This document shows, piece by piece, positions 1-64,000 of a stretch of 64,000 nucleotides of DNA. The notes below the pieces were generated by a model. The model did no database searches. It was not told where the DNA came from and was given only the letters and a program-made list of their open reading frames with translations. The position numbers and the translations under genes are program-made. How positions within the stretch are numbered: position 1 is the first letter of the stretch; each line of letters opens with the position of its first letter. This DNA comes from Neptunitalea lumnitzerae (GTDB lineage Bacteria > Bacteroidota > Bacteroidia > Flavobacteriales > Flavobacteriaceae), in assembly GCF_027924185.1 (NCBI RefSeq), contig NZ_BRVO01000002.1:1054001-1118000 (forward strand), given 5' to 3'.

Positions 1-51
1 ATAAAAAATTATAGGTTACAACATCATCAAAATCTCTTATAAAAGCTTCCT

Positions 52-59
52 TATATTTG
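52..59 (+). promoter_or_regulatory. -7 promoter element of rlmH
   Basis: An exact TAnnTTTG match (TATATTTG) ends 4 bases before the ATG of rlmH. Transcription normally starts about 5-7 bases after this element, so the mRNA would have almost no leader. No clear -33 TTTG is visible at the expected distance. Confidence 0.6.
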
Positions 60-63
60 CAAT

Positions 64-537
64 ATGAATATTAAGATTATAGCCATAGGCAAAACAGATA
101 GTGCGCAATTAAAAGAACTAATTGACCTTTATGCTAAAAGAATTGGGTTCTACGTTAATTTTGAACTTGATATTATTCCTGATATCAAAAACAGTAAAAA
201 TTTATCGGAGGCTCAACAGAAGGATAAAGAAGGTGACTTAATTTTAAAAAAATTACAACCTACCGATGTTATGGTTCTTTTAGATGAACGTGGAAAAACA
301 TTTAATTCAGTTCAATTTTCAGACTATTTACAAAAGAAAATGAATGCTGGCATTAAACAACTCGTCTTTGTAATTGGTGGCCCTTATGGCTTTTCAGATG
401 CTATCTATCAAAAAGCGCAAGGCAAAGTATCATTATCACAAATGACTTTTTCGCATCAAATGGTTCGTTTATTTATAACCGAGCAAATTTACAGAGCTTT
501 TACTATTTTAAGAAACGAGCCTTATCACCATCAATAA
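64..537 (+). CDS. rlmH: 23S rRNA (pseudouridine1915-N3) methyltransferase RlmH
   Basis: RlmH methylates N3 of pseudouridine 1915 in helix 69 of 23S rRNA, using SAM, on assembled 70S ribosomes in the cytoplasm. The protein has 157 residues, the usual family length. Its SPOUT knot signatures are intact: VIGGPYGF at 103-110 (SAM-binding loop), LSQMTFSHQMVR at 124-135, EQIYRA at 140-145 and the C-terminal PYHH. The ATG at 64 lies directly behind a promoter element, which fixes the start. The gene stands alone and is convergent with the outer-membrane protein gene that follows. Confidence 0.96.
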   Translation: MNIKIIAIGKTDSAQLKELIDLYAKRIGFYVNFELDIIPDIKNSKNLSEAQQKDKEGDLILKKLQPTDVMVLLDERGKTFNSVQFSDYLQKKMNAGIKQLVFVIGGPYGFSDAIYQKAQGKVSLSQMTFSHQMVRLFITEQIYRAFTILRNEPYHHQ

Positions 538-626
538 CTATTGTTCAGGAAGATTACTAATAATACAAATACGCCATTTTCTTTTTAACCACAATAGACA
601 TAATTATATACTTATTATTAAGGTAT

Positions 627-1685
627 TTAAAACGCTTCTCCTATTCTAAAATACACGCCCCAATCATCCTTCCCTAAAGCTCCGTCTACACCTACTGTAA
701 ACGGACTATCTTTAAATGCCTTGTATCTGTACCCTACACCTATACCAGGGTAAATATCCCAATTGAAATCTTCAGTATCAGAACCGTAAATGGTAGCTAG
801 CCCTAAAAAACCGGTTACTCCCATTCTATCGGCAAAATTCAATCTATACTCTCCTTGTAAAGACAACAAGCCGTCCCCTCGATACTTTCCCTCAGTATAC
901 CCCCTGATATCCTTTCCTCCTAAAACCTCTTGTTGCTCAAAACCTATATCTCCCAAACCAAAACTCCCTGCAACTCTTGTTGCCAACACATCGTTTCCTT
1001 TGTGCAATGGCCAATATTTATTATAATCTACAAAAACTCTGTTAGCCTGTTCATCGTTTCCTAACCAGGTTTGATATGTTTGCCATCTAAACTTACCCAA
1101 ATACCCACTTGTTGGATAATATACATTATCCCGAGTATCTGATAGCAAGTTAGGCTCTAAGGCAAAGGTTTTACTACTAGTAGCATCCGTAACTCCATAA
1201 TAATCAGTTTCAAAATCAAAGTATGAAAAACTTAATCCTACATACAGCTTTTTACTCACCTTTCTTTTCACCCCTACATTAAAGAAAGTGCTTTTAGTTG
1301 CAAAATCATAAAAACCAGCTGAATACTCATCAGACATAAAAAACTGAGAGTTATGATCACCCGTTCCAAAATAAGATTGCAATCGCCATTGATCTTCTTT
1401 AAAATACCACCTACTAAAAGCCACTACAAAAAAAGAACCGTTTGTAGTGTAAACTGCTGCTGCCCCAGACAATGATTTTGGCGACAATTTATCTTCTTGA
1501 TTTACCTTATACATTACCATAGGTACCAACCCAAACATAAACTCAAGATTTCTATTGTAACTTACATAAGGCATAAAGGTAAATTCAACTTTTTTATCTT
1601 GCGTTTCTTTAACTTTACCTTCTTCTTGAGAATATAGCATACCACTAAGCATACTTAAAATAGATATAAGAATAATTTTTTTCAT
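627..1685 (-). CDS. BamA/TamA-type outer-membrane beta-barrel protein
   Basis: A 352-residue secreted protein with a clear signal peptide (cut near LYSQ, residue 20) and a run of amphipathic beta-strands ending in a C-terminal Phe, as in outer-membrane barrels. Sequence such as VLGGKDIRGYTEGKYRGDG, about 255-275, resembles the conserved loop 6 (VRGY/F-like) of the BamA/D15 surface-antigen family. Room for POTRA domains is lacking, so it is a barrel-only member and not BamA itself. Substrate or partner is unknown. It is transcribed away from rdgB. Barrel identity is fairly sure; function is not. Confidence 0.75.
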   Translation of the reverse strand: MKKIILISILSMLSGMLYSQEEGKVKETQDKKVEFTFMPYVSYNRNLEFMFGLVPMVMYKVNQEDKLSPKSLSGAAAVYTTNGSFFVVAFSRWYFKEDQWRLQSYFGTGDHNSQFFMSDEYSAGFYDFATKSTFFNVGVKRKVSKKLYVGLSFSYFDFETDYYGVTDATSSKTFALEPNLLSDTRDNVYYPTSGYLGKFRWQTYQTWLGNDEQANRVFVDYNKYWPLHKGNDVLATRVAGSFGLGDIGFEQQEVLGGKDIRGYTEGKYRGDGLLSLQGEYRLNFADRMGVTGFLGLATIYGSDTEDFNWDIYPGIGVGYRYKAFKDSPFTVGVDGALGKDDWGVYFRIGEAF

Positions 1686-1713
1686 AGCAACAAGATGGTT
1701 CTTGGTTAATAGT

Positions 1714-1721
1714 TAACTTTG
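1714..1721 (+). promoter_or_regulatory. putative -7 promoter element of rdgB
   Basis: TAACTTTG matches TAnnTTTG exactly in the divergent spacer, about 60 bases before the rdgB ATG. This would leave a leader of about 55 bases. No convincing -33 box was found. Confidence 0.4.
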
Positions 1722-1782
1722 CACAGTAAACCATGTTCACTAATTTACAACATATTACCATAAAAACCTTTATAAAATAACT

Positions 1783-2361
1783 ATGAAAATTGTCTTTGCT
1801 ACCCGTAACGAAAATAAAGCAAAAGAGATTAAAGCCTTATTGCCCAAACACATAGAAATTTTAAGTTTGAATGATATTGGATGTTCTGAAGAAATTGAAG
1901 AGACAGAAGCCACCATTGAAGGCAATGCTGTTTTAAAGGCTAAATACATAAAGGAAAATTATAATTACGACTGTTTTGCAGATGATACCGGTTTAGAAGT
2001 AAAAAGTCTTAATGGTGCGCCTGGCGTGTTTTCTGCAAGGTATGCAGGCGAAGAAAAAGATGCCAATGCTAATATGGACAAACTTTTAAAGGAATTAGCT
2101 TCACACACCAACAGAGAGGCACAATTTAAAACCGTTATAGCATTAACATTAAACAATGAAACGTACACCTTTGAAGGTATAGCCACTGGAGAAATCACTA
2201 AAGAAAAGCATGGAAACCAAGGTTTTGGATACGATCCAATTTTTTTACCAACAGGATACAAGAATACTTTTGCAGAACTAAGTTTTGAAGAAAAAAACAA
2301 AATAAGCCACAGAGGTTTAGCTATTCAAAAATTAATTAAATTTTTAAACAGCAGAGAATAA
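1783..2361 (+). CDS. rdgB: XTP/dITP diphosphatase (non-canonical purine NTP pyrophosphatase)
   Basis: Hydrolyses ITP, dITP and XTP to monophosphates, keeping deaminated purines out of nucleic acids. It is 192 residues long, normal for the Ham1/RdgB family. Visible motifs are [12 protein letters not shown] at 5-16 (substrate/phosphate binding), FADDTGLEV at 65-73 (metal-binding Asp pair), SARYAGE at 84-90, GFGYDPIF at 147-154 and SHRG at 175-178. The only good start is the ATG at 1783. No operon partner is evident: the helicase gene downstream has its own promoter. Confidence 0.96.
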
Positions 2362-2539
2362 TTATCATTTCTGCACAAGCTCACAGGGTGCTGTTATTAA
2401 ACAATACTTTTAAATAAAGACAAATAATTAAGGTATTTAACCTCTATTATTGAATAAAAAACACCCCATAAATATTTGATTATCAAATTGGTTATTTAAA
2501 ATAATTAACCACAAATTATTCAATACCAATAATTAAATA

Positions 2540-2547
2540 TACCTTTG
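2540..2547 (+). promoter_or_regulatory. -7 promoter element of the DEAD-box helicase gene
   Basis: TACCTTTG, an exact TAnnTTTG match, 21 bases before the ATG at 2569. An in-frame TTG at 2545 falls inside this element, so it cannot serve as the translation start. Confidence 0.65.
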
Positions 2548-2568
2548 CAGCCAATTTTAAATACATAT

Positions 2569-4332
2569 ATGAATAAATTTGAACAATTAGGACTGAACGA
2601 ACAGCTACTAGACGCCATTAGAGAAATGGGCTTCGAATCCCCGTCAGAAGTTCAGGAGAAAGCTATTCCGGTCCTTTTAGAGCAACACACAGATATGGTT
2701 GCTCTTGCACAAACGGGAACTGGGAAAACAGCTGCATTCGGCTTTCCTTTAATTCAAAAAATTGACACCTTTAACAACACAACACAAGGTTTAATCCTTT
2801 CTCCTACTAGAGAGTTGTGTTTACAAATTGCACAAGAGCTTAAAAACTATTCTAAATTTGTAAATAATTTAAGAGTAGTAGCTATATATGGTGGTGCAAG
2901 TATTAGTGAGCAAGCTAGAGAAGTAAGAAGAGGGGCTCATATTATAGTAGCTACCCCAGGTAGAATGCAAGATATGATTAACCGTAATATGGTTGATATA
3001 TCTAATATTGATGTATGCGTACTTGATGAGGCTGATGAAATGTTAAACATGGGATTCTATGAAGATATCTCTTCTATTTTATCACACACGCCTAGAGAAA
3101 AAGCTACATGGTTATTCTCTGCTACCATGCCTAAAGAAGTAGCAGCAATTGCTAAAAAATTCATGAGTTCTCCACTAGAAGTAACTGTGGGAACTAAAAA
3201 CTCATCTTCTAAAAACGTACAACACGAATATTACACTGTTAGTGGTCGTGACCGTTATTTAGCACTGAAAAGATTAGCTGATGCCAACCCTGATATTTTC
3301 TCTGTAATCTTTTGTAGAACCAAAAGAGACACACAAAGTGTTGCAGAAAAATTAATTGAAGATGGTTATAGCGCAGCTGCTTTACACGGAGATTTAAGCC
3401 AGAACCAACGTGATTTGGTTATGAAATCTTTCCGTACCAGACAAATTCAAATGCTTGTAGCTACAGACGTTGCTGCTAGGGGTATTGATGTAGATGATAT
3501 TACACACGTAATTAACTACCAATTACCAGATGAAATTGAAACCTATACACACCGAAGTGGTCGTACAGGTAGAGCTGGTAAATCAGGTGTTTCTATGGTT
3601 ATTATTACGCGTAGCGAAAGCAGAAAAATTGGAGCTATTGAGCGTATTATCAAAACCAAATTTGAAGCTAAGCAGATTCCTAATGCTGAAGAAATTTGTG
3701 AAATTCAATTATACCACTTAGCTAGTAAGATTAAAGAAACTGAAATTAATGACGAAGTAGAAAACTTTTTACCAGCCATTCAAGATGTTTTAGAAGGTAT
3801 AGACCGTGAAAATCTTATTAAGAAAATGGTATCTGTTGAGTTTTCTAGATTTGCTAACTATTACAGAAACGCTAAAGACCTTAATGCACAAGCTACAGGT
3901 GGGCAAAGAGATAGAAATAGCAGACCAGATGAATTACCTACAGATGGAGACGTAAGATACTTTATCAACGTTGGTGAAAAAGATGGTTACGATTGGAAAA
4001 CACTTAAAGATTTTCTTAAAGAAACTCTTAGCCTAGGCAGAGACGACGTATTTAAGGTAGATGTAAAAGAGAGCTTCTCATTTTTTAATACAGAAGCTAC
4101 CCATACTGAAGCTGTACTTAATATGTTTAGCCAGTTTAAAATGGATGGAAGATTTATTAATGTTGAAATTTCTAAAAACACCGGAAGACGTGGAAACGGC
4201 GGCGGTGGAAGAAGAAGAGACGGACGCAGAAATGATTCTAACAGACGAGGTGATTCAAGAAATTCTAACAGAAGAAATGATTCTGGTAAAAACTTTTCTA
4301 AAGGTAAAAGCAAAAGATCTAACAGAAGATAA
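2569..4332 (+). CDS. DEAD-box ATP-dependent RNA helicase with DbpA-type C-terminal domain
   Basis: An ATP-driven RNA duplex unwinder of the DeaD/CsdA type, likely working in ribosome assembly and cold adaptation. With the ATG at 2569 the protein has 587 residues. All core motifs are present: Q motif (residues 4-35), AQTGTGKT 47-54, PTREL 79-83, DEAD 153-156, SAT 184-186, ARGID 303-307 and HRSGRTGRAG 328-337. A DbpA-like RNA-binding domain follows at about 460-535 (RYFINVGEKDGYDWKTL). The last 50 residues are a low-complexity tail rich in Arg, Gly, Asn and Ser, typical of RNA-contacting extensions. I chose the ATG over an upstream in-frame TTG because that TTG lies in the -7 promoter box. Confidence 0.95.
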   Translation: MNKFEQLGLNEQLLDAIREMGFESPSEVQEKAIPVLLEQHTDMVALAQTGTGKTAAFGFPLIQKIDTFNNTTQGLILSPTRELCLQIAQELKNYSKFVNNLRVVAIYGGASISEQAREVRRGAHIIVATPGRMQDMINRNMVDISNIDVCVLDEADEMLNMGFYEDISSILSHTPREKATWLFSATMPKEVAAIAKKFMSSPLEVTVGTKNSSSKNVQHEYYTVSGRDRYLALKRLADANPDIFSVIFCRTKRDTQSVAEKLIEDGYSAAALHGDLSQNQRDLVMKSFRTRQIQMLVATDVAARGIDVDDITHVINYQLPDEIETYTHRSGRTGRAGKSGVSMVIITRSESRKIGAIERIIKTKFEAKQIPNAEEICEIQLYHLASKIKETEINDEVENFLPAIQDVLEGIDRENLIKKMVSVEFSRFANYYRNAKDLNAQATGGQRDRNSRPDELPTDGDVRYFINVGEKDGYDWKTLKDFLKETLSLGRDDVFKVDVKESFSFFNTEATHTEAVLNMFSQFKMDGRFINVEISKNTGRRGNGGGGRRRDGRRNDSNRRGDSRNSNRRNDSGKNFSKGKSKRSNRR

Positions 4333-4398
4333 GATTTATTCTTGTTAAAGAATATTTAAAAATTACTTGAGTTAGCCATTTTTTTTGGCAGCTTTTAG

Positions 4399-4406
4399 TA
4401 CATTTA
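4399..4406 (+). promoter_or_regulatory. near-consensus -7 element
   Basis: TACATTTA, one base off TAnnTTTG, 18 bases before the ATG at 4425. An in-frame TTG at 4407 directly abuts it and is unlikely to be the start. Confidence 0.4.
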
Positions 4407-4424
4407 TTGCCTATAGTTTTACAG

Positions 4425-5198
4425 ATGAAATATTACTTTTTAAGCATATTCTTATTTTTTACGTTAGTAACCTTCGGACAAACTGAAAAGGAGAATGATT
4501 CTCTTGTTATTGGTAAGGTTATCAATGCGCAAGATGGTTCAGCAATTTCCAGTGTCCATGTTTTAAATCTTAGTAGAGTTAAAGGTACACTTACCAATAG
4601 CAAAGGTGAGTTTTCTTTAAAAGCATCTGCTAATGATACTTTATACTTTTCTTATTTAGGTTTTAAATCTATTAAAGTGAAGGTAACTAACGATATGATT
4701 AATATACCTGGTACGGTTATTAAACTTACCGAATTAGCGTATGCTTTAGAAGAAGTAGTTGTACAACCTTATGAATTAACTGGGTATCTAGAAGTAGATT
4801 CTAAAAATGCACCAGTAAACGATAACCAACGTTACAGCATAGCTGGATTAAACTTAGGTTACGAAGCTGGTACTAGTAATAAGGGTGCTGTTAGCAAGGT
4901 TTTAGGAGCCATTTTTAATCCTGCAGACTTTCTCTACAATATGTTTGGTAAAAAACCAAAACAAATGAGAAAGCTAAGACAAATTAAAGATGATGAATCT
5001 ATTAGATCTATGCTAGCTACTAAATTCGATAGAGAAACCCTAGTAGCCCTACTTCAAATAGAAGAAAGTGAATTAGAAGAAATTTTATTACACTGTAATT
5101 ACTCTAAAAGTTTTATAAAAACAGCAAACGATTTGCAAATACTAGATGCTATAAGTGGCTGTTATGAAGAGTATAAAGTTTTACATAGAGCGAATTAA
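4425..5198 (+). CDS. secreted protein with CarboxypepD_reg-like domain
   Basis: A 257-residue exported protein. The N-terminus is a signal peptide (hydrophobic FLSIFLFFTLVTFG, cut near residue 18-20). Residues about 28-95 match the carboxypeptidase-regulatory-like / CarbopepD_reg_2 beta-sandwich (VIGKVINAQDGSAISSVHV, then TNSKGEFSLKA and LYFSYLGFKSIKVKV). This module is common at the N-terminus of Bacteroidota outer-membrane receptors, but no barrel follows; the rest is helical and charged. It probably sits in the periplasm or on the inner face of the outer membrane. A strong terminator follows, so the gene is a single unit. Confidence 0.75.
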   Translation: MKYYFLSIFLFFTLVTFGQTEKENDSLVIGKVINAQDGSAISSVHVLNLSRVKGTLTNSKGEFSLKASANDTLYFSYLGFKSIKVKVTNDMINIPGTVIKLTELAYALEEVVVQPYELTGYLEVDSKNAPVNDNQRYSIAGLNLGYEAGTSNKGAVSKVLGAIFNPADFLYNMFGKKPKQMRKLRQIKDDESIRSMLATKFDRETLVALLQIEESELEEILLHCNYSKSFIKTANDLQILDAISGCYEEYKVLHRAN

Positions 5199-5242
5199 TT
5201 TACATAGATGTAATACAACAACATAATTTTTTAATTACCTTT

Positions 5243-5280
5243 AAATCTAACATCGATCAAAAGATGTTAGATTTTTTTTT
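5243..5280 (+). terminator. Rho-independent terminator
   Basis: A perfect 12-bp stem (AAATCTAACATC paired with GATGTTAGATTT, loop GATCAAAA) runs into ten T residues. It ends the CarboxypepD_reg gene. The longest frame of the next gene begins inside the 3' arm of this hairpin, which argues for the later start at 5303. Confidence 0.9.
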
Positions 5281-5302
5281 GTTCACACTTATACCCTATT
5301 GC

Positions 5303-6931
5303 ATGGAAATTAAAAAATTTGAAAGTATATCCCCCGTTGAAAAAGAGAAAGCACCCTTTGTATGGGCAGGTGCCAATGTATATTTTTTAATAACCGACAG
5401 GTTTTGTAATGGTAAAACGGATAACGATGTTAATTTTGAACGAAACCTTGATACAGGTAGTTTGCGAAACTTTTTAGGGGGCGACCTTAAAGGAATAACT
5501 CGTAAAATAAAAGAAGGTTACTTTAATGATTTAGGGGTTAATGCCATTTGGTTTACTCCTATTGTAGAACAAATACATGGAACCGTAGATGAAGGTTCTG
5601 GTAACACCTACGGATATCATGGGTATTGGGCTAAAGACTGGAGTGCTATTGATCCTAATTTTGGTACAGAAGCAGATTTAGAAGAACTGGTTACTGTTGC
5701 TCATAACCACGGCATTAGACTTTTAATGGATGTGGTTATAAACCATACCGGGCCTATTACAGAAAAAGACCCTGTATGGCCGCAAGATTGGGTACGTACC
5801 GGACCCGTATGTAGTTATAACAACTATGAAAACACCACCGACTGTACCTTGGTTGCTAACCTACCAGATGTTAGAACCGAAAGTAATGAAGATGTTGAGT
5901 TACCCGATTTTTTAAAAGAAAAATGGCAAAACGAAGGTAGACTTGAACAAGAACTTAAAGAGTTAGATGCGTTTTTTGAAAGAACGGGATACCCTAGATC
6001 TCCAAAGCACCATATTGTAAAATGGTTAACCGACTATGTTAGAGAATTTGGTATTGATGGTTTTAGAGTAGATACCGTAAAACATGTAGATGAAGATGTT
6101 TGGGCAATTTTAAGAGCAGAAGCCAACTATGCCTTTGACCAATGGAAAACACAACACCCTGATAAAGTTTTAGATGACAACGATTTTTTTATGGTTGGTG
6201 AAGTATATGGGTATAGAATATCTGATGGTCAGTGGTATGATTTTGGAGATAAAAAAGTAAACTATTTTGATTATGGTTTTAATGCACTTATCAATTTTCA
6301 GTTTAAACTAGACGCTAACGGTGATTATGAAAGTATTTTTAGCAAAAATGATTTTCACTTACACCACGATCTTCAAGGATATACTACTATGAACTACACC
6401 AGCTCTCATGATGATGGTGATCCTTTTGACAGAAACAGAGAACGACCATTTAATGCAGCTACAAAACTATTATTAGCACCTGGAGTATCCCAAATTTATT
6501 ATGGTGATGAAACAGCCCGCTCTTTATGGGTTGATGGTGCTCAAGGAGATGCTAACCTACGTTCATTTATGAATTGGGGAGATGTATCTGGAAATCCTTT
6601 AATTAAAAATTTATTTAGGCATTATAGCCGATTAGGACAATTTAGAGCTAAACACCCAGCTGTAGGTGCAGGTGCACACAAAATGTTAAGTGCTAGCCCC
6701 TACTTTTTTAGTAGAACCTACACTACCGATGATTATACCGATACTGTTTTAATAGGTATTGATGTACCAGAGGGTGAGAAATCCTTTTTTGTAGGTAACA
6801 CATTCCCAGATGATACATTGCTATTGGAGTTTTATAGCCATATACCGGTAGTTGTAAAACATAAAAGAATAAAATTTACCACGCCACATACCGTGGTTTT
6901 ATTAGCAAAAGAAAAGCCGGAAAACATTTAA
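5303..6931 (+). CDS. alpha-amylase family glycoside hydrolase (GH13)
   Basis: Acts on alpha-1,4-glucans (starch, glycogen, maltodextrin). With the start at 5303 it has 542 residues and no signal peptide, pointing to a cytoplasmic enzyme for glycogen or imported dextrins. GH13 signatures are DVVINH at 143-148 (region I), GFRVDTVKH at 253-261 with nucleophile Asp257, VGEVYGY with acid Glu300, and SSHDDGDP with the third acid Asp370. A C-terminal beta-domain follows (about 440-542). An upstream in-frame ATG at 5264 is rejected because it lies in the stem of the preceding terminator. The 3' end overlaps the convergent SRPBCC gene by 4 bases. Exact specificity cannot be read from sequence. Confidence 0.92.
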   Translation: MEIKKFESISPVEKEKAPFVWAGANVYFLITDRFCNGKTDNDVNFERNLDTGSLRNFLGGDLKGITRKIKEGYFNDLGVNAIWFTPIVEQIHGTVDEGSGNTYGYHGYWAKDWSAIDPNFGTEADLEELVTVAHNHGIRLLMDVVINHTGPITEKDPVWPQDWVRTGPVCSYNNYENTTDCTLVANLPDVRTESNEDVELPDFLKEKWQNEGRLEQELKELDAFFERTGYPRSPKHHIVKWLTDYVREFGIDGFRVDTVKHVDEDVWAILRAEANYAFDQWKTQHPDKVLDDNDFFMVGEVYGYRISDGQWYDFGDKKVNYFDYGFNALINFQFKLDANGDYESIFSKNDFHLHHDLQGYTTMNYTSSHDDGDPFDRNRERPFNAATKLLLAPGVSQIYYGDETARSLWVDGAQGDANLRSFMNWGDVSGNPLIKNLFRHYSRLGQFRAKHPAVGAGAHKMLSASPYFFSRTYTTDDYTDTVLIGIDVPEGEKSFFVGNTFPDDTLLLEFYSHIPVVVKHKRIKFTTPHTVVLLAKEKPENI

Positions 6932-6942
6932 TGTTCCGGCTT
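6914..6942. terminator. bidirectional terminator overlapping two convergent stop codons
   Basis: Arms AAGCCGGAA and TTCCGGCTT with an 11-base AT-rich loop. The stop codons of the GH13 gene (+) and the SRPBCC gene (-) both lie in the loop or arms, so one hairpin serves both. Confidence 0.75.
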
Positions 6943-7464
6943 ATTTTCTAATATAGCTTTTAAATTGCTTAACCCCTCTTCAAAATCGCGCCCCACAGCT
7001 TTATCCATATTCATAAATAACATAAAAATGCTAAACGGAAACTTATTCTTCCCAGCAAATCCCCAGATTATCTTTGTACCTTCCGTAACCTCTTCTACCC
7101 TTAGGTAAGCATCTGATTGTGATTTCCAAGGTCTAAAAAACCTTAATTTACTAGCTACCAATTCACCTTCTACAATCATTAAAATCTCCTGTTCCCCTGC
7201 TCCTACCTCCTTATTTCCTTCCCAAGCACTTATAAAACCAACGGTTCCATCTGTTCCTTTATACGTTTTCTTCATAGCAGGATCTTTTTTATTCCAAGGA
7301 GACCACAAATCTTGATTCTTCAAATACTTTAAAAATTCAAATACATCTTCTCTTGCAGTTTTCACGATAATACTCCTATGCACATTATAATTTTTTGGAG
7401 CAATAAAGCCTAAAAAAGCAATGACAGTTATCAATATTAAAAGAATGTAAACAATGGTCATCAT
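6928..7464 (-). CDS. membrane-anchored SRPBCC-family protein (polyketide cyclase-like)
   Basis: 178 residues: an N-terminal membrane helix (about 3-23, VYILLILITVIAFLGFIAP), then a START/SRPBCC fold seen from NVHRSIIVKTAREDVFEFLK through LWSPWNKKDP to a final amphipathic helix (EEGLSNLKAILE). Such proteins hold a hydrophobic ligand in a helix-grip cavity; many are annotated as polyketide cyclase without biochemical proof. There is no obvious operon partner. Function unknown. Confidence 0.8.
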   Translation of the reverse strand: MMTIVYILLILITVIAFLGFIAPKNYNVHRSIIVKTAREDVFEFLKYLKNQDLWSPWNKKDPAMKKTYKGTDGTVGFISAWEGNKEVGAGEQEILMIVEGELVASKLRFFRPWKSQSDAYLRVEEVTEGTKIIWGFAGKNKFPFSIFMLFMNMDKAVGRDFEEGLSNLKAILENKPEH

Positions 7465-7596
7465 CTTAGTAACAGTTTATAAGTTAGCATTTAAATATAA
7501 CAAACATTTTATATGATTATTTAAGAATAGTAAAGATTATTCAACATATTTCGTTATTTTTATAAAAATCAACAAATAACACTTTAATCTAAAAAC

Positions 7597-7604
7597 TAAC
7601 TTTA
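7597..7604 (+). promoter_or_regulatory. near-consensus -7 element
   Basis: TAACTTTA, one base off TAnnTTTG, 9 bases before the ATG at 7614. It probably drives the secreted protein / sigma / anti-sigma set. Confidence 0.4.
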
Positions 7605-7613
7605 TAATAGCTT

Positions 7614-8729
7614 ATGAAAATAAAGACATTGCTTTTTATTTGCTATGTCCTGTTTATTCAATTATCAGGGGCACAAGAAGGTGAAGATGTTTCTCAAACA
7701 GATTCATTAGATGTATTTTTTAAATACGTGCAAAACTTAAATGACGCTATTGAAACAAATGATCAGGATTTTATTATAGATAATTTTGATACTAATACCA
7801 TTGATAAGATTTTAAGTCAATCTCCTGATAGTACCAACAGTTTATACAAAAGAGCTATTACTGTAGGGTTAAAATCATTTACTCACAAACTCTACACTTC
7901 TATTTCTACTGGTAGTTATTATGACTTTATTAATTACTCAGATGGAGATACTGAAGACAGCTATTATGCGCTATTCAGGCTCTTTTCTGAAGATACTGGT
8001 ATTAACTATCATCAATATAAAATAAGCAAACAGGACAGTACTTATGTAATTAATGATGTATTTATATTACTCTCTGGTGAGTATTTAAGTGCTACTTTAG
8101 GCAATACCTTTAGAAATTCTTTTGTAAAAAATAGCGATAACGATAAAAACCTGTATAACAAATTTATTGTGCTTAAAAACATGGGCATGGACTCTAAAGC
8201 TTATGAAGTTGCAAAAAAAATTAAAGACACTACGTATTTAAGTAAAAGCTTTCTGATACTAAAAGCCAAGGCTGCTGCTACTGTAAGTGATGATGATTAC
8301 AAGCAGTGCTTGAAAGATGTTTTAGAGCGATTTCCCTCAGACCCTAATTTGGCACTTCTTTCTCTTGATTATTATTACATGGACAAAGACTTTAATAATT
8401 TATTTAGAGCCATAGATCAATTAGAAAACTATACAGACGATGATTTTCTGCGATACCTAAAAGGAAACTACGCTTATGAAATTGAAGAATTTCATTTAGC
8501 ACAAGAATCTTTTGAATATATAGTAGACAATTATCCTACCTTTTTATCTGCAGAACTGATGCTTATTCAAACTTACGATAAGTTAAAAAACAATAAAGGA
8601 GTAGTAACCTTATTAGATGATTTAATTAGTGATGGCTACTCAAAAGATGATCTTATAGATTATGTAAAAACGGATATTACTGATTTTTATAAATCTAAAG
8701 ATTTCAAAAGCTGGAAAAGAAAACATTAA
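7614..8729 (+). CDS. secreted TPR-like protein of unknown function
   Basis: 371 residues with a signal peptide (KIKTLLFICYVLFIQLSGAQ, cut near residue 20). The second half (about 180-350) is a run of paired helices with TPR-like spacing, for example around YDKLKNNKGVVTLLDDLI and LKGNYAYEIEEFHLAQESFEYI. The first half is rich in Asp/Ser and looks like a separate alpha/beta unit. It is followed 22 bases later by an ECF sigma factor and its anti-sigma factor, so it may be co-regulated with them or act as a periplasmic sensor; that is inference. I do not recognise a named family. Confidence 0.7.
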   Translation: MKIKTLLFICYVLFIQLSGAQEGEDVSQTDSLDVFFKYVQNLNDAIETNDQDFIIDNFDTNTIDKILSQSPDSTNSLYKRAITVGLKSFTHKLYTSISTGSYYDFINYSDGDTEDSYYALFRLFSEDTGINYHQYKISKQDSTYVINDVFILLSGEYLSATLGNTFRNSFVKNSDNDKNLYNKFIVLKNMGMDSKAYEVAKKIKDTTYLSKSFLILKAKAAATVSDDDYKQCLKDVLERFPSDPNLALLSLDYYYMDKDFNNLFRAIDQLENYTDDDFLRYLKGNYAYEIEEFHLAQESFEYIVDNYPTFLSAELMLIQTYDKLKNNKGVVTLLDDLISDGYSKDDLIDYVKTDITDFYKSKDFKSWKRKH

Positions 8730-8751
8730 CCCTATTAATAGTGTGTAAAAT

Positions 8752-9282
8752 ATGAGTCAGGAAGAGTTAGTGATATTAATTAAGAAAAAGGACCCCAGGT
8801 CTTTTGATTATTTATACGATATGTATGCCGACAATTTATTTGGCGTAATACATACTATTTTAAAAAATAAAGAAGAGTCTGAAGATGTTTTGCAAGAAGC
8901 CTTTGTGAAAATTTGGAACAATCTTGATGCATACGATGATAACAAGGGACGATTTTTTACTTGGATTCTAAATATTGCTCGTAATTTGGCTATAGATAAG
9001 TACAGATCTAAGGGGTTTAATAACCACAAGAAAAACCTTAGCACTGAAAATTTCGTAGATATCATAAAAGGATCTTATTCTTTAAATGCTAGTACAGATG
9101 CTATTGGAATTAAAAAGTTTATTAAAAAACTAAAGCCCACATGTATTAAAATTATCGACCTTTTATTTTTTAAAGGTTTTACACAAAAAGAAGCTTCAGA
9201 AGAACTTGATATTCCATTAGGTACTGTAAAAACCAGGAATAGAGCCTGTATTAATGAATTAAGAAACATGTTAGATAATTAA
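8752..9282 (+). CDS. ECF RNA polymerase sigma factor
   Basis: A 176-residue sigma-70-family protein. Region 2 spans about 20-90 (FDYLYDMYADNLFGVIHTIL, then EDVLQEAFVKIW and GRFFTWILNIARNLAIDKYRSK). Region 4 spans about 115-172 with the helix-turn-helix FTQKEASEELDIPLGTVKTR. It should direct RNA polymerase to a small regulon under the control of the RskA-like protein encoded 1 base downstream. The layout recalls SigK/RskA pairs. Confidence 0.92.
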   Translation: MSQEELVILIKKKDPRSFDYLYDMYADNLFGVIHTILKNKEESEDVLQEAFVKIWNNLDAYDDNKGRFFTWILNIARNLAIDKYRSKGFNNHKKNLSTENFVDIIKGSYSLNASTDAIGIKKFIKKLKPTCIKIIDLLFFKGFTQKEASEELDIPLGTVKTRNRACINELRNMLDN

Positions 9283-9283
9283 A

Positions 9284-10051
9284 ATGACGCCAGAAGAGTT
9301 AATTACATCAGGACAATTAGAATTATTTGTATATGGATCACTTTCCCCTGAAGAAAATGAAGAAATTATACAAATGGCAAAGCAGCACGAAATTATTAGA
9401 GAAGAGATTGCTGCTATTGAAACTGCCTTATATAGGCTATCTACATATTCATCTCCTTACTTAAGCGCAAGAAATTATGAGCGTATTAAGGCTGCCTTAA
9501 ATATTAGTAGTCGTAGTATTGGTAAAACTTATAAAACGCACGCTTTTATTGGGTATGCAGCATCTATATTATTCTTAATAGGATTAGGTTTTGTTTTTTA
9601 CAACTACAACATAGCTACAGAAAATTATGAAGTGGTAAGTACAGAAAAAACAGAATTAAAAAATGAGGTAGAAAAATTAAACCGTGAAAAAGCGGTATTA
9701 AATGAGATTAGAGAAACCACATATACCAGAGTTGCACTAGGTGGTCAAACGGTAGCTCCAAATTCATCTGCAAGTATCTATTGGGATCAAGAATCGCATC
9801 AGGTATATGTAGATGTTAAAAATCTACCAGAGCCGCCAGAAGGTAAAGTATATCAAGTATGGTCGCTACAGCTAGAACCTGCTTTGGTACCTACCAGCAT
9901 AGGGGTATTAGACGGATATGTGAATTCTGATATTAAAATATTTAAAATAGACAATGTAACAGAGGCACAAGGTTTTGGTATTACACTAGAACCCGAAGGA
10001 GGAAGCGAAACACCTACACTCACGCAACTGTACACCTTAGGAAAAGTATAA
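9284..10051 (+). CDS. membrane anti-sigma factor, RskA type
   Basis: 255 residues: a cytoplasmic N-terminal anti-sigma domain (1-80; it opens with ELITSGQLELFVYGSLSPEE, a form typical of Bacteroidota), a single membrane helix at about 88-108 (HAFIGYAASILFLIGLGFVFY), a short coiled coil (115-145), and an RskA C-terminal domain (about 150-255: VYVDVKNLPEPPEGKVYQVW, then GFGITLEPEGGSETPT). It presumably sequesters the preceding sigma factor until an envelope signal releases it. The family is often controlled by regulated proteolysis, but no protease gene is adjacent here. Confidence 0.87.
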   Translation: MTPEELITSGQLELFVYGSLSPEENEEIIQMAKQHEIIREEIAAIETALYRLSTYSSPYLSARNYERIKAALNISSRSIGKTYKTHAFIGYAASILFLIGLGFVFYNYNIATENYEVVSTEKTELKNEVEKLNREKAVLNEIRETTYTRVALGGQTVAPNSSASIYWDQESHQVYVDVKNLPEPPEGKVYQVWSLQLEPALVPTSIGVLDGYVNSDIKIFKIDNVTEAQGFGITLEPEGGSETPTLTQLYTLGKV

Positions 10052-10057
10052 AAGGAA

Positions 10058-10083
10058 AAAGGGCTTCTTATTAAGAAGCCCTT
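10058..10083 (+). terminator. terminator of the sigma/anti-sigma operon
   Basis: Perfect 13-bp arms AAAGGGCTTCTTA and TAAGAAGCCCTTT with essentially no spacer, 6 bases after the anti-sigma stop. It lacks a long T run, so it may be weak. Confidence 0.7.
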
Positions 10084-10203
10084 TACTATTCTAACAACCA
10101 AACTAAAACAATTTTAATACTAAAACCTAACCTAAACTTTATGAAAATGTTGTTAGAATCTATGAAGAATACAACTTTTTTTATAGTATATACGAGGAAA
10201 GAT

Positions 10204-10211
10204 TATATTTG
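10204..10211 (+). promoter_or_regulatory. -7 promoter element of the sirtuin gene
   Basis: TATATTTG matches TAnnTTTG exactly, 21 bases before the ATG at 10233. The upstream in-frame TTG (10209) lies inside it, so the sirtuin starts at the ATG. Confidence 0.6.
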
Positions 10212-10232
10212 GTTTTAAGAAGATTAAAAAAA

Positions 10233-10910
10233 ATGAAAATTATTGTTTTAACGGGTGCTGGTATAAGTGCCGAGAGTGGTTTAAAAACCTTTAGAGATGC
10301 TAACGGATTATGGGAAGGACATGATGTAATGGAAGTTGCATCTCCTGAAGGATTTGTTAGAAACCCACAATTAGTATTAGATTTTTACAACCAACGAAGA
10401 AAACAACTCCTAGAGGTTACACCCAATGAAGCTCATAAACAAATAGCTTTATTAGAAACAAAACATGAGGTTTCCGTTATCACTCAAAATGTAGATGACC
10501 TCCACGAACGTGGTGGCAGCACTAATGTTATACACCTACACGGAGAACTATTGAAAATTAGAAGTACTAAATACGAGAATGATATAAGATATTGCGATCA
10601 AGACATTAATCTGGGTGATCTTTGTGAAAGAGGTGCTCAATTAAGACCACATATTGTTTGGTTTGGAGAAGCTGTACCTATGTTTGAAAAAGCTATTACA
10701 GAAATCTCTAATGCAGATGCTGTTATTATCGTGGGTACTTCTATGCAAGTATATCCGGCAGCTAGTTTAGTACATTATGCTCCTACCAATGCCACTATCT
10801 ACTTTGTAGACCCTCACCCTAACATCAATGAATCTGAATTACCTAACTTAACCATTTTTGCAGAAAAGGCTTCCTCAGGAGTAAAAAAGGTGGTAGATAG
10901 TTTATTATAA
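10233..10910 (+). CDS. Sir2-family NAD-dependent protein deacylase (class III, CobB-like)
   Basis: Removes acyl groups from lysines using NAD+, releasing nicotinamide and O-acyl-ADP-ribose. It has 225 residues. NAD-binding motifs are GAGISAESG 8-16, TQNVDDLH 84-91 and catalytic HLHGE with His103. Tyr52 and Arg55 in FYNQRR form the YxxR pair that in CobB and SIRT5 favours succinyl- and malonyl-lysine, so desuccinylase activity is likely. The zinc site is odd: only Cys121 and Cys131 remain of the usual four, so zinc is probably not bound in the standard way. The stop overlaps the convergent glycosyltransferase stop by 6 bases. Confidence 0.92.
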   Translation: MKIIVLTGAGISAESGLKTFRDANGLWEGHDVMEVASPEGFVRNPQLVLDFYNQRRKQLLEVTPNEAHKQIALLETKHEVSVITQNVDDLHERGGSTNVIHLHGELLKIRSTKYENDIRYCDQDINLGDLCERGAQLRPHIVWFGEAVPMFEKAITEISNADAVIIVGTSMQVYPAASLVHYAPTNATIYFVDPHPNINESELPNLTIFAEKASSGVKKVVDSLL

Positions 10911-12134
10911 CTTATTTTTTGCTTCTATCCACTTACTCATAAACTTAGTACTTTGCAAGGTATGGTGCATTAACATAGCACCCGTAAAGTTTTGTTGTCT
11001 ATGACTATGTATCGTTTGGGTTGTAGTTTCTATTGCATTCATAAAGTTACTTTCAAAAGTACTCACACTAAAACGCTGTTTTATTATTTTAAAACCATTA
11101 AGATGAAACTGCTCCCAAACATTTTCATTAGTATATAGTTGTACTGCTTTATTAGCAAACTCAATCTCATCATCTGCAATAAAACCATTAGTAAGCTCGT
11201 CAAACATACCTTCTGCAGCAATGGCAGACATCACACAAGGCGTACCACTTACCATAGCATCTAAGATTTTCCCCTTTAATCCTGCTCCAAAACGCAGTGG
11301 TGCCAAACACACCCTACTTTGTTCCATTACCTCATAAGCATCATCAGCAAAACCTTTAATAAAAAAATGCTCCTTAGCATTTGTTAGCTGAGTAACCTTT
11401 TGGCTCTCATAAGAACCATACACAAGCATAGATGCTTCTGGTAGTTGCTTACGTATTAAAGGCCAAATATTCTTTTTTAAATGAAGTACTGCATCATAAT
11501 TTGGCTTATGCAAAAAACTACCAATAGTTACAAAATCAACTCTCTCAGAAAACTTAGGCTTACTATTACTAATATCTTCATCAGATAAAAGAAAAGGTAA
11601 ATAATACAAAATACTTTCAGGAATCTTAAATACAGATGTCAATAACTCCATTTCAAATGTTGATATTATAAGACTAATATCACATCTATAAATAGCAGCT
11701 ATCTCTCTTTTTGCATCTACAGTCTCAAATAAATACGAATTTGAAAATTCATTATGATCCTTTAAAGCTTGCTCTCTAGCTTTCCGTAAGCAATGAAGAT
11801 CTTCTGTGTCTAACACTCTGAGTGCATTAGGCACCGCCTCAGCCACACGCCAACCATATTGTTCTTCGGTCATAAAACGGTCAAACAATACTACATCCGG
11901 AGCCAATTCTCTAACATAATCATCAAAACTAGTACTATTAAGTACTATCTTTCCTGTTAGAACTCCTAGCGCATCTAAATCAACAGCATTTGCAGTTTTA
12001 GAGCAACTGCTAACAAATGAAACTTCATACGCATTACGCTGAAACATTTCAATCAATTGCATCATTCTGCTTCCTGCTGCCGAACTTTTAGGTTCTGGCC
12101 ATACCGCACCAATTACAAGTAGTTTTTTTGGCAT
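10905..12134 (-). CDS. glycosyltransferase, GT4-like (GT-B fold)
   Basis: 409 residues with a GT-B layout: an N-terminal Rossmann half starting LLVIGAVWPEPKSSAAGSRM and a C-terminal sugar-nucleotide half with VDFVTIGSFLHKPNYDAVLH (about 230) and VCLAPLRFGAGLKGKILDAM (about 290-310), the latter corresponding to the E-x7-E region of GT4 enzymes. The donor and acceptor are unknown. Its start is immediately next to the stop of the haem-binding protein gene (12135), so the two are co-transcribed; the functional link is unclear. Confidence 0.8.
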   Translation of the reverse strand: MPKKLLVIGAVWPEPKSSAAGSRMMQLIEMFQRNAYEVSFVSSCSKTANAVDLDALGVLTGKIVLNSTSFDDYVRELAPDVVLFDRFMTEEQYGWRVAEAVPNALRVLDTEDLHCLRKAREQALKDHNEFSNSYLFETVDAKREIAAIYRCDISLIISTFEMELLTSVFKIPESILYYLPFLLSDEDISNSKPKFSERVDFVTIGSFLHKPNYDAVLHLKKNIWPLIRKQLPEASMLVYGSYESQKVTQLTNAKEHFFIKGFADDAYEVMEQSRVCLAPLRFGAGLKGKILDAMVSGTPCVMSAIAAEGMFDELTNGFIADDEIEFANKAVQLYTNENVWEQFHLNGFKIIKQRFSVSTFESNFMNAIETTTQTIHSHRQQNFTGAMLMHHTLQSTKFMSKWIEAKNKL

Positions 12135-12605
12135 TTATTCTGCCTTTTGTTTGTAAAGAGAAGTCATATTTAAACTGGTAGTCATATAATCGTTTAACAC
12201 TTTAACTTCTGTGTCTGTTAAAGCAGCCTCTTCATGCATTGATATATAAGAAGTCATAGGCATTTCTCTATGTTCTACTACTTCAATAATTTCTTCAAGG
12301 GCGTGTTCCTTTTGATTTTGATTATACTTTCCCCATTCAGAAAAGTTTAAATGTCGTTTCCCATCATTCACATGATTTGCCAAAATATAAGAAACAGGAG
12401 CTACATTTCCGTACCAAGGATATTCCGTATTATTAGAGTGACAATCATAACAAGATGTTTTTAAAATAGTAGCTACCTCAGCAGGTGGCGTATTTAAAAC
12501 AATAAAATCTGATTGCGGAATTTCCTCTGATATATTTTTATCTGGTTGAATAAATTGCATTACAATTACAATAACAACTATAGCTAATAGTATTTTCTTT
12601 CCCAT
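12135..12605 (-). CDS. haem-binding domain protein (single CxxCH)
   Basis: 156 residues: a membrane or signal helix at 4-18 (ILLAIVVIVIVMQFI), then the Haem_bd domain with SCYDCHSNNTEYPWYG at about 51-66, whose CYDCH supplies the covalent c-type haem site. A conserved HREMPM motif follows near 112. It is probably anchored in the inner membrane facing the periplasm as a small c-type cytochrome; the redox partner is not encoded nearby. Confidence 0.88.
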   Translation of the reverse strand: MGKKILLAIVVIVIVMQFIQPDKNISEEIPQSDFIVLNTPPAEVATILKTSCYDCHSNNTEYPWYGNVAPVSYILANHVNDGKRHLNFSEWGKYNQNQKEHALEEIIEVVEHREMPMTSYISMHEEAALTDTEVKVLNDYMTTSLNMTSLYKQKAE

Positions 12606-12776
12606 GAGTTGAAGGTTTAATAACTTTTTGAAACACCTTGATTTTAGATTACTAAATTAAGAAACAATTAAAAAAGATTTCCTTAAGAATTGATTAAAAA
12701 AGACATAAAGGAAACCTAGAATATTACGATTTTCTTAATTATAACCTAAACATACTTTTAGTTATCTCAGCTCCCC

Positions 12777-12784
12777 TATCTTTG
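12777..12784 (+). promoter_or_regulatory. -7 promoter element of the HEAT-like/NUDIX operon
   Basis: TATCTTTG, an exact TAnnTTTG match, 18 bases before the ATG at 12803. A TTTTAG about 15 bases upstream could serve as a weak -33 box. Confidence 0.55.
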
Positions 12785-12802
12785 TAAGAGATGCCTTAGT
12801 AA

Positions 12803-13354
12803 ATGATAACCTTACAAGAACGTATACTAAAAGTTAGCGGAGCAAGAGAAAGCAGGCACAACAATGCTCAATACATACTAGCTCACGAAGCACTTTTTGA
12901 AGAACTTTTATTACTTTGTTTTTCATCAGATACACAAATTGCTAAACGTGCCAGTTGGGTTTTTGAATTTGTGTGTATGGAACGTAATTACTTAATTACG
13001 CCACATTACACATACATTATTAAAAACTTACCAAAGCTAACCAACGATAGTATTAAAAGACCTATTTGTAGGGCCTTGTACGAAAACTTAAAGTTGGAAG
13101 ATAAAAACAACTCGCTTAGAAAGGTATTAAGCACTAAAGACGAGCAACGTTTAATAGAAACCTGTTTTGATTGGTTGATAGGTAATGAAAAAGTAGCCTT
13201 AAAATGCCATAGTATGCGTATGCTTTACATACTAGGCCAACATTACAATTGGGTTCATAAAGAATTGCACCCTATCTTAGAGCAGAATATACACCTTCAC
13301 ACAGCTGGATATAAAGCCGCTGCCAAAGAAATTTTAAAAAAACTAGCTAAATGA
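12803..13354 (+). CDS. HEAT-repeat-like hypothetical protein
   Basis: 183 residues, all-helical, with pairs of helices resembling HEAT repeats (ELLLLCFSSDTQIAKRASWV, later EKVALKCHSMRMLYILGQ). No signal peptide, so cytoplasmic. Its stop overlaps the NUDIX start by 4 bases, indicating tight translational coupling, and purB follows. I know no assigned function; a scaffold role is only a guess. Confidence 0.75.
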   Translation: MITLQERILKVSGARESRHNNAQYILAHEALFEELLLLCFSSDTQIAKRASWVFEFVCMERNYLITPHYTYIIKNLPKLTNDSIKRPICRALYENLKLEDKNNSLRKVLSTKDEQRLIETCFDWLIGNEKVALKCHSMRMLYILGQHYNWVHKELHPILEQNIHLHTAGYKAAAKEILKKLAK

Positions 13355-13914
13355 ATTATAAAGTAATTAAAGAAGAAGAAGTTTACAGAGATTATTTAAA
13401 AATAAGAAAAGCTGAAATTGAACAACAAACAGCACGCCAAGAGGCACCTATAACATTTACCAGACAGGCACTAACGCATGGAGACGCTATTGGAATTCTT
13501 ATCTATGAAAAAGACTCAGACAGCTTTTTACTTACCAAGCAATTTAGATACCCGACCTCTATCAATGGTGATTTCTGGATGACGGAAATTCCGGCAGGAA
13601 TGGTAGACAAAGGAGAAACTCCCGAAGAAACTGCTAAGAGAGAAACAATGGAAGAATTGGGCTATAATATTAAAGAGCTTACCCATATTGGCACGTATTA
13701 CTCTTCTCCTGGAAGTTCTACAGAACGCGTTTATATGTACTTCTCAGAAGTTACTAGCGCTGATAAAATAGCTAAAGGTGGTGGACTAGATATTGAGCAT
13801 GAAGACATTGAATTAATTAAAATTCCAGTATCAGAAGCTAAAAATTTTATTACAAAAATTAACGATTTTAAAACTATGATAGGGTTTCAATGGTTTTTCC
13901 TAAACAAATCCTAA
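13351..13914 (+). CDS. NUDIX hydrolase, ADP-ribose pyrophosphatase-like
   Basis: 187 residues with a complete NUDIX box from Gly83 to Tyr105 (GMVDKGETPEETAKRETMEELGY; key Glu residues at 89, 98, 101, 102). The preceding FLLTKQFRYPTSINGDFW and the following SPGSSTERVYMYFSE match the ADP-ribose / nucleoside-diphosphate-sugar pyrophosphatase branch (NudF/NudK-like): the box is followed about 20 residues later by the SPG loop. It probably hydrolyses ADP-ribose or GDP-mannose. It overlaps the previous gene by 4 bases. Confidence 0.88.
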   Translation: MNYKVIKEEEVYRDYLKIRKAEIEQQTARQEAPITFTRQALTHGDAIGILIYEKDSDSFLLTKQFRYPTSINGDFWMTEIPAGMVDKGETPEETAKRETMEELGYNIKELTHIGTYYSSPGSSTERVYMYFSEVTSADKIAKGGGLDIEHEDIELIKIPVSEAKNFITKINDFKTMIGFQWFFLNKS

Positions 13915-13944
13915 ACAAAACCTTTTATTTTTCTTTAGATAAAG

Positions 13945-13952
13945 TATCTTTG
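13945..13952 (+). promoter_or_regulatory. -7 promoter element of purB
   Basis: TATCTTTG, an exact TAnnTTTG match, 22 bases before the purB ATG. purB therefore probably has its own promoter besides read-through from the NUDIX gene. Confidence 0.6.
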
Positions 13953-13974
13953 CACCTTTAAAAAACTTAACATC

Positions 13975-15309
13975 ATGTCGTTACAAGCTATTTCTCCGAT
14001 AGACGGACGTTATATCAGTAAAACCAAAGCATTAAGTGCTTATTTTTCTGAAGAAGCACTTATTAAATATAGAATTCAAGTTGAGATTGAGTATTTCATA
14101 GCTTTATGTGAATTACCATTACCTCAATTAGAAAACGTTTCTGAAAGTCTTTTTGAGGACTTAAGAAACATCTACAAAGAATTTTCTACAGAAGATGCAG
14201 AAGCCGTTAAAGAAATTGAAAGCGTTACTAACCATGATGTAAAAGCGGTTGAATACTTTATTAAAAAAGAATTTGACAAATTAGGCTTAGAAAGCTATAA
14301 GGAGTTTATTCACTTTGGACTTACCTCACAAGATATCAACAATACAGCTATACCTTTATCTGTAATGGAGGCTTTTGAAGCGGTTTATGTACCAATGCTT
14401 AAAGAGGTAACTAATAAGTTAGAGGACTTAGCTAAAGATTGGGACCAAGTACCTATGTTAGCAAGAACTCACGGGCAACCGGCTTCTCCTACACGTTTAG
14501 GAAAAGAAATTGAAGTTTTTGTAAAACGTATTGAAGAGCAATTTAACTTTATGAGAAAAATACCGTTTGCGGCTAAATTTGGTGGTGCAACTGGTAACTA
14601 CAATGCTCATAAAGTAGCTTACCCATCTATTGATTGGAAAGCTTTTGGTACTGACTTTGTAGAAAACAAATTAGGTTTATACCATTCGTTCCCTACTACA
14701 CAGATTGAACATTACGATCATATTGCTTCTTTATTTGATGCTTTAAAAAGAATTAATACCATTTTAATAGATTTAGATAGAGATATCTGGACATATATTT
14801 CTATGGATTACTTCAAGCAAAAAATTAAAGCGGGAGAAGTAGGTTCTTCTGCAATGCCACACAAAGTAAACCCTATTGATTTTGAAAACTCTGAGGGTAA
14901 CTTAGGTATGGCAAATGCAATTTTTGAATTTTTAGCAGGTAAATTACCTATTTCAAGATTACAACGTGACTTAACAGATAGTACTGTTTTAAGAAATGTT
15001 GGAGTTCCATTTGGACATACATTAATAGGGTTACAATCTACACTTAAAGGTTTAAACAAATTATTGCTTAACAAAGCTAAATTTGAAGAAGACTTAGAAA
15101 GAAACTGGGCGGTTGTGGCAGAAGCTATTCAAACTATTTTAAGAAGAGAGGCCTACCCTAACCCATACGAAGCGTTAAAAGGATTAACCAGAACTAACGA
15201 AAAAATTACGCAAGAATCTATAGCTAGTTTTATTGACACTTTAGAAGTAAGTGATGCTATTAAAACAGAACTAAAGGCTATCACTCCTGCAAATTATACA
15301 GGTATCTAA
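13975..15309 (+). CDS. purB: adenylosuccinate lyase
   Basis: Catalyses two fumarate-releasing steps of purine synthesis: SAICAR to AICAR, and adenylosuccinate to AMP. The 444-residue protein belongs to the fumarase/aspartase superfamily, with the signature loop GSSAMPHKVNPIDFENSEGN near 290-310, the active-site region HFGLTSQDINNTA (about 117-129) and ARTHGQPASPTRLGKE (163-178). The length is normal. A 40-base perfect palindrome terminates it. Confidence 0.97.
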   Translation: MSLQAISPIDGRYISKTKALSAYFSEEALIKYRIQVEIEYFIALCELPLPQLENVSESLFEDLRNIYKEFSTEDAEAVKEIESVTNHDVKAVEYFIKKEFDKLGLESYKEFIHFGLTSQDINNTAIPLSVMEAFEAVYVPMLKEVTNKLEDLAKDWDQVPMLARTHGQPASPTRLGKEIEVFVKRIEEQFNFMRKIPFAAKFGGATGNYNAHKVAYPSIDWKAFGTDFVENKLGLYHSFPTTQIEHYDHIASLFDALKRINTILIDLDRDIWTYISMDYFKQKIKAGEVGSSAMPHKVNPIDFENSEGNLGMANAIFEFLAGKLPISRLQRDLTDSTVLRNVGVPFGHTLIGLQSTLKGLNKLLLNKAKFEEDLERNWAVVAEAIQTILRREAYPNPYEALKGLTRTNEKITQESIASFIDTLEVSDAIKTELKAITPANYTGI

Positions 15310-15330
15310 TTTTAGATAACAACATTATAA

Positions 15331-15370
15331 AACAAAATAGGCTGTACGGTACCGTACAGCCTATTTTGTT
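15331..15370. terminator. bidirectional terminator, 40-base perfect palindrome
   Basis: Twenty bases from 15331 are exactly mirrored by the next twenty (centre GGTACC). A-rich and T-rich ends let it stop both purB (+) and the convergent phosphoesterase gene (-). Confidence 0.85.
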
Positions 15371-15386
15371 TTTATTAGTGATTATA

Positions 15387-16229
15387 TTATTCCTTTTCTA
15401 AGGTAAACACCGTAATTTCTGGTCTAGCATTAAAGCGTACAGGCATGGTATACCCTAATGCTCGATTTATATACAAATTTCTACCGTCTTTAAGATCAAT
15501 TAACCCTGAGGTATAATTTTTATTTTCTACAGGTAATACAGGTGGCCCTACTAGAGGCACACTACATTGTCCTCCATGCGTATGTCCGCTTAAAATCCAA
15601 CCTTTGTAACCATTCCAAACTTCATAATCGCAAGCGTCTGGGTTATGGCAAAGTACTAGTGCTGCTTGCGAAGCATCGTAACTATCCATTACTTTTTCAG
15701 GAAAAAAGTTTAACGACCACAAATCATCAAAACCAATTACCTGCAAACCATTTATATTAACTTTATCATTAGCTAAAATTTTAATACCAGCCGCCTCCAC
15801 AGTTTTAGTCACCTTACGTGCCACTACAGGATCATTAAACCCAATACCCCAATCATGGTTCCCGAGGATACCTACAGTACCTAAGCGTCCTTTTACAGCA
15901 TGTTTAAGCACCTCTTGCAGTTGCTCTATTTGAGTATCATCTTCATAACTAATAAAATCGCCTGTGTAAACCACTATATCGGGCTGAAAGCCTTGTGCCT
16001 TTTTAAAAGATGCTAACAGATATTCAGTATCTACTACATTACCTACATGAATATCGCTTATCTGCATAAGTACTTTACCTTGTAAAGCATCAGGTAAATT
16101 TTTTATAGGCATTTTTAATTGAACAAACTCCAACCAAAAGGGTTCTATTTGCCAACTATAAACCCCTACAGGAGCACCCAATGCAAGTGCTCCTAATATT
16201 GAATTTCTAATGAATTTTCTTCTTTTCAC
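15387..16229 (-). CDS. metallophosphoesterase, YkuE-like
   Basis: 280 residues of the calcineurin-like phosphoesterase family. Metal-binding motifs in order are QISDIHVG (about 55-62), YTGDF, GNHDWG (about 123-128), LCHNPD and SGHTHGGQ (about 213-220). The N-terminus MKRRKFIRNSILGALALG carries a twin-arginine RRKFI and a hydrophobic stretch, suggesting Tat export or a membrane anchor. The start is a GTG at 16229; the nearest upstream in-frame codons run into a stop, so no ATG alternative keeps the RR motif. The substrate is unknown; YkuE-type enzymes act near membrane phospholipids. Confidence 0.87.
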   Translation of the reverse strand: MKRRKFIRNSILGALALGAPVGVYSWQIEPFWLEFVQLKMPIKNLPDALQGKVLMQISDIHVGNVVDTEYLLASFKKAQGFQPDIVVYTGDFISYEDDTQIEQLQEVLKHAVKGRLGTVGILGNHDWGIGFNDPVVARKVTKTVEAAGIKILANDKVNINGLQVIGFDDLWSLNFFPEKVMDSYDASQAALVLCHNPDACDYEVWNGYKGWILSGHTHGGQCSVPLVGPPVLPVENKNYTSGLIDLKDGRNLYINRALGYTMPVRFNARPEITVFTLEKE

Positions 16230-16335
16230 TTTCTAAAGGTATGTATTATTTGAACATCTCAAATAATACTCCTAAACAATTGTAATAAAGGACGCTACTA
16301 TTATCAAGTTGATAATATTTGGGTAGACATATCAT

Positions 16336-16364
16336 AAAAAATGCCGGACATGCCGGCATTTTTT
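16336..16364 (-). terminator. terminator of the TPR/barrel operon
   Basis: Arms AAAAATGCCGG and CCGGCATTTTT with loop ACATG, about 25 bases beyond the stop of the barrel gene on the minus strand. Confidence 0.85.
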
Positions 16365-16387
16365 CACTTCATTTATATTTTAAAATA

Positions 16388-18154
16388 CTAAAAGTCAAAT
16401 TTATAAGATGCTCCTAGTACAACTTGAAAACCTTGCACTTTGTAATTTGCCCAACGTTGATAATCGTTATTAGCAATATTGTTCAATTTTGTAAAAGCAG
16501 AAAGCTTATCATTTATTTTATAACCTAAATTAAAGTTAACATCAAAATAGCTATCTAAAGTAACTGTATCACCATAGTAAGGTACTAAGGTGTCAATACT
16601 TTCTAATAAAGTAATATGATCGTAACGCTCTCCAACAAAGAAAATAGAAGCTCCTCCAAACCATTTTTTACCAATTGTAAAGTCAGAGAACAAAGAGCCT
16701 TTAATAGTTGGTAAATTATACGGATCTGACAAAAAATCGGTAGAATAATTATTGTACTCTGCATTCACCCCAATAGAAAGTTTATTAGAAACATCTACAT
16801 TTACCTCTCCACTTACATGTATTGTACTCATTTTATCATAAACTACATCAAAAGAGTTTCCATACATATACCCTTCAATTCCATCAGAAAGAATAAAACC
16901 AGGATTTGTTTGATAAAAGGCATAATCATCGGTACTGTTATAACCTCCTTTAACATCGTAGCTTACGTTTGGTAAAAATCTCCCCTTAAGTCCTACATAA
17001 ATATCAAATTGTTGACTTGATGGAGCTACCATTAAAGTAGGTGATACAAACGGATTATCTTGTACAAAATCATAATAAGTATTCTGAACCAATTTACCCT
17101 CTGCTCCTGCATACGCAGTTACAAACTCATCTAAAATACGGTAACTAGCTTTTACATTAGGATACACGTAAAATTTATTATCACTATTCTCCATATCCAT
17201 CATATAAGCAACAGTAGCTCCGGCTTCAATGGCTATATCATCATTTAGTAACAAATTAATACTAGGATTAATACCTAATTGTACATTGCTATATTTTACT
17301 TCTTCATCTGCTACCATAGATCTCTCAAAATTACCAGAAAGATAGTTCACAAATATATTAGTCTTCACTACCTGATCTCTTACAGGAAACTCAAATTGAG
17401 GGTTTAAAGCAATATTTGTTTCACCAGATGAAGTTCCATCACTAAATCTTCTTATCAATACATCTCCTCCTTTTACGTAACCATCTGTAAAATTTACATG
17501 CCCCCCTAAATCAAAGGTTAAATAAGATTGACTTTCATCTATGTTAGCAATTTGCTCATCTGTATAAAAACCTTCGGGTATCCCATACCAATTATATGCC
17601 TGATGTTGTGCATTAAAATCTGCCCCCCAATTCATATCACGTTCTCTTTTAAAATAAGAAGCGCTTAATTTAGTATCAAAAAAATGATCGTCTAACTCAA
17701 CTTCATCAATACCTCCTTGCGAAGAATGGTGATTAAACCCAATATCTAACGTTTCATTTCTACTTAACGCACGACTGGTATAAAAGTCGGCCAATACATT
17801 TAAATAATTACCTACCCCTAAAGAAGCATAAGAGTTATACACTTTCTCTGGTGGTGTTTTTTCAACCCCACTTGCCTTACCCTTAGCAGGTGTAAAGGTA
17901 GAAGCTACGGGCACCGAAAATATAGTGTAATTAATATCTTTTTTTACAGCAGTAACCGAATCATTTATAGAAGGATTACTTTTAATCTTGAACGCATCAG
18001 AAACCGATGGATTATACGCCTGTACTACGTGAACTGTTTGGGTTCCTAATACAGAATCTTTTTCCTTTTCTTGCGTTGTTTCTTTATCTTGAGCAGACAC
18101 ACCTGTGATTGCTAATACAATTACACTAATGCTTTGAATAATGTGCTTACGCAT
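16388..18154 (-). CDS. TonB-dependent-receptor-like outer-membrane barrel
   Basis: 588 residues: a signal peptide (cut near VSAQ, residue 22), a periplasmic linker (30-110), then a long series of alternating strands ending in Phe (VVLGASYKFDF). The barrel and the plot of aromatic residues resemble TonB-dependent receptor barrels, but there is no plug domain and the protein is short, so it may be a porin-like or partner barrel. It lies 22 bases downstream of the giant TPR protein in the same operon. Ligand unknown. Confidence 0.7.
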   Translation of the reverse strand: MRKHIIQSISVIVLAITGVSAQDKETTQEKEKDSVLGTQTVHVVQAYNPSVSDAFKIKSNPSINDSVTAVKKDINYTIFSVPVASTFTPAKGKASGVEKTPPEKVYNSYASLGVGNYLNVLADFYTSRALSRNETLDIGFNHHSSQGGIDEVELDDHFFDTKLSASYFKRERDMNWGADFNAQHQAYNWYGIPEGFYTDEQIANIDESQSYLTFDLGGHVNFTDGYVKGGDVLIRRFSDGTSSGETNIALNPQFEFPVRDQVVKTNIFVNYLSGNFERSMVADEEVKYSNVQLGINPSINLLLNDDIAIEAGATVAYMMDMENSDNKFYVYPNVKASYRILDEFVTAYAGAEGKLVQNTYYDFVQDNPFVSPTLMVAPSSQQFDIYVGLKGRFLPNVSYDVKGGYNSTDDYAFYQTNPGFILSDGIEGYMYGNSFDVVYDKMSTIHVSGEVNVDVSNKLSIGVNAEYNNYSTDFLSDPYNLPTIKGSLFSDFTIGKKWFGGASIFFVGERYDHITLLESIDTLVPYYGDTVTLDSYFDVNFNLGYKINDKLSAFTKLNNIANNDYQRWANYKVQGFQVVLGASYKFDF

Positions 18155-18176
18155 ATTTTTATCTTTCTATTAATTT

Positions 18177-21100
18177 TTAATTGCCTTCTTTTTCTTGGTT
18201 TTCTACCGGTACATCTTCAGTTTCTACTGAAGCATTTGTTTTAGCCTCTTCAGCTTTAATCTTACTTAACTCTACTTGCGCATCCGACACTATTTGCGGA
18301 TATGTTTTAAAGTTAGTTATCACACTATTTAAAATATAAGTAGCTTGGTAAGAATCTTCTAATGCATACCAGTTTTTAGCCATTATAATAAGTCCTTTTG
18401 CTGCATACTCTTTATAACCACTATACTCTTGCGCATATTTTTGCATAGCTTCATTAGAAGCTTCATATTTACCTTCTTTATTTTTAAAGTAAACATCATA
18501 ATACAAGGCTTCTGCGCCAAGAGCTCCTGTTGCTATTTTTTGCACCTCGGCATAAGCCTTTTTAGCTCTTGTCTCATTCCCTGTTTTCATAGCAGATCTC
18601 GCAATCATAATCTGTGCATCACTTGCAATTCTGTCGTCTATCTTAGGATTTTCTAAAACTCTTTCTGCATATAAAACTGTTGCCTCGTAATCCTTTTTCT
18701 CGTAGTAAGCTTTCATTAGGTTAGACTGTGCAAAACTAACATTCTGCGGGTAATCTGCTTCTATTTCTAAACGCTTTAATACAGGAATAGCCTTATCAAA
18801 GTTTTTATTCTCTAAGGAAATTTGAGACACTCTTAATAAAGCTTGCTCCGTAAATTCGTTTCTTTCAAGATTTGCTACTACTTCATAATGTGGTAATGAT
18901 TTTGCTTTTTCATCTTTACCATATAACAATTGCGCTAAGTAGAAATGTGCACTTGTAGAATGAATGCCCGTTGGAAATTTGGTTAAGTATTCCTCAAAAC
19001 CTTTAATGGCCTTGTCATTTTTATTTTGAACAAACTGATTCTCGGCATACTCATAAGTAGCATTATCTATTTCAGCATCGGTAACCTCTATAAAAGTATA
19101 TTGCTGTACCCAATTTGCATACTCATCAATTTTACCCTGATCTGTATAAATTTGTTTTACCGTACCAGCTGCCTGAATTGATTCCTGTGTTTTAGGATAA
19201 TCTGCCACTACCTGCTTCAGCTTACTTAATGCCTTTGCATCTTGATTATTGGTAAAATATATTAATCCTGCCTTTAATAAAGTCTTAGGCACATAAGAGC
19301 TATTCTTATACTCCGAAACTAGTTTATCATAGGCAGCAACACCTTTTTCTACTTGGTCTTCTGCTATATAAACATTTCCTAATTCGTATAAAGCGTCATC
19401 TCGGTATGCAGATTTCTTAAATCTAGCAACAAACGCATTTAAGTCCTCTATTTTCTTTTCATTTCTATCTACAAAACCATAACTAATAGCTTTTTGAAAT
19501 GCTGCATAGTCAGCATCTACACCATTCATTGCTATAGCCTTATTATAGGTTTCCATTGCTGGCCAATACTTTCTATCTACAAAGTAACTATCACCTAATC
19601 GTAAGTAAGCATCATTAAGATACTGAGTATCCTTTGTTTCTTTTGTATACTTATCAAAATAGGTTGCTGCTTGTCCGTATTTCTTCTGTTTAAAATAGGT
19701 ATATGCTATATTATAATCAACTATCTTACTTTCAGATAAACCAGCAGTAGACATAGATTCAAACTGCTTAAAACCATATAACGCATCTTCATAGTTACTA
19801 AGTAAGTAATTAGCTTCAGCTTTCCAAAAAGTAGCTCTAGCAGTATAATGGTCATTTTGTGGTTGTGCTAAAGACTTATCAAAATAAGAAATAGCTTCTT
19901 TATAATTACCCTCGTTAAAAATTTCAACAGCTCTATAAAAAGCAACCTTTTGGTAGGTTTCTTTACTACTATAATTTCTATTTTTCTCTAACAATTGTAA
20001 AGCAGCGTCATAGTTTTTAGAAGTAATATAAGAATCAACCAACAAGGTTTCAATTTCTTCTTTATGTCCAGATTCTGGATATTTACTTAAATATGATAAC
20101 AATAATGCCGAAACACTTTCATAAGGGTTTCCTATGTCATAACTTAATTTAGCATAATTAAACATTGCATCCTGACGAATTTCTTCGTCAAACTCCATTT
20201 GGTTAGCATTTCTAAAAGCATTTAAAGCTTGTTGTTTTTTATCTGTTTTAAGGTAACACTGTGCCAAATGATAGTAAGCATTTTGTGCTACTGAATTACT
20301 ACCGTCAATAATTTTATTGAATTGCCCTATAGCGCTTTCATAATCTTTTTGTTGGTAATACGCATACCCCAACATATAATAATCGGTATTGGTCCACTTT
20401 CCCTGTTTACCCTTATATGCTGCTAAATGCGGAATAGCCTCTTCGTATCTTTTTAAATTGAATAAACTTTCTCCGGCTATTTTATGAAGTTCAGAAATTT
20501 CTTCACGATCTCTAGTTTTCTCTAACTGCTCCGTTGCCTGCTGCAACGCAACATCAAACTTACCTAGTTTAAAGTTCATGTCTGCTTGGTAGTAAGCAAG
20601 CTTTTCATCTAACTGCTTACTCCCCTGGATTTGACTAAAATACTCGTTAGCAGCATTATAATCATCTCCTTGATAAGCCATATAACCTATATAATATTTT
20701 GCTTGTGAGCCGTAGGTTTTAGAATCTGAAACTCTATTAAAATACTTCTTAGATTGGTCATATCTCTTTGCACTAAAAAGTGCGTATCCCATATTAAAGT
20801 TATAACGCTCTTTATCGGAGTAGCTTAAATTAGAATCATCTACTTTCTCATACCACTTAAGGGCATAGCCATACTTACCTTGTTCAAAATAGTAGTCGGC
20901 TACATCTTTATAAGCAGAATTACGTTTGGTAGACATCGGGTAGCTTTGCACAAAATCTTCCATAAGTGCATCGGCTCCTAATTGGTTTAAACGCACCGCA
21001 CAATTGGCTATGTAATAAGAACAATTTGCCTCAATCTCATTATTATCGGTGGTTCTTTTTACTTGCTGAAAGATATTTTGAGCTGCTTGGTACTGTTTGT

Positions 21101-21230
21101 TGTTATACAGATAAACAGCATCTCTATATTCTTTAAAATCGTTTACATAAACTGCAGATTGCTGAGCCTCAGAAAAAGAGGGCATAAGAAGTCCGCAAAA
21201 TAATAGAAAAATAATACAGTATTTACTCAT
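18177..21230 (-). CDS. large tetratricopeptide-repeat protein
   Basis: 1017 residues, with a signal peptide (YCIIFLLFCGLLMPSFSEAQ, residues 4-23) and then more than twenty TPR-like helix pairs over almost the whole length; typical units are YFEQGKYGYALKWYEKV and YYQQKDYESAIGQFNKII. The C-terminus is an acidic low-complexity tail. Periplasmic TPR arrays of this size usually scaffold envelope complexes; pairing with an outer-membrane barrel gene in the same operon fits that. No enzymatic motif is present. Its name cannot be given with confidence. Confidence 0.85.
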   Translation of the reverse strand: MSKYCIIFLLFCGLLMPSFSEAQQSAVYVNDFKEYRDAVYLYNNKQYQAAQNIFQQVKRTTDNNEIEANCSYYIANCAVRLNQLGADALMEDFVQSYPMSTKRNSAYKDVADYYFEQGKYGYALKWYEKVDDSNLSYSDKERYNFNMGYALFSAKRYDQSKKYFNRVSDSKTYGSQAKYYIGYMAYQGDDYNAANEYFSQIQGSKQLDEKLAYYQADMNFKLGKFDVALQQATEQLEKTRDREEISELHKIAGESLFNLKRYEEAIPHLAAYKGKQGKWTNTDYYMLGYAYYQQKDYESAIGQFNKIIDGSNSVAQNAYYHLAQCYLKTDKKQQALNAFRNANQMEFDEEIRQDAMFNYAKLSYDIGNPYESVSALLLSYLSKYPESGHKEEIETLLVDSYITSKNYDAALQLLEKNRNYSSKETYQKVAFYRAVEIFNEGNYKEAISYFDKSLAQPQNDHYTARATFWKAEANYLLSNYEDALYGFKQFESMSTAGLSESKIVDYNIAYTYFKQKKYGQAATYFDKYTKETKDTQYLNDAYLRLGDSYFVDRKYWPAMETYNKAIAMNGVDADYAAFQKAISYGFVDRNEKKIEDLNAFVARFKKSAYRDDALYELGNVYIAEDQVEKGVAAYDKLVSEYKNSSYVPKTLLKAGLIYFTNNQDAKALSKLKQVVADYPKTQESIQAAGTVKQIYTDQGKIDEYANWVQQYTFIEVTDAEIDNATYEYAENQFVQNKNDKAIKGFEEYLTKFPTGIHSTSAHFYLAQLLYGKDEKAKSLPHYEVVANLERNEFTEQALLRVSQISLENKNFDKAIPVLKRLEIEADYPQNVSFAQSNLMKAYYEKKDYEATVLYAERVLENPKIDDRIASDAQIMIARSAMKTGNETRAKKAYAEVQKIATGALGAEALYYDVYFKNKEGKYEASNEAMQKYAQEYSGYKEYAAKGLIIMAKNWYALEDSYQATYILNSVITNFKTYPQIVSDAQVELSKIKAEEAKTNASVETEDVPVENQEKEGN

Positions 21231-21257
21231 TTAAGTTGTCTTTATGAAGGAATAACA

Positions 21258-21265
21258 CAAATATA
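21258..21265 (-). promoter_or_regulatory. -7 promoter element of the TPR/barrel operon
   Basis: On the minus strand TATATTTG matches TAnnTTTG exactly, 27 bases before the ATG at 21230. Confidence 0.55.
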
Positions 21266-21405
21266 ATTATAACAATAATCTAATAACGAAATAAGTTTGT
21301 AATAATTATGTTAATAGTTAGCTAATAAAAATGGATTTTTTAACACTCTTTATACAATATGTCATAAATACCTACGTTAGGCTTTTAATTAACTAAGTAA
21401 GTTAG

Positions 21406-21413
21406 TACATTTA
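21406..21413 (+). promoter_or_regulatory. near-consensus -7 element before the FtsE-like gene
   Basis: TACATTTA, one base off TAnnTTTG, 34 bases before the ATG at 21448, in the divergent spacer with the TPR operon. Confidence 0.35.
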
Positions 21414-21447
21414 CAGAATATTGTAATTTATAGCTCCAACCTATAAC

Positions 21448-22131
21448 ATGAGTGAATTAGTTGTAGAACTAAATAATGTTTCCATATTTCAGAAAGAAAG
21501 TCTTGTTCTTTCCGATATTAATCTAACCATTAATAAAGGAGAGTTTGTATACCTTATTGGTAAAACCGGTAGTGGTAAGAGTAGCTTTATGAAAACCCTA
21601 TATGGAGACTTACCGTTAACACAAGGTTCCGGAACCATTGTTGGTTTTGATCTTAGAACCTTGAGAGAAAAAGAAATTCCATTTTTAAGAAGAAAAATAG
21701 GAATTGTTTTTCAAGACTTCAAGTTGCTTCCCGATAGAACCATTTATGATAATTTGTTTTTTGTTTTAAAAGCTACAGGTTGGAAAGACAAAACAGAAAT
21801 TTCTCAAAGAATTGACGAAGTTCTAGAGAAAGTGGATATGAAAACCAAAGGTTTTAAATTTCCTCATCAAATATCAGGAGGAGAACAGCAACGTGTTGCT
21901 ATTGCCAGAGCATTATTAAACGACCCCGAATTAATACTAGCTGATGAGCCTACCGGTAATTTAGATCCGCAAACAAGTGTAGAAGTTATGAAAGTTTTAA
22001 AAGACATTAATGCTAACGGAAGAAGCATTTTAATGGCTACTCATGATTATGCGCTACTACTTAAATACCCGTCAAAAACCCTAAAATGTGATGGAAGTAA
22101 AGTTTTTGAAGTAGTACAAAAAAGTGCCTAA
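21448..22131 (+). CDS. ABC transporter ATP-binding protein, FtsE-like
   Basis: 227 residues with a complete ABC ATPase core: Walker A GKTGSGKSS (38-46), signature ISGGEQQRVAIARA (about 142-155), Walker B LILADEPTGNLDP and H-loop ATHDY. The close spacing of VFQDFKLLPDRTIYDN matches FtsE, which with FtsX controls septal peptidoglycan hydrolases. No FtsX-like permease gene is adjacent; glycosyltransferase genes follow, so its permease must lie elsewhere. FtsE is the best fit; a LolD-type ATPase is the alternative. Confidence 0.85.
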   Translation: MSELVVELNNVSIFQKESLVLSDINLTINKGEFVYLIGKTGSGKSSFMKTLYGDLPLTQGSGTIVGFDLRTLREKEIPFLRRKIGIVFQDFKLLPDRTIYDNLFFVLKATGWKDKTEISQRIDEVLEKVDMKTKGFKFPHQISGGEQQRVAIARALLNDPELILADEPTGNLDPQTSVEVMKVLKDINANGRSILMATHDYALLLKYPSKTLKCDGSKVFEVVQKSA

Positions 22132-22171
22132 TCGTATCTAACTTTCTTTTTTTAACTAAATTAAAAAGCAA

Positions 22172-23164
22172 ATGATCTTAGCTAACCAAGAGCAAACTGT
22201 TTTACCAAATAAGAAGTCGAAAGAATCTAAAGTAATTCCTTTAAAAATTGAAAGTCTTACTAGTATTTCAGTTCTTATTCCTGTTTACAATTATAATGCT
22301 ACCAAATTAGTAACTATGCTACATAATTACTATTTTGATGAAAAGTTAGATATAGAAATTATTTGTTGTGACGATGGTTCTACACAATTTTTAGAAGAAA
22401 ATAAACAATTAAGCAAGTTACCTCATTGCACCTATTTCCGTTCTAAACGCAACAAGGGTAGATCGCAAACAAGAAACTTTTTAGCGCAAAAAGCCACTAA
22501 AGAATATTTACTGTTTTTAGATTGTGATGTTTTGCCTAAAAATGTAAGCTTTTTTCATAGATATATCAATGCTATTTTAGAAGGCAAAGAAGTAGTTTTT
22601 GGAGGATGGGAATACTCTGTAACTCCTAGAGAACAAAATTTACGTTGGCTTTTTGGTATTTACAGAGAAGCACTACCATTAGAAGAAAGAATTAAAGACC
22701 CTTACAGAAGTTCATTTACGTCTAACATTCTTATTAAACGTAATATTTTTAACTCTATACGATTTGAATCTTCTCTAACAGAATATGGTTATGAGGATTA
22801 TCTGTTTATCAAAAACTTAGAACGCAGAAACATTCCTGTTCATCATATCTCAAATGAAATTTATCATTTCATTGAAGACCACTCATCTGAGTATTTAAAG
22901 AAAACTAATAGAGCTATTGAAAACTTGGTTTACCTGCACGACTATAACTTCTTAGACATGAAGGAAAGTAAGCTTGGTAAAATGTACACTAAATTAAATG
23001 TATTAAAAGCATCATTATTAGTAGACACCTTTTACAAAGTTTTTAGAAAAGGAATGGAGCGTAATTTAACCTCTTACAAGCCTTCTTTATTTGTTTTTGA
23101 TTTGTATAGAATTAGTTATTTCTGCAACCAAATGGCCAAAGAAAAAAACCTTAAAAAACGATAA
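22172..23164 (+). CDS. glycosyltransferase family 2
   Basis: 330 residues. The GT-A fold opens at about 32 (ISVLIPVYNYNATKLVTML), with ICCDDGST for nucleotide binding, NKGRSQTRNFLAQ, and LLFLDCDV as the DxD-type metal site (about 115). The third conserved acid falls in ESSLTEYGYEDYLF. It transfers a sugar from a nucleotide donor, inverting the anomer. It lies 40 bases after the FtsE-like gene and probably shares its transcript. Acceptor unknown. Confidence 0.87.
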   Translation: MILANQEQTVLPNKKSKESKVIPLKIESLTSISVLIPVYNYNATKLVTMLHNYYFDEKLDIEIICCDDGSTQFLEENKQLSKLPHCTYFRSKRNKGRSQTRNFLAQKATKEYLLFLDCDVLPKNVSFFHRYINAILEGKEVVFGGWEYSVTPREQNLRWLFGIYREALPLEERIKDPYRSSFTSNILIKRNIFNSIRFESSLTEYGYEDYLFIKNLERRNIPVHHISNEIYHFIEDHSSEYLKKTNRAIENLVYLHDYNFLDMKESKLGKMYTKLNVLKASLLVDTFYKVFRKGMERNLTSYKPSLFVFDLYRISYFCNQMAKEKNLKKR

Positions 23165-23188
23165 TTATTGTAAAGTTATACGCCTTAC

Positions 23189-24136
23189 ATGAAACAGCCG
23201 CTATTCTCTGTAATTATACCTCTTTACAATAAAGAGCTTTATATAGCGGACACCCTATCATCTGTACTCAATCAAACCTTTTCTGATTTTGAGGTTATTA
23301 TAATAAACGATTGTTCTACCGATAAAAGTGTTGCTAAGGTAGCCACTATAGCCAACGAGCAAGTACAGATAATTCATCACAAAAATAACCAAGGACTTTC
23401 TGCTTCTAGAAATACCGGTTTCAACTATGCCAAAGGAGAAATTATCTGTTTATTGGATGCCGATGACCTTTGGAAACCAAATTTTCTAACAGAAATACAT
23501 AATCTCTACCAACAATTTCCTGAAGCTCAATTTTACGGCACCGAATACGAAGAGCAATTTTTTTTTGGCACCTTAAGAACTAACAAAACAATTTCTGCTG
23601 AATGTTCGGGTTCTAATTTCTTAGTGGACGATTTTTTTTCCAGCAATTTAGGTCAACCTATTGTTTGCCAAAGTAGTCTTACCTTTAAAAAATCTATATT
23701 AGGAGAAACTACTCATTTGTTTGATGCTAGTATTACCTATGCAGAAGATATTGATTTTTATATAAAGGCATTCTCAAAATACAAACTTGCCTATTGTTAC
23801 AAACCATTAGTTACGTACCGTAACGACATCCCTAACCAAATGGTTTATTCATCTATAGCTGACAAAAAATATCCTGATTTTAAATCGTATGAACATTTAG
23901 CTACAAACAATGTTTCATTACAAAAGTATATAGACTTTCACAGGTATAGTTTCGCCATTAATTTACGGTTAGAAGGAAGCACTACGCAAGCTAAAAAATT
24001 GATAAACGATATTAATTTTAACAACATCAACTCCAAACAGCAATTTCTATTAAAAAGTCCGCTACTACTTTTAAAAAGCATTAAAGCTGTAAAAGCTTGG
24101 CTACTTAAAAAAAATATTAAAGTAAGTACCTATTAA
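23189..24136 (+). CDS. glycosyltransferase family 2
   Basis: 315 residues with textbook GT2 features: FSVIIPLYNKELYIADTL at 5-22, VIIINDCSTDKS about 40, NNQGLSASRNTGFNYAKGE about 68-86, and the metal site LLDADD at about 91-96. It is followed head-to-head at 3 bases by the convergent FdtA-like gene with no terminator between. Likely a surface-polysaccharide transferase. Confidence 0.9.
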   Translation: MKQPLFSVIIPLYNKELYIADTLSSVLNQTFSDFEVIIINDCSTDKSVAKVATIANEQVQIIHHKNNQGLSASRNTGFNYAKGEIICLLDADDLWKPNFLTEIHNLYQQFPEAQFYGTEYEEQFFFGTLRTNKTISAECSGSNFLVDDFFSSNLGQPIVCQSSLTFKKSILGETTHLFDASITYAEDIDFYIKAFSKYKLAYCYKPLVTYRNDIPNQMVYSSIADKKYPDFKSYEHLATNNVSLQKYIDFHRYSFAINLRLEGSTTQAKKLINDINFNNINSKQQFLLKSPLLLLKSIKAVKAWLLKKNIKVSTY

Positions 24137-24138
24137 CA

Positions 24139-24543
24139 CTATTTCTGTGCTTTAAAATTAGCGTACTCCCTTATATAATCAGCTTCATCATATACATCAG
24201 AAGCCAAAACCAAACAAACAGACCCAGATGAAAAATCTTCTAATTCGCGCCAAATTCCTTTAGGTATTAGCAACCCCTTATTAGGCTTATTAAGCGTAAC
24301 TTTTTTCTCGTTAGTACCATCATTTAAAATCACATCAAAACTACCACTTACTGCAATTAAAAATTCGGCCTGTTCTATATGCGCATGTCCACCTCTTACG
24401 GCTCCACTAGGTACATCATATAAATAATAAACACGCTTTACCTCATAAGGTAATACCTCTTTTTCTATTACAGAAATATTACCACGGTGGTCTACTATTT
24501 TAGGTATTTCTATAATTTGTATATCGTTAATACTTGTATTCAT
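24139..24543 (-). CDS. FdtA/QdtA-like dTDP-keto-sugar 3,4-ketoisomerase (WxcM-like cupin)
   Basis: 134 residues, a single cupin domain of the WxcM-like/FdtA family: RVYYLYDVPSGAVRGGHAHIEQAEFLIAVSGSFDVIL (about 37-73), with the HAH catalytic and metal-like histidines, and LLIPKGIWRELEDFSSGS. FdtA or QdtA converts dTDP-4-keto-6-deoxyglucose to a 3-keto sugar for amination to Fuc3N or Qui3N. The PLP aminotransferase needed next is encoded at 28997-30097. Which epimer is made cannot be decided from sequence. The start touches the stop of the GT4 gene upstream. Confidence 0.85.
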   Translation of the reverse strand: MNTSINDIQIIEIPKIVDHRGNISVIEKEVLPYEVKRVYYLYDVPSGAVRGGHAHIEQAEFLIAVSGSFDVILNDGTNEKKVTLNKPNKGLLIPKGIWRELEDFSSGSVCLVLASDVYDEADYIREYANFKAQK

Positions 24544-25641
24544 TTACTTTAAAATTTCTAACCACTTACGCATAATGGTATCTGTTGAAAACTTAGTTAG
24601 ATTTTGTTGCGCGTGTGTTTTACAATGGTTGTACAATTCTTTATCTGTAGAAAAATCATCTAACGCTTTACGCAAAGCCCCGAAGTTCTGATTAGCAACC
24701 AGCAAACCGTTTTCTTTATCTGTAATCATTTCAGACGGCCCTGAAACGCAATCAAAGGAAACTACCGGAGTACCCAAAGACAAAGATTCTAAAATAACAT
24801 TAGGAAAACCTTCTAACTTACTACTTAACACCAAAAAGTTGGCATATTTTAAATATGCTTCCACATTTGATTTATACCCTAAAAGTAATACTTTATTAGT
24901 CAAGTTTAAAGCTGAAATTAAGCTTTCTAAATTTTCTCTATCCTCCCCTTCTCCTAGTATAACCAAAGCTATTTGATGCTTAGGTAACCTACTGCGTTCG
25001 TATGTTGCAATTAGCTGATCGAACTGTTTTATGGCATTTCGCAAACTGCCTACAGCTACAATATAATTTTCAGGTACATCTGTAGGTCTCGCTATTTGAA
25101 CTCCTTCTTCTAATTCATTATAAAAGTTAGGAATATAATGTACTTTCTCTAACGCATAATCTTTAGCTAATTTTGAAGCTATGTACTTAGAAACCCCTAC
25201 AACATGAGCATTGTTGTACACCTTCTTAAAAAAAGAACCTTTGGGCAGATGCCACGCTATATGAGAACTGCTTACTACATAACACATAGCATACTTTTTA
25301 AAAACAGCAGTATAGAGCATACGCTCTTTAAACCAATGATTGCGCATTCTAAAATCAATGATAAGTGAAGGTTGTTCTTGCTTTAAAAATTGTTGTAATC
25401 GTGAAAGCTTTTGAAAATGTCGTATAGGTTTTATGCTAGATTCCTTAATTCCCAAATTAACAAGTTTCCCCTGATAATTATAAACAACATCATCTAGAAA
25501 TGTAATAATGCTTATACTATACCCTAGTTTATCCAATTCAACCGAGAGTCTGGCTGCAGCCTTTTCTGCTCCACCTGTTGACAAACAATCTACCACTAAA
25601 CATATTCTTGTATTTATATTTTGCCGCATTCGGTGAAACAT
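24544..25641 (-). CDS. glycosyltransferase family 4
   Basis: 365 residues, GT-B fold. The N-terminal half starts ICLVVDCLSTGGAEKAAARL; the C-terminal half has VAVGSLRNAIKQFDQLIATY and the GT4 E-x7-E motif in SSKLEGFPNVILESLSLG (about 284-301). A retaining transferase for surface glycan assembly. Start: ATG 25641 is 12 bases behind a perfect -7 element; an in-frame ATG at 25629 is the alternative. It is directly followed by the FdtA-like gene. Confidence 0.9.
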   Translation of the reverse strand: MFHRMRQNINTRICLVVDCLSTGGAEKAAARLSVELDKLGYSISIITFLDDVVYNYQGKLVNLGIKESSIKPIRHFQKLSRLQQFLKQEQPSLIIDFRMRNHWFKERMLYTAVFKKYAMCYVVSSSHIAWHLPKGSFFKKVYNNAHVVGVSKYIASKLAKDYALEKVHYIPNFYNELEEGVQIARPTDVPENYIVAVGSLRNAIKQFDQLIATYERSRLPKHQIALVILGEGEDRENLESLISALNLTNKVLLLGYKSNVEAYLKYANFLVLSSKLEGFPNVILESLSLGTPVVSFDCVSGPSEMITDKENGLLVANQNFGALRKALDDFSTDKELYNHCKTHAQQNLTKFSTDTIMRKWLEILK

Positions 25642-25652
25642 TTATCTTCACA

Positions 25653-25660
25653 CAAATATA
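25653..25660 (-). promoter_or_regulatory. -7 promoter element of the GT4-fdtA operon
   Basis: On the minus strand TATATTTG, an exact TAnnTTTG match, 11 bases before the ATG at 25641; the mRNA would have a very short leader. Confidence 0.55.
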
Positions 25661-25668
25661 GTTATCTT

Positions 25669-26808
25669 ATGAAGATTTTACTACTGGGAGAATATAGTGG
25701 CTTTTTTAATTCTTTAAAAGCCGGACTAACTTCCATAGGACATGATGTTACCCTAGCAGGTGCAAAAGATGGTTTTAAAAACTACGATGTAGATTTTTCT
25801 TTTGAGCCTAAGTTTACCTCTAAAGGCATTGGTCTTTTTATAAGAAAAGCTATCCATAAAGTTAGTAAGTACGACATAGGTATTTGGGAATCCTATTATA
25901 TCTTTAAAAAACATAAAGAGCTATTTAGTAATTACGATGTTGTTTTTTTAATTAACGAACAACCCATTACTCAAAATTGTGCTGTTGATAAACGTATCTT
26001 AAAACATATTTTCACTCATAATAAAAAAGTATTTCTATCGGCTTGTGGAGACGATTACACCTATATCAGTTATTTATTTGAAAATAAATTACCCTATCAT
26101 ATTCTAACCCCCTATTTCAATAATCATAACTTAAAAAAATACTATCCATATTCATTACATTATATTACCAAGGCTTCAAAAAAACTATATGAATATGTGT
26201 TTAAGAATGTGCAAGGTATTATACCAGGAGATTATGATTATGTATTAGCCTATGAGGGTACCCCTAAGGCTTTACCACTTATACCTTTTCCGGTACGTAC
26301 GCATTTATTAGCCTACCAAGAACCTGTAATTGAAAATAAAATAATTATTTTTCACGGTATCAATAAAGTCAATTACTATAAAAAAGGAAATGAGTATTTT
26401 GAAAAAGCCTTAGCTATTGTAGCGCAGAAATATCCTGATAAAGTAAGCATTATAACCGCGGTAAGTTTACCTTATAAAGAATACATGACCAAATATAACA
26501 GTTGCCATATTCTGTTAGACCAAGCGCTAGCGTATGACCAAGGATACAATGCCTTAGAAGCTATGGCAAGAGGTAAAGTTGTATTTACAGGCGCTTCGCC
26601 TCAATGGTTACAGCATTACAACTTACAAGAAGATACCGTTGCCATACATGCCGTACCTGATGAAAATATCATTGCAGAAAAATTAGAATGGTTAATTTTA
26701 AACCCGAACAAAATTTTAGAAATTTCTAAAAATGCAAAAGCTTTTATTGAAAAAGAACACAACTATAAAGCAGTTGCAAAAGAATATGTAAAGCAATGGA
26801 GTAACTAA
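25669..26808 (+). CDS. putative glycosyltransferase (GT-B-like)
   Basis: 379 residues. It begins MKILLLGEYSGFFNSLKAGL and has a GT-B-like C-terminal half with FHGINKVNYYKKGNEYFEKA (about 225) and the nucleotide-sugar region ILLDQALAYDQGYNALEAMARG at about 280-301. The match to GT4 is weaker than for its neighbours. The longest frame starts at 25621 but that overlaps the divergent GT4 gene and its promoter; the ATG at 25669 begins at the conserved strand. It heads a plus-strand set with the sulfotransferase and flippase genes. Confidence 0.75.
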   Translation: MKILLLGEYSGFFNSLKAGLTSIGHDVTLAGAKDGFKNYDVDFSFEPKFTSKGIGLFIRKAIHKVSKYDIGIWESYYIFKKHKELFSNYDVVFLINEQPITQNCAVDKRILKHIFTHNKKVFLSACGDDYTYISYLFENKLPYHILTPYFNNHNLKKYYPYSLHYITKASKKLYEYVFKNVQGIIPGDYDYVLAYEGTPKALPLIPFPVRTHLLAYQEPVIENKIIIFHGINKVNYYKKGNEYFEKALAIVAQKYPDKVSIITAVSLPYKEYMTKYNSCHILLDQALAYDQGYNALEAMARGKVVFTGASPQWLQHYNLQEDTVAIHAVPDENIIAEKLEWLILNPNKILEISKNAKAFIEKEHNYKAVAKEYVKQWSN

Positions 26809-26816
26809 AAAACTAT

Positions 26817-27743
26817 ATGATTCAAGAATCACATAACAAGCTACCTAATTTATTTATACCTGGAGCCGGAAAATCTGGTACCTCTACTCTTCATATACTT
26901 CTTAATCAGCACCCAGATATTTGCATGTCTACAATGAAAGAACCTCATTTTTGGACGAATCCTAAGCTTGATATTGCAAAAAATTTACAGGAGTATTTAG
27001 ATTTATTTGAAGAAAAAGATAAAAAGTATCTTGGTGAATCAAGTACAGGATATATGTGTTTTCCTTTCTTTATTAAACGTATTAAAGAACATTACCCTAC
27101 TACACCTAAATTCATTTTCATTTTGAGAAATCCTATTGATAGGTTATACTCACATTATTGGTGGCTTAAAGGTATAGGTAGTGAAAACCTATCTTTAAAA
27201 AAAGCTATTTCAAATGATTTTAACATAGCGCCAAACCAAGACTTAAAATTGGCTGAAGGCGCCTATAAAATGTATTATCAATTTGGTCTGTACGGCAAAT
27301 GGATACAGCGTTTTTACAATGAATTTAATGCATCTAACATACATATTATAACTACAGAAGATTTAGCTAACAACCAAACGGAAACACTTAATAGTTGTTT
27401 TACTTTTCTAGGATTAAAAAATATAGCTTCTGAAACTATTAAGGAAAAAAGCAATTCTACTAAAATACTAAAACTTCCCTTCTTATATAAAGTTTCTAAA
27501 AAACTAGCTTTTAACGAGTATGGATTTAAAAAAGTACTAAAACCATTTTTCCCTGAAAAAACAAGACGCTATATCAATGAAAATATACATACATTTATAT
27601 ACAAATTAACAGCCACTTCAAAAGAATATCCAACTATCACTAAAGAGGAACGACTATGGTTAAAATCATTATACGAAGAAGATGTAAAACTTTTAAAAAC
27701 TGTTACAAATAAGAATTTTAATGAATGGCAAGATTTCAACTAA
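26817..27743 (+). CDS. PAPS-dependent sulfotransferase
   Basis: 308 residues with both PAPS-binding signatures: the 5'-phosphosulfate loop PGAGKSGTS (15-23) and the 3'-phosphate motif LRNPIDRLYSHYWW (103-116, key Arg104 and Ser112). It is most like heparan-sulfate/NodH-type carbohydrate sulfotransferases. It would sulfate a sugar in the glycan built by this locus. It starts 8 bases after the preceding transferase stop and ends at the base before the flippase start. Marine Bacteroidota often carry sulfated glycans; the exact acceptor is not known. Confidence 0.87.
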   Translation: MIQESHNKLPNLFIPGAGKSGTSTLHILLNQHPDICMSTMKEPHFWTNPKLDIAKNLQEYLDLFEEKDKKYLGESSTGYMCFPFFIKRIKEHYPTTPKFIFILRNPIDRLYSHYWWLKGIGSENLSLKKAISNDFNIAPNQDLKLAEGAYKMYYQFGLYGKWIQRFYNEFNASNIHIITTEDLANNQTETLNSCFTFLGLKNIASETIKEKSNSTKILKLPFLYKVSKKLAFNEYGFKKVLKPFFPEKTRRYINENIHTFIYKLTATSKEYPTITKEERLWLKSLYEEDVKLLKTVTNKNFNEWQDFN

Positions 27744-28994
27744 ATGAATTTTTTTAAAACCTCAACCATATCAGCAGTAAGTAATCTTATTTCAATAGTT
27801 GCAAGACTTGTATTGAATAAAGTAATTGCTTTTGTAGGCCCTGCTAATTTCGCTATATATGGTCAATTTAAAGATTTATTTGTACTACTTACTTCCATTA
27901 GTCAATTAGGTACTGAAAATGGTATTGTAAAGTATACTGCTGAAACACAAGCAAACAAAACCAATTATGGTAAGTTTTTAAGTACTTCTATAACAATTCA
28001 TCTTATTTCTAGCATTATAACTTCGTTGATTGTTTTAGCATTCAACAATCAAATAAATGAAGTCCTATTCAAAAAAGAAGATTATAGTTCATACATTATA
28101 ATTATTTGCAGTACACTTACTTTTGCAGCACTTTACAACCTATTATTACACGTTATAAATGGTTTAAAAGACATCAAAACCCATACGTTTATAACCCTTA
28201 CTGCAACTGTTGTTTCTGCAATACTCACCATCATTCTAGTGAAACTATTTAGTTTACAAGGGCTCCTTTATTCTATAGGTATCAACAATATTTTATTTAT
28301 AATAATTGCTTTATTTTTTTTAAGAGGAAAAGAACTTATTCCTTTTAAAAAAATAAAACTAAAAATAGATAAAACCTACGTTCCTAAACTTTTAGGCTTC
28401 TCTTTAATGTCACTAGCTGGTATTATTTCTCTTAGCCTATCCCTTCTATTTATTAGAACTTTAATTATAGACGAACTTAGTACTTTTGATGCAGGTATAT
28501 GGGATAGTTTATGGAGACTATCTGCCATATATTTTGTTTTTCTAACCTCTTCTTTTAAATTTTACTTATTACCAACATTTTCAACCATTGAAAATTCCTT
28601 ACTTAAAAATGAAGTTCTTAAAATATGGAAAATTACATTTCCTGTAATCTTACTAATTACAGCGACTATTTTTTTAGGTAAAGATCTGTTGATAAGAATA
28701 TTATTTACTAAAGAATTTTTAGCAATTAAGTCAATTATCTTATTTCAATTGCTAGGAGATATATTCAGAATTCATTCTTGGGTAATTGGTAACGTCTTAA
28801 TTGCCAAAGTGAAAACAAAAGCTTTTGTAATACTACAGTTAATATGGGCTCTTATATTTTGTAGCAGCTCATATCTATTTCTTAAAACATTTGGTTTAAT
28901 AGGGGTTACCTATGCATTTTGCTTTACCTCTGTATTACATTTTATTTTTTTAAATATTGCTGCTAGAAACTTAATCTGGCAATCAAAAAATTAA
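27744..28994 (+). CDS. polysaccharide flippase (Wzx/MATE-like)
   Basis: 416 residues with about 12 hydrophobic helices covering the whole length, starting with TSTISAVSNLISIVARLVLNK, typical of the Wzx/MATE superfamily (O-antigen or lipid-linked oligosaccharide translocase). It would move undecaprenyl-linked repeat units across the inner membrane. Its start codon directly follows the sulfotransferase stop. No Wzy polymerase is seen in the window. Confidence 0.88.
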   Translation: MNFFKTSTISAVSNLISIVARLVLNKVIAFVGPANFAIYGQFKDLFVLLTSISQLGTENGIVKYTAETQANKTNYGKFLSTSITIHLISSIITSLIVLAFNNQINEVLFKKEDYSSYIIIICSTLTFAALYNLLLHVINGLKDIKTHTFITLTATVVSAILTIILVKLFSLQGLLYSIGINNILFIIIALFFLRGKELIPFKKIKLKIDKTYVPKLLGFSLMSLAGIISLSLSLLFIRTLIIDELSTFDAGIWDSLWRLSAIYFVFLTSSFKFYLLPTFSTIENSLLKNEVLKIWKITFPVILLITATIFLGKDLLIRILFTKEFLAIKSIILFQLLGDIFRIHSWVIGNVLIAKVKTKAFVILQLIWALIFCSSSYLFLKTFGLIGVTYAFCFTSVLHFIFLNIAARNLIWQSKN

Positions 28995-28996
28995 CC

Positions 28997-30097
28997 TTAA
29001 TAGCTATTTACAACTTTTATCACCTCTGAAACCTCTGAATCTTTCATAACAGGACTTATTGGTAAACTTAGCACTTCATTATGAATAGCCTCCGTAATGG
29101 GAAACTCATACCCATTAAATTCAGCATAAGCTAATTGTTTATGTGGCGGCACCGGATAATGTATAAGTGTTTGCACTCCGTTCTCCTCTAAATACATTTT
29201 CAATTTTTCACGTTCCTTAGTTCTAATTACAAACAAATGAAAAACATGATCCATTTTTCCTGAAAAATAGGGCAGCTCAATTTTAGAATTTTCAATTTCG
29301 GTAAGGTATCTGTTTGCTATGGCTATTCTTCTTTCATTATCAGCATCTAAATACGACAACTTAATATTTAAAAAACCACACTGCACTTCATCTATTCGGG
29401 CATTATACCCCTTTACATCACTTACATATTTTTGTGAAGTTCCATAATTTCTTAGCTTACCTATCGTGGCAGCCAAATCCTTACAGTTGGTAGTTACCGC
29501 ACCAGCCTCTCCTAAGGCTCCTAAATTTTTAGTTGGATAAAAACTAAACGCTGCGGCATCAGATAAGTTCCCTGCCTTGTTTCCTTTATCATCTACAGCA
29601 CCATGGGCTTGCGCTGCATCTTCTAACAACAATACACTATGTTTAGATGCAAGATGTTGCAAAGCATTCATATCAGCCAACTGACCGTATAAGTGCACCC
29701 CCATTATAGCACCTGTTTTAGCTGTTACAGCTTTTGCTACTTTAGTAACATCTACATTAAATGTATTCTCATCTGGTTCTACCAAAATGGGAGTCAACCC
29801 TGCTCTTGAAATTGCCAGTATGGTAGCTATATAAGTATTTGCTGGTACAATCACCTCATCTCCATCACGCAGCTTCCCTAATAATTTATACCCCTCTAAG
29901 ATTAAATGTATGGCATCTAAGCCACTACCTACCCCTATGCAATAGTTGGTTCCACAATAGGATGCAAAAGCATTTTCAAAATCTTTTACATTTGTACCCA
30001 ATACATAATACCCACTATCCAAAAAAGCTTTAAAACTACTTTGAAAAGCAGCTTCAAATCTGGCATTAATAGCATGTAGGTCTAAAAACTTAATCAT
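28997..30097 (-). CDS. DegT/DnrJ/EryC1 sugar aminotransferase (FdtB/QdtB-like)
   Basis: 366 residues, fold-type I PLP enzyme of the sugar aminotransferase family. The active-site Lys is Lys190 in SFYPTKNLGALGEAG. Other motifs are GVGSGLDAIHLIL (55-67), DEVIVPANTYIATILA and LLLEDAAQAHGA with the PLP-binding Asp160. Best match in role: amination of a dTDP-3-keto-6-deoxyhexose made by the FdtA-like isomerase at 24139. It overlaps the acetyltransferase gene upstream by 8 bases. Confidence 0.9.
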   Translation of the reverse strand: MIKFLDLHAINARFEAAFQSSFKAFLDSGYYVLGTNVKDFENAFASYCGTNYCIGVGSGLDAIHLILEGYKLLGKLRDGDEVIVPANTYIATILAISRAGLTPILVEPDENTFNVDVTKVAKAVTAKTGAIMGVHLYGQLADMNALQHLASKHSVLLLEDAAQAHGAVDDKGNKAGNLSDAAAFSFYPTKNLGALGEAGAVTTNCKDLAATIGKLRNYGTSQKYVSDVKGYNARIDEVQCGFLNIKLSYLDADNERRIAIANRYLTEIENSKIELPYFSGKMDHVFHLFVIRTKEREKLKMYLEENGVQTLIHYPVPPHKQLAYAEFNGYEFPITEAIHNEVLSLPISPVMKDSEVSEVIKVVNSY

Positions 30098-31061
30098 AGA
30101 TTGAATTTAATAAATCAAGATTATTCACATTTATCTCATAAACGTTTTGCACATAGGTTTGCCCTCCAAAACCCTCTTTCCAATATTGGAGTCCTTTATT
30201 TATAGACTTACCATTGTTTTCATTTGAGGTTCCAAAATCAAAATATCTTTTATCAGGAAACAAATCTTTTACAAGATTGGTAAACAAAAAATCTAAACTA
30301 CCATTTTTATTTCTATCCTCATCCCCTGATATATACTGACAATGAATTACATCATCCGTTATAAATAATGTGGTACCAGCTACCAAATTAGCTTCTTTAA
30401 ACACATTAAACTGTTTTATATTTTCAGGAAATCTAGTCTTTAACAATCTCATTTCGTCTAGCGAATGAACAGGAAGCGTTTGAAACCTATGTTGAAGATT
30501 CGGCTCTAAAATTTGCTTCCAGAACATTTCAAAATCTTCATCTTCTTTAATCGTCAAGGCATTTTTAATCCCCCTTTTGTTACCATTTACCCTACTTCTA
30601 GAAAAAGGCAGGTCTAAACCTCTATCAATACTGGTTAGCGTTTCTGTTTTCAATAAGTTCGCTTGTAAAATAAAAAGAACATACTCCAACGCCTCATTAG
30701 AAGTAGTACAATATATAGAAGGTATCTTTTTAATAACTAAGTTCTTTACATGTTGCTCTTTCAGAAACTGTAATATATCATAAAAGATAGTTATATAGTC
30801 TTCTAACTTGATGGGGAAATTTGTAAATAAGCCACCATACGTTAACCCTTGATGAGAATACACTACCCCATCTTTTATATTAGCGGGTAGTACTGCCACT
30901 AGCTTATCCTCTTTAAACACAAGTAAAGAGAAATCTGTAAACATATCACTGTGGTATTCCATAAAATCTCTATGAAACAGAAACGTGGCATTTTTAGCAG
31001 TGGCTATAAAGGCATTCCATGCTTCTTTATAATTTGGTGTATATGTAACAACTGAGTAAAT
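30090..31061 (-). CDS. GNAT/FemAB-like acyltransferase with non-ATG start
   Basis: A FemAB/GNAT-type protein (Acetyltransf_6-like), with acyl-acceptor region LVAGTTLFITDDVIHCQYISG and LYWKEGFGGQT-like C-terminus. The first ATG (30962, residue M of MEYHSD) leaves 290 residues. The same frame stays open upstream to a stop at 31074-31076 and encodes WNAFIATAKNATFLFHRDF just before that Met, a stretch I recall as the conserved start of this family. No ATG, GTG or TTG precedes it; ATT at 31061 or 31073 are the only initiation-like codons. I therefore place the start at 31061 with modest confidence. It likely N-acylates the 3-amino sugar. Confidence 0.7.
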   Translation of the reverse strand: MYSVVTYTPNYKEAWNAFIATAKNATFLFHRDFMEYHSDMFTDFSLLVFKEDKLVAVLPANIKDGVVYSHQGLTYGGLFTNFPIKLEDYITIFYDILQFLKEQHVKNLVIKKIPSIYCTTSNEALEYVLFILQANLLKTETLTSIDRGLDLPFSRSRVNGNKRGIKNALTIKEDEDFEMFWKQILEPNLQHRFQTLPVHSLDEMRLLKTRFPENIKQFNVFKEANLVAGTTLFITDDVIHCQYISGDEDRNKNGSLDFLFTNLVKDLFPDKRYFDFGTSNENNGKSINKGLQYWKEGFGGQTYVQNVYEINVNNLDLLNSIYD

Positions 31062-31117
31062 AGGCGTGTAAATTTAGTCTAACAAATATGCTAAATATTC
31101 ATGTAATATACATTTAT

Positions 31118-31151
31118 AAAAACAAAAATCCCTTAGAAGCTCTAAGGGATT
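31118..31151 (-). terminator. terminator of the kynureninase gene
   Basis: Arms AATCCCTTAGA and TCTAAGGGATT with loop AGC; on the minus strand the hairpin is followed by a T-rich run. It lies about 70 bases beyond the kynureninase stop and just upstream of the acyltransferase promoter region. Confidence 0.75.
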
Positions 31152-31221
31152 GAATGTTATTGCTATTATAATACTTTTAATAACAAGATAAGTTACTGAA
31201 AATGTACCAATCTAGTAAAAC

Positions 31222-32505
31222 TTACTTATTTTTCTGAATACCTTTTTTCAATAGTTGACCAAAATGATACATATCTTCAAAAGAGCAATACAAAGGCACC
31301 GGAGCCAGTCTAATAACATTTGGCTCTCTCCAATCGGTTATTACTCCATTTTCCATTAAATAATCAAATAATGCTCTTCCTTCCCCATGTAAAAATACCG
31401 ACAACTGGCTAGCTCTTTCACTAGGGTTTGATGGTGTTATAATTTCAAAAGAACTCCCTACTTCTTTAGCTATATCTAACAAGATAAACTCTAGGTATGC
31501 TGTAATTACATTTCGTTTTGCAATCAATTTCTCCATACCTATTTCTTCAAAAAGCTCTAAAGAAGCTAAATAAGGTGCCATAGCTATTACAGCGGCATTA
31601 CTTATATGCCAAGCCTCTGCGTTAGGCATAGGGGTAAACTCTGGTTCCATTAAAAAACGTCTTTCCTTGTCATGTCCCCACCAGCCTTCAAATCTTGGTA
31701 TGTCTTTTTTATTTAAATGCTTTTGGTGCACAAAAATACCTGATACATTTCCTGGTCCACTATTCATATACTTATAACTACACCAAGCAGCAAAATCTAC
31801 ACCCCAATCATGTAATTTCAACTCCACATTTCCTGCACCGTGCGCTAAATCCCATCCCACATTAGCTCCTAAACTTTTAGCTTTTGCGGTAATAGCTTCC
31901 ATGTCAAAAACCTGTCCGTTGTAATAGTTTACACCGCCCATCATCACCAATGCAAGTTCATCTCCAGTTTCTTCTATTGCTTTTAGAACATCTTCTGTAC
32001 GCCAACAATTCTCACCTTCTCTCTTTTTCACCTCAACAAGGGCATCTTTAGGATCAAAACCATGAAAACGAACTTGGCTCGCTAACATATACTGATCTGA
32101 AGGAAAGGCTTTCTCTTCACAGATAATTTTAAATCGTTTAGCCGTAGGTCTGTAAAAAGAAACCATTAGTAAATGAAGGTTTACAGTAAGGGTATTCATT
32201 ACAGTAACCTCTTCTGGTAATGCTCCTACAATTTTAGATAGTGGTTTTGCAAAACGCTCATGATAATCCCACCAAGGCTTTTCTGCATAGAAATGTCCTT
32301 CTACCGCAAGCTCTCTCCAATCTTTCATTATATCATCTACATATTTCTGAGCTCTCTTTGGCTGTAAGCCTAAAGAATTCCCTGTAAAATAGATTACATC
32401 TTTACCCTGAATTTTTGGAAAGTGAAATTCTTGTCTGTATGGTTTTAGTTCATCTTGCTGATCTAATTCTCTAGCAAATGCTAATGTATTTTGAAATTGC
32501 ATCAT
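31222..32505 (-). CDS. kynU: kynureninase
   Basis: Cleaves L-kynurenine (or 3-hydroxykynurenine) to (hydroxy)anthranilate and alanine with PLP. The 427-residue protein has FTGNSLGLQP at about 40, the PLP Lys in WCSYKYMNSGPG (about 237), and GWWGHDKERRFLMEPEFTP. No other kynurenine-pathway gene is nearby, so tryptophan degradation genes are elsewhere. Two adjacent ATG codons exist; the first is used here. A -7 element sits about 20 bases upstream. Confidence 0.95.
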   Translation of the reverse strand: MMQFQNTLAFARELDQQDELKPYRQEFHFPKIQGKDVIYFTGNSLGLQPKRAQKYVDDIMKDWRELAVEGHFYAEKPWWDYHERFAKPLSKIVGALPEEVTVMNTLTVNLHLLMVSFYRPTAKRFKIICEEKAFPSDQYMLASQVRFHGFDPKDALVEVKKREGENCWRTEDVLKAIEETGDELALVMMGGVNYYNGQVFDMEAITAKAKSLGANVGWDLAHGAGNVELKLHDWGVDFAAWCSYKYMNSGPGNVSGIFVHQKHLNKKDIPRFEGWWGHDKERRFLMEPEFTPMPNAEAWHISNAAVIAMAPYLASLELFEEIGMEKLIAKRNVITAYLEFILLDIAKEVGSSFEIITPSNPSERASQLSVFLHGEGRALFDYLMENGVITDWREPNVIRLAPVPLYCSFEDMYHFGQLLKKGIQKNK

Positions 32506-32525
32506 CCCTATTTTAAAATTGTTCC

Positions 32526-32533
32526 CAAAAATA
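32526..32533 (-). promoter_or_regulatory. -7 promoter element of kynureninase
   Basis: On the minus strand TATTTTTG, an exact TAnnTTTG match, 20 bases before the ATG at 32505. Confidence 0.55.
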
Positions 32534-32591
32534 AGTTTTATAATTTAATAGCTAAAACAACTAGAGTGTTAGTTTCATTTTTTGAAATGTG

Positions 32592-32599
32592 TATTTTTG
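32592..32599 (+). promoter_or_regulatory. -7 promoter element of the O-methyltransferase gene
   Basis: TATTTTTG, an exact TAnnTTTG match, 14 bases before the ATG at 32614. The longest frame of this gene begins 101 bases upstream of the element, which is incompatible with transcription from here. Confidence 0.6.
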
Positions 32600-32613
32600 C
32601 AAAAAATAAGACA

Positions 32614-33255
32614 ATGCATTTTTTACCAGAAGCTTTAGAACAATACGCTACAGACCATTCTGAAAACGAACCAAAAGTTTTACAGGAACTTACCCGTGAA
32701 ACGCATTTAAAAATTCTACAACCTAGAATGCTAAGTGGCCATTACCAAGGTAGACTGTTAAGTTTGTTGTCTAAAATTATACACCCTAAAAACATTCTTG
32801 AAATAGGCACCTATACAGGGTATTCTGCTATATGCCTTGCTGAAGGACTGCAAGAAGGTGGTACACTACATACCATTGATGTGAATGAGGAGCTGGAAGA
32901 AATACAACAAAAGTATTTTGAAAAATCTGGTAATGCCAACAAAATTGTACAGCACATTGGCGATGCTAAAGAAATTGTACCTACCCTACCTGTAAAGTTT
33001 GATTTGGTATTTATTGATGCTGATAAGAAAAATTATCCTGCCTATTTTGATATTATTTTACCGATGATGAACAAAGGCGGAGTTTTACTATCTGATAATG
33101 TTTTATGGAGTGGTAAGATTGTAGAAGATGTAAAAAGTAATGACAAGCAAACCAATGCATTACTAGAATACAATAAACTATTAAAAGTAGACCCAAGGGT
33201 TGAAACCGTGTTGTTACCTATTAGAGACGGGCTAACAATAAGTAGAGTACTTTAA
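32614..33255 (+). CDS. SAM-dependent O-methyltransferase (catechol/caffeoyl-CoA type)
   Basis: 213 residues of the Methyltransf_3 family. Motif I is ILEIGTYTGYSAICLAEGL (about 62-80), the metal and catechol region is DLVFIDADKKNYPAYFD (about 131-147), and GGVLLSDNVLWSG follows. It methylates a hydroxyl on a small aromatic using SAM and a divalent metal; the substrate is unknown. The start was moved from 32491 to the ATG at 32614 because of the promoter between them. The stop overlaps that of the convergent PAP2 gene by 4 bases. Confidence 0.9.
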   Translation: MHFLPEALEQYATDHSENEPKVLQELTRETHLKILQPRMLSGHYQGRLLSLLSKIIHPKNILEIGTYTGYSAICLAEGLQEGGTLHTIDVNEELEEIQQKYFEKSGNANKIVQHIGDAKEIVPTLPVKFDLVFIDADKKNYPAYFDIILPMMNKGGVLLSDNVLWSGKIVEDVKSNDKQTNALLEYNKLLKVDPRVETVLLPIRDGLTISRVL

Positions 33256-33839
33256 GAGTCTGACTCTACCTCTAAATCATCTCTTGTAATTTTAGGAGAA
33301 AACTTCTTGTATAAGTTATAAGAGGTAATTGCCGTAGCAATACCTACCAAAGCACCTACTAGTACATCTGATGGAAAATGTACCGCAAAGTAAAGCCTAC
33401 TATAACTAAACAATATAGGCCAAAGGTAAAATACCCAAGCATTCTTCATTTTTCTGCGCATAAACAAATAGAAAAATGTAGTTATGGCAAAACTATTACA
33501 CGCATGCCCTGAGAAAAAGCTATAATCTATAGGCTGAATCATTATCCGTAAAGACTCAAATATCTCCTTATTATTTACAGGCCTTGAGCGTAACACGTAC
33601 ACTTTAACATAATAGGTTAATGAAAGTGTTACTGCTAGTAACGATAAAAATGTATATAAAATTCTGAGCGCCTCTTGCTTGGTGTAACGCTTAATAATCA
33701 TGAAGATAAAAAAGATGTAAAGTGGCACCCAAAACCAAATTTTTGTAATGTAATACCAAAAAGTATCTTGATACGATGATCCTAGGTTATTTAGGAAAAT
33801 TAATAGTTCGGTATCGTACGTCAATAACTTTTTAAACAT
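33252..33839 (-). CDS. PAP2-family membrane phosphatase
   Basis: 195 residues with five to six membrane helices. Phosphatase motifs are KVYVLRSRP (about 75-83, KxxxxxxRP), FFSGHA (about 103-108, catalytic His in the SGH core) and SRLYFAVHFPSDVLVG (about 138-153, SRx5Hx3D). It dephosphorylates a lipid phosphate such as undecaprenyl pyrophosphate or phosphatidic acid. It lies 5 bases downstream of the TatA-like gene. Confidence 0.9.
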   Translation of the reverse strand: MFKKLLTYDTELLIFLNNLGSSYQDTFWYYITKIWFWVPLYIFFIFMIIKRYTKQEALRILYTFLSLLAVTLSLTYYVKVYVLRSRPVNNKEIFESLRIMIQPIDYSFFSGHACNSFAITTFFYLFMRRKMKNAWVFYLWPILFSYSRLYFAVHFPSDVLVGALVGIATAITSYNLYKKFSPKITRDDLEVESDS

Positions 33840-33844
33840 CTATA

Positions 33845-34132
33845 CTAGCGTCTTCTACTTATAGGTCCTCCGGTAATATCTTCTATTCCACTTTCTATAT
33901 TACCTTTTACCTCATTTATTTCGTTCTGAATGTCTTTAGCAACATCCGTATTTATCCCACTTTTTTCAGCACTGGAACTTATTTCATGTTTAATATCATT
34001 AGTGGCGTCTTTAACTTGTCTGATACCTTTTCCTAAGCCACGTGCAATCTCCGGAACTTTATCTGCCCCAAATATCAACACCACCACCAACAACGCAAAC
34101 ATAACCTCTGGAGTACTAATAAATAAAAACAT
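33845..34132 (-). CDS. Sec-independent translocase component, TatA/TatB-like
   Basis: 95 residues: a short membrane helix (9-21), the conserved hinge FGADKVPEIARGLGKGI (about 22-38) and an amphipathic helix, then a charged variable tail. This is the TatA-type architecture; TatA forms the pore for folded Tat substrates. A twin-arginine protein is encoded at 15387-16229. TatC is not in the window. It is co-transcribed with the PAP2 gene. Confidence 0.88.
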   Translation of the reverse strand: MFLFISTPEVMFALLVVVLIFGADKVPEIARGLGKGIRQVKDATNDIKHEISSSAEKSGINTDVAKDIQNEINEVKGNIESGIEDITGGPISRRR

Positions 34133-34230
34133 AACTTATCTAATTATTATCATACAAATATAAAGAGTTTAAATGAAGTAATACAAAGCAAACAAAACTC
34201 TTTATAGCACTAATAAAGTTAAAATAATAC

Positions 34231-34264
34231 AAAAAAAAGAAAGTTGCTATAACTTTCTTTTTTT
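34231..34264 (-). terminator. terminator of the gpmI/thioredoxin operon
   Basis: A 14-bp stem of AAAAAAAGAAAGTT paired with AACTTTCTTTTTTT, loop GCTAT, just past the thioredoxin-like stop, with a T run on the minus strand. Confidence 0.8.
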
Positions 34265-34278
34265 GTATTAGCACTCTT

Positions 34279-34830
34279 TTATTCCTTATAAGGGTCTTTA
34301 TAATCTTCTGTAGTAAAAATGGCAAGCATATCTTTTTCTAGGGTATCCCAAGGAAACTCAACCATTCTGTTGATTTCTTTTCCATCCTTAAGAAAAACAA
34401 AGGTAGGTACATTCAACACATTGTAATCCTTTTCTAATCCATCAGGTGATGTTTTATCTTCATCCAACCCAAAAACTTGAATGTTATGAAAATCTACACT
34501 ATCCATAATCTTAAAGAAATTAGGAACTTCTCGTTGGCTATCGCTACACCACGTACCCATATATACTTTAACTGTCACTCCTTCTAAATAAGGCTTTACA
34601 GCTTCCATTGTTTTTGTGTCAACAGAATAATTGTTATACCCTTCAGAAAACCACGGATACGCACTTTCTAAATCTTCTCTATGTATTACTCCTATCAAGT
34701 TTACAGAAGCATCATTAACATCAACTACAGCAGAAGAAGTAGGTAAAGTAGTTTTAGTGGAATTGCTGGTACCACAGGCAACCAATTGCAACACCACTAA
34801 AACCACTATTATATATTTAAAACCTCTCAA
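34279..34830 (-). CDS. thioredoxin-fold lipoprotein with CxxS active site
   Basis: 183 residues. The N-terminus is a lipoprotein signal (VVLVVLQLVAC, lipobox LVAC with Cys19), so it is probably anchored in the periplasm or outer membrane. The thioredoxin-fold region VKVYMGTWCSDSQREVPNF (about 88-106) has the WCxxS form: one cysteine only, so it cannot do classical disulfide exchange and may act as a monothiol or in sensing. The start is a TTG at 34830 (no ATG precedes the signal sequence), 2 bases after the gpmI stop, so it is translated with gpmI. Confidence 0.82.
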   Translation of the reverse strand: MRGFKYIIVVLVVLQLVACGTSNSTKTTLPTSSAVVDVNDASVNLIGVIHREDLESAYPWFSEGYNNYSVDTKTMEAVKPYLEGVTVKVYMGTWCSDSQREVPNFFKIMDSVDFHNIQVFGLDEDKTSPDGLEKDYNVLNVPTFVFLKDGKEINRMVEFPWDTLEKDMLAIFTTEDYKDPYKE

Positions 34831-34832
34831 AA

Positions 34833-36353
34833 TTAGTCTACAAGAGGTTTTTGTGTCATAGCCTCAGGCTGGTCAACACCAATTAATTTTAACACTGTTG
34901 GAGCTATATCACCTAAAACACCATCATGTACTTCTTTAATATCTTCATCTACTAAAATAATAGGTACTAAGTTAGTAGTGTGAGCCGTATTAGGAGAACC
35001 GTCTGTATTTACCATCGTATCACAGTTACCGTGGTCTGCAATAACTATACTAGTATACCCATGAGCAGAAGCTGTTTCAATTACTGCTTTGGCACATTCA
35101 TCTACAGACTCACATGCTTTTACAGCAGCTTCCATAACACCTGTATGCCCAACCATATCAGGGTTAGCAAAGTTTAAACAAACAAAATCTACCTCTTCTT
35201 TTTCTAATTCAGGTACAATTTTATCTTTAATATCGTATGCACTCATTTCTGGTTGTAAATCGTACGTTGCTACTTTAGGAGACGGACATAAAATACGTTC
35301 TTCACCTTCAAATGGTTCTTCCCTACCTCCGTTAAAGAAGAAAGTTACGTGCGGATACTTTTCTGTTTCAGCAATTCTTATTTGCTTTTTACCTGCCTTA
35401 GATAAGGTTTCTCCTAACGTATCTTTTATATTGTCTTTGTCGTAAATTACATGAACGTTTTTAAAAGACTCATCATAGTTAGTCATAGTAACATAGTATA
35501 AATCTAATTTTTTCATGTCAAAATCAGGGAAATCATGCTGCGTTAACGCATCACTTAACTGACGACCTCTATCGGTTCTAAAGTTAAACATAATAGCTAC
35601 ATCACCTTCACTAATAGTAGCTATTGGATGGTTATGAGCATCGTGTAAACAAATAGGTTTAATAAACTCATCTGTTACCCCTTCGTTATAACTTTCTTGT
35701 ATTGCTTCTAGTGCATTTAAAGCAGGTTGCCCTTTTCCGTTTACTAATAAGTCGTAAGCTAATTTTACACGCTCCCATCTTTTATCTCTGTCCATTGCGT
35801 AGTATCTACCAATAACAGAAGCTAAACGAGCATTACTTTTAGTACAATGTTTTTGTACTTCTTCTATAAAACCTTTCCCACTTTTAGGGTCTACATCTCT
35901 ACCATCGGTAAAAGCATGTACAAACACTTTTTCTAAATTTTCTTTAGCTGCTACATCTAACAATGCCTTTAAGTGATTAATGTGTGAGTGTACCCCACCA
36001 TCACTAACCAAACCTAAAAAGTGAACTGCTTTACCGTTCTCTTTAGCATAAGCTAATGCATCTTTTAATTCTTTTTCATCTTTTAGTGTATTTTCTTTTA
36101 CTGCCATATTAATTTTAGCAAAATCCTGATACACAATTCTACCAGCTCCAAGGTTCATATGCCCTACTTCACTGTTTCCCATTTGCCCATCTGGCAAACC
36201 AACATTCATACCGAATGTTTTTAAACTAGCGTTTGGATATTTTGTATATAAACTGTCAATAAATGGAGTATTGGCTTTGTCGATTGCAGACACTTCCGGA
36301 TTAGGAGATTTTCCCCAACCATCAAGTATCATTAGAAGAACTTTTTTATTCAT
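34833..36353 (-). CDS. gpmI: 2,3-bisphosphoglycerate-independent phosphoglycerate mutase
   Basis: Interconverts 3- and 2-phosphoglycerate in glycolysis with Mn2+. It has 506 residues from the ATG at 36353; the longer frame adds 16 residues with no match to the family. Signatures: LMILDGWG near the N-terminus (metal Asp), GNSEVGHMNLGAGR with the phosphoserine Ser at about 62, FTDGRDVDPKSG, IGRYYAMDRDKRWERV, and the metal-binding IADHGNCD and TAHTTNLVP near the C-terminus. Confidence 0.95.
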   Translation of the reverse strand: MNKKVLLMILDGWGKSPNPEVSAIDKANTPFIDSLYTKYPNASLKTFGMNVGLPDGQMGNSEVGHMNLGAGRIVYQDFAKINMAVKENTLKDEKELKDALAYAKENGKAVHFLGLVSDGGVHSHINHLKALLDVAAKENLEKVFVHAFTDGRDVDPKSGKGFIEEVQKHCTKSNARLASVIGRYYAMDRDKRWERVKLAYDLLVNGKGQPALNALEAIQESYNEGVTDEFIKPICLHDAHNHPIATISEGDVAIMFNFRTDRGRQLSDALTQHDFPDFDMKKLDLYYVTMTNYDESFKNVHVIYDKDNIKDTLGETLSKAGKKQIRIAETEKYPHVTFFFNGGREEPFEGEERILCPSPKVATYDLQPEMSAYDIKDKIVPELEKEEVDFVCLNFANPDMVGHTGVMEAAVKACESVDECAKAVIETASAHGYTSIVIADHGNCDTMVNTDGSPNTAHTTNLVPIILVDEDIKEVHDGVLGDIAPTVLKLIGVDQPEAMTQKPLVD

Positions 36354-36439
36354 TAAAATTAAATTTTCTAGTTGTTGTTTTACCGTCAAATATAGCAACA
36401 ATTTGCCGGTTATTCACTGTATTAAATCATATATTACCG

Positions 36440-36892
36440 TTAAATATCCTCTAATTTTGCTAATTTTTTTAGCATTGTATAATGGGGTCCAACCAAGGGT
36501 ATATCAAAAAGAGAAGAGACAGTTTGGTAACCCAATTTTTCATAAAAAGGAACAGCTATCAATCGGGCATTCATCCAAATATAAGCGGCATTCTTTTTTT
36601 GCATTGCCTGCTCTGCCTGTACCACCAGTTTTCCCCCTATGCCCTTACCTTGTTGGTTTGGCATTACAGCCATACCTCTTAACTGTATTCCATTACCTTG
36701 GTAGGTGTCAAAATTTTTCTCTAACAAGGTTACCACCCCCAGTAGGTTATCCGATTGAAAATACCCTAAATGCACCGTAGTTTCTAACTCATCTCCAGCA
36801 AAAACACAAGAGTCTACAGGTTTCCCTTCTCTTAAAACAGGGTGTCTTACTACAATAGTTTCTTCAGCGCTAATAATTTTTATGTGCTCCAT
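36440..36892 (-). CDS. GNAT-family N-acetyltransferase
   Basis: 150 residues from the ATG at 36892. The acetyl-CoA signature is QLRGMAVMPNQQGKGIGGKLV (about 73-93: Q/RxxGxG/A), followed by NARLIAVPFYEKLGYQTVS, the typical GNAT closing motif. Acceptor unknown. The longer frame (to 36958) overlaps the divergent Crp-like gene and lacks family similarity, so the shorter start is preferred. Confidence 0.87.
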   Translation of the reverse strand: MEHIKIISAEETIVVRHPVLREGKPVDSCVFAGDELETTVHLGYFQSDNLLGVVTLLEKNFDTYQGNGIQLRGMAVMPNQQGKGIGGKLVVQAEQAMQKKNAAYIWMNARLIAVPFYEKLGYQTVSSLFDIPLVGPHYTMLKKLAKLEDI

Positions 36893-36947
36893 ATCTTCAA
36901 AGATACTATTATAAATGCGTATCTTTATATAAGACATATATTGTAAT

Positions 36948-37532
36948 ATGAGTACCAAATTTATAAACTATATTTCATCCTATATTAAACTCACTAATCA
37001 AGAGCTTAAAGCACTTGAACCTTTTTGTACAATAATTACTTTACAAAAAAATGAACTACTTTTTAAAGAAGGAGCTGTTGCAAACGAGCTATATTTTCTA
37101 AATCAAGGAGCAATCCGCTTATTCTATAATGTAGACGGAAACGAAAAAACAGCGTTCTTTTATCTTTCTAATCAATTTATTTGTGCAGGCGAAAGCTATA
37201 CTTACCAAACTCCTTCTTCTGAAAATTTTCAAGCCATTGAAAACTCCGAGGTTATCATTTTTAAAAGAAAACACATTGAAAAATTATTAGCTTCTTTCCC
37301 AAAGTTTGAAATTATTGCAAGAATAGCGGTAGAGACTGAACTAATTAATTATCAGCACATGGTAAAATCATTTATCACAAAATCTCCAGAAGAGCGCTAT
37401 ATTCAACTACTACAAAATAATAAAGAGCTTTTTCAAAAGGTACCTCAGCAATATATTGCCACATACTTAGGAGTTTCCCCCGAGACATTAAGCAGAATAA
37501 AAAAAAGAACCTTACTAAAAATACGTTCTTGA
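36948..37532 (+). CDS. Crp/Fnr-family transcriptional regulator
   Basis: 194 residues: an N-terminal cyclic-nucleotide-binding-like beta-barrel (about 30-125, with NELLFKEGAVANELYFLNQG) and a C-terminal helix-turn-helix (QQYIATYLGVSPETLSRIKK, about 168-187). The barrel lacks an obvious RxA-type cAMP site, as is usual in Bacteroidota members. It lies divergently from the GNAT gene and 64 bases before the NAD(P)-binding gene, which may be a target. Confidence 0.87.
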   Translation: MSTKFINYISSYIKLTNQELKALEPFCTIITLQKNELLFKEGAVANELYFLNQGAIRLFYNVDGNEKTAFFYLSNQFICAGESYTYQTPSSENFQAIENSEVIIFKRKHIEKLLASFPKFEIIARIAVETELINYQHMVKSFITKSPEERYIQLLQNNKELFQKVPQQYIATYLGVSPETLSRIKKRTLLKIRS

Positions 37533-37596
37533 TCATCGTCAAGCAGTTCTTCTACAGTAACACATACTTTTACATGAAAATATAATTATAAAAAAC

Positions 37597-38454
37597 ATGA
37601 TACCTAAAAAAGTATTAGTTGCAGGAGCAACAGGATATTTAGGAACTTATATAACGTTGTTGCTCCCAAAAATGGGCTACAAAACGGTTGCCTTAGTACG
37701 TAATAAACAGAAAATCGCTTTTAAGAATAAGGATATTATATTAAAAGAGGCTGAAGTAACACAGCCCGAAACTTTAAAAGATAGTTGCAAGAACATTGAC
37801 TATGTCATAAGCACTATTGGTATCACTAGACAAAAGGACGGGTTGACCTATATGGATGTAGATTATCAGGCCAATGTAAATTTGATAGAAGAAGCTAAAA
37901 AATCTGGTGTTAAGAAATTTATCTATGTTTCTGTTTTTAAAGGAAACCAATTAACTCAAACCAAAATTTGTGAAGCCAAAGAAAAACTGGTTACTTATTT
38001 AAAAAATAGTGGTTTAGATTACTGTATTATACGCCCCAATGGTTTTTTCTCCGACATGGGCGACTTTTTAAGTATGGCTAAAATGGGTAAAGTTTATTTA
38101 TTTGGGAACGGAACTCTAAAACTAAACCCTATTCACGGTGCAGATTTAGCTGAAATTTGTATTACCGCTATTAAAGACAAGAGTAAAGAAATTAATATTG
38201 GTGGTCCTCAAATAGTTTCTCAAAACGAAATAGGTAAGCTTGCCTTAAACACCTATGGCAAAAAAGAAAAAATTATACACCTACCCGATTGGATTAGAAA
38301 ATTAACCTTATGGAGTTTAAGAACATTCTCTACACCTAAAGTTTACGGACCCTATGAATTTTTCTTAACTACCATGAATATAGATATGGTTGCTCCTACC
38401 TACGGCAAACACACTTTAAAAGAATACTTTAAAGAAAAATCGCAAGCCACTTAA
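37597..38454 (+). CDS. NAD(P)-binding protein (atypical SDR/NmrA-like)
   Basis: 285 residues. A dinucleotide-binding VLVAGATGYLGTYI (GxxGxxG, residues 6-19) and a Rossmann fold typical of atypical short-chain dehydrogenases, with YVSVFKGNQ and YCIIRPNGFFSDMGDFL near 110-150. The usual YxxxK catalytic pair is not evident, so it may be a regulatory or NADP-sensing form. It may be co-transcribed with the Crp-like gene. Confidence 0.83.
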   Translation: MIPKKVLVAGATGYLGTYITLLLPKMGYKTVALVRNKQKIAFKNKDIILKEAEVTQPETLKDSCKNIDYVISTIGITRQKDGLTYMDVDYQANVNLIEEAKKSGVKKFIYVSVFKGNQLTQTKICEAKEKLVTYLKNSGLDYCIIRPNGFFSDMGDFLSMAKMGKVYLFGNGTLKLNPIHGADLAEICITAIKDKSKEINIGGPQIVSQNEIGKLALNTYGKKEKIIHLPDWIRKLTLWSLRTFSTPKVYGPYEFFLTTMNIDMVAPTYGKHTLKEYFKEKSQAT

Positions 38455-38479
38455 ATAATAACTGGTACGAATCTAAAAA

Positions 38480-38507
38480 AAGAGGTAGCCTAAAAAGGCT
38501 ACCTCTT
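38480..38507. terminator. bidirectional terminator
   Basis: Arms AAGAGGTAGCC and GGCTACCTCTT with loop TAAAAA between the stops of the NAD(P)-binding gene (+) and glnN (-). Confidence 0.8.
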
Positions 38508-38530
38508 CAAATATTTTCAATTATCTAAAT

Positions 38531-40717
38531 CTATTTACTAAAAAGTAATTCCCTAAATTTTAGTAATGGCCAAAAATCATCTGCTACTATTCTTTCTAAA
38601 CCATCACACAACTCTCTTATTTGTATTGTATAAGCCTTTACTCTGTACCCATATGCCTCTGCACATTTTTGTACATCAGTTATTTTTTTTGCTTTTTCAG
38701 CTTCTGTATTCATCAATAAGAGCTTCTTTCTAATTTCTTTAACCGAATTAGCTATATGTTCTATCAGGTTTAATTGTTCTGTACCCAATTCTCTGTAAGT
38801 AGCACCAAACACTTCTTTTAATCCTTGCACATTTTCAATTAATACATTTTGGTAACGTAATGCCGCCGGAATTACCATATTATGAGCCATTTCATACAAC
38901 ACTTGGCTTTCAATATGTAATTTTCTCGCATAATCTAATAGCTCAATTTCATAACGTGCCTTAATTTCAGCCTCGTTAAAAACCTTCATTTCCTTATAGA
39001 GGGTAGCAGTTTTTTTCTGTAGCAATACTTTTAAAGCTTCTGGTACAATAGAATGGTGACTTAATCCTCTTCTTTTAGCTTCCTGCACCCAATCTACACT
39101 GTAGCCATCTCCTTCAAAACGTATTTTTTTAGAAGCCTTAATATATTCTCTCAGAATATTAAAAATAGCCTCATCCTTTTTAAGTCCTTTTTTATCTATT
39201 AAAGCATCCACTTCTTTTTTAAAGTCGTGCAATTGTTTGGCTACAATAGTATTTAATACCGTCATAGCACTACCACAATTAGACTTAGCGCCAACCGCTC
39301 TAAATTCAAACTTACTACCTGTAAATGCAAAAGCAGAAGTTCTGTTTCTATCGGTATTATCTAAAAGTACATCAGGTATTTTACCTATTACATTTAACTT
39401 TAGTTCTGTTTTTTCTTGTGGAGACAATTTTCCTTTAGAAACTCCCTCAAGTTCATCTAACACCTTGGTTAATTGGTCCCCTATAAAAACAGAGATGATA
39501 GCCGGTGGCGCTTCATTAGACCCCAATCTATGATCATTCCCCGCGGTGGCCACAGAGGCTCGCAATAACTCTTCATAATCATGTACTGCCTTTATGGTAT
39601 TAATAAAAAAGGTCAAAAACTGAAGATTCTTCATGGGCGTAGACCCCGGACTTAATAAGTTTACACCTTCATTAGTAGTTAACGACCAGTTATTATGTTT
39701 TCCGGAACCATTAACCCCTTGAAAAGGCTTCTCATGAAACAACACTTTAAACTGATGCTTATCTGCAATTTTATCCATAACATCCATTATTAAGGAGTTA
39801 TGATCTACTGCTCTATTTGCTTCTTCGTGTATAGGTGCTAACTCAAACTGGTTAGGCGCTACCTCGTTATGCCTTGTTTTTACAGGAATTCCTAAGCGCA
39901 TACACTCAATTTCCAACTCACGTAAAAAACCAATAACTCTATCAGGTATACTACCAAAGTAATGATCTCCAAGATGCTGCCCTTCCACAGCAACGTGTCC
40001 TAGCAACGTTCTACCAGCCAACAATAAATCGGGTCTGGCATGCACCAATGTTTTATCTAATAAAAAGAACTCTTGCTCCCAACCTAACGTAGCATTTACT
40101 CGCTCAACTGCCTTATCAAAATACTTTGCCACCTCGGTTGCGGCTTCATCAATAGCATTCAATGCTTTTAACAAAGGGGTTTTAGTATCTAAAGCCTCCC
40201 CTGTGTACGATACAAAAATAGTAGGTATACACAATGTACCATTATAAATAAAAGCAGGAGAAGTAGGATCCCAAGCGGTGTACCCTCTTGCTTCAAACAT
40301 ATTTCTATTACCACCACTAGGAAAACTAGCAGCATCTGGTTCTTGTTGCACCAATTGCTCTCCATCAAATTTCTCTAACGGAATATGATCATCACTAACG
40401 CTAAAAAAGGCTTCATGCTTTTCGGCAGTAGCCCCGGTTAAAGGCTGAAACCAGTGTGTATAATGCGTAGCTCCCTTAGCTACTGCCCAATTTTTCATTC
40501 CAATGGCAATGTGATCTGCCTGTTTTCTTTCTATTTTTTTACCAAACTCGGTGGCATTTTTAATATTTTGATAGGCCTCTTCGCTAACATATTGTCGCAT
40601 TGCAGCCTGATTAAACACATTTTCCCCAAAGATTTCAGATCTTCTTTCAATTTTATCTACAAAAATGGGTTTTTTATTATAGATTTCTCTTAATACTTCA
40701 AATCTTACTGACGACAT
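38531..40717 (-). CDS. glnN: glutamine synthetase type III
   Basis: 728 residues, the size expected of GSIII, a dodecamer making glutamine from glutamate, ammonia and ATP. Recognisable pieces are GWEQEFFLLDK (metal Glu), VNGSGKHNNWSLTT (active-site loop), RLGSNEAPPAIIS and RTSAFAFTGSKFEFRAVGAKSN. It is divergent from a type II enzyme at 40918, with a 200-base spacer that may hold shared control sites. Start ATG 40717 lies 24 bases behind a -7 element. Confidence 0.95.
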   Translation of the reverse strand: MSSVRFEVLREIYNKKPIFVDKIERRSEIFGENVFNQAAMRQYVSEEAYQNIKNATEFGKKIERKQADHIAIGMKNWAVAKGATHYTHWFQPLTGATAEKHEAFFSVSDDHIPLEKFDGEQLVQQEPDAASFPSGGNRNMFEARGYTAWDPTSPAFIYNGTLCIPTIFVSYTGEALDTKTPLLKALNAIDEAATEVAKYFDKAVERVNATLGWEQEFFLLDKTLVHARPDLLLAGRTLLGHVAVEGQHLGDHYFGSIPDRVIGFLRELEIECMRLGIPVKTRHNEVAPNQFELAPIHEEANRAVDHNSLIMDVMDKIADKHQFKVLFHEKPFQGVNGSGKHNNWSLTTNEGVNLLSPGSTPMKNLQFLTFFINTIKAVHDYEELLRASVATAGNDHRLGSNEAPPAIISVFIGDQLTKVLDELEGVSKGKLSPQEKTELKLNVIGKIPDVLLDNTDRNRTSAFAFTGSKFEFRAVGAKSNCGSAMTVLNTIVAKQLHDFKKEVDALIDKKGLKKDEAIFNILREYIKASKKIRFEGDGYSVDWVQEAKRRGLSHHSIVPEALKVLLQKKTATLYKEMKVFNEAEIKARYEIELLDYARKLHIESQVLYEMAHNMVIPAALRYQNVLIENVQGLKEVFGATYRELGTEQLNLIEHIANSVKEIRKKLLLMNTEAEKAKKITDVQKCAEAYGYRVKAYTIQIRELCDGLERIVADDFWPLLKFRELLFSK

Positions 40718-40741
40718 CCTAGCTAAACTTTAATTTATTTA

Positions 40742-40749
40742 CAAAAATA
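40742..40749 (-). promoter_or_regulatory. -7 promoter element of glnN
   Basis: On the minus strand TATTTTTG, an exact TAnnTTTG match, in the shared spacer between the two glutamine synthetase genes. Confidence 0.5.
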
Positions 40750-40841
40750 TAAATTGAAAACGGTATTTTTTAAAAAAAATCATCACACCCCTTATTTTGA
40801 TACACTAAATGTAAAAATTAATATTTTTTTAATATTTACCC

Positions 40842-40860
40842 CCTAGAAATAAGGAGGTAT
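40842..40860. promoter_or_regulatory. short inverted repeat in the glnN/GSII spacer
   Basis: CCCCTAGAAATAAGGAGG: GC-rich arms (ACCCCCT / AGGAGGT, one mismatch) in an otherwise AT-only spacer, about 15 bases before the presumed -7 element (40874-40881, TACTTTTA) of the type II gene. It could be an operator or hairpin. Confidence 0.3.
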
Positions 40861-40917
40861 GTTAAAAAAAAATTACTTTTACAGCGAAAAATAAGTTCAA
40901 TCCAATACTAATTAACA

Positions 40918-41925
40918 ATGAGCAAAGCAAAGCTAGAGTATATTTGGTTAGACGGTTATAAACCAACAGCAAATCTTAGAAGTAAAACAAAAATTGAAAC
41001 TGATTTTAGTGGTAAGTTAGAAGATTGCCCTATGTGGTCTTTTGACGGTAGTTCTACGCAACAAGCTGAAGGTAACTCTTCTGATTGTTTATTAAAACCA
41101 GTTGCTATTTATCCTGACCCTGCTAGAAGAGATGGATATTTAGTAATGACAGAGGTTTTAAACGCTGATGGAACTCCACACGTATCTAATGGTAGAGCTA
41201 CTATTGATGATGACGATGATGATTTTTGGTTTGGTTTTGAGCAAGAATATTTTTTATGGGATGTTGACTCTAACCTTCCTTTAGGTTTCCCAAGAGATCA
41301 AACTCCTCAAGGACAATTCTATTGTTCTGTTGGTGCTAAAAATGCTTTTGGTAGAGAAATTATTGAAAGACACTTAGATTTATGTCTTGATGCAGGAATT
41401 AATGTTGAAGGTATCAACGCTGAAGTTGCTGCTGGACAGTGGGAATTCCAATGTTTTGCTAAAGGAGCTCAAAAAGCTGGTGACGATATCTGGGTAGCAC
41501 GTTATTTATTAGAAAGATTAGGTGAAGAGTATGGTATTGCTATCGTATGGCATCCAAAACCTCTTGGTGATACTGACTGGAATGGTTCTGGTATGCACGC
41601 TAACTTCTCTAATGAAGTTCTTAGAACATGTGGTTCTAAAGAAACTTATGAGAAAATATGTGAAGCTTTCAGACCTGTTGTTAAAGAACACATTGAAGTA
41701 TATGGAGCAGACAACCATATGCGTTTAACTGGTAAGCACGAAACTCAATCTATCCACGAATTCTCTTTCGGAGTTTCTGATAGAGGTGCTTCTATCCGTA
41801 TTCCTATTATGACTGTTCAAAAAGGATGGAAAGGTTGGTTAGAAGATAGAAGACCTGCTTCTAACGGTGACCCATACAAGATTGCAGCTAGAATTATTAA
41901 AACTGTTAAATCTGCTAAAATTTAA
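40918..41925 (+). CDS. glnA: glutamine synthetase type II-like (beta-grasp plus catalytic domain)
   Basis: 335 residues, short as in eukaryote-type GSII. Key regions are WSFDGSSTQQAEGNSSD (41-57), FGFEQEYFLWD with the metal Glu (about 104-114), GINAEVAAGQWEFQ (about 163-176), NGSGMHANFSN and RGASIRIP (about 294). Codon use here looks more GCT/GGT-rich and regular than in its neighbours, fitting high expression. The start ATG is the first in the frame. Confidence 0.93.
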   Translation: MSKAKLEYIWLDGYKPTANLRSKTKIETDFSGKLEDCPMWSFDGSSTQQAEGNSSDCLLKPVAIYPDPARRDGYLVMTEVLNADGTPHVSNGRATIDDDDDDFWFGFEQEYFLWDVDSNLPLGFPRDQTPQGQFYCSVGAKNAFGREIIERHLDLCLDAGINVEGINAEVAAGQWEFQCFAKGAQKAGDDIWVARYLLERLGEEYGIAIVWHPKPLGDTDWNGSGMHANFSNEVLRTCGSKETYEKICEAFRPVVKEHIEVYGADNHMRLTGKHETQSIHEFSFGVSDRGASIRIPIMTVQKGWKGWLEDRRPASNGDPYKIAARIIKTVKSAKI

Positions 41926-41956
41926 TTTTTAGTATTTAAAATACAATGTCAACTGC

Positions 41957-41993
41957 AAAAAGCGTTCGGTATCATATATCGAACGCTTTTTTT
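41957..41993. terminator. terminator after the type II glutamine synthetase
   Basis: Arms AAAAAGCGTTCG and CGAACGCTTTTT with loop GTATCATATAT and a seven-T run; also usable by the convergent exchanger gene. Confidence 0.85.
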
Positions 41994-42017
41994 ATATAGT
42001 TAAATCTAATTTCTTGA

Positions 42018-42956
42018 TTAGCTTAATACCGTAAAGTACACAAACAAACCATATACAATTAAAAGTACAATACCTTCTAAAAAGCTTAATCGCATATTCT
42101 TAGGAAAGAAAACTAACGGAAGTAATAAAGCAGATATTCCTATCATCCAAAATAAATCATCGTTAAACTCCTTTCCTACTTGTATAGGTGTAATAGTAGA
42201 CGTTATTCCTAAAACAGCAAGAATATTAAATATATTAGACCCAAGTAAATTACCTAAAGAAATAGCCTTTTCTTTCTTTAACACCGCTGTTACAGAAGCA
42301 GCCAATTCTGGTATACTAGTACCAATAGCAATAACTGTTAAAGCAATTATTTTCTGGCTCACATTAAAATCTTCTGCTAAAGCAACTGCTCCTTTTATTA
42401 ATAACTCAGAACCTCCCCACAATCCAACACCACCAACTATAAGATATAAAACTGTTTTAGTTACAGGTAAAGGCATATCATCTTCCGGTGCCTCGTCTAC
42501 TACAGCTGGCTTTTGAAACCGCACTAAATACACTAAAAAGAAAATAAGTAACAATACCATTATCAGCCCTTCATACGAAGATAAAATACCATCAAAATAA
42601 ATAACACCAAACAACACTAAAGAAGACACCATTAAAACAGGCCAATTTATCTGGTAAAAATCCTTTTCTACATCTATTCTTCCTAATAGAATAGTAATAG
42701 ACAACACCAACCCTAAGTTAGCAATATTAGAACCTATCACATTCCCCATAGCTAAAATAGGAGTTCCTTTTAAAGCTGCATTTACACTCACGATAAGTTC
42801 AGGGGCAGAAGTAGCCAACGAGACCACTGTCATACCTATAATAATTTTTGGAATTTGTAAACGAAGAGAAAGGGCTACAGCAGCCTTAAGCAGCCAATTA
42901 CCTCCAAGTATCAGAAATGTAAAACCTGCAAGTAGGAAAAAAATATTAAGAAACAT
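42018..42956 (-). CDS. calcium/sodium (CaCA family) antiporter, YrbG-like
   Basis: 312 residues, about ten membrane helices in two inverted repeats. The alpha-repeats are GMTVVSLATSAPELIVSVNA (about 42-61) with GNVIGSNIANLG, and ALTVIAIGTSIPELAASVTA (about 205-224) with GNLLGSNIFNIL. These PEL/GNxxGSN motifs form the cation site. It exchanges Na+ for Ca2+, or possibly K+ or other cations. It is not obviously in an operon. Confidence 0.92.
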   Translation of the reverse strand: MFLNIFFLLAGFTFLILGGNWLLKAAVALSLRLQIPKIIIGMTVVSLATSAPELIVSVNAALKGTPILAMGNVIGSNIANLGLVLSITILLGRIDVEKDFYQINWPVLMVSSLVLFGVIYFDGILSSYEGLIMVLLLIFFLVYLVRFQKPAVVDEAPEDDMPLPVTKTVLYLIVGGVGLWGGSELLIKGAVALAEDFNVSQKIIALTVIAIGTSIPELAASVTAVLKKEKAISLGNLLGSNIFNILAVLGITSTITPIQVGKEFNDDLFWMIGISALLLPLVFFPKNMRLSFLEGIVLLIVYGLFVYFTVLS

Positions 42957-43187
42957 AGTTTGTTGTTTACTGGTAAAAATACAACTAGAATCTACGAGAA
43001 AAGCTTACATCATAGAACTTTAACAAACATTTTTAAATTTTAAAAATCTGCACTACAATCTTACACATTTTTTAAAAATCACATTATGAATACATTAAAC
43101 CAATAAAAAGCAATAAGTTAGATGTTAAAATCCTTACATTTTATAATACTTTTAATAAATTGTGAATCCCTAAAAAGTTCCCGCTAC

Positions 43188-44798
43188 ATGAAGAAAATTA
43201 CAACACTGTTACTTTTTTGTATTTTAAACACCACATACAGTCAATGGACAACAAACATCAACAGCAATACTTTAGTTGCAGATACTCCCGTACTAGATAG
43301 CCAAACTATAGGAACTGACACCGGATTAACCTACACTATATATACTACCGGATCGGAACTAAGAGTTCAGCTATTAGATGCTTCAGGAAACACCCAATTT
43401 GGCGCTAACGGTATAGCCGTAAATACTAGTGCACAAATGGGCAGTTATACGTTAACCCGAGACCAAGCCGTTGATAATACAGGTAATTTATTTATAGGAT
43501 TTACAGCCACCAGTACTTACAATGGCTATATAAACAAAATTACCAGCACAGGTACTCAATTATTTGGAAGCAACGGTATAAACCTAGGTACCGCTTTTGA
43601 TATTAAACTACTCCCATTAGCTAATGGTAATTTAGTAGTAAGCTGGTTAGATGCCTCTTACACTTCTTTTATTAACATGTATGACACCACTGGTAATGCC
43701 GTATGGAGCGCCCCTATTAGCATAACCCCTCCTGGTACAAATAACTACAGTAGTATTGGAGAACTTGTAGAGTTATCAGATGGTTCTTTCATTACGTTTA
43801 TACATGGTAGAACCACCAGCAATAGCATCAATTCTAACTTATGGGCACAACGCTATACCGCAACAGGTACAGCTGCATGGAACTCTCCTATTCAAATATC
43901 TAACAAATACACAAGTTACAACACCCGCTACGAAGCCTTTAGTATTGGCGATGTAGCCTATATTGCGTACAGCGCAGCAACCAATTACAGATATGATTCT
44001 TTTTTACAAAGAATAAATGAAGATGGCACACTTCCGTGGGGCATTAATGGTTCAGATTTTAGAACAGATGCATCGGTGAATTACGAAATGACCACTAGTA
44101 TTGCTCATGAAGATAATTCACAATACATCTACGCTATTGCACAAATAACAGACTCTTATCAAAGTACTTATGGTGAATACATTCAGAAATTTGACAAAGA
44201 CACCGGCGCCAGACTCTTCACAGATAACGCAAAACAAATATTTCCTTTAGATGCCAACTTTTACATCCACCATGGAAAACTACAAGTAGTGAATGATCAT
44301 CCTTTTTTTTTACTATCTAAAGGATATTATGACTCGGCTAGTACAATTAATTTAGCTGTAACCCTGCTAAACAATAACGGAGATTTTGTTTGGAGCAATG
44401 AAACTGAAGATATAGCCACCAGTAGCACTTTTAAATCTGATGTATATTTTACTAAAAATATCAATAACCAAAGTGTAGCTACTTGGTTTGAAACAAGACC
44501 GAGCGTAGGCGAAATAAGACAATATGCTCAAAATTATGTTATAGACAACACTTCTTTAAAAACCACAGCTTTTGAAGAAAATAATATTCACGTCTTTCCG
44601 AATCCTACCGCCGAATATATTCACGTTGACACACCTTATCAACTATACTCAGCAGAATTGTATGATATGAAAGGGCGATTAATATTAGAAAACAATAGTA
44701 CACATATAAACCTGCAAACGGTAGAATCTGGAATCTATATTCTAAAATGTAGGTTTGAAAACGGACACACATTTGAACAAAAGATTATTAAATCATAA
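43188..44798 (+). CDS. secreted protein with T9SS type A sorting domain
   Basis: 536 residues from the ATG at 43188, which begins a clear signal peptide (KKITTLLLFCILNTTYS, then QWTTN). The bulk is a beta-rich region rich in Asn/Thr/Ser with repeated G-x-N patterns, unlike any enzyme I recognise. The C-terminal 75 residues (from NIHVFPNPTAEYIHV to ESGIYILKCRFENG and the terminal KIIKS) are a T9SS type A sorting domain, so it is exported to the surface or medium by T9SS. Confidence 0.85.
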   Translation: MKKITTLLLFCILNTTYSQWTTNINSNTLVADTPVLDSQTIGTDTGLTYTIYTTGSELRVQLLDASGNTQFGANGIAVNTSAQMGSYTLTRDQAVDNTGNLFIGFTATSTYNGYINKITSTGTQLFGSNGINLGTAFDIKLLPLANGNLVVSWLDASYTSFINMYDTTGNAVWSAPISITPPGTNNYSSIGELVELSDGSFITFIHGRTTSNSINSNLWAQRYTATGTAAWNSPIQISNKYTSYNTRYEAFSIGDVAYIAYSAATNYRYDSFLQRINEDGTLPWGINGSDFRTDASVNYEMTTSIAHEDNSQYIYAIAQITDSYQSTYGEYIQKFDKDTGARLFTDNAKQIFPLDANFYIHHGKLQVVNDHPFFLLSKGYYDSASTINLAVTLLNNNGDFVWSNETEDIATSSTFKSDVYFTKNINNQSVATWFETRPSVGEIRQYAQNYVIDNTSLKTTAFEENNIHVFPNPTAEYIHVDTPYQLYSAELYDMKGRLILENNSTHINLQTVESGIYILKCRFENGHTFEQKIIKS

Positions 44799-44802
44799 CA
44801 CT

Positions 44803-44829
44803 AAGGAGCTCAATAGAGCTCCTTTTTTT
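44803..44829 (+). terminator. terminator of the T9SS cargo gene
   Basis: Arms AAGGAGCTC and GAGCTCCTT with loop AATA followed by T7, just after the stop codon. Confidence 0.88.
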
Positions 44830-44892
44830 AACGGTAATTTTATCTGTTTAGACATTTTAAACAATAGTTTTGATACTTTAAAAACAGGATAA

Positions 44893-45990
44893 ATGAAAAA
44901 GATATTAAAATACACTCTACCGCTACTACTAGTCACTTCTTGCGCTACTACTAACAGCATAAAAAATGACGCAGTAACCATTACTTTTTTAGATGAATAT
45001 GTAATACCAAAAGACTTAAAAGTTGATAATACACTGGTAGGTGGTTTATCTGGTATCGATTATAAAAACAACCAGTATTATTTTATAGTAGACACCCAAA
45101 AAGATGCTAGATATTACATTGCAGATATTACAATTAAGAATAACAAAATAGATACCGTATCTTTTAAAAAAACAGTTTTTATAGATAAAGAAACCCCCTT
45201 TATTAAAAAACATACTTTAGACCCAGAAGCTATACGCTACATTAAAAGTACTAACGAAGTTGTTATTACTAGCGAAGGAAGCATTAAAAACGGAAAAGAC
45301 CCTTCTATTTTTACATTAGACAGCTTAGGCAACTTTAAAAACAACTACGCAATACCACAGTACTTCAGCGCAACTGGTAAACAACACCCACGCCAAAACG
45401 GAGTTTTTGAAGGTTTAGCTGAATCTTATAACCAAAAAGGAATTTGGGTAGCTATGGAGCTACCATTACAGAAAGATGGCGCCAAACCAAAACTCTACCC
45501 TACAAAATCTTATACCCGTATTACACACTATAACCAACAAACAAAACAACCTACTAAACAGTTTGCTTATAAGCTAGATGGTATTTCTAAAATTCCATGG
45601 TTATACTTTGCTGTAAATGGAGTTACTGAATTACTAGAGTACAAAAAAGATCATTTTCTAGTACTAGAAAGAGCCTTTTCCGCAGGACATGGCTCCTATA
45701 GTAATACCGTAAAAATATTTGAGGTAGATGCCTCAAAAGCCAGCAATACTTTAGATATTCAGAAATTAAGAGGAACTAAATTCACCCCAGCAACCAAAAA
45801 GCTAGTATTTGATTTTAAGGATATCAAAGAACAACTAACAGATGAAATTATAGACAATATAGAAGGTATGTGTTTTGGTCCTGTACTACCCAATGGCAAA
45901 CAATCACTATTACTTATTTCAGACAATAACTTTAATAGTTTTGCCAATCAGCTTACCCAGGTTATATTAATGGAAATAGATATTAAATAA
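44893..45990 (+). CDS. lipoprotein, phytase-like esterase domain
   Basis: 365 residues. Lipoprotein signal at the N-terminus (YTLPLLLVTSC, Cys17). The rest matches the esterase-like activity of phytase family: GGLSGIDYKNNQYYFIVD, LDPEAIRYI, GVFEGLAESYNQKGIWVAME and IEGMCFGPVLPNGKQSLLLISDNNF. These are beta-propeller proteins that may act on phosphoesters; activity is not proven for the family. It is probably on the outer membrane. No operon partner. Confidence 0.87.
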   Translation: MKKILKYTLPLLLVTSCATTNSIKNDAVTITFLDEYVIPKDLKVDNTLVGGLSGIDYKNNQYYFIVDTQKDARYYIADITIKNNKIDTVSFKKTVFIDKETPFIKKHTLDPEAIRYIKSTNEVVITSEGSIKNGKDPSIFTLDSLGNFKNNYAIPQYFSATGKQHPRQNGVFEGLAESYNQKGIWVAMELPLQKDGAKPKLYPTKSYTRITHYNQQTKQPTKQFAYKLDGISKIPWLYFAVNGVTELLEYKKDHFLVLERAFSAGHGSYSNTVKIFEVDASKASNTLDIQKLRGTKFTPATKKLVFDFKDIKEQLTDEIIDNIEGMCFGPVLPNGKQSLLLISDNNFNSFANQLTQVILMEIDIK

Positions 45991-45991
45991 A

Positions 45992-46023
45992 AAAAGCGGA
46001 ACTCATTACAAGTTCCGCCTTTT
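45992..46023. terminator. bidirectional terminator
   Basis: Arms GCGGAACT and AGTTCCGC with loop CATTACA, flanked by A5 and T4, between the convergent esterase (+) and rny (-) genes. Confidence 0.82.
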
Positions 46024-46047
46024 ACGCAAATTATATATTTAAATCTT

Positions 46048-47634
46048 CTATTTCGCTACGTTTACAGCTCTTGTTTCTCTAATAACTGTAATCTTAACCT
46101 GTCCAGGATATGTCATATCCGTTTGAATTTTTTGTGAAATATTAAAAGATAATTCAGCAGCCTTTTCATCAGTTACTTTTTCACTTTCAACAATTACACG
46201 AAGCTCTCTACCCGCTTGAATAGCGTAAGCCTTCTTAACTCCGTTAAAAGAGAATGCAGTATCTTCTAAATCTTTCAAACGTTGAATGTACGAATCTAAC
46301 ACCTGACGTCTAGCTCCTGGTCTTGCACCACTAATAGCATCACAAACTTGAACTATTGGAGATATTAAAAACTTCATTTCAATTTCGTCGTGGTGAGCTC
46401 CAATAGCGTTACACACTTCTGGTTTCTCTCCATAACGTTCTGCCCACTCCATACCTAAAATAGCGTGAGGTACTTCTGTTTCAGTTTCTGGCACCTTACC
46501 TATATCGTGTAACAAACCAGCACGCTTAGCTAATTTAGGATTTAATCCTAATTCAGCAGCCATAATACCACAAAGCTTAGCTACCTCTCTAGAGTGTTGT
46601 AAAAGGTTTTGACCGTAAGAAGAACGATACTTCATTCTACCAATTGCCTTAATTAATTCTGGGTGCAACCCGTGAATACCAAGATCAATTACAGTACGCT
46701 TACCAACATCTATTATCTCTTCTTCAATTTGTTTAGTTGTTTTTTGAACCACCTCTTCAATTCTAGCAGGGTGAATTCTACCATCGGTAACTAAACGGTG
46801 TAAAGACAATCTTGCCACCTCTCTTCTAACCGAATCAAAACAAGATAAAATAATTGCCTCTGGAGTATCATCTACAATAATCTCTACCCCAGTAGCCGCT
46901 TCTAAAGCACGGATATTTCTACCCTCTCTACCAATAATTCTACCTTTAACATCATCAGACTCTAAGTTAAAAACAGACACACAGTTTTCTACTGCTTCTT
47001 CTGTTCCTATACGCTGAATAGTGTTAATAATAATCTTTTTAGCTTCTTGCTGAGCAGTCATTTTAGCTTCTTCCATGGTGTTTTGTATAAACGCCATAGC
47101 ATCTACTTTAGCTTCCTCTTTTAAAGATTCTACCAACTCAGTTTTAGCTTCATCTGCAGACAATCCGGAAATTACCTCTAATTGATTTACCTGACTCTTA
47201 TGAAGTTTTTCAATCTCAGCTTGCTTTTTCTCAATGTATTCAAGCCTGTAATTGTAATCTTTCATTTTTTCGTCAAGCTCTTGACTAGTTTTCTTGTTCT
47301 TAGAAAGTTCATTAGAAACTTGAGACTCCTTATCGCGAATACGTTTTTCAACATCCGCCATTTTCTTGTCTTTATCAAGAATCACTTTCTCATGCGCTTC
47401 CTTCAATTCAAGAAACTTCTCTTTAGCCTGATAAATCTTATCCTTTTTTATATTCTCACCTTCTTTCTTCAAGGTGTCTGCCTCTACCTTAGCCTCTTTC
47501 AGGATGGTGTTAGCCTCTTTATGGGCGCCTTTTATAATAGCGCTAGCCCCTTTTTTCTCAAAAAACTTGGCTACCATATAACCGGCAAAAAGACCTATGA
47601 TCCCAAACAAAACATGTAATGCTATCTCACTCAT
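46048..47634 (-). CDS. rny: ribonuclease Y
   Basis: Membrane-tethered endoribonuclease that starts mRNA decay. 528 residues: an N-terminal membrane helix (about 3-21), a long coiled coil (about 30-200), a KH domain with [20 protein letters not shown] (about 231-250), and an HD domain with [19 protein letters not shown] (about 374-392) giving the metal site. Length and order match the family. The 6S RNA candidate and zapA lie upstream on the same strand. Confidence 0.95.
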
Positions 47635-47647
47635 TTTAATTATTTTA

Positions 47648-47822
47648 ATAAAAAAAGCCTATACTGGTTAGAGTTTTGTATAAACTCGTAAAAAACAGGT
47701 TTAGGGCTACCAGATTGCTCAAGAATCCGTTTAAAACGGCGTGCTTTTACAACCTAAACTCACCCTTTTTAAATAAATTAGCGTTGAGTTTATCAAAAAA
47801 ATAAAACCAATATAGGCAGTAT
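47648..47822 (-). ncRNA. ssrS: candidate 6S RNA (SsrS-like)
   Basis: The 209-base gap between rny and zapA holds a long imperfect hairpin on the minus strand. The closing stem pairs GCCTATA..GGTT (from 47817 down) with AACC..TATAGGC (near 47670-47657). A second helix pairs ATAAACTC with GAGTTTAT. Then comes an asymmetric single-stranded bubble, a GTTTAGG/CCTAAAC helix and an apical hairpin CCGTTT/AAACGG. A T6 run follows the last arm. Closing stem, large central bubble and apical stem at about 170 bases are the 6S RNA layout, and 6S genes lie next to zapA in other phyla. Assignment is by structure and position only. Confidence 0.65.
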
Positions 47823-47843
47823 CTTACGTATTTAAAGAACGTT

Positions 47844-48134
47844 CTAACTAAGTTTTTCTTGTAAAAGATTATCTAAAGATACTAATTTATCTTCAACATC
47901 TTTTAGCATATATTCTTTATCTATACTTTTTTGTTCTACAAAGCTTGCAAATTGCAATGCACACATTGCTAAAACATCTTGTTTATCCCTAACTGCATAA
48001 TTCTGTTCAAACTCTTTAATAAGCCCATCTATTTTCTTTGCAGCCTTTCTTAGCCCTTCTTCTTGCTCCGGATTTATAGTTAACGGATACATACGGTCTG
48101 CAATAGACAATTTTATTTTTAGCTTATCACTCAT
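47844..48134 (-). CDS. zapA: cell division protein ZapA
   Basis: 96 residues, matching the ZapA family in size and sequence: KIKLSIADRMYPLTINPEQEEGLRKAAKKI at the N-terminus and a C-terminal coiled coil. ZapA bundles FtsZ filaments at mid-cell. The 97-residue coiled-coil gene lies 19 bases upstream and rny lies downstream of the ncRNA. Confidence 0.9.
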   Translation of the reverse strand: MSDKLKIKLSIADRMYPLTINPEQEEGLRKAAKKIDGLIKEFEQNYAVRDKQDVLAMCALQFASFVEQKSIDKEYMLKDVEDKLVSLDNLLQEKLS

Positions 48135-48153
48135 AAACAGATGTTTAAGAACA

Positions 48154-48447
48154 TTATTCAGAGAGTTGCACTATACATTGGTCAATCTCCCGAATTAAAG
48201 TATTTATTTTAAGCTTAGCTTCATTTTTATCTGTTGTACTGCCAAGCATTGAATTTGCAATTTGCAGAGTATTAAACTTTTCCTCCCACTCGCCTATTGC
48301 TTTTTGTAATTGATGGTGTTCCTTTTTTGCTGTTTCTATTTCTATAGCCAGCTGTTTGTTTTCCTCAGACACCTCATCTAATTTCTGTACCAACAGAAGT
48401 ATCTTTTTTTCAAGAGAATTAACAACTTCAGCAATAGAATCCATCAT
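48154..48447 (-). CDS. small coiled-coil protein, possible ZapA partner
   Basis: 97 residues, nearly all a coiled coil (about 5-60: VVNSLEKKILLLVQKLDEVS, then EIETAKKEHHQLQKAIGEWE). Its position just upstream of zapA, in one operon, suggests a division role comparable to ZapB, but sequence similarity to ZapB is not claimed. The first of two adjacent ATGs is used; a perfect -7 element lies 23 bases before it. Confidence 0.72.
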   Translation of the reverse strand: MMDSIAEVVNSLEKKILLLVQKLDEVSEENKQLAIEIETAKKEHHQLQKAIGEWEEKFNTLQIANSMLGSTTDKNEAKLKINTLIREIDQCIVQLSE

Positions 48448-48470
48448 ATTACATAATTCAATACGAACTA

Positions 48471-48478
48471 CAAATTTA
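48471..48478 (-). promoter_or_regulatory. -7 promoter element of the coiled-coil/zapA operon
   Basis: On the minus strand TAAATTTG, an exact TAnnTTTG match, 23 bases before the ATG at 48447. Confidence 0.55.
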
Positions 48479-48573
48479 ACATTCCTAATGCTTGTTTACA
48501 ACTTTTTTTGCTAAATCTTTAAAAGTACACTTCTAAGTTGTTGTTATACAATAAAAATAATTTTTAGATGTTG

Positions 48574-48581
48574 TACTTTTG
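48574..48581 (+). promoter_or_regulatory. -7 promoter element of the M23 peptidase operon
   Basis: TACTTTTG, an exact TAnnTTTG match. The longest frame of the peptidase gene starts at 48568, just before this element, so translation must begin further down, at 48601 or 48619. Confidence 0.6.
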
Positions 48582-48600
48582 CCAGAGTTATCATTATAAA

Positions 48601-50322
48601 ATGCAAAAAAAACTATTTATGAAGTACCTTTTTTTAGTTTGTTCTTTATTTTTATTCTCAATTAACCTGCTTACTGCACAGAAAGAATATCCTAAAAATG
48701 ATTTTATAGCCCCCTTAAACATCCCTTTAAGATTAGCCGGTAATTTTGGCGAGTTAAGAAGCAACCACTATCATGCTGGTATTGATATTAAAACCCAACA
48801 AAAAGAAGGATTAAAGGTTTTAAGTGTAGCCGATGGCTATGTATCACGAATTAAAGTATCGCACTACGGATATGGTAAAGCACTTTATATTACCCACCCC
48901 AATGGGTATACCACTGTGTATGGTCACCTTAAAAAGTTTAGTAAAGAAATTCAAGAGTATGTAGTGAAAAAGCAATACGAAGACGAATCTTACGAAATTG
49001 AACTTTTCCCCACTATAAATGATTTACAAGTAAAACAAGGAGATGTAGTTGCTTACTCTGGTAATACAGGAGGAAGTGGCGGACCTCATTTACATTTTGA
49101 GTTTAGAGATACCGAAACAGAACACATTATAAACCCTATACTTTTTGGTATGGATGTAAAAGATTCTAAGGCTCCGGTTTTTCAAAACATTTTAGGATAC
49201 ACCTTAGATGCTACTTCGCAAATTAACGGACAGCAGGGCACCTACCAACTTAATTTTTCAAGACAGAATGACGGCACTTACTTAACCAATAAAATTAATG
49301 CTTCTGGTATTTTGGGGTTTGCTGTAAAAGGATATGATAGTCAAGATGGTTCTTACAATCATAATGGTATCTATGAGATTGAAATGCAACTAAACGGAAC
49401 CCCCTATCTTAATTTAGATTTTGAAACTTTTTCGTTTGATGAAAGCAAACAAATTAACACTTATATAGATTACCCTAGATATATTAATAAACATCAGCGT
49501 TTTCAGAAAACATTTATAGATGAAGGTAATCAGCTAAGTATTTACAATTTAAAAACTAACCAAGGAAAACTCGCTATAGAACCAGGACAAGACTATACGG
49601 TTACCATTCTTTTAAAAGATATTGAAGGTAATACCACCAAAATATACGTTCCTATTCATGGAGAAGATAAACCTATTTCTAAACCATACCCAGACACCAA
49701 AACCAACTTTTACCTTATTGCTAACAGAGATAATTATTATGAAGTAGATAATGCTTCTATTTTTTTTCCGGCAAACACCTTTTACAAAAATGAATACCTA
49801 GATATTAAAAAAGAAGATGAAGTATTATGGGTACACAATACCGAAGTACCACTTCAAGATTATTACAACCTTACTTTTGATATTAGTCACATAAAAGATA
49901 GCTTAGATATATCGCAATATTTTATTGCTAGTTTATATACCAATGGTTCTCCCAGATATGAAAACACACGTTTAAAAGGTAATACGCTAAGCACAAGAAC
50001 CAAAAACTTAGGAGCGTTTGTTATTTTAAAAGATAACACCCCTCCTACTGCTCAGGCAGTAAACTTTGCAGACAATCAATGGATTTCTAATTACAACTAC
50101 CTGACCTTTAAAATTTCAGACGCCCTAAGCGGTATAAAATCATACAGAGCTACCATAGACGGGAAATGGATTTTAACTGAATATGAATACAAAAATAACA
50201 CGTTAACTTTTAACTGTGAAGACCTAACTTTTGAAGGGTCTAAACATAAATTAGAGTTGACAGTAACCGATAATGTGGGAAATAGTACTACTTTTACACG
50301 TACATTTTTCAGGAAATATTAA
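48601..50322 (+). CDS. M23 family metallopeptidase (LytM-like)
   Basis: 573 residues from the ATG at 48601 (an ATG at 48619 is the alternative). Signal peptide with YLFLVCSLFLFSINLLTAQ. The LytM/M23 domain lies at about 35-160, with zinc ligands in HYHAGIDI (His and Asp) and GPHLHFEF (HxH), plus GYTTVYGHL. The remaining C-terminal two thirds is beta-rich (Ig-like) and may bind the wall or a partner. It cuts peptidoglycan stem peptides or regulates hydrolases. The TonB-dependent receptor gene begins 9 bases after its stop. Confidence 0.9.
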   Translation: MQKKLFMKYLFLVCSLFLFSINLLTAQKEYPKNDFIAPLNIPLRLAGNFGELRSNHYHAGIDIKTQQKEGLKVLSVADGYVSRIKVSHYGYGKALYITHPNGYTTVYGHLKKFSKEIQEYVVKKQYEDESYEIELFPTINDLQVKQGDVVAYSGNTGGSGGPHLHFEFRDTETEHIINPILFGMDVKDSKAPVFQNILGYTLDATSQINGQQGTYQLNFSRQNDGTYLTNKINASGILGFAVKGYDSQDGSYNHNGIYEIEMQLNGTPYLNLDFETFSFDESKQINTYIDYPRYINKHQRFQKTFIDEGNQLSIYNLKTNQGKLAIEPGQDYTVTILLKDIEGNTTKIYVPIHGEDKPISKPYPDTKTNFYLIANRDNYYEVDNASIFFPANTFYKNEYLDIKKEDEVLWVHNTEVPLQDYYNLTFDISHIKDSLDISQYFIASLYTNGSPRYENTRLKGNTLSTRTKNLGAFVILKDNTPPTAQAVNFADNQWISNYNYLTFKISDALSGIKSYRATIDGKWILTEYEYKNNTLTFNCEDLTFEGSKHKLELTVTDNVGNSTTFTRTFFRKY

Positions 50323-50331
50323 ACAACCAAC

Positions 50332-52797
50332 ATGCTCAAAAAAATTCTTTTCGCGCTCCTATTTTGTACCCTTTCTGTAACTGCTATGCAGGCACAAAAG
50401 GCTACCATACAAGGAGTAATACTTGACGAAAACAATCAGCCCATTCCAGGGGTTAGTGTTACTTGTGAAGAGTTTTACGCCATAAGTAACGATAACGGTT
50501 TTTATAAATTAGAAGTTCCGGCACTAAAAAAAATTACCGTTACCTACACTCATATTACTTTTAAAAAATATGAATTTACAGCAACACTTGCCAATGCCGA
50601 AAACTTTATAGTAAACCCGGTTTTAAAATTAAACATTGAGCAAATTGGAGTTGTAGAGGTTTCTTCAAGTAAAAAGAAATCGTTTATAGGTATACAAACC
50701 GTGAGTCCTTCTATTATTAAAAATATGCCTAGTGCCAGCGGTGGTGTAGAAAATTTAGTAAAATCATTAATGGGTAGTACTTCTAACAATGAGCTTAGTT
50801 CTCAATACTCGGTACGTGGAGGTAATTACGATGAAAACTTGGTGTATGTAAACGAAATAGAAATATACAGACCTTTCTTAATACGCAGCGGGCAACAAGA
50901 AGGACTAAGTTTTTTAAACTCTGACTTAATTCAAAATTTAGATTTCTCTGCAGGAGGTTTTCAAGCAAAATACGGTGATAAACTTTCTTCGGTACTAGAC
51001 ATTACCTATAAAGTACCAACAGAATTTGAGGCTACCTTAAATGCTAGTTTTCTAGGAGCTGCTGCCTCTGTAGGAACACTATCTAAAAACGGAAAATTAG
51101 CTACTATTTCTGGCATTAGATACAGAAACAACAGCTTATTTGTAAATTCTCAGCAAACAGAAACTAATTACGACCCTGTTTTTGCAGATTTTCAAACGTA
51201 TATTACCTATAAAGCTACCAATAAACTTATACTTAACTTTTTGGGTAACTTTTCAATGAATCAATACAACTACACTCCACTTACTCGCCAAACCAATTTT
51301 GGTACTATTGATGATCCGGTGGCTTTATTGATTTTCTATGAAGGGCAAGAAGAAGATGAATACCTAACCACCTTCGGAGCTTTTAAAGCTAATTACCTAT
51401 TAAATGATAACGTAAACCTAAAACTTATTGGATCTGCCTACCATGCTACAGAGCAAGAATATTTTGATATTTTAGGTCAGTACAGACTAGGAGAAGTAAA
51501 CTCTTCTATTGGCGATGAAGATTTAGGAGATGTAGAATATTCAGAAGGTATTGGCTCTCAACTTAACCATGCACGTAACAACTTAGATGCTTTAATTTTC
51601 AATTTAGAGCACAAGGGTAGTTTTAAAAAAGAAGATCATTTAATAGAATGGGGACTAAAATATACACATGAAGATATAAGAGACCGTTTAGTAGAATGGG
51701 AAGTGATAGATTCAGCAGGTTTTTCTATTCGTCCATTTTTTGAGCTTGCCAATGACCAACCTTACAACCCCTACGAAGGGCCGATAGTACCCTACCAAAA
51801 CGTAAGAGCTACCAACTATACCAACATAGACCGTTTCTCAGCTTACGGACAATGGAGTTATAAAACTACCTTAGCTTCTGAGGCAGAACTATTCTTAAAT
51901 GCAGGTGTTCGCGCGCATAATTGGACGGTAAGCGGAGATAATATTACCAGTAGTACCCAAACGGTAGTGAGCCCAAGAGCACAAATAGGATTAAAACCTA
52001 ATTGGGAAAAAGACATGATTTTTAGACTTTCAGGAGGACTATACTACCAACCTCCAATGTACAGAGAGCTCAGAGATTCAATAGGAATGGTAATTCCTGA
52101 TGTAAAAGCGCAAAAATCTATTCATATTGTGGCCGGTAACGAGTATAGTTTCCTATTATGGAATCGTCCGTTTAAATTAAAATCAGAAGCCTACTATAAG
52201 CATTTAACCGATGTAAATACATATACCTTAGAAAACGTGAGAATACGTTACAGTGCCGATAATGATGCTGTAGCGTATGCCTATGGTTTAGATTTACAAT
52301 TGAACGGTGAGTTTGTACCGGGTACCGAAAGCTGGATTAGCTTTGGTTACTTAAAAACAGAGGAAAATATTAATGACCGAGGATATATTGCCAGACCTAC
52401 AGACCAACGTTTAAAATTCGGAATGTTATTTCAAGACTACGTACCTAACATACCAGATTTAAAAATGTACTTAAATATGGTATACAACACAGGTGTACCA
52501 GGCGGCTCTCCTAGTTATGCAGATCCTTATATTTATCAAACACGCTTAAGTGATTATAGAAGAGCAGATATGGGTGTTTCTTATGTATTGGCTGACGCTA
52601 ATAAAACCCACGAAAAAGGTCATTGGTTACATCCGTTTAAAGAATTAACGCTAGGCTTTGAAATTTTCAATATTTTTGAAAACTTAAATTCCATTACTAA
52701 TACATGGGTTAGAGATGTGTATACTAAAAGACAATATGGTATACCTAACTACATGACGGGAAGAGTGTTTAATCTTAAAGTAAATATGAAATTATAA
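50332..52797 (+). CDS. TonB-dependent receptor with CarboxypepD_reg-like N-domain
   Basis: 821 residues: signal peptide (cut near MQAQ, residue 22), a CarboxypepD_reg-like domain (about 25-105, IQGVILDENNQPIPGVSVTC), a plug domain (about 115-230, with LVKSLMGSTSNNELSSQYSV and GGNYDENLVYVNEIEIYRPF), and a 22-strand type barrel up to the C-terminal LKVNMKL. It is not a SusC: it lacks the SusC-type signature and no SusD follows. It sits in an operon with the M23 peptidase and the 219-residue protein. Ligand unknown. Confidence 0.92.
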   Translation: MLKKILFALLFCTLSVTAMQAQKATIQGVILDENNQPIPGVSVTCEEFYAISNDNGFYKLEVPALKKITVTYTHITFKKYEFTATLANAENFIVNPVLKLNIEQIGVVEVSSSKKKSFIGIQTVSPSIIKNMPSASGGVENLVKSLMGSTSNNELSSQYSVRGGNYDENLVYVNEIEIYRPFLIRSGQQEGLSFLNSDLIQNLDFSAGGFQAKYGDKLSSVLDITYKVPTEFEATLNASFLGAAASVGTLSKNGKLATISGIRYRNNSLFVNSQQTETNYDPVFADFQTYITYKATNKLILNFLGNFSMNQYNYTPLTRQTNFGTIDDPVALLIFYEGQEEDEYLTTFGAFKANYLLNDNVNLKLIGSAYHATEQEYFDILGQYRLGEVNSSIGDEDLGDVEYSEGIGSQLNHARNNLDALIFNLEHKGSFKKEDHLIEWGLKYTHEDIRDRLVEWEVIDSAGFSIRPFFELANDQPYNPYEGPIVPYQNVRATNYTNIDRFSAYGQWSYKTTLASEAELFLNAGVRAHNWTVSGDNITSSTQTVVSPRAQIGLKPNWEKDMIFRLSGGLYYQPPMYRELRDSIGMVIPDVKAQKSIHIVAGNEYSFLLWNRPFKLKSEAYYKHLTDVNTYTLENVRIRYSADNDAVAYAYGLDLQLNGEFVPGTESWISFGYLKTEENINDRGYIARPTDQRLKFGMLFQDYVPNIPDLKMYLNMVYNTGVPGGSPSYADPYIYQTRLSDYRRADMGVSYVLADANKTHEKGHWLHPFKELTLGFEIFNIFENLNSITNTWVRDVYTKRQYGIPNYMTGRVFNLKVNMKL

Positions 52798-52803
52798 TTT
52801 CTA

Positions 52804-53463
52804 ATGAAAAAAATTGCAACCCTACTTGTTCTATTTATTTGTATTGTAAAAGCTAATGCACAAGGCAATATATACACAAGTGAAAGTTTTGACGAGTTAA
52901 GTAAAGACCACAAGGTACTAGCTATACTACCCTTTTACGCTACTTTACACTTAGAAAACTCTAAAGACATTACCGATGAAAATTTAAAAAAATTAGCAGA
53001 AAAAGAAGGATATGTAGTACAAAGTGCTCTTGAAACCTATTTCTTGAAACAAAAATCTAAAAAGAAATTTGAAGTAACGTTTCAGAACATTCAAATTACT
53101 AACGACCTTTTAGCAAAAAATAATATCAGCTTAGACAACTTAGACGTATACACCTCTAAAAAGCTTGCCAATTTATTAGGTGTTGACGGTATTATTAGTG
53201 GTAACTTAACACTTAAAGCTTTAATATCTGAAGGCGTTTCTACAGACTTTGACATTTTTGATTATTTGTTAGGTGATAGTGGCTACGGTAGAATAGCTAT
53301 TAAGATTGCTGACGGAAAAACGAGTAAGTTATTATGGAAGTACGAAAACAAAATAACCAAAAAATCTGGTAAAGACACTTATGAAATCATTACAGACATG
53401 ATGAAAAAAGCAGCTAGAAAGTTTCCGTACGAGAAAGAAAAGAAACGTAAGAAAAAGAATTAA
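52804..53463 (+). CDS. secreted protein, possibly LpoB/CsgG-like
   Basis: 219 residues with a signal peptide (cut near ANAQ, residue 20). The mature part has an alternating beta/alpha pattern, VLAILPFYATLHLENS followed by LAEKEGYVVQSALETYFLK and GVDGIISGNLTLKAL, resembling the small periplasmic fold of LpoB/CsgG/GNA1162-type proteins; that resemblance is tentative. The C-terminus is very Lys-rich. It is 6 bases downstream of the TonB-dependent receptor and ends the operon at a strong terminator. Confidence 0.7.
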   Translation: MKKIATLLVLFICIVKANAQGNIYTSESFDELSKDHKVLAILPFYATLHLENSKDITDENLKKLAEKEGYVVQSALETYFLKQKSKKKFEVTFQNIQITNDLLAKNNISLDNLDVYTSKKLANLLGVDGIISGNLTLKALISEGVSTDFDIFDYLLGDSGYGRIAIKIADGKTSKLLWKYENKITKKSGKDTYEIITDMMKKAARKFPYEKEKKRKKKN

Positions 53464-53481
53464 CAACAACTTATTATAAAT

Positions 53482-53512
53482 AAAAAAAGCTTCCTAAATG
53501 GAAGCTTTTTTT
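53482..53512. terminator. bidirectional terminator
   Basis: Arms AAAAAAAGCTTCC and GGAAGCTTTTTTT with loop TAAAT, between the receptor operon (+) and tRNA-Thr (-). Confidence 0.88.
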
Positions 53513-53515
53513 AAG

Positions 53516-53589
53516 AGCCGATAGAGGGACTCGAACCCACGACCTGCTGATTACAAATCAGCTGCTCTAGCCAGCTGAGCTACATCGGC
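53516..53589 (-). tRNA. tRNA-Thr (anticodon TGT)
   Basis: On the minus strand the acceptor arm GCCGATG/TATCGGC, D-arm GCTC..GAGC, anticodon arm GCTGA-TTTGTAA-TCAGC and T-arm GTGGG-TTCGAGT-CCC all fold. The loop positions 34-36 read TGT, decoding ACA (Thr). The 3' CCA is not encoded. A canonical promoter (-33 at 53627-53630, -7 at 53600-53607) precedes it. Confidence 0.95.
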
Positions 53590-53599
53590 ATTGCGGGTG

Positions 53600-53630
53600 C
53601 AAATATAATTCTGTTTTTAAAATTTGCAAA
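53600..53630 (-). promoter_or_regulatory. full Bacteroidota promoter of tRNA-Thr
   Basis: On the minus strand a -33 TTTG (53630-53627), a 19-base spacer, and a -7 TATATTTG (53607-53600) end 10 bases before the tRNA. Both boxes are exact and the spacing is ideal: the best promoter in the window. Confidence 0.8.
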
Positions 53631-53655
53631 CACTTTTTAAAAAATTTTCAATTAA

Positions 53656-54225
53656 TTATTGAGGTATTGAATCTTTTTTCTCTCCAAAAAAGTCTTGTAG
53701 GGGTTTCAAAGGATTACCATTTACCTGTGAACTCTGTAAAATTTGCACTAGTTTCCCCATATTCTCAATTTTAAAATTATCTCCTAAAATACGCACCAAG
53801 GCAAAACCATCTTCTTTATTATAGCCATAAATAACTACCTCATCAATAGAGTCTTCATCACCTATATAATAAAGTTTCCCTTTCATATCATTGCTATTAA
53901 AGCTCATTAACTCTTCAAAGTCTTCTCCCTTTAAAATATCACTCACCGTTTCTTTCTCTTCTGTAAAGTTAGGTTGGTTTGCACGCAACATAACTATGTT
54001 AAGTTTTCTCAACGATTTATAGATTTCTTTTTCTTCTGGTGTTAATTCTGTTTTAGAAACATCAAAAATTGATGTGGCCACATCTAAAGAAAGAAATTCA
54101 GGCTGTGCTGATTTGTCTACCAAATACTCTTGTAGCTCTCCGCCTTTCACATCACAAGAAACTGAAAATACTAACAGCATTATTATAAACAGTAATTTTA
54201 CTAAGTATTTTGCTATTACTTCCAT
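53656..54225 (-). CDS. DUF4252 lipoprotein
   Basis: 189 residues from the ATG at 54225 (the longer frame starts with a TTG). A lipoprotein signal (FIIMLLVFSVSC, Cys at about 24) precedes a DUF4252 domain. Domain hallmarks: ILKGEDFEELMSFNSNDMKGKLY and DSIDEVVIYGYNKEDGFALV. Function unknown. It is the second of two DUF4252 genes in a sigma-factor operon, separated from the first by a hairpin. Confidence 0.82.
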   Translation of the reverse strand: MEVIAKYLVKLLFIIMLLVFSVSCDVKGGELQEYLVDKSAQPEFLSLDVATSIFDVSKTELTPEEKEIYKSLRKLNIVMLRANQPNFTEEKETVSDILKGEDFEELMSFNSNDMKGKLYYIGDEDSIDEVVIYGYNKEDGFALVRILGDNFKIENMGKLVQILQSSQVNGNPLKPLQDFFGEKKDSIPQ

Positions 54226-54242
54226 AATTTTCAATTTAAAAA

Positions 54243-54272
54243 AAAGGTGTAACTACAGTTAGCTACACCTTT
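54243..54272 (-). terminator. hairpin (terminator or attenuator) between two DUF4252 genes
   Basis: AAAGGTGTA and TACACCTTT arms with an extra CTA/TAG pair inside, then a T run on the minus strand. It sits inside the operon and would lower expression of the last gene. Confidence 0.7.
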
Positions 54273-54284
54273 AAAACATTAATA

Positions 54285-54815
54285 CTATTTCTTTTGAGCG
54301 TTGTTTAATTGAGATGGCAAGTTCATTGACTTAGTAAGTTCTCCTATTTGGTTTAAATCAATGTCTCCTACTATAGAAAGCAAAACACTTTCTACTTTTC
54401 TTCCCTCAATATTTACATCACTAATACCTTGGATAAACATTAGAAGCTCTTTAACATGGTCTTTATCTTTCCCTTCTCTAATGTAAATTTTCACATTAGC
54501 ATCTTTATCTTTTACTCGCATTAATTCTTCTAATCCACCAGACTTAATATACTTATTAACGGTAGCAGTCATATCCTTAGAAACGGCTTCACTTTCGGTA
54601 GTAAATAATCTTAAGCCTTTAAGACTTTTTACCATATCCATTAAACTTTTTGCTTCCGGATCATCAGAATCTATGTGTACAAACATTTCAAACATACGTT
54701 GGTTTACAACCACCGTAGTTACATCGTCCATATCCTCAAATTTATCAAAATCTGATTGTGCCTTTGATAAAAATGGTAAGGCAACTAATGCTATTAATAA
54801 AACTATTTTTTTCAT
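54285..54815 (-). CDS. secreted DUF4252 protein
   Basis: 176 residues with a signal peptide (cut near LSKAQ, residue 19) and a DUF4252 domain over the rest, for example FTTESEAVSKDMTATVNKYI and VKIYIREGKDKDHVKELLMFIQG. It is probably periplasmic or surface-attached. It belongs to the sigma factor / membrane protein / DUF4252 operon; spacing to the upstream membrane-protein gene is 3 bases. The function of DUF4252 is not known; its coupling to an ECF sigma factor suggests envelope stress. Confidence 0.85.
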   Translation of the reverse strand: MKKIVLLIALVALPFLSKAQSDFDKFEDMDDVTTVVVNQRMFEMFVHIDSDDPEAKSLMDMVKSLKGLRLFTTESEAVSKDMTATVNKYIKSGGLEELMRVKDKDANVKIYIREGKDKDHVKELLMFIQGISDVNIEGRKVESVLLSIVGDIDLNQIGELTKSMNLPSQLNNAQKK

Positions 54816-54818
54816 TTT

Positions 54819-55274
54819 TTACTTGTTTACGGGTTTAAAAATTTTCTGTGTTGTTTCGTCTATTTCATTTAAGTATCCCATCTGCACTTTGCTTTTTTGT
54901 AAATTCATAGCTAAAAGTTCAAATGCTTGCTTGGTTTCAGCATAGGCTATCTCTGCCTCTCTTTTCTGCTGATACTGCTGATATGAATTCACTCCAAAAT
55001 AAGCTCCAAAAATCATAACGGCCACGGCTGCAACTGAAATCCATTTTCGATAATTTACGTTTCGTTTCTCAGGTGTTAATGGAACGTTTTTGGTAAACCG
55101 TTCTTCTTTGGCTACAGCAAAAAAGGAGAACATCATTCTATACTCTTCCAAATGAGGCGCCACATTGTCTTGAGTAAAGTATTGTTGTAACTCTTGTTCT
55201 TCAGCTACCGTTGTGGTAGCCTCCAAATACTTCTCTAATAACTGTTCTATATACTTAACTTTGTTGAATTCCAT
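54819..55274 (-). CDS. small membrane protein, putative anti-sigma factor
   Basis: 151 residues: a helical N-terminus (about 1-70: EQLLEKYLEATTTVAEEQEL resembles the anti-sigma N-domain of Bacteroidota), one membrane helix at about 78-95 (WISVAAVAVMIFGAYFGV), and a helical periplasmic tail. Its start overlaps the end of the sigma factor gene by 20 bases, so the two proteins are made together, the usual arrangement for sigma/anti-sigma pairs. Assignment is by context. Confidence 0.72.
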   Translation of the reverse strand: MEFNKVKYIEQLLEKYLEATTTVAEEQELQQYFTQDNVAPHLEEYRMMFSFFAVAKEERFTKNVPLTPEKRNVNYRKWISVAAVAVMIFGAYFGVNSYQQYQQKREAEIAYAETKQAFELLAMNLQKSKVQMGYLNEIDETTQKIFKPVNK

Positions 55275-55770
55275 AATTGTGTGTTTTAATCAATGATTCT
55301 CTAACTGTTTTTCTTGCTCTAGAAAGTGCTGTTCTTATAGCACTTTGGTTCATATCCATCATTTCAGCTATTTCTTCAAACTCATATTGTTCAATATCTC
55401 TTAACTGTAAAATCATACGTTGTTGCTCGGGTAACGTTGTTAAAATACGTTGCATCCATTCTAAACTATCTACATTCTCAACCTTTCTTTGTAATGAAAC
55501 GGATTCATCTTGATAATTACTGTGCACTAACTTTAAATGACCTGCTTGTTTAGATTTTAATCGGTCTAAGCAATAATTCTTTGTCATGGTCATAGCAAAA
55601 GCTTCTACACTCTTATAAGTCTCTATACGTTCACTACTCTTCCAAAGTTTTAATAAAACTTCCTGGGTAGCATCTTCCGCCTCTTCTTTAGATACTAGCA
55701 ATCTTTTTGCCAATCTAAACATCTTATCCTTAAAGGGCGTTACAGTATTTAAAAACGAAGATGCATCCAT
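55255..55770 (-). CDS. ECF RNA polymerase sigma factor
   Basis: 171 residues from the ATG at 55770 (an upstream TTG at 55779 is less likely). Region 2: MFRLAKRLLVSKEEAEDATQ and LLKLWKSSERIETYKSVEAF; region 4: LPEQQRMILQLRDIEQYEFE, then EIAEMMDMNQSAIRTALSRA. It heads an operon with a putative anti-sigma factor and two DUF4252 proteins, which are likely its regulon members or sensors. Confidence 0.93.
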   Translation of the reverse strand: MDASSFLNTVTPFKDKMFRLAKRLLVSKEEAEDATQEVLLKLWKSSERIETYKSVEAFAMTMTKNYCLDRLKSKQAGHLKLVHSNYQDESVSLQRKVENVDSLEWMQRILTTLPEQQRMILQLRDIEQYEFEEIAEMMDMNQSAIRTALSRARKTVRESLIKTHNYGIQQS

Positions 55771-55878
55771 CTTAAACAATTCATTTGGTTGATATATAAG
55801 GGAGACGACCCAAATAATATTTTGTTACAAAAATTTTCAAATTATAATAAACTGCATAAATTTAATGTTTTATAAGCT

Positions 55879-57426
55879 ATGGTTAAGATATTTAATATGA
55901 GACAGTTTTTCTTTAGTATACTAGGTATCAGTTTTCTTTTTGTAAGCTGTAATGACAGAGATGATAATATACAAACCTATACCTCATCTGCATCTGTAGA
56001 AGATTTTATTTGGAAAGGACTTAATTTTTGGTATTTCTGGCAGGCAGAAGTAGAAGATTTAGATGATAACAGATTTGCTTCTAGTCAGGAGTACTCTAAT
56101 TTTATTACATCTTTTGCCAGTCCTGATATGTTGTTTTACAATTTATGTAATCAACATACCGCTATTTATGATGATGCTAATACTATTGACCGCTTTAGTT
56201 ACATAACCGATGATTATACCTCATTAGTGAATTCCTTAAGCGGATCGTACACTACCAATGGAGTAGAATTTGGTTTAGCTCAATTTTCTGATAGCAACGA
56301 CATCTATGGATTTGTAAAATACATTATGACTAATTCAAACGCTTCTACTAAAAACATACATAGAGGAGATATATTTACAGGAGTGAATGGTATACAACTA
56401 ACCCTTGATAACTACAATGATTTACTATACGGAAATACCAGCTACACGTTAAACATGGCTTCTATTGTAAACGCCTCTTTGGTTACAGACTTTCATCCGC
56501 AAAGAGCTGCTATTAGTGAAAATGGTGTGACAGTAGATTTAACTAAAGAATCGTATACTGAAAATCCTGTTTTTAAAGTAGCAACCTTTTCTAATGCCGG
56601 ACACACTATTGGCTATTTAATGTATAATGGTTTTACCGCTGATTTTAATACCGAATTAAATAATGCATTTGCACAACTGAAAGGTGCTAATGTAACCGAT
56701 TTAGTAATAGACTTCCGCTATAATGGTGGTGGAAGTGTAAATACTTCCAGAATATTATCTAGCCTAATTACAGGCCAGTTTACCGGAGACTTATATATTA
56801 AACAACGTTGGAATGATAAAATTCAATCACAATTATCAGATGCTGAACTAAGTGATTATTTTACCAATACAAATTCTGACGGAGCAAGCTTAAACAGTTT
56901 ACAACTTTCAGAGGTATATGTTTTAACTACGTACCAAACAGCATCGGCAAGTGAGTTGGTTATAAATGCCTTAGACCCCTATATTACTGTACACCAAATT
57001 GGAGCTAGCACAAGAGGGAAAAATGAATTTTCAATTACACTGGTAGACGATCCGGGGAACTCTTATATCTATAGTGATAACCGAATTAATTACATAAACA
57101 CTAACAATAGCTGGGGTATGCAGCCCTTAGTAGGCAGAAATGCTAATGCCGCAGGTTTTTATGATTATGCTGACACTGGTTTTATACCAGATACTCAGAT
57201 GGCAGAAGACCTAACCAACATGGGCATTTTAGGTAATGAAACAGAACCTTTTTTAGCAGAAGCTATTGCACAAATTACTGGTAGCGCCAGAAAAGCATAT
57301 CAACCAATCAAAATCTCATTAAAGGAGTTCGCAAATTCTAAAAGCTACATAAAACCTTTTAACAACATGTATGTAGAAAAAACTCCTGATATTCATATTT
57401 CAGATATTTCATTCCCAAATGATTAA
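55879..57426 (+). CDS. S41-family peptidase lipoprotein (C-terminal processing protease)
   Basis: 515 residues. Lipoprotein signal (FFSILGISFLFVSC, Cys about 22). A PDZ-like region (about 125-215) precedes the S41 core with VIDFRYNGGGSVNTSRIL (about 275-292), the catalytic Ser in TYQTASASELVINALD (about 352-367) and the catalytic Lys in STRGKNEFS (about 374-382). It cleaves C-terminal regions of exported proteins and probably sits in the outer membrane. An in-frame ATG at 55897 is an alternative start. Confidence 0.9.
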   Translation: MVKIFNMRQFFFSILGISFLFVSCNDRDDNIQTYTSSASVEDFIWKGLNFWYFWQAEVEDLDDNRFASSQEYSNFITSFASPDMLFYNLCNQHTAIYDDANTIDRFSYITDDYTSLVNSLSGSYTTNGVEFGLAQFSDSNDIYGFVKYIMTNSNASTKNIHRGDIFTGVNGIQLTLDNYNDLLYGNTSYTLNMASIVNASLVTDFHPQRAAISENGVTVDLTKESYTENPVFKVATFSNAGHTIGYLMYNGFTADFNTELNNAFAQLKGANVTDLVIDFRYNGGGSVNTSRILSSLITGQFTGDLYIKQRWNDKIQSQLSDAELSDYFTNTNSDGASLNSLQLSEVYVLTTYQTASASELVINALDPYITVHQIGASTRGKNEFSITLVDDPGNSYIYSDNRINYINTNNSWGMQPLVGRNANAAGFYDYADTGFIPDTQMAEDLTNMGILGNETEPFLAEAIAQITGSARKAYQPIKISLKEFANSKSYIKPFNNMYVEKTPDIHISDISFPND

Positions 57427-57469
57427 AAATTAAAAAGGAGTATCAATTAGATACTCCTTTTTAATTTTT
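57425..57469. terminator. bidirectional terminator with 20-bp stem
   Basis: A perfect 20-bp inverted repeat with loop AATTA lies between the S41 gene (+) and the end of the Hsp70 operon (-). The arms are AT-rich at the outer ends, giving T runs in both directions. Confidence 0.88.
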
Positions 57470-57488
57470 ATCTATACAATGGCATGCG

Positions 57489-58931
57489 TTAATTTTCTTC
57501 TACCTCTTCCGTTTCCTCATTAGGTTCTTGCTTTTCATTCACCTTTTCCTCTTTATCAGGGTTTACCTCTACTGGTGTTTCAGATGGTGTTGTATTCAAT
57601 TCTTCTTTCAATTCTAAAGAATCTTTCACAGGTTCATCCTCACTAGGTGTTTGAACTGGCTGTACCGCTTCTTCCTTAACAGTAGATTCTGACGATCCTC
57701 CACCTTCATTTTCTTCAATTTTCTCTATTCTATCAGGTACTTCATTAACTGTTACACCATACTTTTTTATAAGTGCTAATAAACGTGATTTATCTTTGCT
57801 ATTCATACCTTTCAAAACAAAATCTTGAGATGTAAAGGCCTGCTTTGAGTCTATTTGAAAGTATTTTGTTTTATAACTTATAAATTGTCCGTTTTCATTA
57901 ATAGAGGCAATACTTTTAAATGGTAGTAGGTACAACACTTTCGATTTTTTATTACTGATGTAAAAACCACTTTTATTTAAAGTACCTAACACAAAATCGG
58001 TAGGTTTATAAGTATTAATCAATTTTAGCAGTGCAATACTATCTGCATAAAACTCACTCAGTGGCTTGGGTACTTCATTAGCTATTTCTACCTCAACTTC
58101 TTCTGGGGTATCATTCACAGTACCTGAAGGACTTGCAATCATCTGTTCCCTATCTGGTTCTGATGTAGGGGCTTCTTCTCTATCAGGCGTTACAACTTCA
58201 ATATCATTACTATTAATTATTTTTTCTTCTTTACTAAATAATACATAACTAACTATTAGTAAACCTACTATAAGCACCAACCCTATTAAAATTAACTTAC
58301 CATAACCATCTTTTTTAGTTTCAACAGTAGATTCAGTTACTGATTTAGCAGGTTCCACTTCTTCATGTATAGCAGTGGCGTCTACTGTTTTATTAGCTAG
58401 TTGCTTTTCTGCTACTTCCTGTTTTTGTAAAATTCTTTTCTTTACTTTAGCCAACACATAATTTAGTGCTACCTGAAAATACAGCTCTGCTCTTTCCTTT
58501 TCCTTTCTAAAGGGTTGCTTAGAAGCCTCTAAAGCTGTAGCCTCTATTTTAGTATCTAGCTCACCTGTATAGAATTTAAAACGCTCTTCTATTACAGCTT
58601 CATTATCAAATGGAAAAGCTGCAAAAAAAGCTAATGCCTCTTCGGGTAATATTCGTTGTTCTCTACCAATAACATCTCCTTCTTCAATATAGCCTTTTCC
58701 CATAGACAAAAGTGCTCCCATATCAGAAATCACTTCACTATCGGTTAACACTTTATAAGCATCTTCTAACTGTTTCAAGTGTACCTCATGCAAGTGCTTC
58801 ATTCCCTCTGTTAAACAAAGGTCACATTGTTCATCACATACGGTGTACCAAAAAGAAAATTTAGCTCTAATGGTTTCCATATCTGCTTCAGATGGTACTC
58901 CTAAAATTCGAAATGCTTCTTCTTTAGTCAT
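57489..58931 (-). CDS. membrane protein with degenerate J-domain, last gene of the Hsp70 operon
   Basis: 480 residues. N-terminal J-like fold (about 4-66): FRILGVPSEADMETIRAKFSFW as helices I/II and HLKQLEDAYKVLTD as helix III, but the HPD loop is absent and replaced by a Cys cluster CDEQCDLC (Cys32, 36, 39). A helical stretch (about 95-180) follows, one membrane helix at 212-233 (KLILIGLVLIVGLLIVSYVLF), an acidic linker, a compact region at 290-395 (FVLGTLNKSGFYISNKKSKV) that could be a PH-like beta domain, and an acidic 85-residue tail. A normal J-domain uses HPD to stimulate Hsp70 ATPase; this one could instead bind Hsp70 without stimulating it. It is 17 bases after the Hsp70 gene. Confidence 0.8.
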   Translation of the reverse strand: MTKEEAFRILGVPSEADMETIRAKFSFWYTVCDEQCDLCLTEGMKHLHEVHLKQLEDAYKVLTDSEVISDMGALLSMGKGYIEEGDVIGREQRILPEEALAFFAAFPFDNEAVIEERFKFYTGELDTKIEATALEASKQPFRKEKERAELYFQVALNYVLAKVKKRILQKQEVAEKQLANKTVDATAIHEEVEPAKSVTESTVETKKDGYGKLILIGLVLIVGLLIVSYVLFSKEEKIINSNDIEVVTPDREEAPTSEPDREQMIASPSGTVNDTPEEVEVEIANEVPKPLSEFYADSIALLKLINTYKPTDFVLGTLNKSGFYISNKKSKVLYLLPFKSIASINENGQFISYKTKYFQIDSKQAFTSQDFVLKGMNSKDKSRLLALIKKYGVTVNEVPDRIEKIEENEGGGSSESTVKEEAVQPVQTPSEDEPVKDSLELKEELNTTPSETPVEVNPDKEEKVNEKQEPNEETEEVEEN

Positions 58932-58948
58932 GGCTATGCTATTAAAAT

Positions 58949-60475
58949 TTAAACAACATTATTTATAAACGATTTTTGAACCAGTACTTTCTGGGTTGCT
59001 AAATAGTTAGCCCCCATTCCTTCCTTTCCGAAAGTTTTTTCCAATTCCCTTCCTGTCTGTGGGTCATAAGCTTGTAAAATAATCGTATTGTCTTCTGTAT
59101 ATTCTAGGGTAATGTCTATAGGATAATTTGCCTGATTACTAGGTAGAGGTCCAACATTTAAAACCCCTAAAGTTTTTATATCATTCTCTTCAATAAACTG
59201 CACCAATTCTATGCGCATTTTACCATTGTTGTTAGGTGCTGTGTAATACGTTTTCTTTGCTTTTAGCGGTACAGGCCTGTTTTTTTTAATGATAATATCT
59301 AATATGGTTCTACCGCTTTCAGTATCTACCGCTCTTACTGCTAAATTATATCCGGTAACCCCTTTTAGTTCAGACGGCATATCCATATCAGCACCTCCGT
59401 TACCCGTAAGCATTCTTGCATATACTGAAGCCCCAAACACGACGGCTTTCATAGGGTCATGAAACCGAATTTTATTAGCCAGTAATGGTAGCTTTTCAGC
59501 TAGATACTTTTTAATGAAAGGCACCATAGAAGACCCCCCAACCAGCAGCAATACATCAATATCTTCATCAGTTAACCCAGCCGAAGAAACACAACGTTTT
59601 AATATTTTAATAGTACGTTCTACATCAGGTCTAATAGCGTCTTCAAATTCTTTTCTAGATATAAAAACATCAATACTATCGTTCCCTATTAAACACACTC
59701 TATTTACATATTGAATACCCGGACTAGATAATTCAATTTTCACCTCTTCAGAAAACGTTCGAAGCTGTTGTAATTTTCTACCGGTAAAATTGATAGGTTT
59801 CCCAGTAGCCGCTTCAAACTGGTTGTGTATAATTTCGGCTATAGCCTCATCAAACTCCTTACCTCCCAAGTCGGTTAAACCGTCTTTACTTACAACATAA
59901 AAACCTTGCTCGTTCATATTAAGCACCGTAGCATCAAACGTACCCCCTCCTAAATCATACACCAATATATTTTGGTCGTTAGCTTTTTGTGACAGTCCAT
60001 AATGCATAGCGGCTGCAACAGGTTCTTCTACCAAGCCTAATACAGGTAAGTCTATCATAGCTGCTGCATTAATAACAGCTTTTCGTTGTGCATCGTTAAA
60101 GTGAGCAGGTACCGTAATTACGGCACCTTCTACGGTATTAGAAGCATAAATTTCTGCATCATACTTTATTTTTTTCAATACCAATGCAGCCACAGACTCC
60201 GGATACCAAATGTCTCCATTTTTCATATCCATATAGAGTTCTTTATTATCTCCTAAATAGCGTTTAAAAAAACGTATTACATTTAAATCTGGGTTCTGTT
60301 CTAACATATGTAGCACAGACAACCCCACAAAAGCATTGTTTCCGTTTATATGCAGTATACTTGGTGTATACAATACATTTTTATCGGAATTATCTGGTAA
60401 TAATACCGGTTGATGATCTAAATTTAAGGTAGCTCCTAAAGAATATGTGGTACCTAAATCTATGCCTATTATCAT
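58949..60475 (-). CDS. short Hsp70-family chaperone lacking the lid
   Basis: 508 residues against about 640 for DnaK. The ATPase domain is complete: phosphate-1 IGIDLGTTYS (3-12), connect-1 AVITVPAHFNDAQR (118-131), phosphate-2 VYDLGGGTFDATVL (172-185), adenosine motif LLLVGGSSMVP (309-319) and DPMKAVVFGA (340-349). A beta substrate-binding region follows (about 375-500), but the helical lid and the EEVD-like tail are absent. Its ATG overlaps the stop of the 584-residue gene by 4 bases. Lacking a lid, it probably grips partners loosely or works as a regulated ATP switch rather than a general folding chaperone. Confidence 0.93.
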   Translation of the reverse strand: MIIGIDLGTTYSLGATLNLDHQPVLLPDNSDKNVLYTPSILHINGNNAFVGLSVLHMLEQNPDLNVIRFFKRYLGDNKELYMDMKNGDIWYPESVAALVLKKIKYDAEIYASNTVEGAVITVPAHFNDAQRKAVINAAAMIDLPVLGLVEEPVAAAMHYGLSQKANDQNILVYDLGGGTFDATVLNMNEQGFYVVSKDGLTDLGGKEFDEAIAEIIHNQFEAATGKPINFTGRKLQQLRTFSEEVKIELSSPGIQYVNRVCLIGNDSIDVFISRKEFEDAIRPDVERTIKILKRCVSSAGLTDEDIDVLLLVGGSSMVPFIKKYLAEKLPLLANKIRFHDPMKAVVFGASVYARMLTGNGGADMDMPSELKGVTGYNLAVRAVDTESGRTILDIIIKKNRPVPLKAKKTYYTAPNNNGKMRIELVQFIEENDIKTLGVLNVGPLPSNQANYPIDITLEYTEDNTIILQAYDPQTGRELEKTFGKEGMGANYLATQKVLVQKSFINNVV

Positions 60476-62226
60476 AGTTTACTTATGGTTTCATGATATT
60501 GTTGAATCAACTCTCCTTTAAATTGTGCTAGCAGTTTATCAAAAGAATCTTTTCCTTTCAGTGTTGATTGGTGTGCTCGGTCTCTTTGTTCTAACCCTTG
60601 AATACGGCGTTGTACGGCACGCTGACTATCTTGTATTTTTGTTTTATGCTCATCTGAAGCTACAGAAAAAGTATGTTCTAATTCACCTATAAATTCATTC
60701 AATTCATCTCGTAAAGTACTTACCAATTCTCGTAACCATTCGTCTCCCAACTTTTTTACAATGCTTTTACTCTCCTTATAAAGAGTATCTCTCATTCTAT
60801 TTAATTCATTTTTATAATCAAGCTCCTTTTGTTCTTTGGTGTGTTTTAAAAATTTATAAAAGGTATAAATAGCAAAAGGTGCCAAAGCCAGTCCTATATA
60901 GGGTATATACTCACCTACAGACTTACGTAAAGAAGGAACAAAACGTAAAATCATCATTAATGAAAACACCGTCATAAATGGCTTCAAAGCAGCCCTTATA
61001 TAATCACCCGTTTCTAGGTTTTTCTTATCGGTCTCATAGCGTTGCACAAACTGATTGTACTCTACTATGTTAGCTTCTACTCTAGATAGATTAAATTGAA
61101 TATTTGGGCTATATGAAAATTCAATGTGATATTGCTCTAATTTCTTTTTACAATCTTCAATTTCTTGATTCAAAAATTCTTTCAACGAAAAAACATCCTG
61201 ATCCATTTGATTTCTAATTCCTGTAGCAATCATCTGCGATACATGGGTAAGTTTTTCCTCTGGTAAACTCATTTTTAATTTTCCTGCTATAACCTGTTCT
61301 TCCAGAGTAGCTATCTCATCAATTTCAGTACTTACTTTATACATTAAAGAGTTTTCTTGTCTGGATTGATTCATTTTTATAACAGCATCATTTACACCTC
61401 TTTCAAACTCTGAGAAATCTCTTTGTAAATTCTTTTTAATCCCTTGATAAAGCTCTCTAAAATTTAGTTGTTCATCTTGCTTTACTTGGTTAATATCTTG
61501 TTGGGCATTAAATTTTTTAGTTTTAATATCTTTTTCTTGCTGAACTACATATTGATAAAAAGCATCACTTATTTTCTCTAAGCCTTGTAACAATCGTGCT
61601 CCATAAAAAATAGGCAACATACTGGTTATACCTTTAGACGCCAGTAACACCTCTATGCTTTCAGGCATATTCTTATAACTAGTAGGAAGTACTTTTAACT
61701 CTCCAGAGGTTTTAAGAAATTGATTCTCTGAAGTATTTATAAAAAATAAGATCCCTCCCTCAGATTGCAGGCGTAGTGCTATCGTCTCAAACTCACCAGA
61801 ACCAGGAGCTTCATCCGAAAGCCAAAATGCTAATTTAAATACGGGTTGTATGGCTGCTGTACTACGTATAGGCAAGTGAGCAGAATTATAAAACTTTAAC
61901 CGAAGGTTAACCCCGGTAAAATTAACTAGGGTTTCATATGAGTAACGAGTTTTAGCATTCGTAATAGCTATCTGAATATCTTCAACTAAAACTTCATTGA
62001 CACCTAAAAACTTAACAATCTTTTTTAAATCATCGAAAGATGGAGTGTCTAAAAATATAATTTCAGCAGGAAGTGCGTCTGGAGAAACTACCCTTCTTCT
62101 CATTTCTTCCAGATGTGTAATAAGATGATGCCCCATCTGTATACCTGGATAATTTTTCATTAAATCATACAGGCTATCAACAGCTTTAACATATCTGTTA
62201 TAAAAAACTTTTGGTACGGTAATCAA
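60472..62226 (-). CDS. coiled-coil membrane protein of the Hsp70 operon, dynamin-like layout
   Basis: 584 residues. Layout: an alpha/beta N-domain (about 1-215) with PAEIIFLDTPSFDDLKKIV at 53-71 (a G3-like DTP motif without any P-loop GxxxxGKS), long coiled coils (215-400), two adjacent membrane helices (about 415-430 and 440-460, KPFMTVFSLMMILRFVPSLR, then YIGLALAPFAIYTFY), and a C-terminal coiled coil (465-584). That order resembles dynamin-related membrane proteins such as mitofusins, but the GTP-binding loop is absent, so I call it a pseudo-dynamin-like candidate only. Start: TTG at 62226; no ATG lies before residue 31 and an in-frame stop is three codons upstream. Confidence 0.8.
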   Translation of the reverse strand: MITVPKVFYNRYVKAVDSLYDLMKNYPGIQMGHHLITHLEEMRRRVVSPDALPAEIIFLDTPSFDDLKKIVKFLGVNEVLVEDIQIAITNAKTRYSYETLVNFTGVNLRLKFYNSAHLPIRSTAAIQPVFKLAFWLSDEAPGSGEFETIALRLQSEGGILFFINTSENQFLKTSGELKVLPTSYKNMPESIEVLLASKGITSMLPIFYGARLLQGLEKISDAFYQYVVQQEKDIKTKKFNAQQDINQVKQDEQLNFRELYQGIKKNLQRDFSEFERGVNDAVIKMNQSRQENSLMYKVSTEIDEIATLEEQVIAGKLKMSLPEEKLTHVSQMIATGIRNQMDQDVFSLKEFLNQEIEDCKKKLEQYHIEFSYSPNIQFNLSRVEANIVEYNQFVQRYETDKKNLETGDYIRAALKPFMTVFSLMMILRFVPSLRKSVGEYIPYIGLALAPFAIYTFYKFLKHTKEQKELDYKNELNRMRDTLYKESKSIVKKLGDEWLRELVSTLRDELNEFIGELEHTFSVASDEHKTKIQDSQRAVQRRIQGLEQRDRAHQSTLKGKDSFDKLLAQFKGELIQQYHETISKL

Positions 62227-62306
62227 AACAATTTATGATTAGGTTAGTGTTCTTTAATCATTAAGACTATATACTTCTAGGACTTGCTCCTAAATATTTT
62301 TTTCTT

Positions 62307-62885
62307 TTAAAACATAAAGCCGTTACCACCATCCTCATTAGATGCTGATGAGCGAATACTCTCTATTTCAGACAAAATTCCTTGTGCTTCCGATTTAAAA
62401 CTTTCTAATTCTGCTAATACCTGTTCAGCATTTTGTTTTTCAGTTTCTAAATCTGCCTTTAAAATTTCAGCCTCCTGCTTTAATGCTTCTATTTCTTCTT
62501 TTAAACTAAAGGTTTCTTCTTTAAGAGCTGTACTTTCTTCACGTAAGCCAATTATTTCCTCCTTTAAATGAAACGACTCTTCTTTGAGTCCTGTTACTTC
62601 TTCGTGCATGGCATTAACCTCTTCTTTAGAACTTTCTAAATGTGCTAATACATTCTCAATTTGCTCATTTGTTTCTTGTGCAGTATCCTTGAGGTTCTCT
62701 ATAAGGTTTACATTTTCCGTTGCACTCTGATGATACTGTTGCAACTCTTCTGTAATTCCTTGTGCATTAGATGCTTTATCTATAAGCTCATCTAAAGAAC
62801 TACTAGCATTTGCAAATACATCATTTAAATCGGTAGTACCATTAAGGGAATCATTTGTTGGTATTTCATCATTTGAATAATCCAT
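62307..62885 (-). CDS. coiled-coil protein with seven-residue tandem repeats
   Basis: 192 residues, no membrane helix. The N-terminus is Asp/Asn-rich and disordered-looking; 45-95 is coiled coil; residues about 94-149 are eight near-identical heptads of the form LKEExxx (for example LKEESFH, LKEEIIG, LREESTA), visible also as 21-base DNA repeats; a second coiled coil follows to 180, then a Gly-rich end. A rod or linker that could join the other membrane proteins of the operon. No enzyme motif; function unknown. Confidence 0.78.
   Translation of the reverse strand: MDYSNDEIPTNDSLNGTTDLNDVFANASSSLDELIDKASNAQGITEELQQYHQSATENVNLIENLKDTAQETNEQIENVLAHLESSKEEVNAMHEEVTGLKEESFHLKEEIIGLREESTALKEETFSLKEEIEALKQEAEILKADLETEKQNAEQVLAELESFKSEAQGILSEIESIRSSASNEDGGNGFMF
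62439..62606 (-). repeat. 21-base tandem repeats coding for heptads
   Basis: Eight 21-base units encode the consecutive heptads of the 192-residue coiled-coil protein. Units differ at some positions, so the array is old rather than freshly expanded, but such arrays change copy number easily. Confidence 0.7.
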
Positions 62886-62918
62886 TGTAAAAAGTTTTAA
62901 AAGTTAAAGGGTAAATAG

Positions 62919-63815
62919 TTAAATAGCCGAAACCATACTGGCAAACACTTGTAATTTATATTGTAGAGATAAAGCAATTTCTGGATCTGGATTTAAACTA
63001 ACAATCTCAAGCACCTCTTCTTCCACAACTAAATTCTCTTCTATAATGCTCTGCACTGTTTCTTCATCAAGCAAAGTATCCACATCAATTTCAGTATCTA
63101 TCTGAAAATCGTCACTTAAAACTCCCTCTTCAGGCAGTTCAATTTCATTTTCTATAATGGGAGGTTCCTCTAATTCTTCTACAACAGGAACTTCTTCATT
63201 TTCTTTTATCGGCTCTTCTGGCTCTATAAATTCTTCTGGCGTAGTAACGGGTTGTAATATTTCAGGATTTTCCTTTACTTCTTGCAGTGTATTATCTATC
63301 TCTTCAATGTCTAAATAATGAAACACAGTTAAAGAAACTCCGGCTGCTGCTAAAACCGCAGCTGATCCTATTAGAGTGGTATGTAAACTTCCTCTTTTAG
63401 TGATTACTTGCTTATTATCTTTCAAATATTCATAAGAACTGCTGATAGTTTCTTTCTCTTCAACAGGTAAATCTTCATACTTTTTCTCTACCTCTGCCCA
63501 ATCATCAGATGGTTTACACCCAACATCCTGAAGTGCATTTACAGTTTTAAAATAGGTTTTATTAGCATCTACCACCTTATCAGCAAACTCTTGGTAAGCT
63601 CCGTTCAACTTCTCTAGCTCAACTTTCAATTCTTGTTTAGATACTTCATCTGCGGTATTAATAGCAGTTTCCAAAATACCTACTTTTATTTTGTAAGCCT
63701 TTTTCACCTGAGAAAACTTAGAAGACATTTCCAGATTCAGTATTTTAAAAATACTCGTATCGGGCAGACGGTTTATAATTGGCAAGCTCATACTAACTAT
63801 TTGATTTACGTTCAC
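62919..63815 (-). CDS. membrane protein with J-like N-domain and acidic tail, first gene of the Hsp70 operon
   Basis: 298 residues. Residues about 21-80 (SIFKILNLEMSSKFSQVKKA, then LEKLNGAYQEFADKVVDAN) resemble J-domain helices I to III, but the HPD tripeptide is missing. A membrane helix follows at about 146-167 (HTTLIGSAAVLAAAGVSLTV), then a very acidic Glu/Pro/Ile/Val-rich segment (175-275). It is the first gene of the operon. Start: GTG at 63815 gives the full frame; an in-frame ATG at 63791 (MSLPIINRL) is equally possible and perhaps better. No known family recognised beyond the J-like fold. Confidence 0.75.
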   Translation of the reverse strand: MNVNQIVSMSLPIINRLPDTSIFKILNLEMSSKFSQVKKAYKIKVGILETAINTADEVSKQELKVELEKLNGAYQEFADKVVDANKTYFKTVNALQDVGCKPSDDWAEVEKKYEDLPVEEKETISSSYEYLKDNKQVITKRGSLHTTLIGSAAVLAAAGVSLTVFHYLDIEEIDNTLQEVKENPEILQPVTTPEEFIEPEEPIKENEEVPVVEELEEPPIIENEIELPEEGVLSDDFQIDTEIDVDTLLDEETVQSIIEENLVVEEEVLEIVSLNPDPEIALSLQYKLQVFASMVSAI

Positions 63816-64000
63816 ATAAAAAGAAAAGACTATTTCACAGTACTTAAAAACACCATCAAATTTCTATTCTTTAAATTTACAATATCTCCTATACTATTCA
63901 ATAGGAAAACCCCTATCAACGATTAGAATGTATCTACATACCGTTAATATAACCTTCTACAAACTAAAAAATTAAATAATAGCTCTAATAGCCTGATACC
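63816..64000 (-). promoter_or_regulatory. upstream region of the Hsp70 operon, no gene seen
   Basis: 185 bases without a supported gene. On the minus strand TAAATTTA at 63872-63879 is one base off TAnnTTTG, about 57 bases before the GTG start, and a small inverted repeat (ATAGG / CCTAT) lies near 63890-63905. Either could be regulatory; evidence is weak. Confidence 0.3.

Follow-up and report, generated by a model that had tools for sequence, protein, structure and literature searches.

The closest published idea to the gene cassette discussed here is that of the GAP1-N2 GTPase-centric systems (Kaur et al. 2020, PMC7159879), although the defining parts differ. According to the available sections of that paper, these systems comprise HSP70, GrpE and DnaJ-fused FNIII proteins, and their Hsp70 theme is predominantly actinobacterial and firmicute. 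As in those systems, linked genes of the cassette encode an Hsp70 and variable proteins with J domains, the products are associated with the membrane, some of the variable parts are FGE-sulfatase-type domains, and the distribution is patchy. However, GAP1-N2 systems possess GAP1 and GTPases, with GrpE in the Hsp70 theme, whereas the dynamin-like protein (DLP, or pseudo-dynamin) of the cassette has no P-loop. No Pfam match to GAP1, a P-loop GTPase or GrpE was obtained with the five proteins of the window (the whole stretch of 64,000 nucleotides that was analysed) and 20 proteins from the extended locus and from related ones. A further difference concerns HPD, the J-domain motif that triggers ATP hydrolysis, which the cassette J domains lack. 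In the mitochondrial import motor, Pam16/Pam18 act with mitochondrial Hsp70 and Pam16 pairs with an HPD-bearing partner. The cassette resembles Pam16 in combining an HPD-less J-like domain with an Hsp70 at the membrane, but differs from Pam16/Pam18 in that all 20 J-like proteins checked are without HPD and no translocase was seen.

Like BDLP1, Cj-DLP1/2, LeoA and the mitofusins, as far as these are covered in the consulted part of PMC6104087, the cassette DLP would, in a weak model, have a G-domain-like head, a long helical trunk and a hydrophobic tip. Unlike bacterial DLPs and mitofusins, it is single rather than paired and its gene overlaps that of the Hsp70, in addition to the missing P-loop. 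HscA-HscB and HscC-DjlB/DjlC likewise combine a dedicated divergent Hsp70 with its own J partners and no GrpE; in HscA and HscC, however, most allostery residues are identical or conservatively replaced and SBD-alpha is kept (parts of PMC8215388), whereas the cassette Hsp70 has neither lid nor linker. CoCoNuT operons also join an Hsp70-like protein to coiled coils, but CnuD has degenerate Walker A-like motifs (PMC11090510, in part) and the ATP site of the cassette Hsp70 is intact; no McrBC-type match was found among the proteins scanned. Assignments to CoCoNuT, LeoABC or HscC were rejected because the defining genes are missing among these proteins, and a PADLOC match of the DLP to LeoBC (E 2.8e-5) covers the helical trunk (residues 216-545). 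The gene combination is not described in the titles and abstract openings of the open-access literature searched, nor in the available part of a paper on DnaK duplication (PMC11019930).

Organization and occurrence of the cassette

In the window, the cassette consists of five tightly packed ORFs, all on the minus strand, with intergenic distances of 17, -4, 80 and 33 bases (Table 1). An earlier sequence-only reading had placed these ORFs at the same positions and had recognized a well known family only in the Hsp70. Its gene facts hold, but its count of five does not, since the full unit has six genes, the sixth (J777) lying upstream and almost wholly beyond the window end. Hsp70 alone among the five window proteins passed the Pfam cutoff (HSP70, E 9.7e-76), and none of the five, Hsp70 included, passed a curated NCBIfam cutoff. 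The inverted repeat at the downstream border is a possible terminator; a terminator scan of 57300-57600 scored none. The pattern TTG/TTTG-TAnnTTTG, a Bacteroidota promoter type, is absent from the five intergenic gaps.

Table 1. Positions of the cassette genes and of the downstream repeat on the window scale.
Feature	Position	Strand	Remarks
AT-flanked inverted repeat	57427..57469		between S41 peptidase gene and J480; read by eye
J480	57489..58931	-	480 aa; closing gene of cassette
Hsp70	58949..60475	-	508 aa; Pfam HSP70 match
Pseudo-dynamin (DLP)	60472..62226	-	584 aa; 4-base overlap with Hsp70 gene
Coiled-coil rod	62307..62885	-	192 aa
J298	62919..63815	-	298 aa; HPD-less J-like protein of a second, fixed class
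J777, last 16 bases	63985..64000	-	gene 63985-66318 on extended window scale (L004:9986-12319); 777 aa

All six genes are missing as one block in a sister species in which both flanks are intact, and the order J298-rod-DLP-Hsp70-(J array)-J480 recurs in Parapedobacter composti and in the related genomes G977 and G941, the array of the latter having eight J genes interspersed with other genes. The cassette is thus not a chance association, and the joint occurrence on which the sequence-only reading depended is found; its second condition, that no partner closely resembles proteins of an established Hsp70 pathway, also proved right in the libraries searched. The Hsp70 gene adjoins the DLP gene in 10/10 genomes (G450 removed beforehand) with an identical 4-base overlap in nine, and the rod gene, which encodes a protein of variable length among genomes, precedes both. 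Among 395 genomes of the class, a DLP profile gave matches in G000, G435, G476, G510, G528 and G587, plus a spurious one in G450 (E 1.9e-4). The latter was removed: it is an ORF of 222 aa beside which no Hsp70 was seen, in a genome that the Hsp70 profile misses. The Hsp70 profile recovered exactly G000, G435, G476, G510, G528 and G587 from the same 395 genomes. Since it already included the copies from G000, G435, G528 and G587, the two scans are only partly independent, and the new information is limited to G476, G510 and the absence of a genome with the Hsp70 only.

Properties of the encoded proteins

The Pfam HSP70 match extends over residues 2-479 and makes the cassette Hsp70, with its actin-like ATPase domain and SBD-beta, a member of the superfamily. 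Motifs of the ATP site (GIDLGT[TS], [FY]FKR, D[LF]GGGTFD and GG[ST]) are kept in all nine operon Hsp70s, yet the cassette protein is not of the canonical DnaK type, which has the lid, the VLLLD linker and Arg167 for HPD. The alpha-helical lid is absent in 8/8 full-length operon Hsp70s aligned, while LLLD of the linker is missing and R167 is replaced by G or A in 9/9; both features are kept in nine of nine DnaKs. The equivalents of R167, E217, Q378 and D393 are lost in every one of the nine, although, of the 176 positions that do not vary among 11 DnaK-type proteins, 60 are lost throughout the eight full operon Hsp70s, so that the J-docking residues do not stand out strongly among the losses. 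P419, one of the named J-docking contacts, is retained; E206 varies in two DnaK paralogues and Q378 in one. As judged from these alignments, the Hsp70 is a lidless, unusual motor with an intact ATP site.

The J-like proteins carry their J-like units at the N-terminus. In J480, two such units without HPD stand in tandem (residues 3-81 and about 96-169; residues 1-170 were modelled with a mean pLDDT of 88), followed by one predicted transmembrane helix (213-231) and an acidic tail with a sub-threshold PH-like Pfam match at residues 310-386 (E 0.034). A homologue (L006:12938-13816) is 41% identical over aligned columns. J298, with homologues in loci L006, L017 and L018, has one predicted transmembrane helix (147-165) and a conserved C-terminal segment, whereas J777 has a tandem J-like N-terminus, a transmembrane helix at 306-324 and Sel1 repeats (E 1.6e-67). 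HPD is absent from the first 90, and also from the first 110, residues of 20/20 J-like proteins, and a transmembrane helix, mostly single-pass, is predicted in 17 of the 20. The sequence-only reading had likewise recognized two J-like window proteins without HPD, and membrane helices in three of the four partners of the Hsp70; J480 and J298 agree with one predicted helix each, and the DLP tip scores modestly.

The 15 best PDB matches of a profile built from 18 of 20 J-like units were J-domain or DnaJ-derived (E 1.2e-6 to 8.4e-5), one of them named only 'HCG3 gene'; a helical lectin neck followed just below (E 8.6e-5). Single units remained under the Pfam cutoff, with 5/18 matching DnaJ weakly. 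Compared with a genuine J domain, the structural model alone reached Z 4.3, level with ferritin-like bundles, and Foldseek placed such bundles, not J domains, on top, none significantly. The assignment to J-domain homology therefore rests on the profile search, by which the cassette J-like domains are related to J domains. C-terminal to this base, the proteins carry swapped parts (Sel1, WG, OmpA, TonB_C, FGE-sulfatase, LRR, FHA), which sit after the transmembrane helix except in the J/FHA protein of locus L019, which has no such helix. TonB_C and OmpA are periplasmic elsewhere, and together with the charge pattern this indicates the probable topology. The J-like proteins look like a receptor-like array with a constant base and exchangeable outer parts. 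This array with its swapped C-terminal parts goes beyond what the sequence-only reading could see.

That reading had also described two largely coiled-coil proteins and a dynamin-like partner. The first description was confirmed: the rod has LxxExxx heptads indicative of a coiled coil, with a C-terminal FMF tail common to four close rods, and the model of the DLP shows an extended helical trunk. The dynamin-like assignment is favoured by fold comparison of a weak model. The P-loop is missing: neither [GA]xxxxGK[ST] nor any GK[ST] occurs in the DLP homologues (0/8). Mfn2, Mfn1, a bacterial dynamin pair and Fzo1 occupied ranks 1-9 (Z 12.8-10.8, rmsd 5.1-9.3), for a model of mean pLDDT 60 that was made from a two-row alignment and carries a helical-bundle warning, according to which helical models can reach Z of about 13 by chance; the unrelated helical Rad50 (Z 9.2) ranked above LeoA (8.7). 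A profile of eight DLPs gave no convincing PDB relative and no consistent Pfam family. On this weak model, the DLP would resemble mitofusins and bacterial dynamins in fold. Its hydrophobic tip lies near residues 412-430, and a second hydrophobic helix is below threshold in 5/8 homologues, the window copy included.

Possible mode of action and alternative explanations

Tentatively, and with a little less than even confidence, we infer that the cassette encodes an accessory Hsp70 system of the inner membrane. Its J adaptors would resemble receptors and provide docking sites for a rewired Hsp70, which in turn would act on the pseudo-dynamin. The sequence-only reading, which had suggested a membrane-attached Hsp70 machine that perhaps remodels an envelope complex or membrane, is supported in part. 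The J-like units would lie on the cytoplasmic side and tether the Hsp70 to the membrane. A change in the outer heads (peptidoglycan contact, ligand or stress) would alter ATPase cycling of the Hsp70, with the signal passing through an interface that replaces HPD-Arg167. With ATP, the Hsp70 might then drive assembly, release or disassembly of the pseudo-dynamin/rod scaffold, its ATP use standing in for the GTP hydrolysis of ordinary dynamins; the likely outcome would be local envelope tethering, repair or response gating. The stronger version, a fuel swap in which a dynamin-family protein without GTP binding is driven with ATP by a dedicated Hsp70 that no longer relies on HPD/Arg167 and is controlled by membrane-spanning J-like receptors whose outer heads can be exchanged, we regard as doubtful. 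If true, it would to our knowledge be the first bacterial case of a receptor array coupled to an Hsp70 motor. The cassette looks like an undescribed way of running chaperone power at the bacterial envelope. If so, Hsp70 allostery could be redirected to work without the HPD-Arg167 contact on which the reviewed systems depend, a dynamin-like scaffold could function without a nucleotide of its own, and the exchangeable parts, joined to an unchanging J-like base, would offer a reagent set for studying what an Hsp70 senses across the envelope of bacteria. Direct tests are feasible, given the compactness of the cassette, its natural absence from a sister species and the fact that each component can be purified.

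A conflict or defence system akin to the GAP1-N2 GTPase systems, in which swapped heads sense invaders or foreign surfaces and Hsp70 and pseudo-dynamin assemble a membrane effector, is rather improbable. In its favour, the distribution is patchy (1/395; 4/251), the genes are gained or lost as a block, paralogue arrays carry swapped parts including FGE-sulfatase, the core in G886 lies beside a Ser/Thr kinase, a PP2C and an FHA protein, and systems that combine HSP70 with DnaJ fusions and variable parts have been published as a precedent (PMC7159879). PADLOC matches, however, are only weak and mostly to coiled coil; plasmid searches gave no match for the DLP (to E 1e-5) or the Hsp70 (only to E 1e-60); in a viral scan with the Hsp70 alignment, the best 80 of 529 relatives were Hsp70s of 30-34% identity; and no defence genes were noticed by eye among the flanking ORFs.

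The loss of the lid and VLLLD linker and the missing HPD of all 20 J-like proteins make it unlikely that the Hsp70 simply folds or inserts the membrane proteins of its own cassette, as an ordinary specialised pathway like HscA-HscB or HscC-DjlB/DjlC, and it is not obvious what the rod and as many as eight array adaptors would contribute to folding alone. A review (PMC8215388) states that stimulation was lost in all systems examined when H or D of HPD was replaced. The same source nevertheless lends this explanation some weight, as HscC has DjlB and DjlC as partners and transmembrane proteins as its presumed clients, and HscA and HscC work without GrpE; dedicated Hsp70s can also adjoin their clients. 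Far less probable is that the DLP has remained enzymatically active in membrane remodelling, using a nucleotide site of unusual type, and that the Hsp70 only regulates its oligomer state. The modelled fold match to mitofusins and the bacterial dynamin pair would suit it, and according to PMC6104087 most bacterial DLPs work in pairs, while a DLP beside BDLP1 carries a DnaJ-like domain; yet GxxxxGK[ST] is absent in 8/8 homologues, and whole-protein identity between close and distant members is 13-19% with no G1 motif conserved.

Constraint on the Hsp70 and possible transfer of the cassette

The Hsp70 protein is 85% identical to the P. composti copy (L006:8001-9524), above the 78% identity between the DnaK proteins of the two species, whereas the third codon positions are only 34% identical. 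By this comparison, the Hsp70 is under strong purifying selection. Recent horizontal transfer was rejected as the cause of the 85% identity; besides the third positions, the GC content of the six cassette genes (0.33-0.38) fits the window (0.333) and not the P. composti locus (0.516), so that strong constraint is the better explanation. An older transfer of the cassette may have occurred, which is compatible with its patchy presence.

Composition and borders of the cassette

The cassette is real and conserved, and it is undescribed within the open-access literature searched, where its combination of parts was not found, although this is limited evidence. The five closely packed minus-strand genes proposed in the sequence-only reading were confirmed exactly when the coordinates were re-read, with intergenic gaps of 17, -4, 80 and 33 bases. 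The window spans G000:C2:1054001-1118000, and beyond its end a sixth gene on the same strand was found, 169 bases upstream of the gene for J298 (J-like proteins are named by their length in amino acids). The encoded J777 combines a J-like start as in the other J proteins with one predicted transmembrane helix and Sel1 repeats (E 1.6e-67). Further on lies a gene for a Sel1 protein of 286 amino acids, assigned to the flank; it shares its repeat family with J777, whose head may thus have been borrowed from this neighbour.

The dynamin-like protein (DLP) is present in one of the two genomes of the genus that were compared, the window genome and one other species. The congener without DLP lacks the entire 57489-66318 block; its S41 peptidase and 286-residue Sel1 genes are only 68 bases apart and its flanks show 73-76% nucleotide identity to the window. 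Since the block is absent as a whole and the flanks match, its gain or loss involved all of it as a single unit.

Genes of the cassette, its flanks and related loci (window positions unless a locus or genome handle precedes them)
Feature	Position	Place	Remark
Sigma-factor-like gene with a run of three small genes	53656-55779	adjoins S41 peptidase	identified by eye; also conserved in sister species
S41 peptidase, GFO_1087 family	55879-57426	cassette flank	NCBIfam NF058627, 586 bits
J480	57489-58931	cassette
Hsp70	58949-60475	cassette
DLP, 584 residues	60472-62226	cassette
Coiled-coil rod, 192 residues	62307-62885	cassette
J298	62919-63815	cassette
J777	63985-66318	cassette, crossing the window end
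Sel1 protein, 286 residues	L004:12592-13452	flank	repeat family shared with J777
G941 J array (L018/L050/L134)	G941:C38:153169-178154	related genome	eight genes; first 60 residues very similar, C-terminal parts differ
G886 locus (L019)	G886:C2:246000-264000	distant genome

Distribution and gene order

With DLP as the query, the window genome itself was the single positive among 40 relatives and among 395 genomes across the phylum. In the class 7 of 395 genomes were positive (the window genome, five distant ones and G450, judged spurious), and in the family of Parapedobacter composti 4 of 251. A class scan with an Hsp70 alignment (threshold E 1e-110) gave 6 of 395, the same genomes as the DLP scan once G450 is dropped, an agreement that is only partly independent because the query alignment already contained the G000 (window), G435, G528 and G587 copies. 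Small order-level scans gave 1/5 and 3/7, and a contig scan with the window Hsp70 alone found one relative, P. composti. In total the Hsp70-DLP pair is carried by ten genomes (G000, G432, G435, G476, G510, G528, G587, G886, G941, G977). Not all are independent, since G435 and G587 have Hsp70s with 99% identity. Hsp70 and DLP genes lie side by side in all ten, with a 4-base overlap in nine and a 2-base gap in G886.

The gene order is J777-J298-rod-DLP-Hsp70-J480 in the window genome, J248-rod-DLP-Hsp70-J(FGE-sulfatase)-J(TonB_C)-J292 in P. composti and J249-rod-DLP-Hsp70-J(WG)-J(OmpA)-x-J(WG)-J420 in G977, where the Pfam scan covered the first WG protein only. In G941, J262-rod-DLP-Hsp70 is followed by eight J genes interspersed with others and then J459. 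Across these four loci the J298-type first and J480-type last classes are fixed and the middle is variable. At distant loci the rods close to the core have other repeat types and the J proteins there carry LRR or FHA; in G886 the core is also accompanied by a J-like/FHA protein, a Ser/Thr kinase bearing MORN repeats, PP2C, MoxR and DUF58. By eye, five loci near distant pairs (L020, L021, L022, L052, L053) hold numerous apparently secreted proteins that bear a repeated FYVDGE-type motif and differ at the C-terminus, as well as further coiled-coil rods.

Known superfamilies without their hallmarks

The components belong, in the case of DLP tentatively, to known superfamilies yet lack key marks of membership, namely the HPD motif with which J domains trigger ATP hydrolysis by Hsp70, the P-loop of dynamins and the α-helical lid of Hsp70. 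That the cassette is something categorically new is a minority case.

HPD is absent from all 20 J-like proteins sampled from eight loci, and a transmembrane helix was scored in 17. Its position is occupied by NAP in 10 of the 20 units (NAP[TN]P in 8 of these); the bearers are array-type J proteins, the G941 array being without NAP. Single units gave no Pfam match at cutoff (0/18) and weak DnaJ matches in 5/18 (best E 0.0011). A profile built from 18 of the 20 units, two close copies excluded, had J domains of solved structures as its 15 best rows (E 1.2e-6 to 8.4e-5); the next row was a helical lectin neck (E 8.6e-5), a sign of some noise from helical bias in this search. The AlphaFold model of J480 residues 1-170 (mean pLDDT 88) has two helical J-like units in tandem and weakly matches the DnaK-bound DnaJ domain (Z 4.3 over 60 residues).

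The window Hsp70 is 85, 82 and 79% identical to those of P. composti, G977 and G941, and the housekeeping DnaK 78% to each of its counterparts. Identities below those of Hsp70 were found for DLP (45, 46 and 40%) and, against P. composti, for J298 (31%) and J480 (41%). The window and P. composti Hsp70 genes are 82, 95 and 34% identical at codon positions 1, 2 and 3; the pair is therefore old and strongly constrained. The protein consists of NBD and SBD-β followed by a short tail in place of the lid, with INN or LNN close to the C-terminal end. ATP-site motifs are intact in all nine operon Hsp70s (conservative T/S changes in G886), and [FY]FKR supplies the catalytic lysine, which automatic alignment misplaces.

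As described in the review PMC8215388, Asp35 of the DnaJ HPD bonds DnaK Arg167; Gln378, E206, D211 and E217 of DnaK bind the J domain; and DnaJ P34 touches P419, the signal being carried by the linker VKDVLLLD. In 9/9 operon Hsp70s Arg167 is replaced by G/A, Gln378 by Y/H, E217 by Y/K/N and E206 by N/S/T, and D393 aligns to G, in a linker of uncertain alignment; all five residues are kept in 9/9 DnaKs compared. The substituted residues are conserved in their turn (EEPV in 9/9). Loss of the HPD socket along with HPD is thus suggestive and not proven, because P419 is kept in all eight operon Hsp70s reaching that position, DnaK paralogues vary too (two with R or S at E206, one with E at Q378), and of the 176 positions that do not vary among 11 DnaK-type proteins, all eight full operon Hsp70s have lost 60.

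The DLP model, built on a two-row alignment, has a mean pLDDT of 60. When 1000 Foldseek chains were compared in a second round, the first nine places went to mitofusin 2 and mitofusin 1, to a bacterial dynamin pair and to Fzo1, at Z 12.8 to 10.8 and with rmsd 5.1-9.3 Å, followed by Rad50 (Z 9.2), LeoA (8.7) and then septins and Rabs (around 8). The N-terminal α/β head occupies the expected place of the G domain (Foldseek E 2.3e-4 to small GTPases), and a P-loop and GK[ST] were absent from the 8/8 homologues inspected. The name pseudo-dynamin, tentatively applied, rests on this weak model and a coherent match list.

Simple heptad pattern counts in the four close rods (those of the window, L006, L017 and L018) were 5, 22, 24 and 30, a roughly six-fold range. 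In all four a Gly/Ser-rich stretch leads into a terminal FMF, which might be a peptide bound by Hsp70. Distant rods are built on other repeats, and that of G886 bears a Peptidase_S74 domain.

Proposed mechanism and relation to published systems

The J-like adaptors would position Hsp70 at the membrane, with their C-terminal parts (Sel1, WG, OmpA, TonB_C, FGE-sulfatase) facing outward, as suggested by the charge pattern and the usual location of OmpA and TonB_C, which is periplasmic in other systems. Gene overlap and co-occurrence tie Hsp70 to the pseudo-dynamin; ATP turnover by Hsp70 may stand in for GTP turnover and control assembly of pseudo-dynamin and rod. The trigger would come from outside, via the adaptors.

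Among published ideas, the Hsp70/GrpE/DnaJ theme of GAP1-N2 systems (PMC7159879) comes closest; it differs from the cassette in its GTPase, GAP1 and GrpE as well as in host range. PMC6104087 notes that a DLP neighbouring BDLP1 has a DnaJ-like domain; a link between J domains and dynamins therefore has a precedent.
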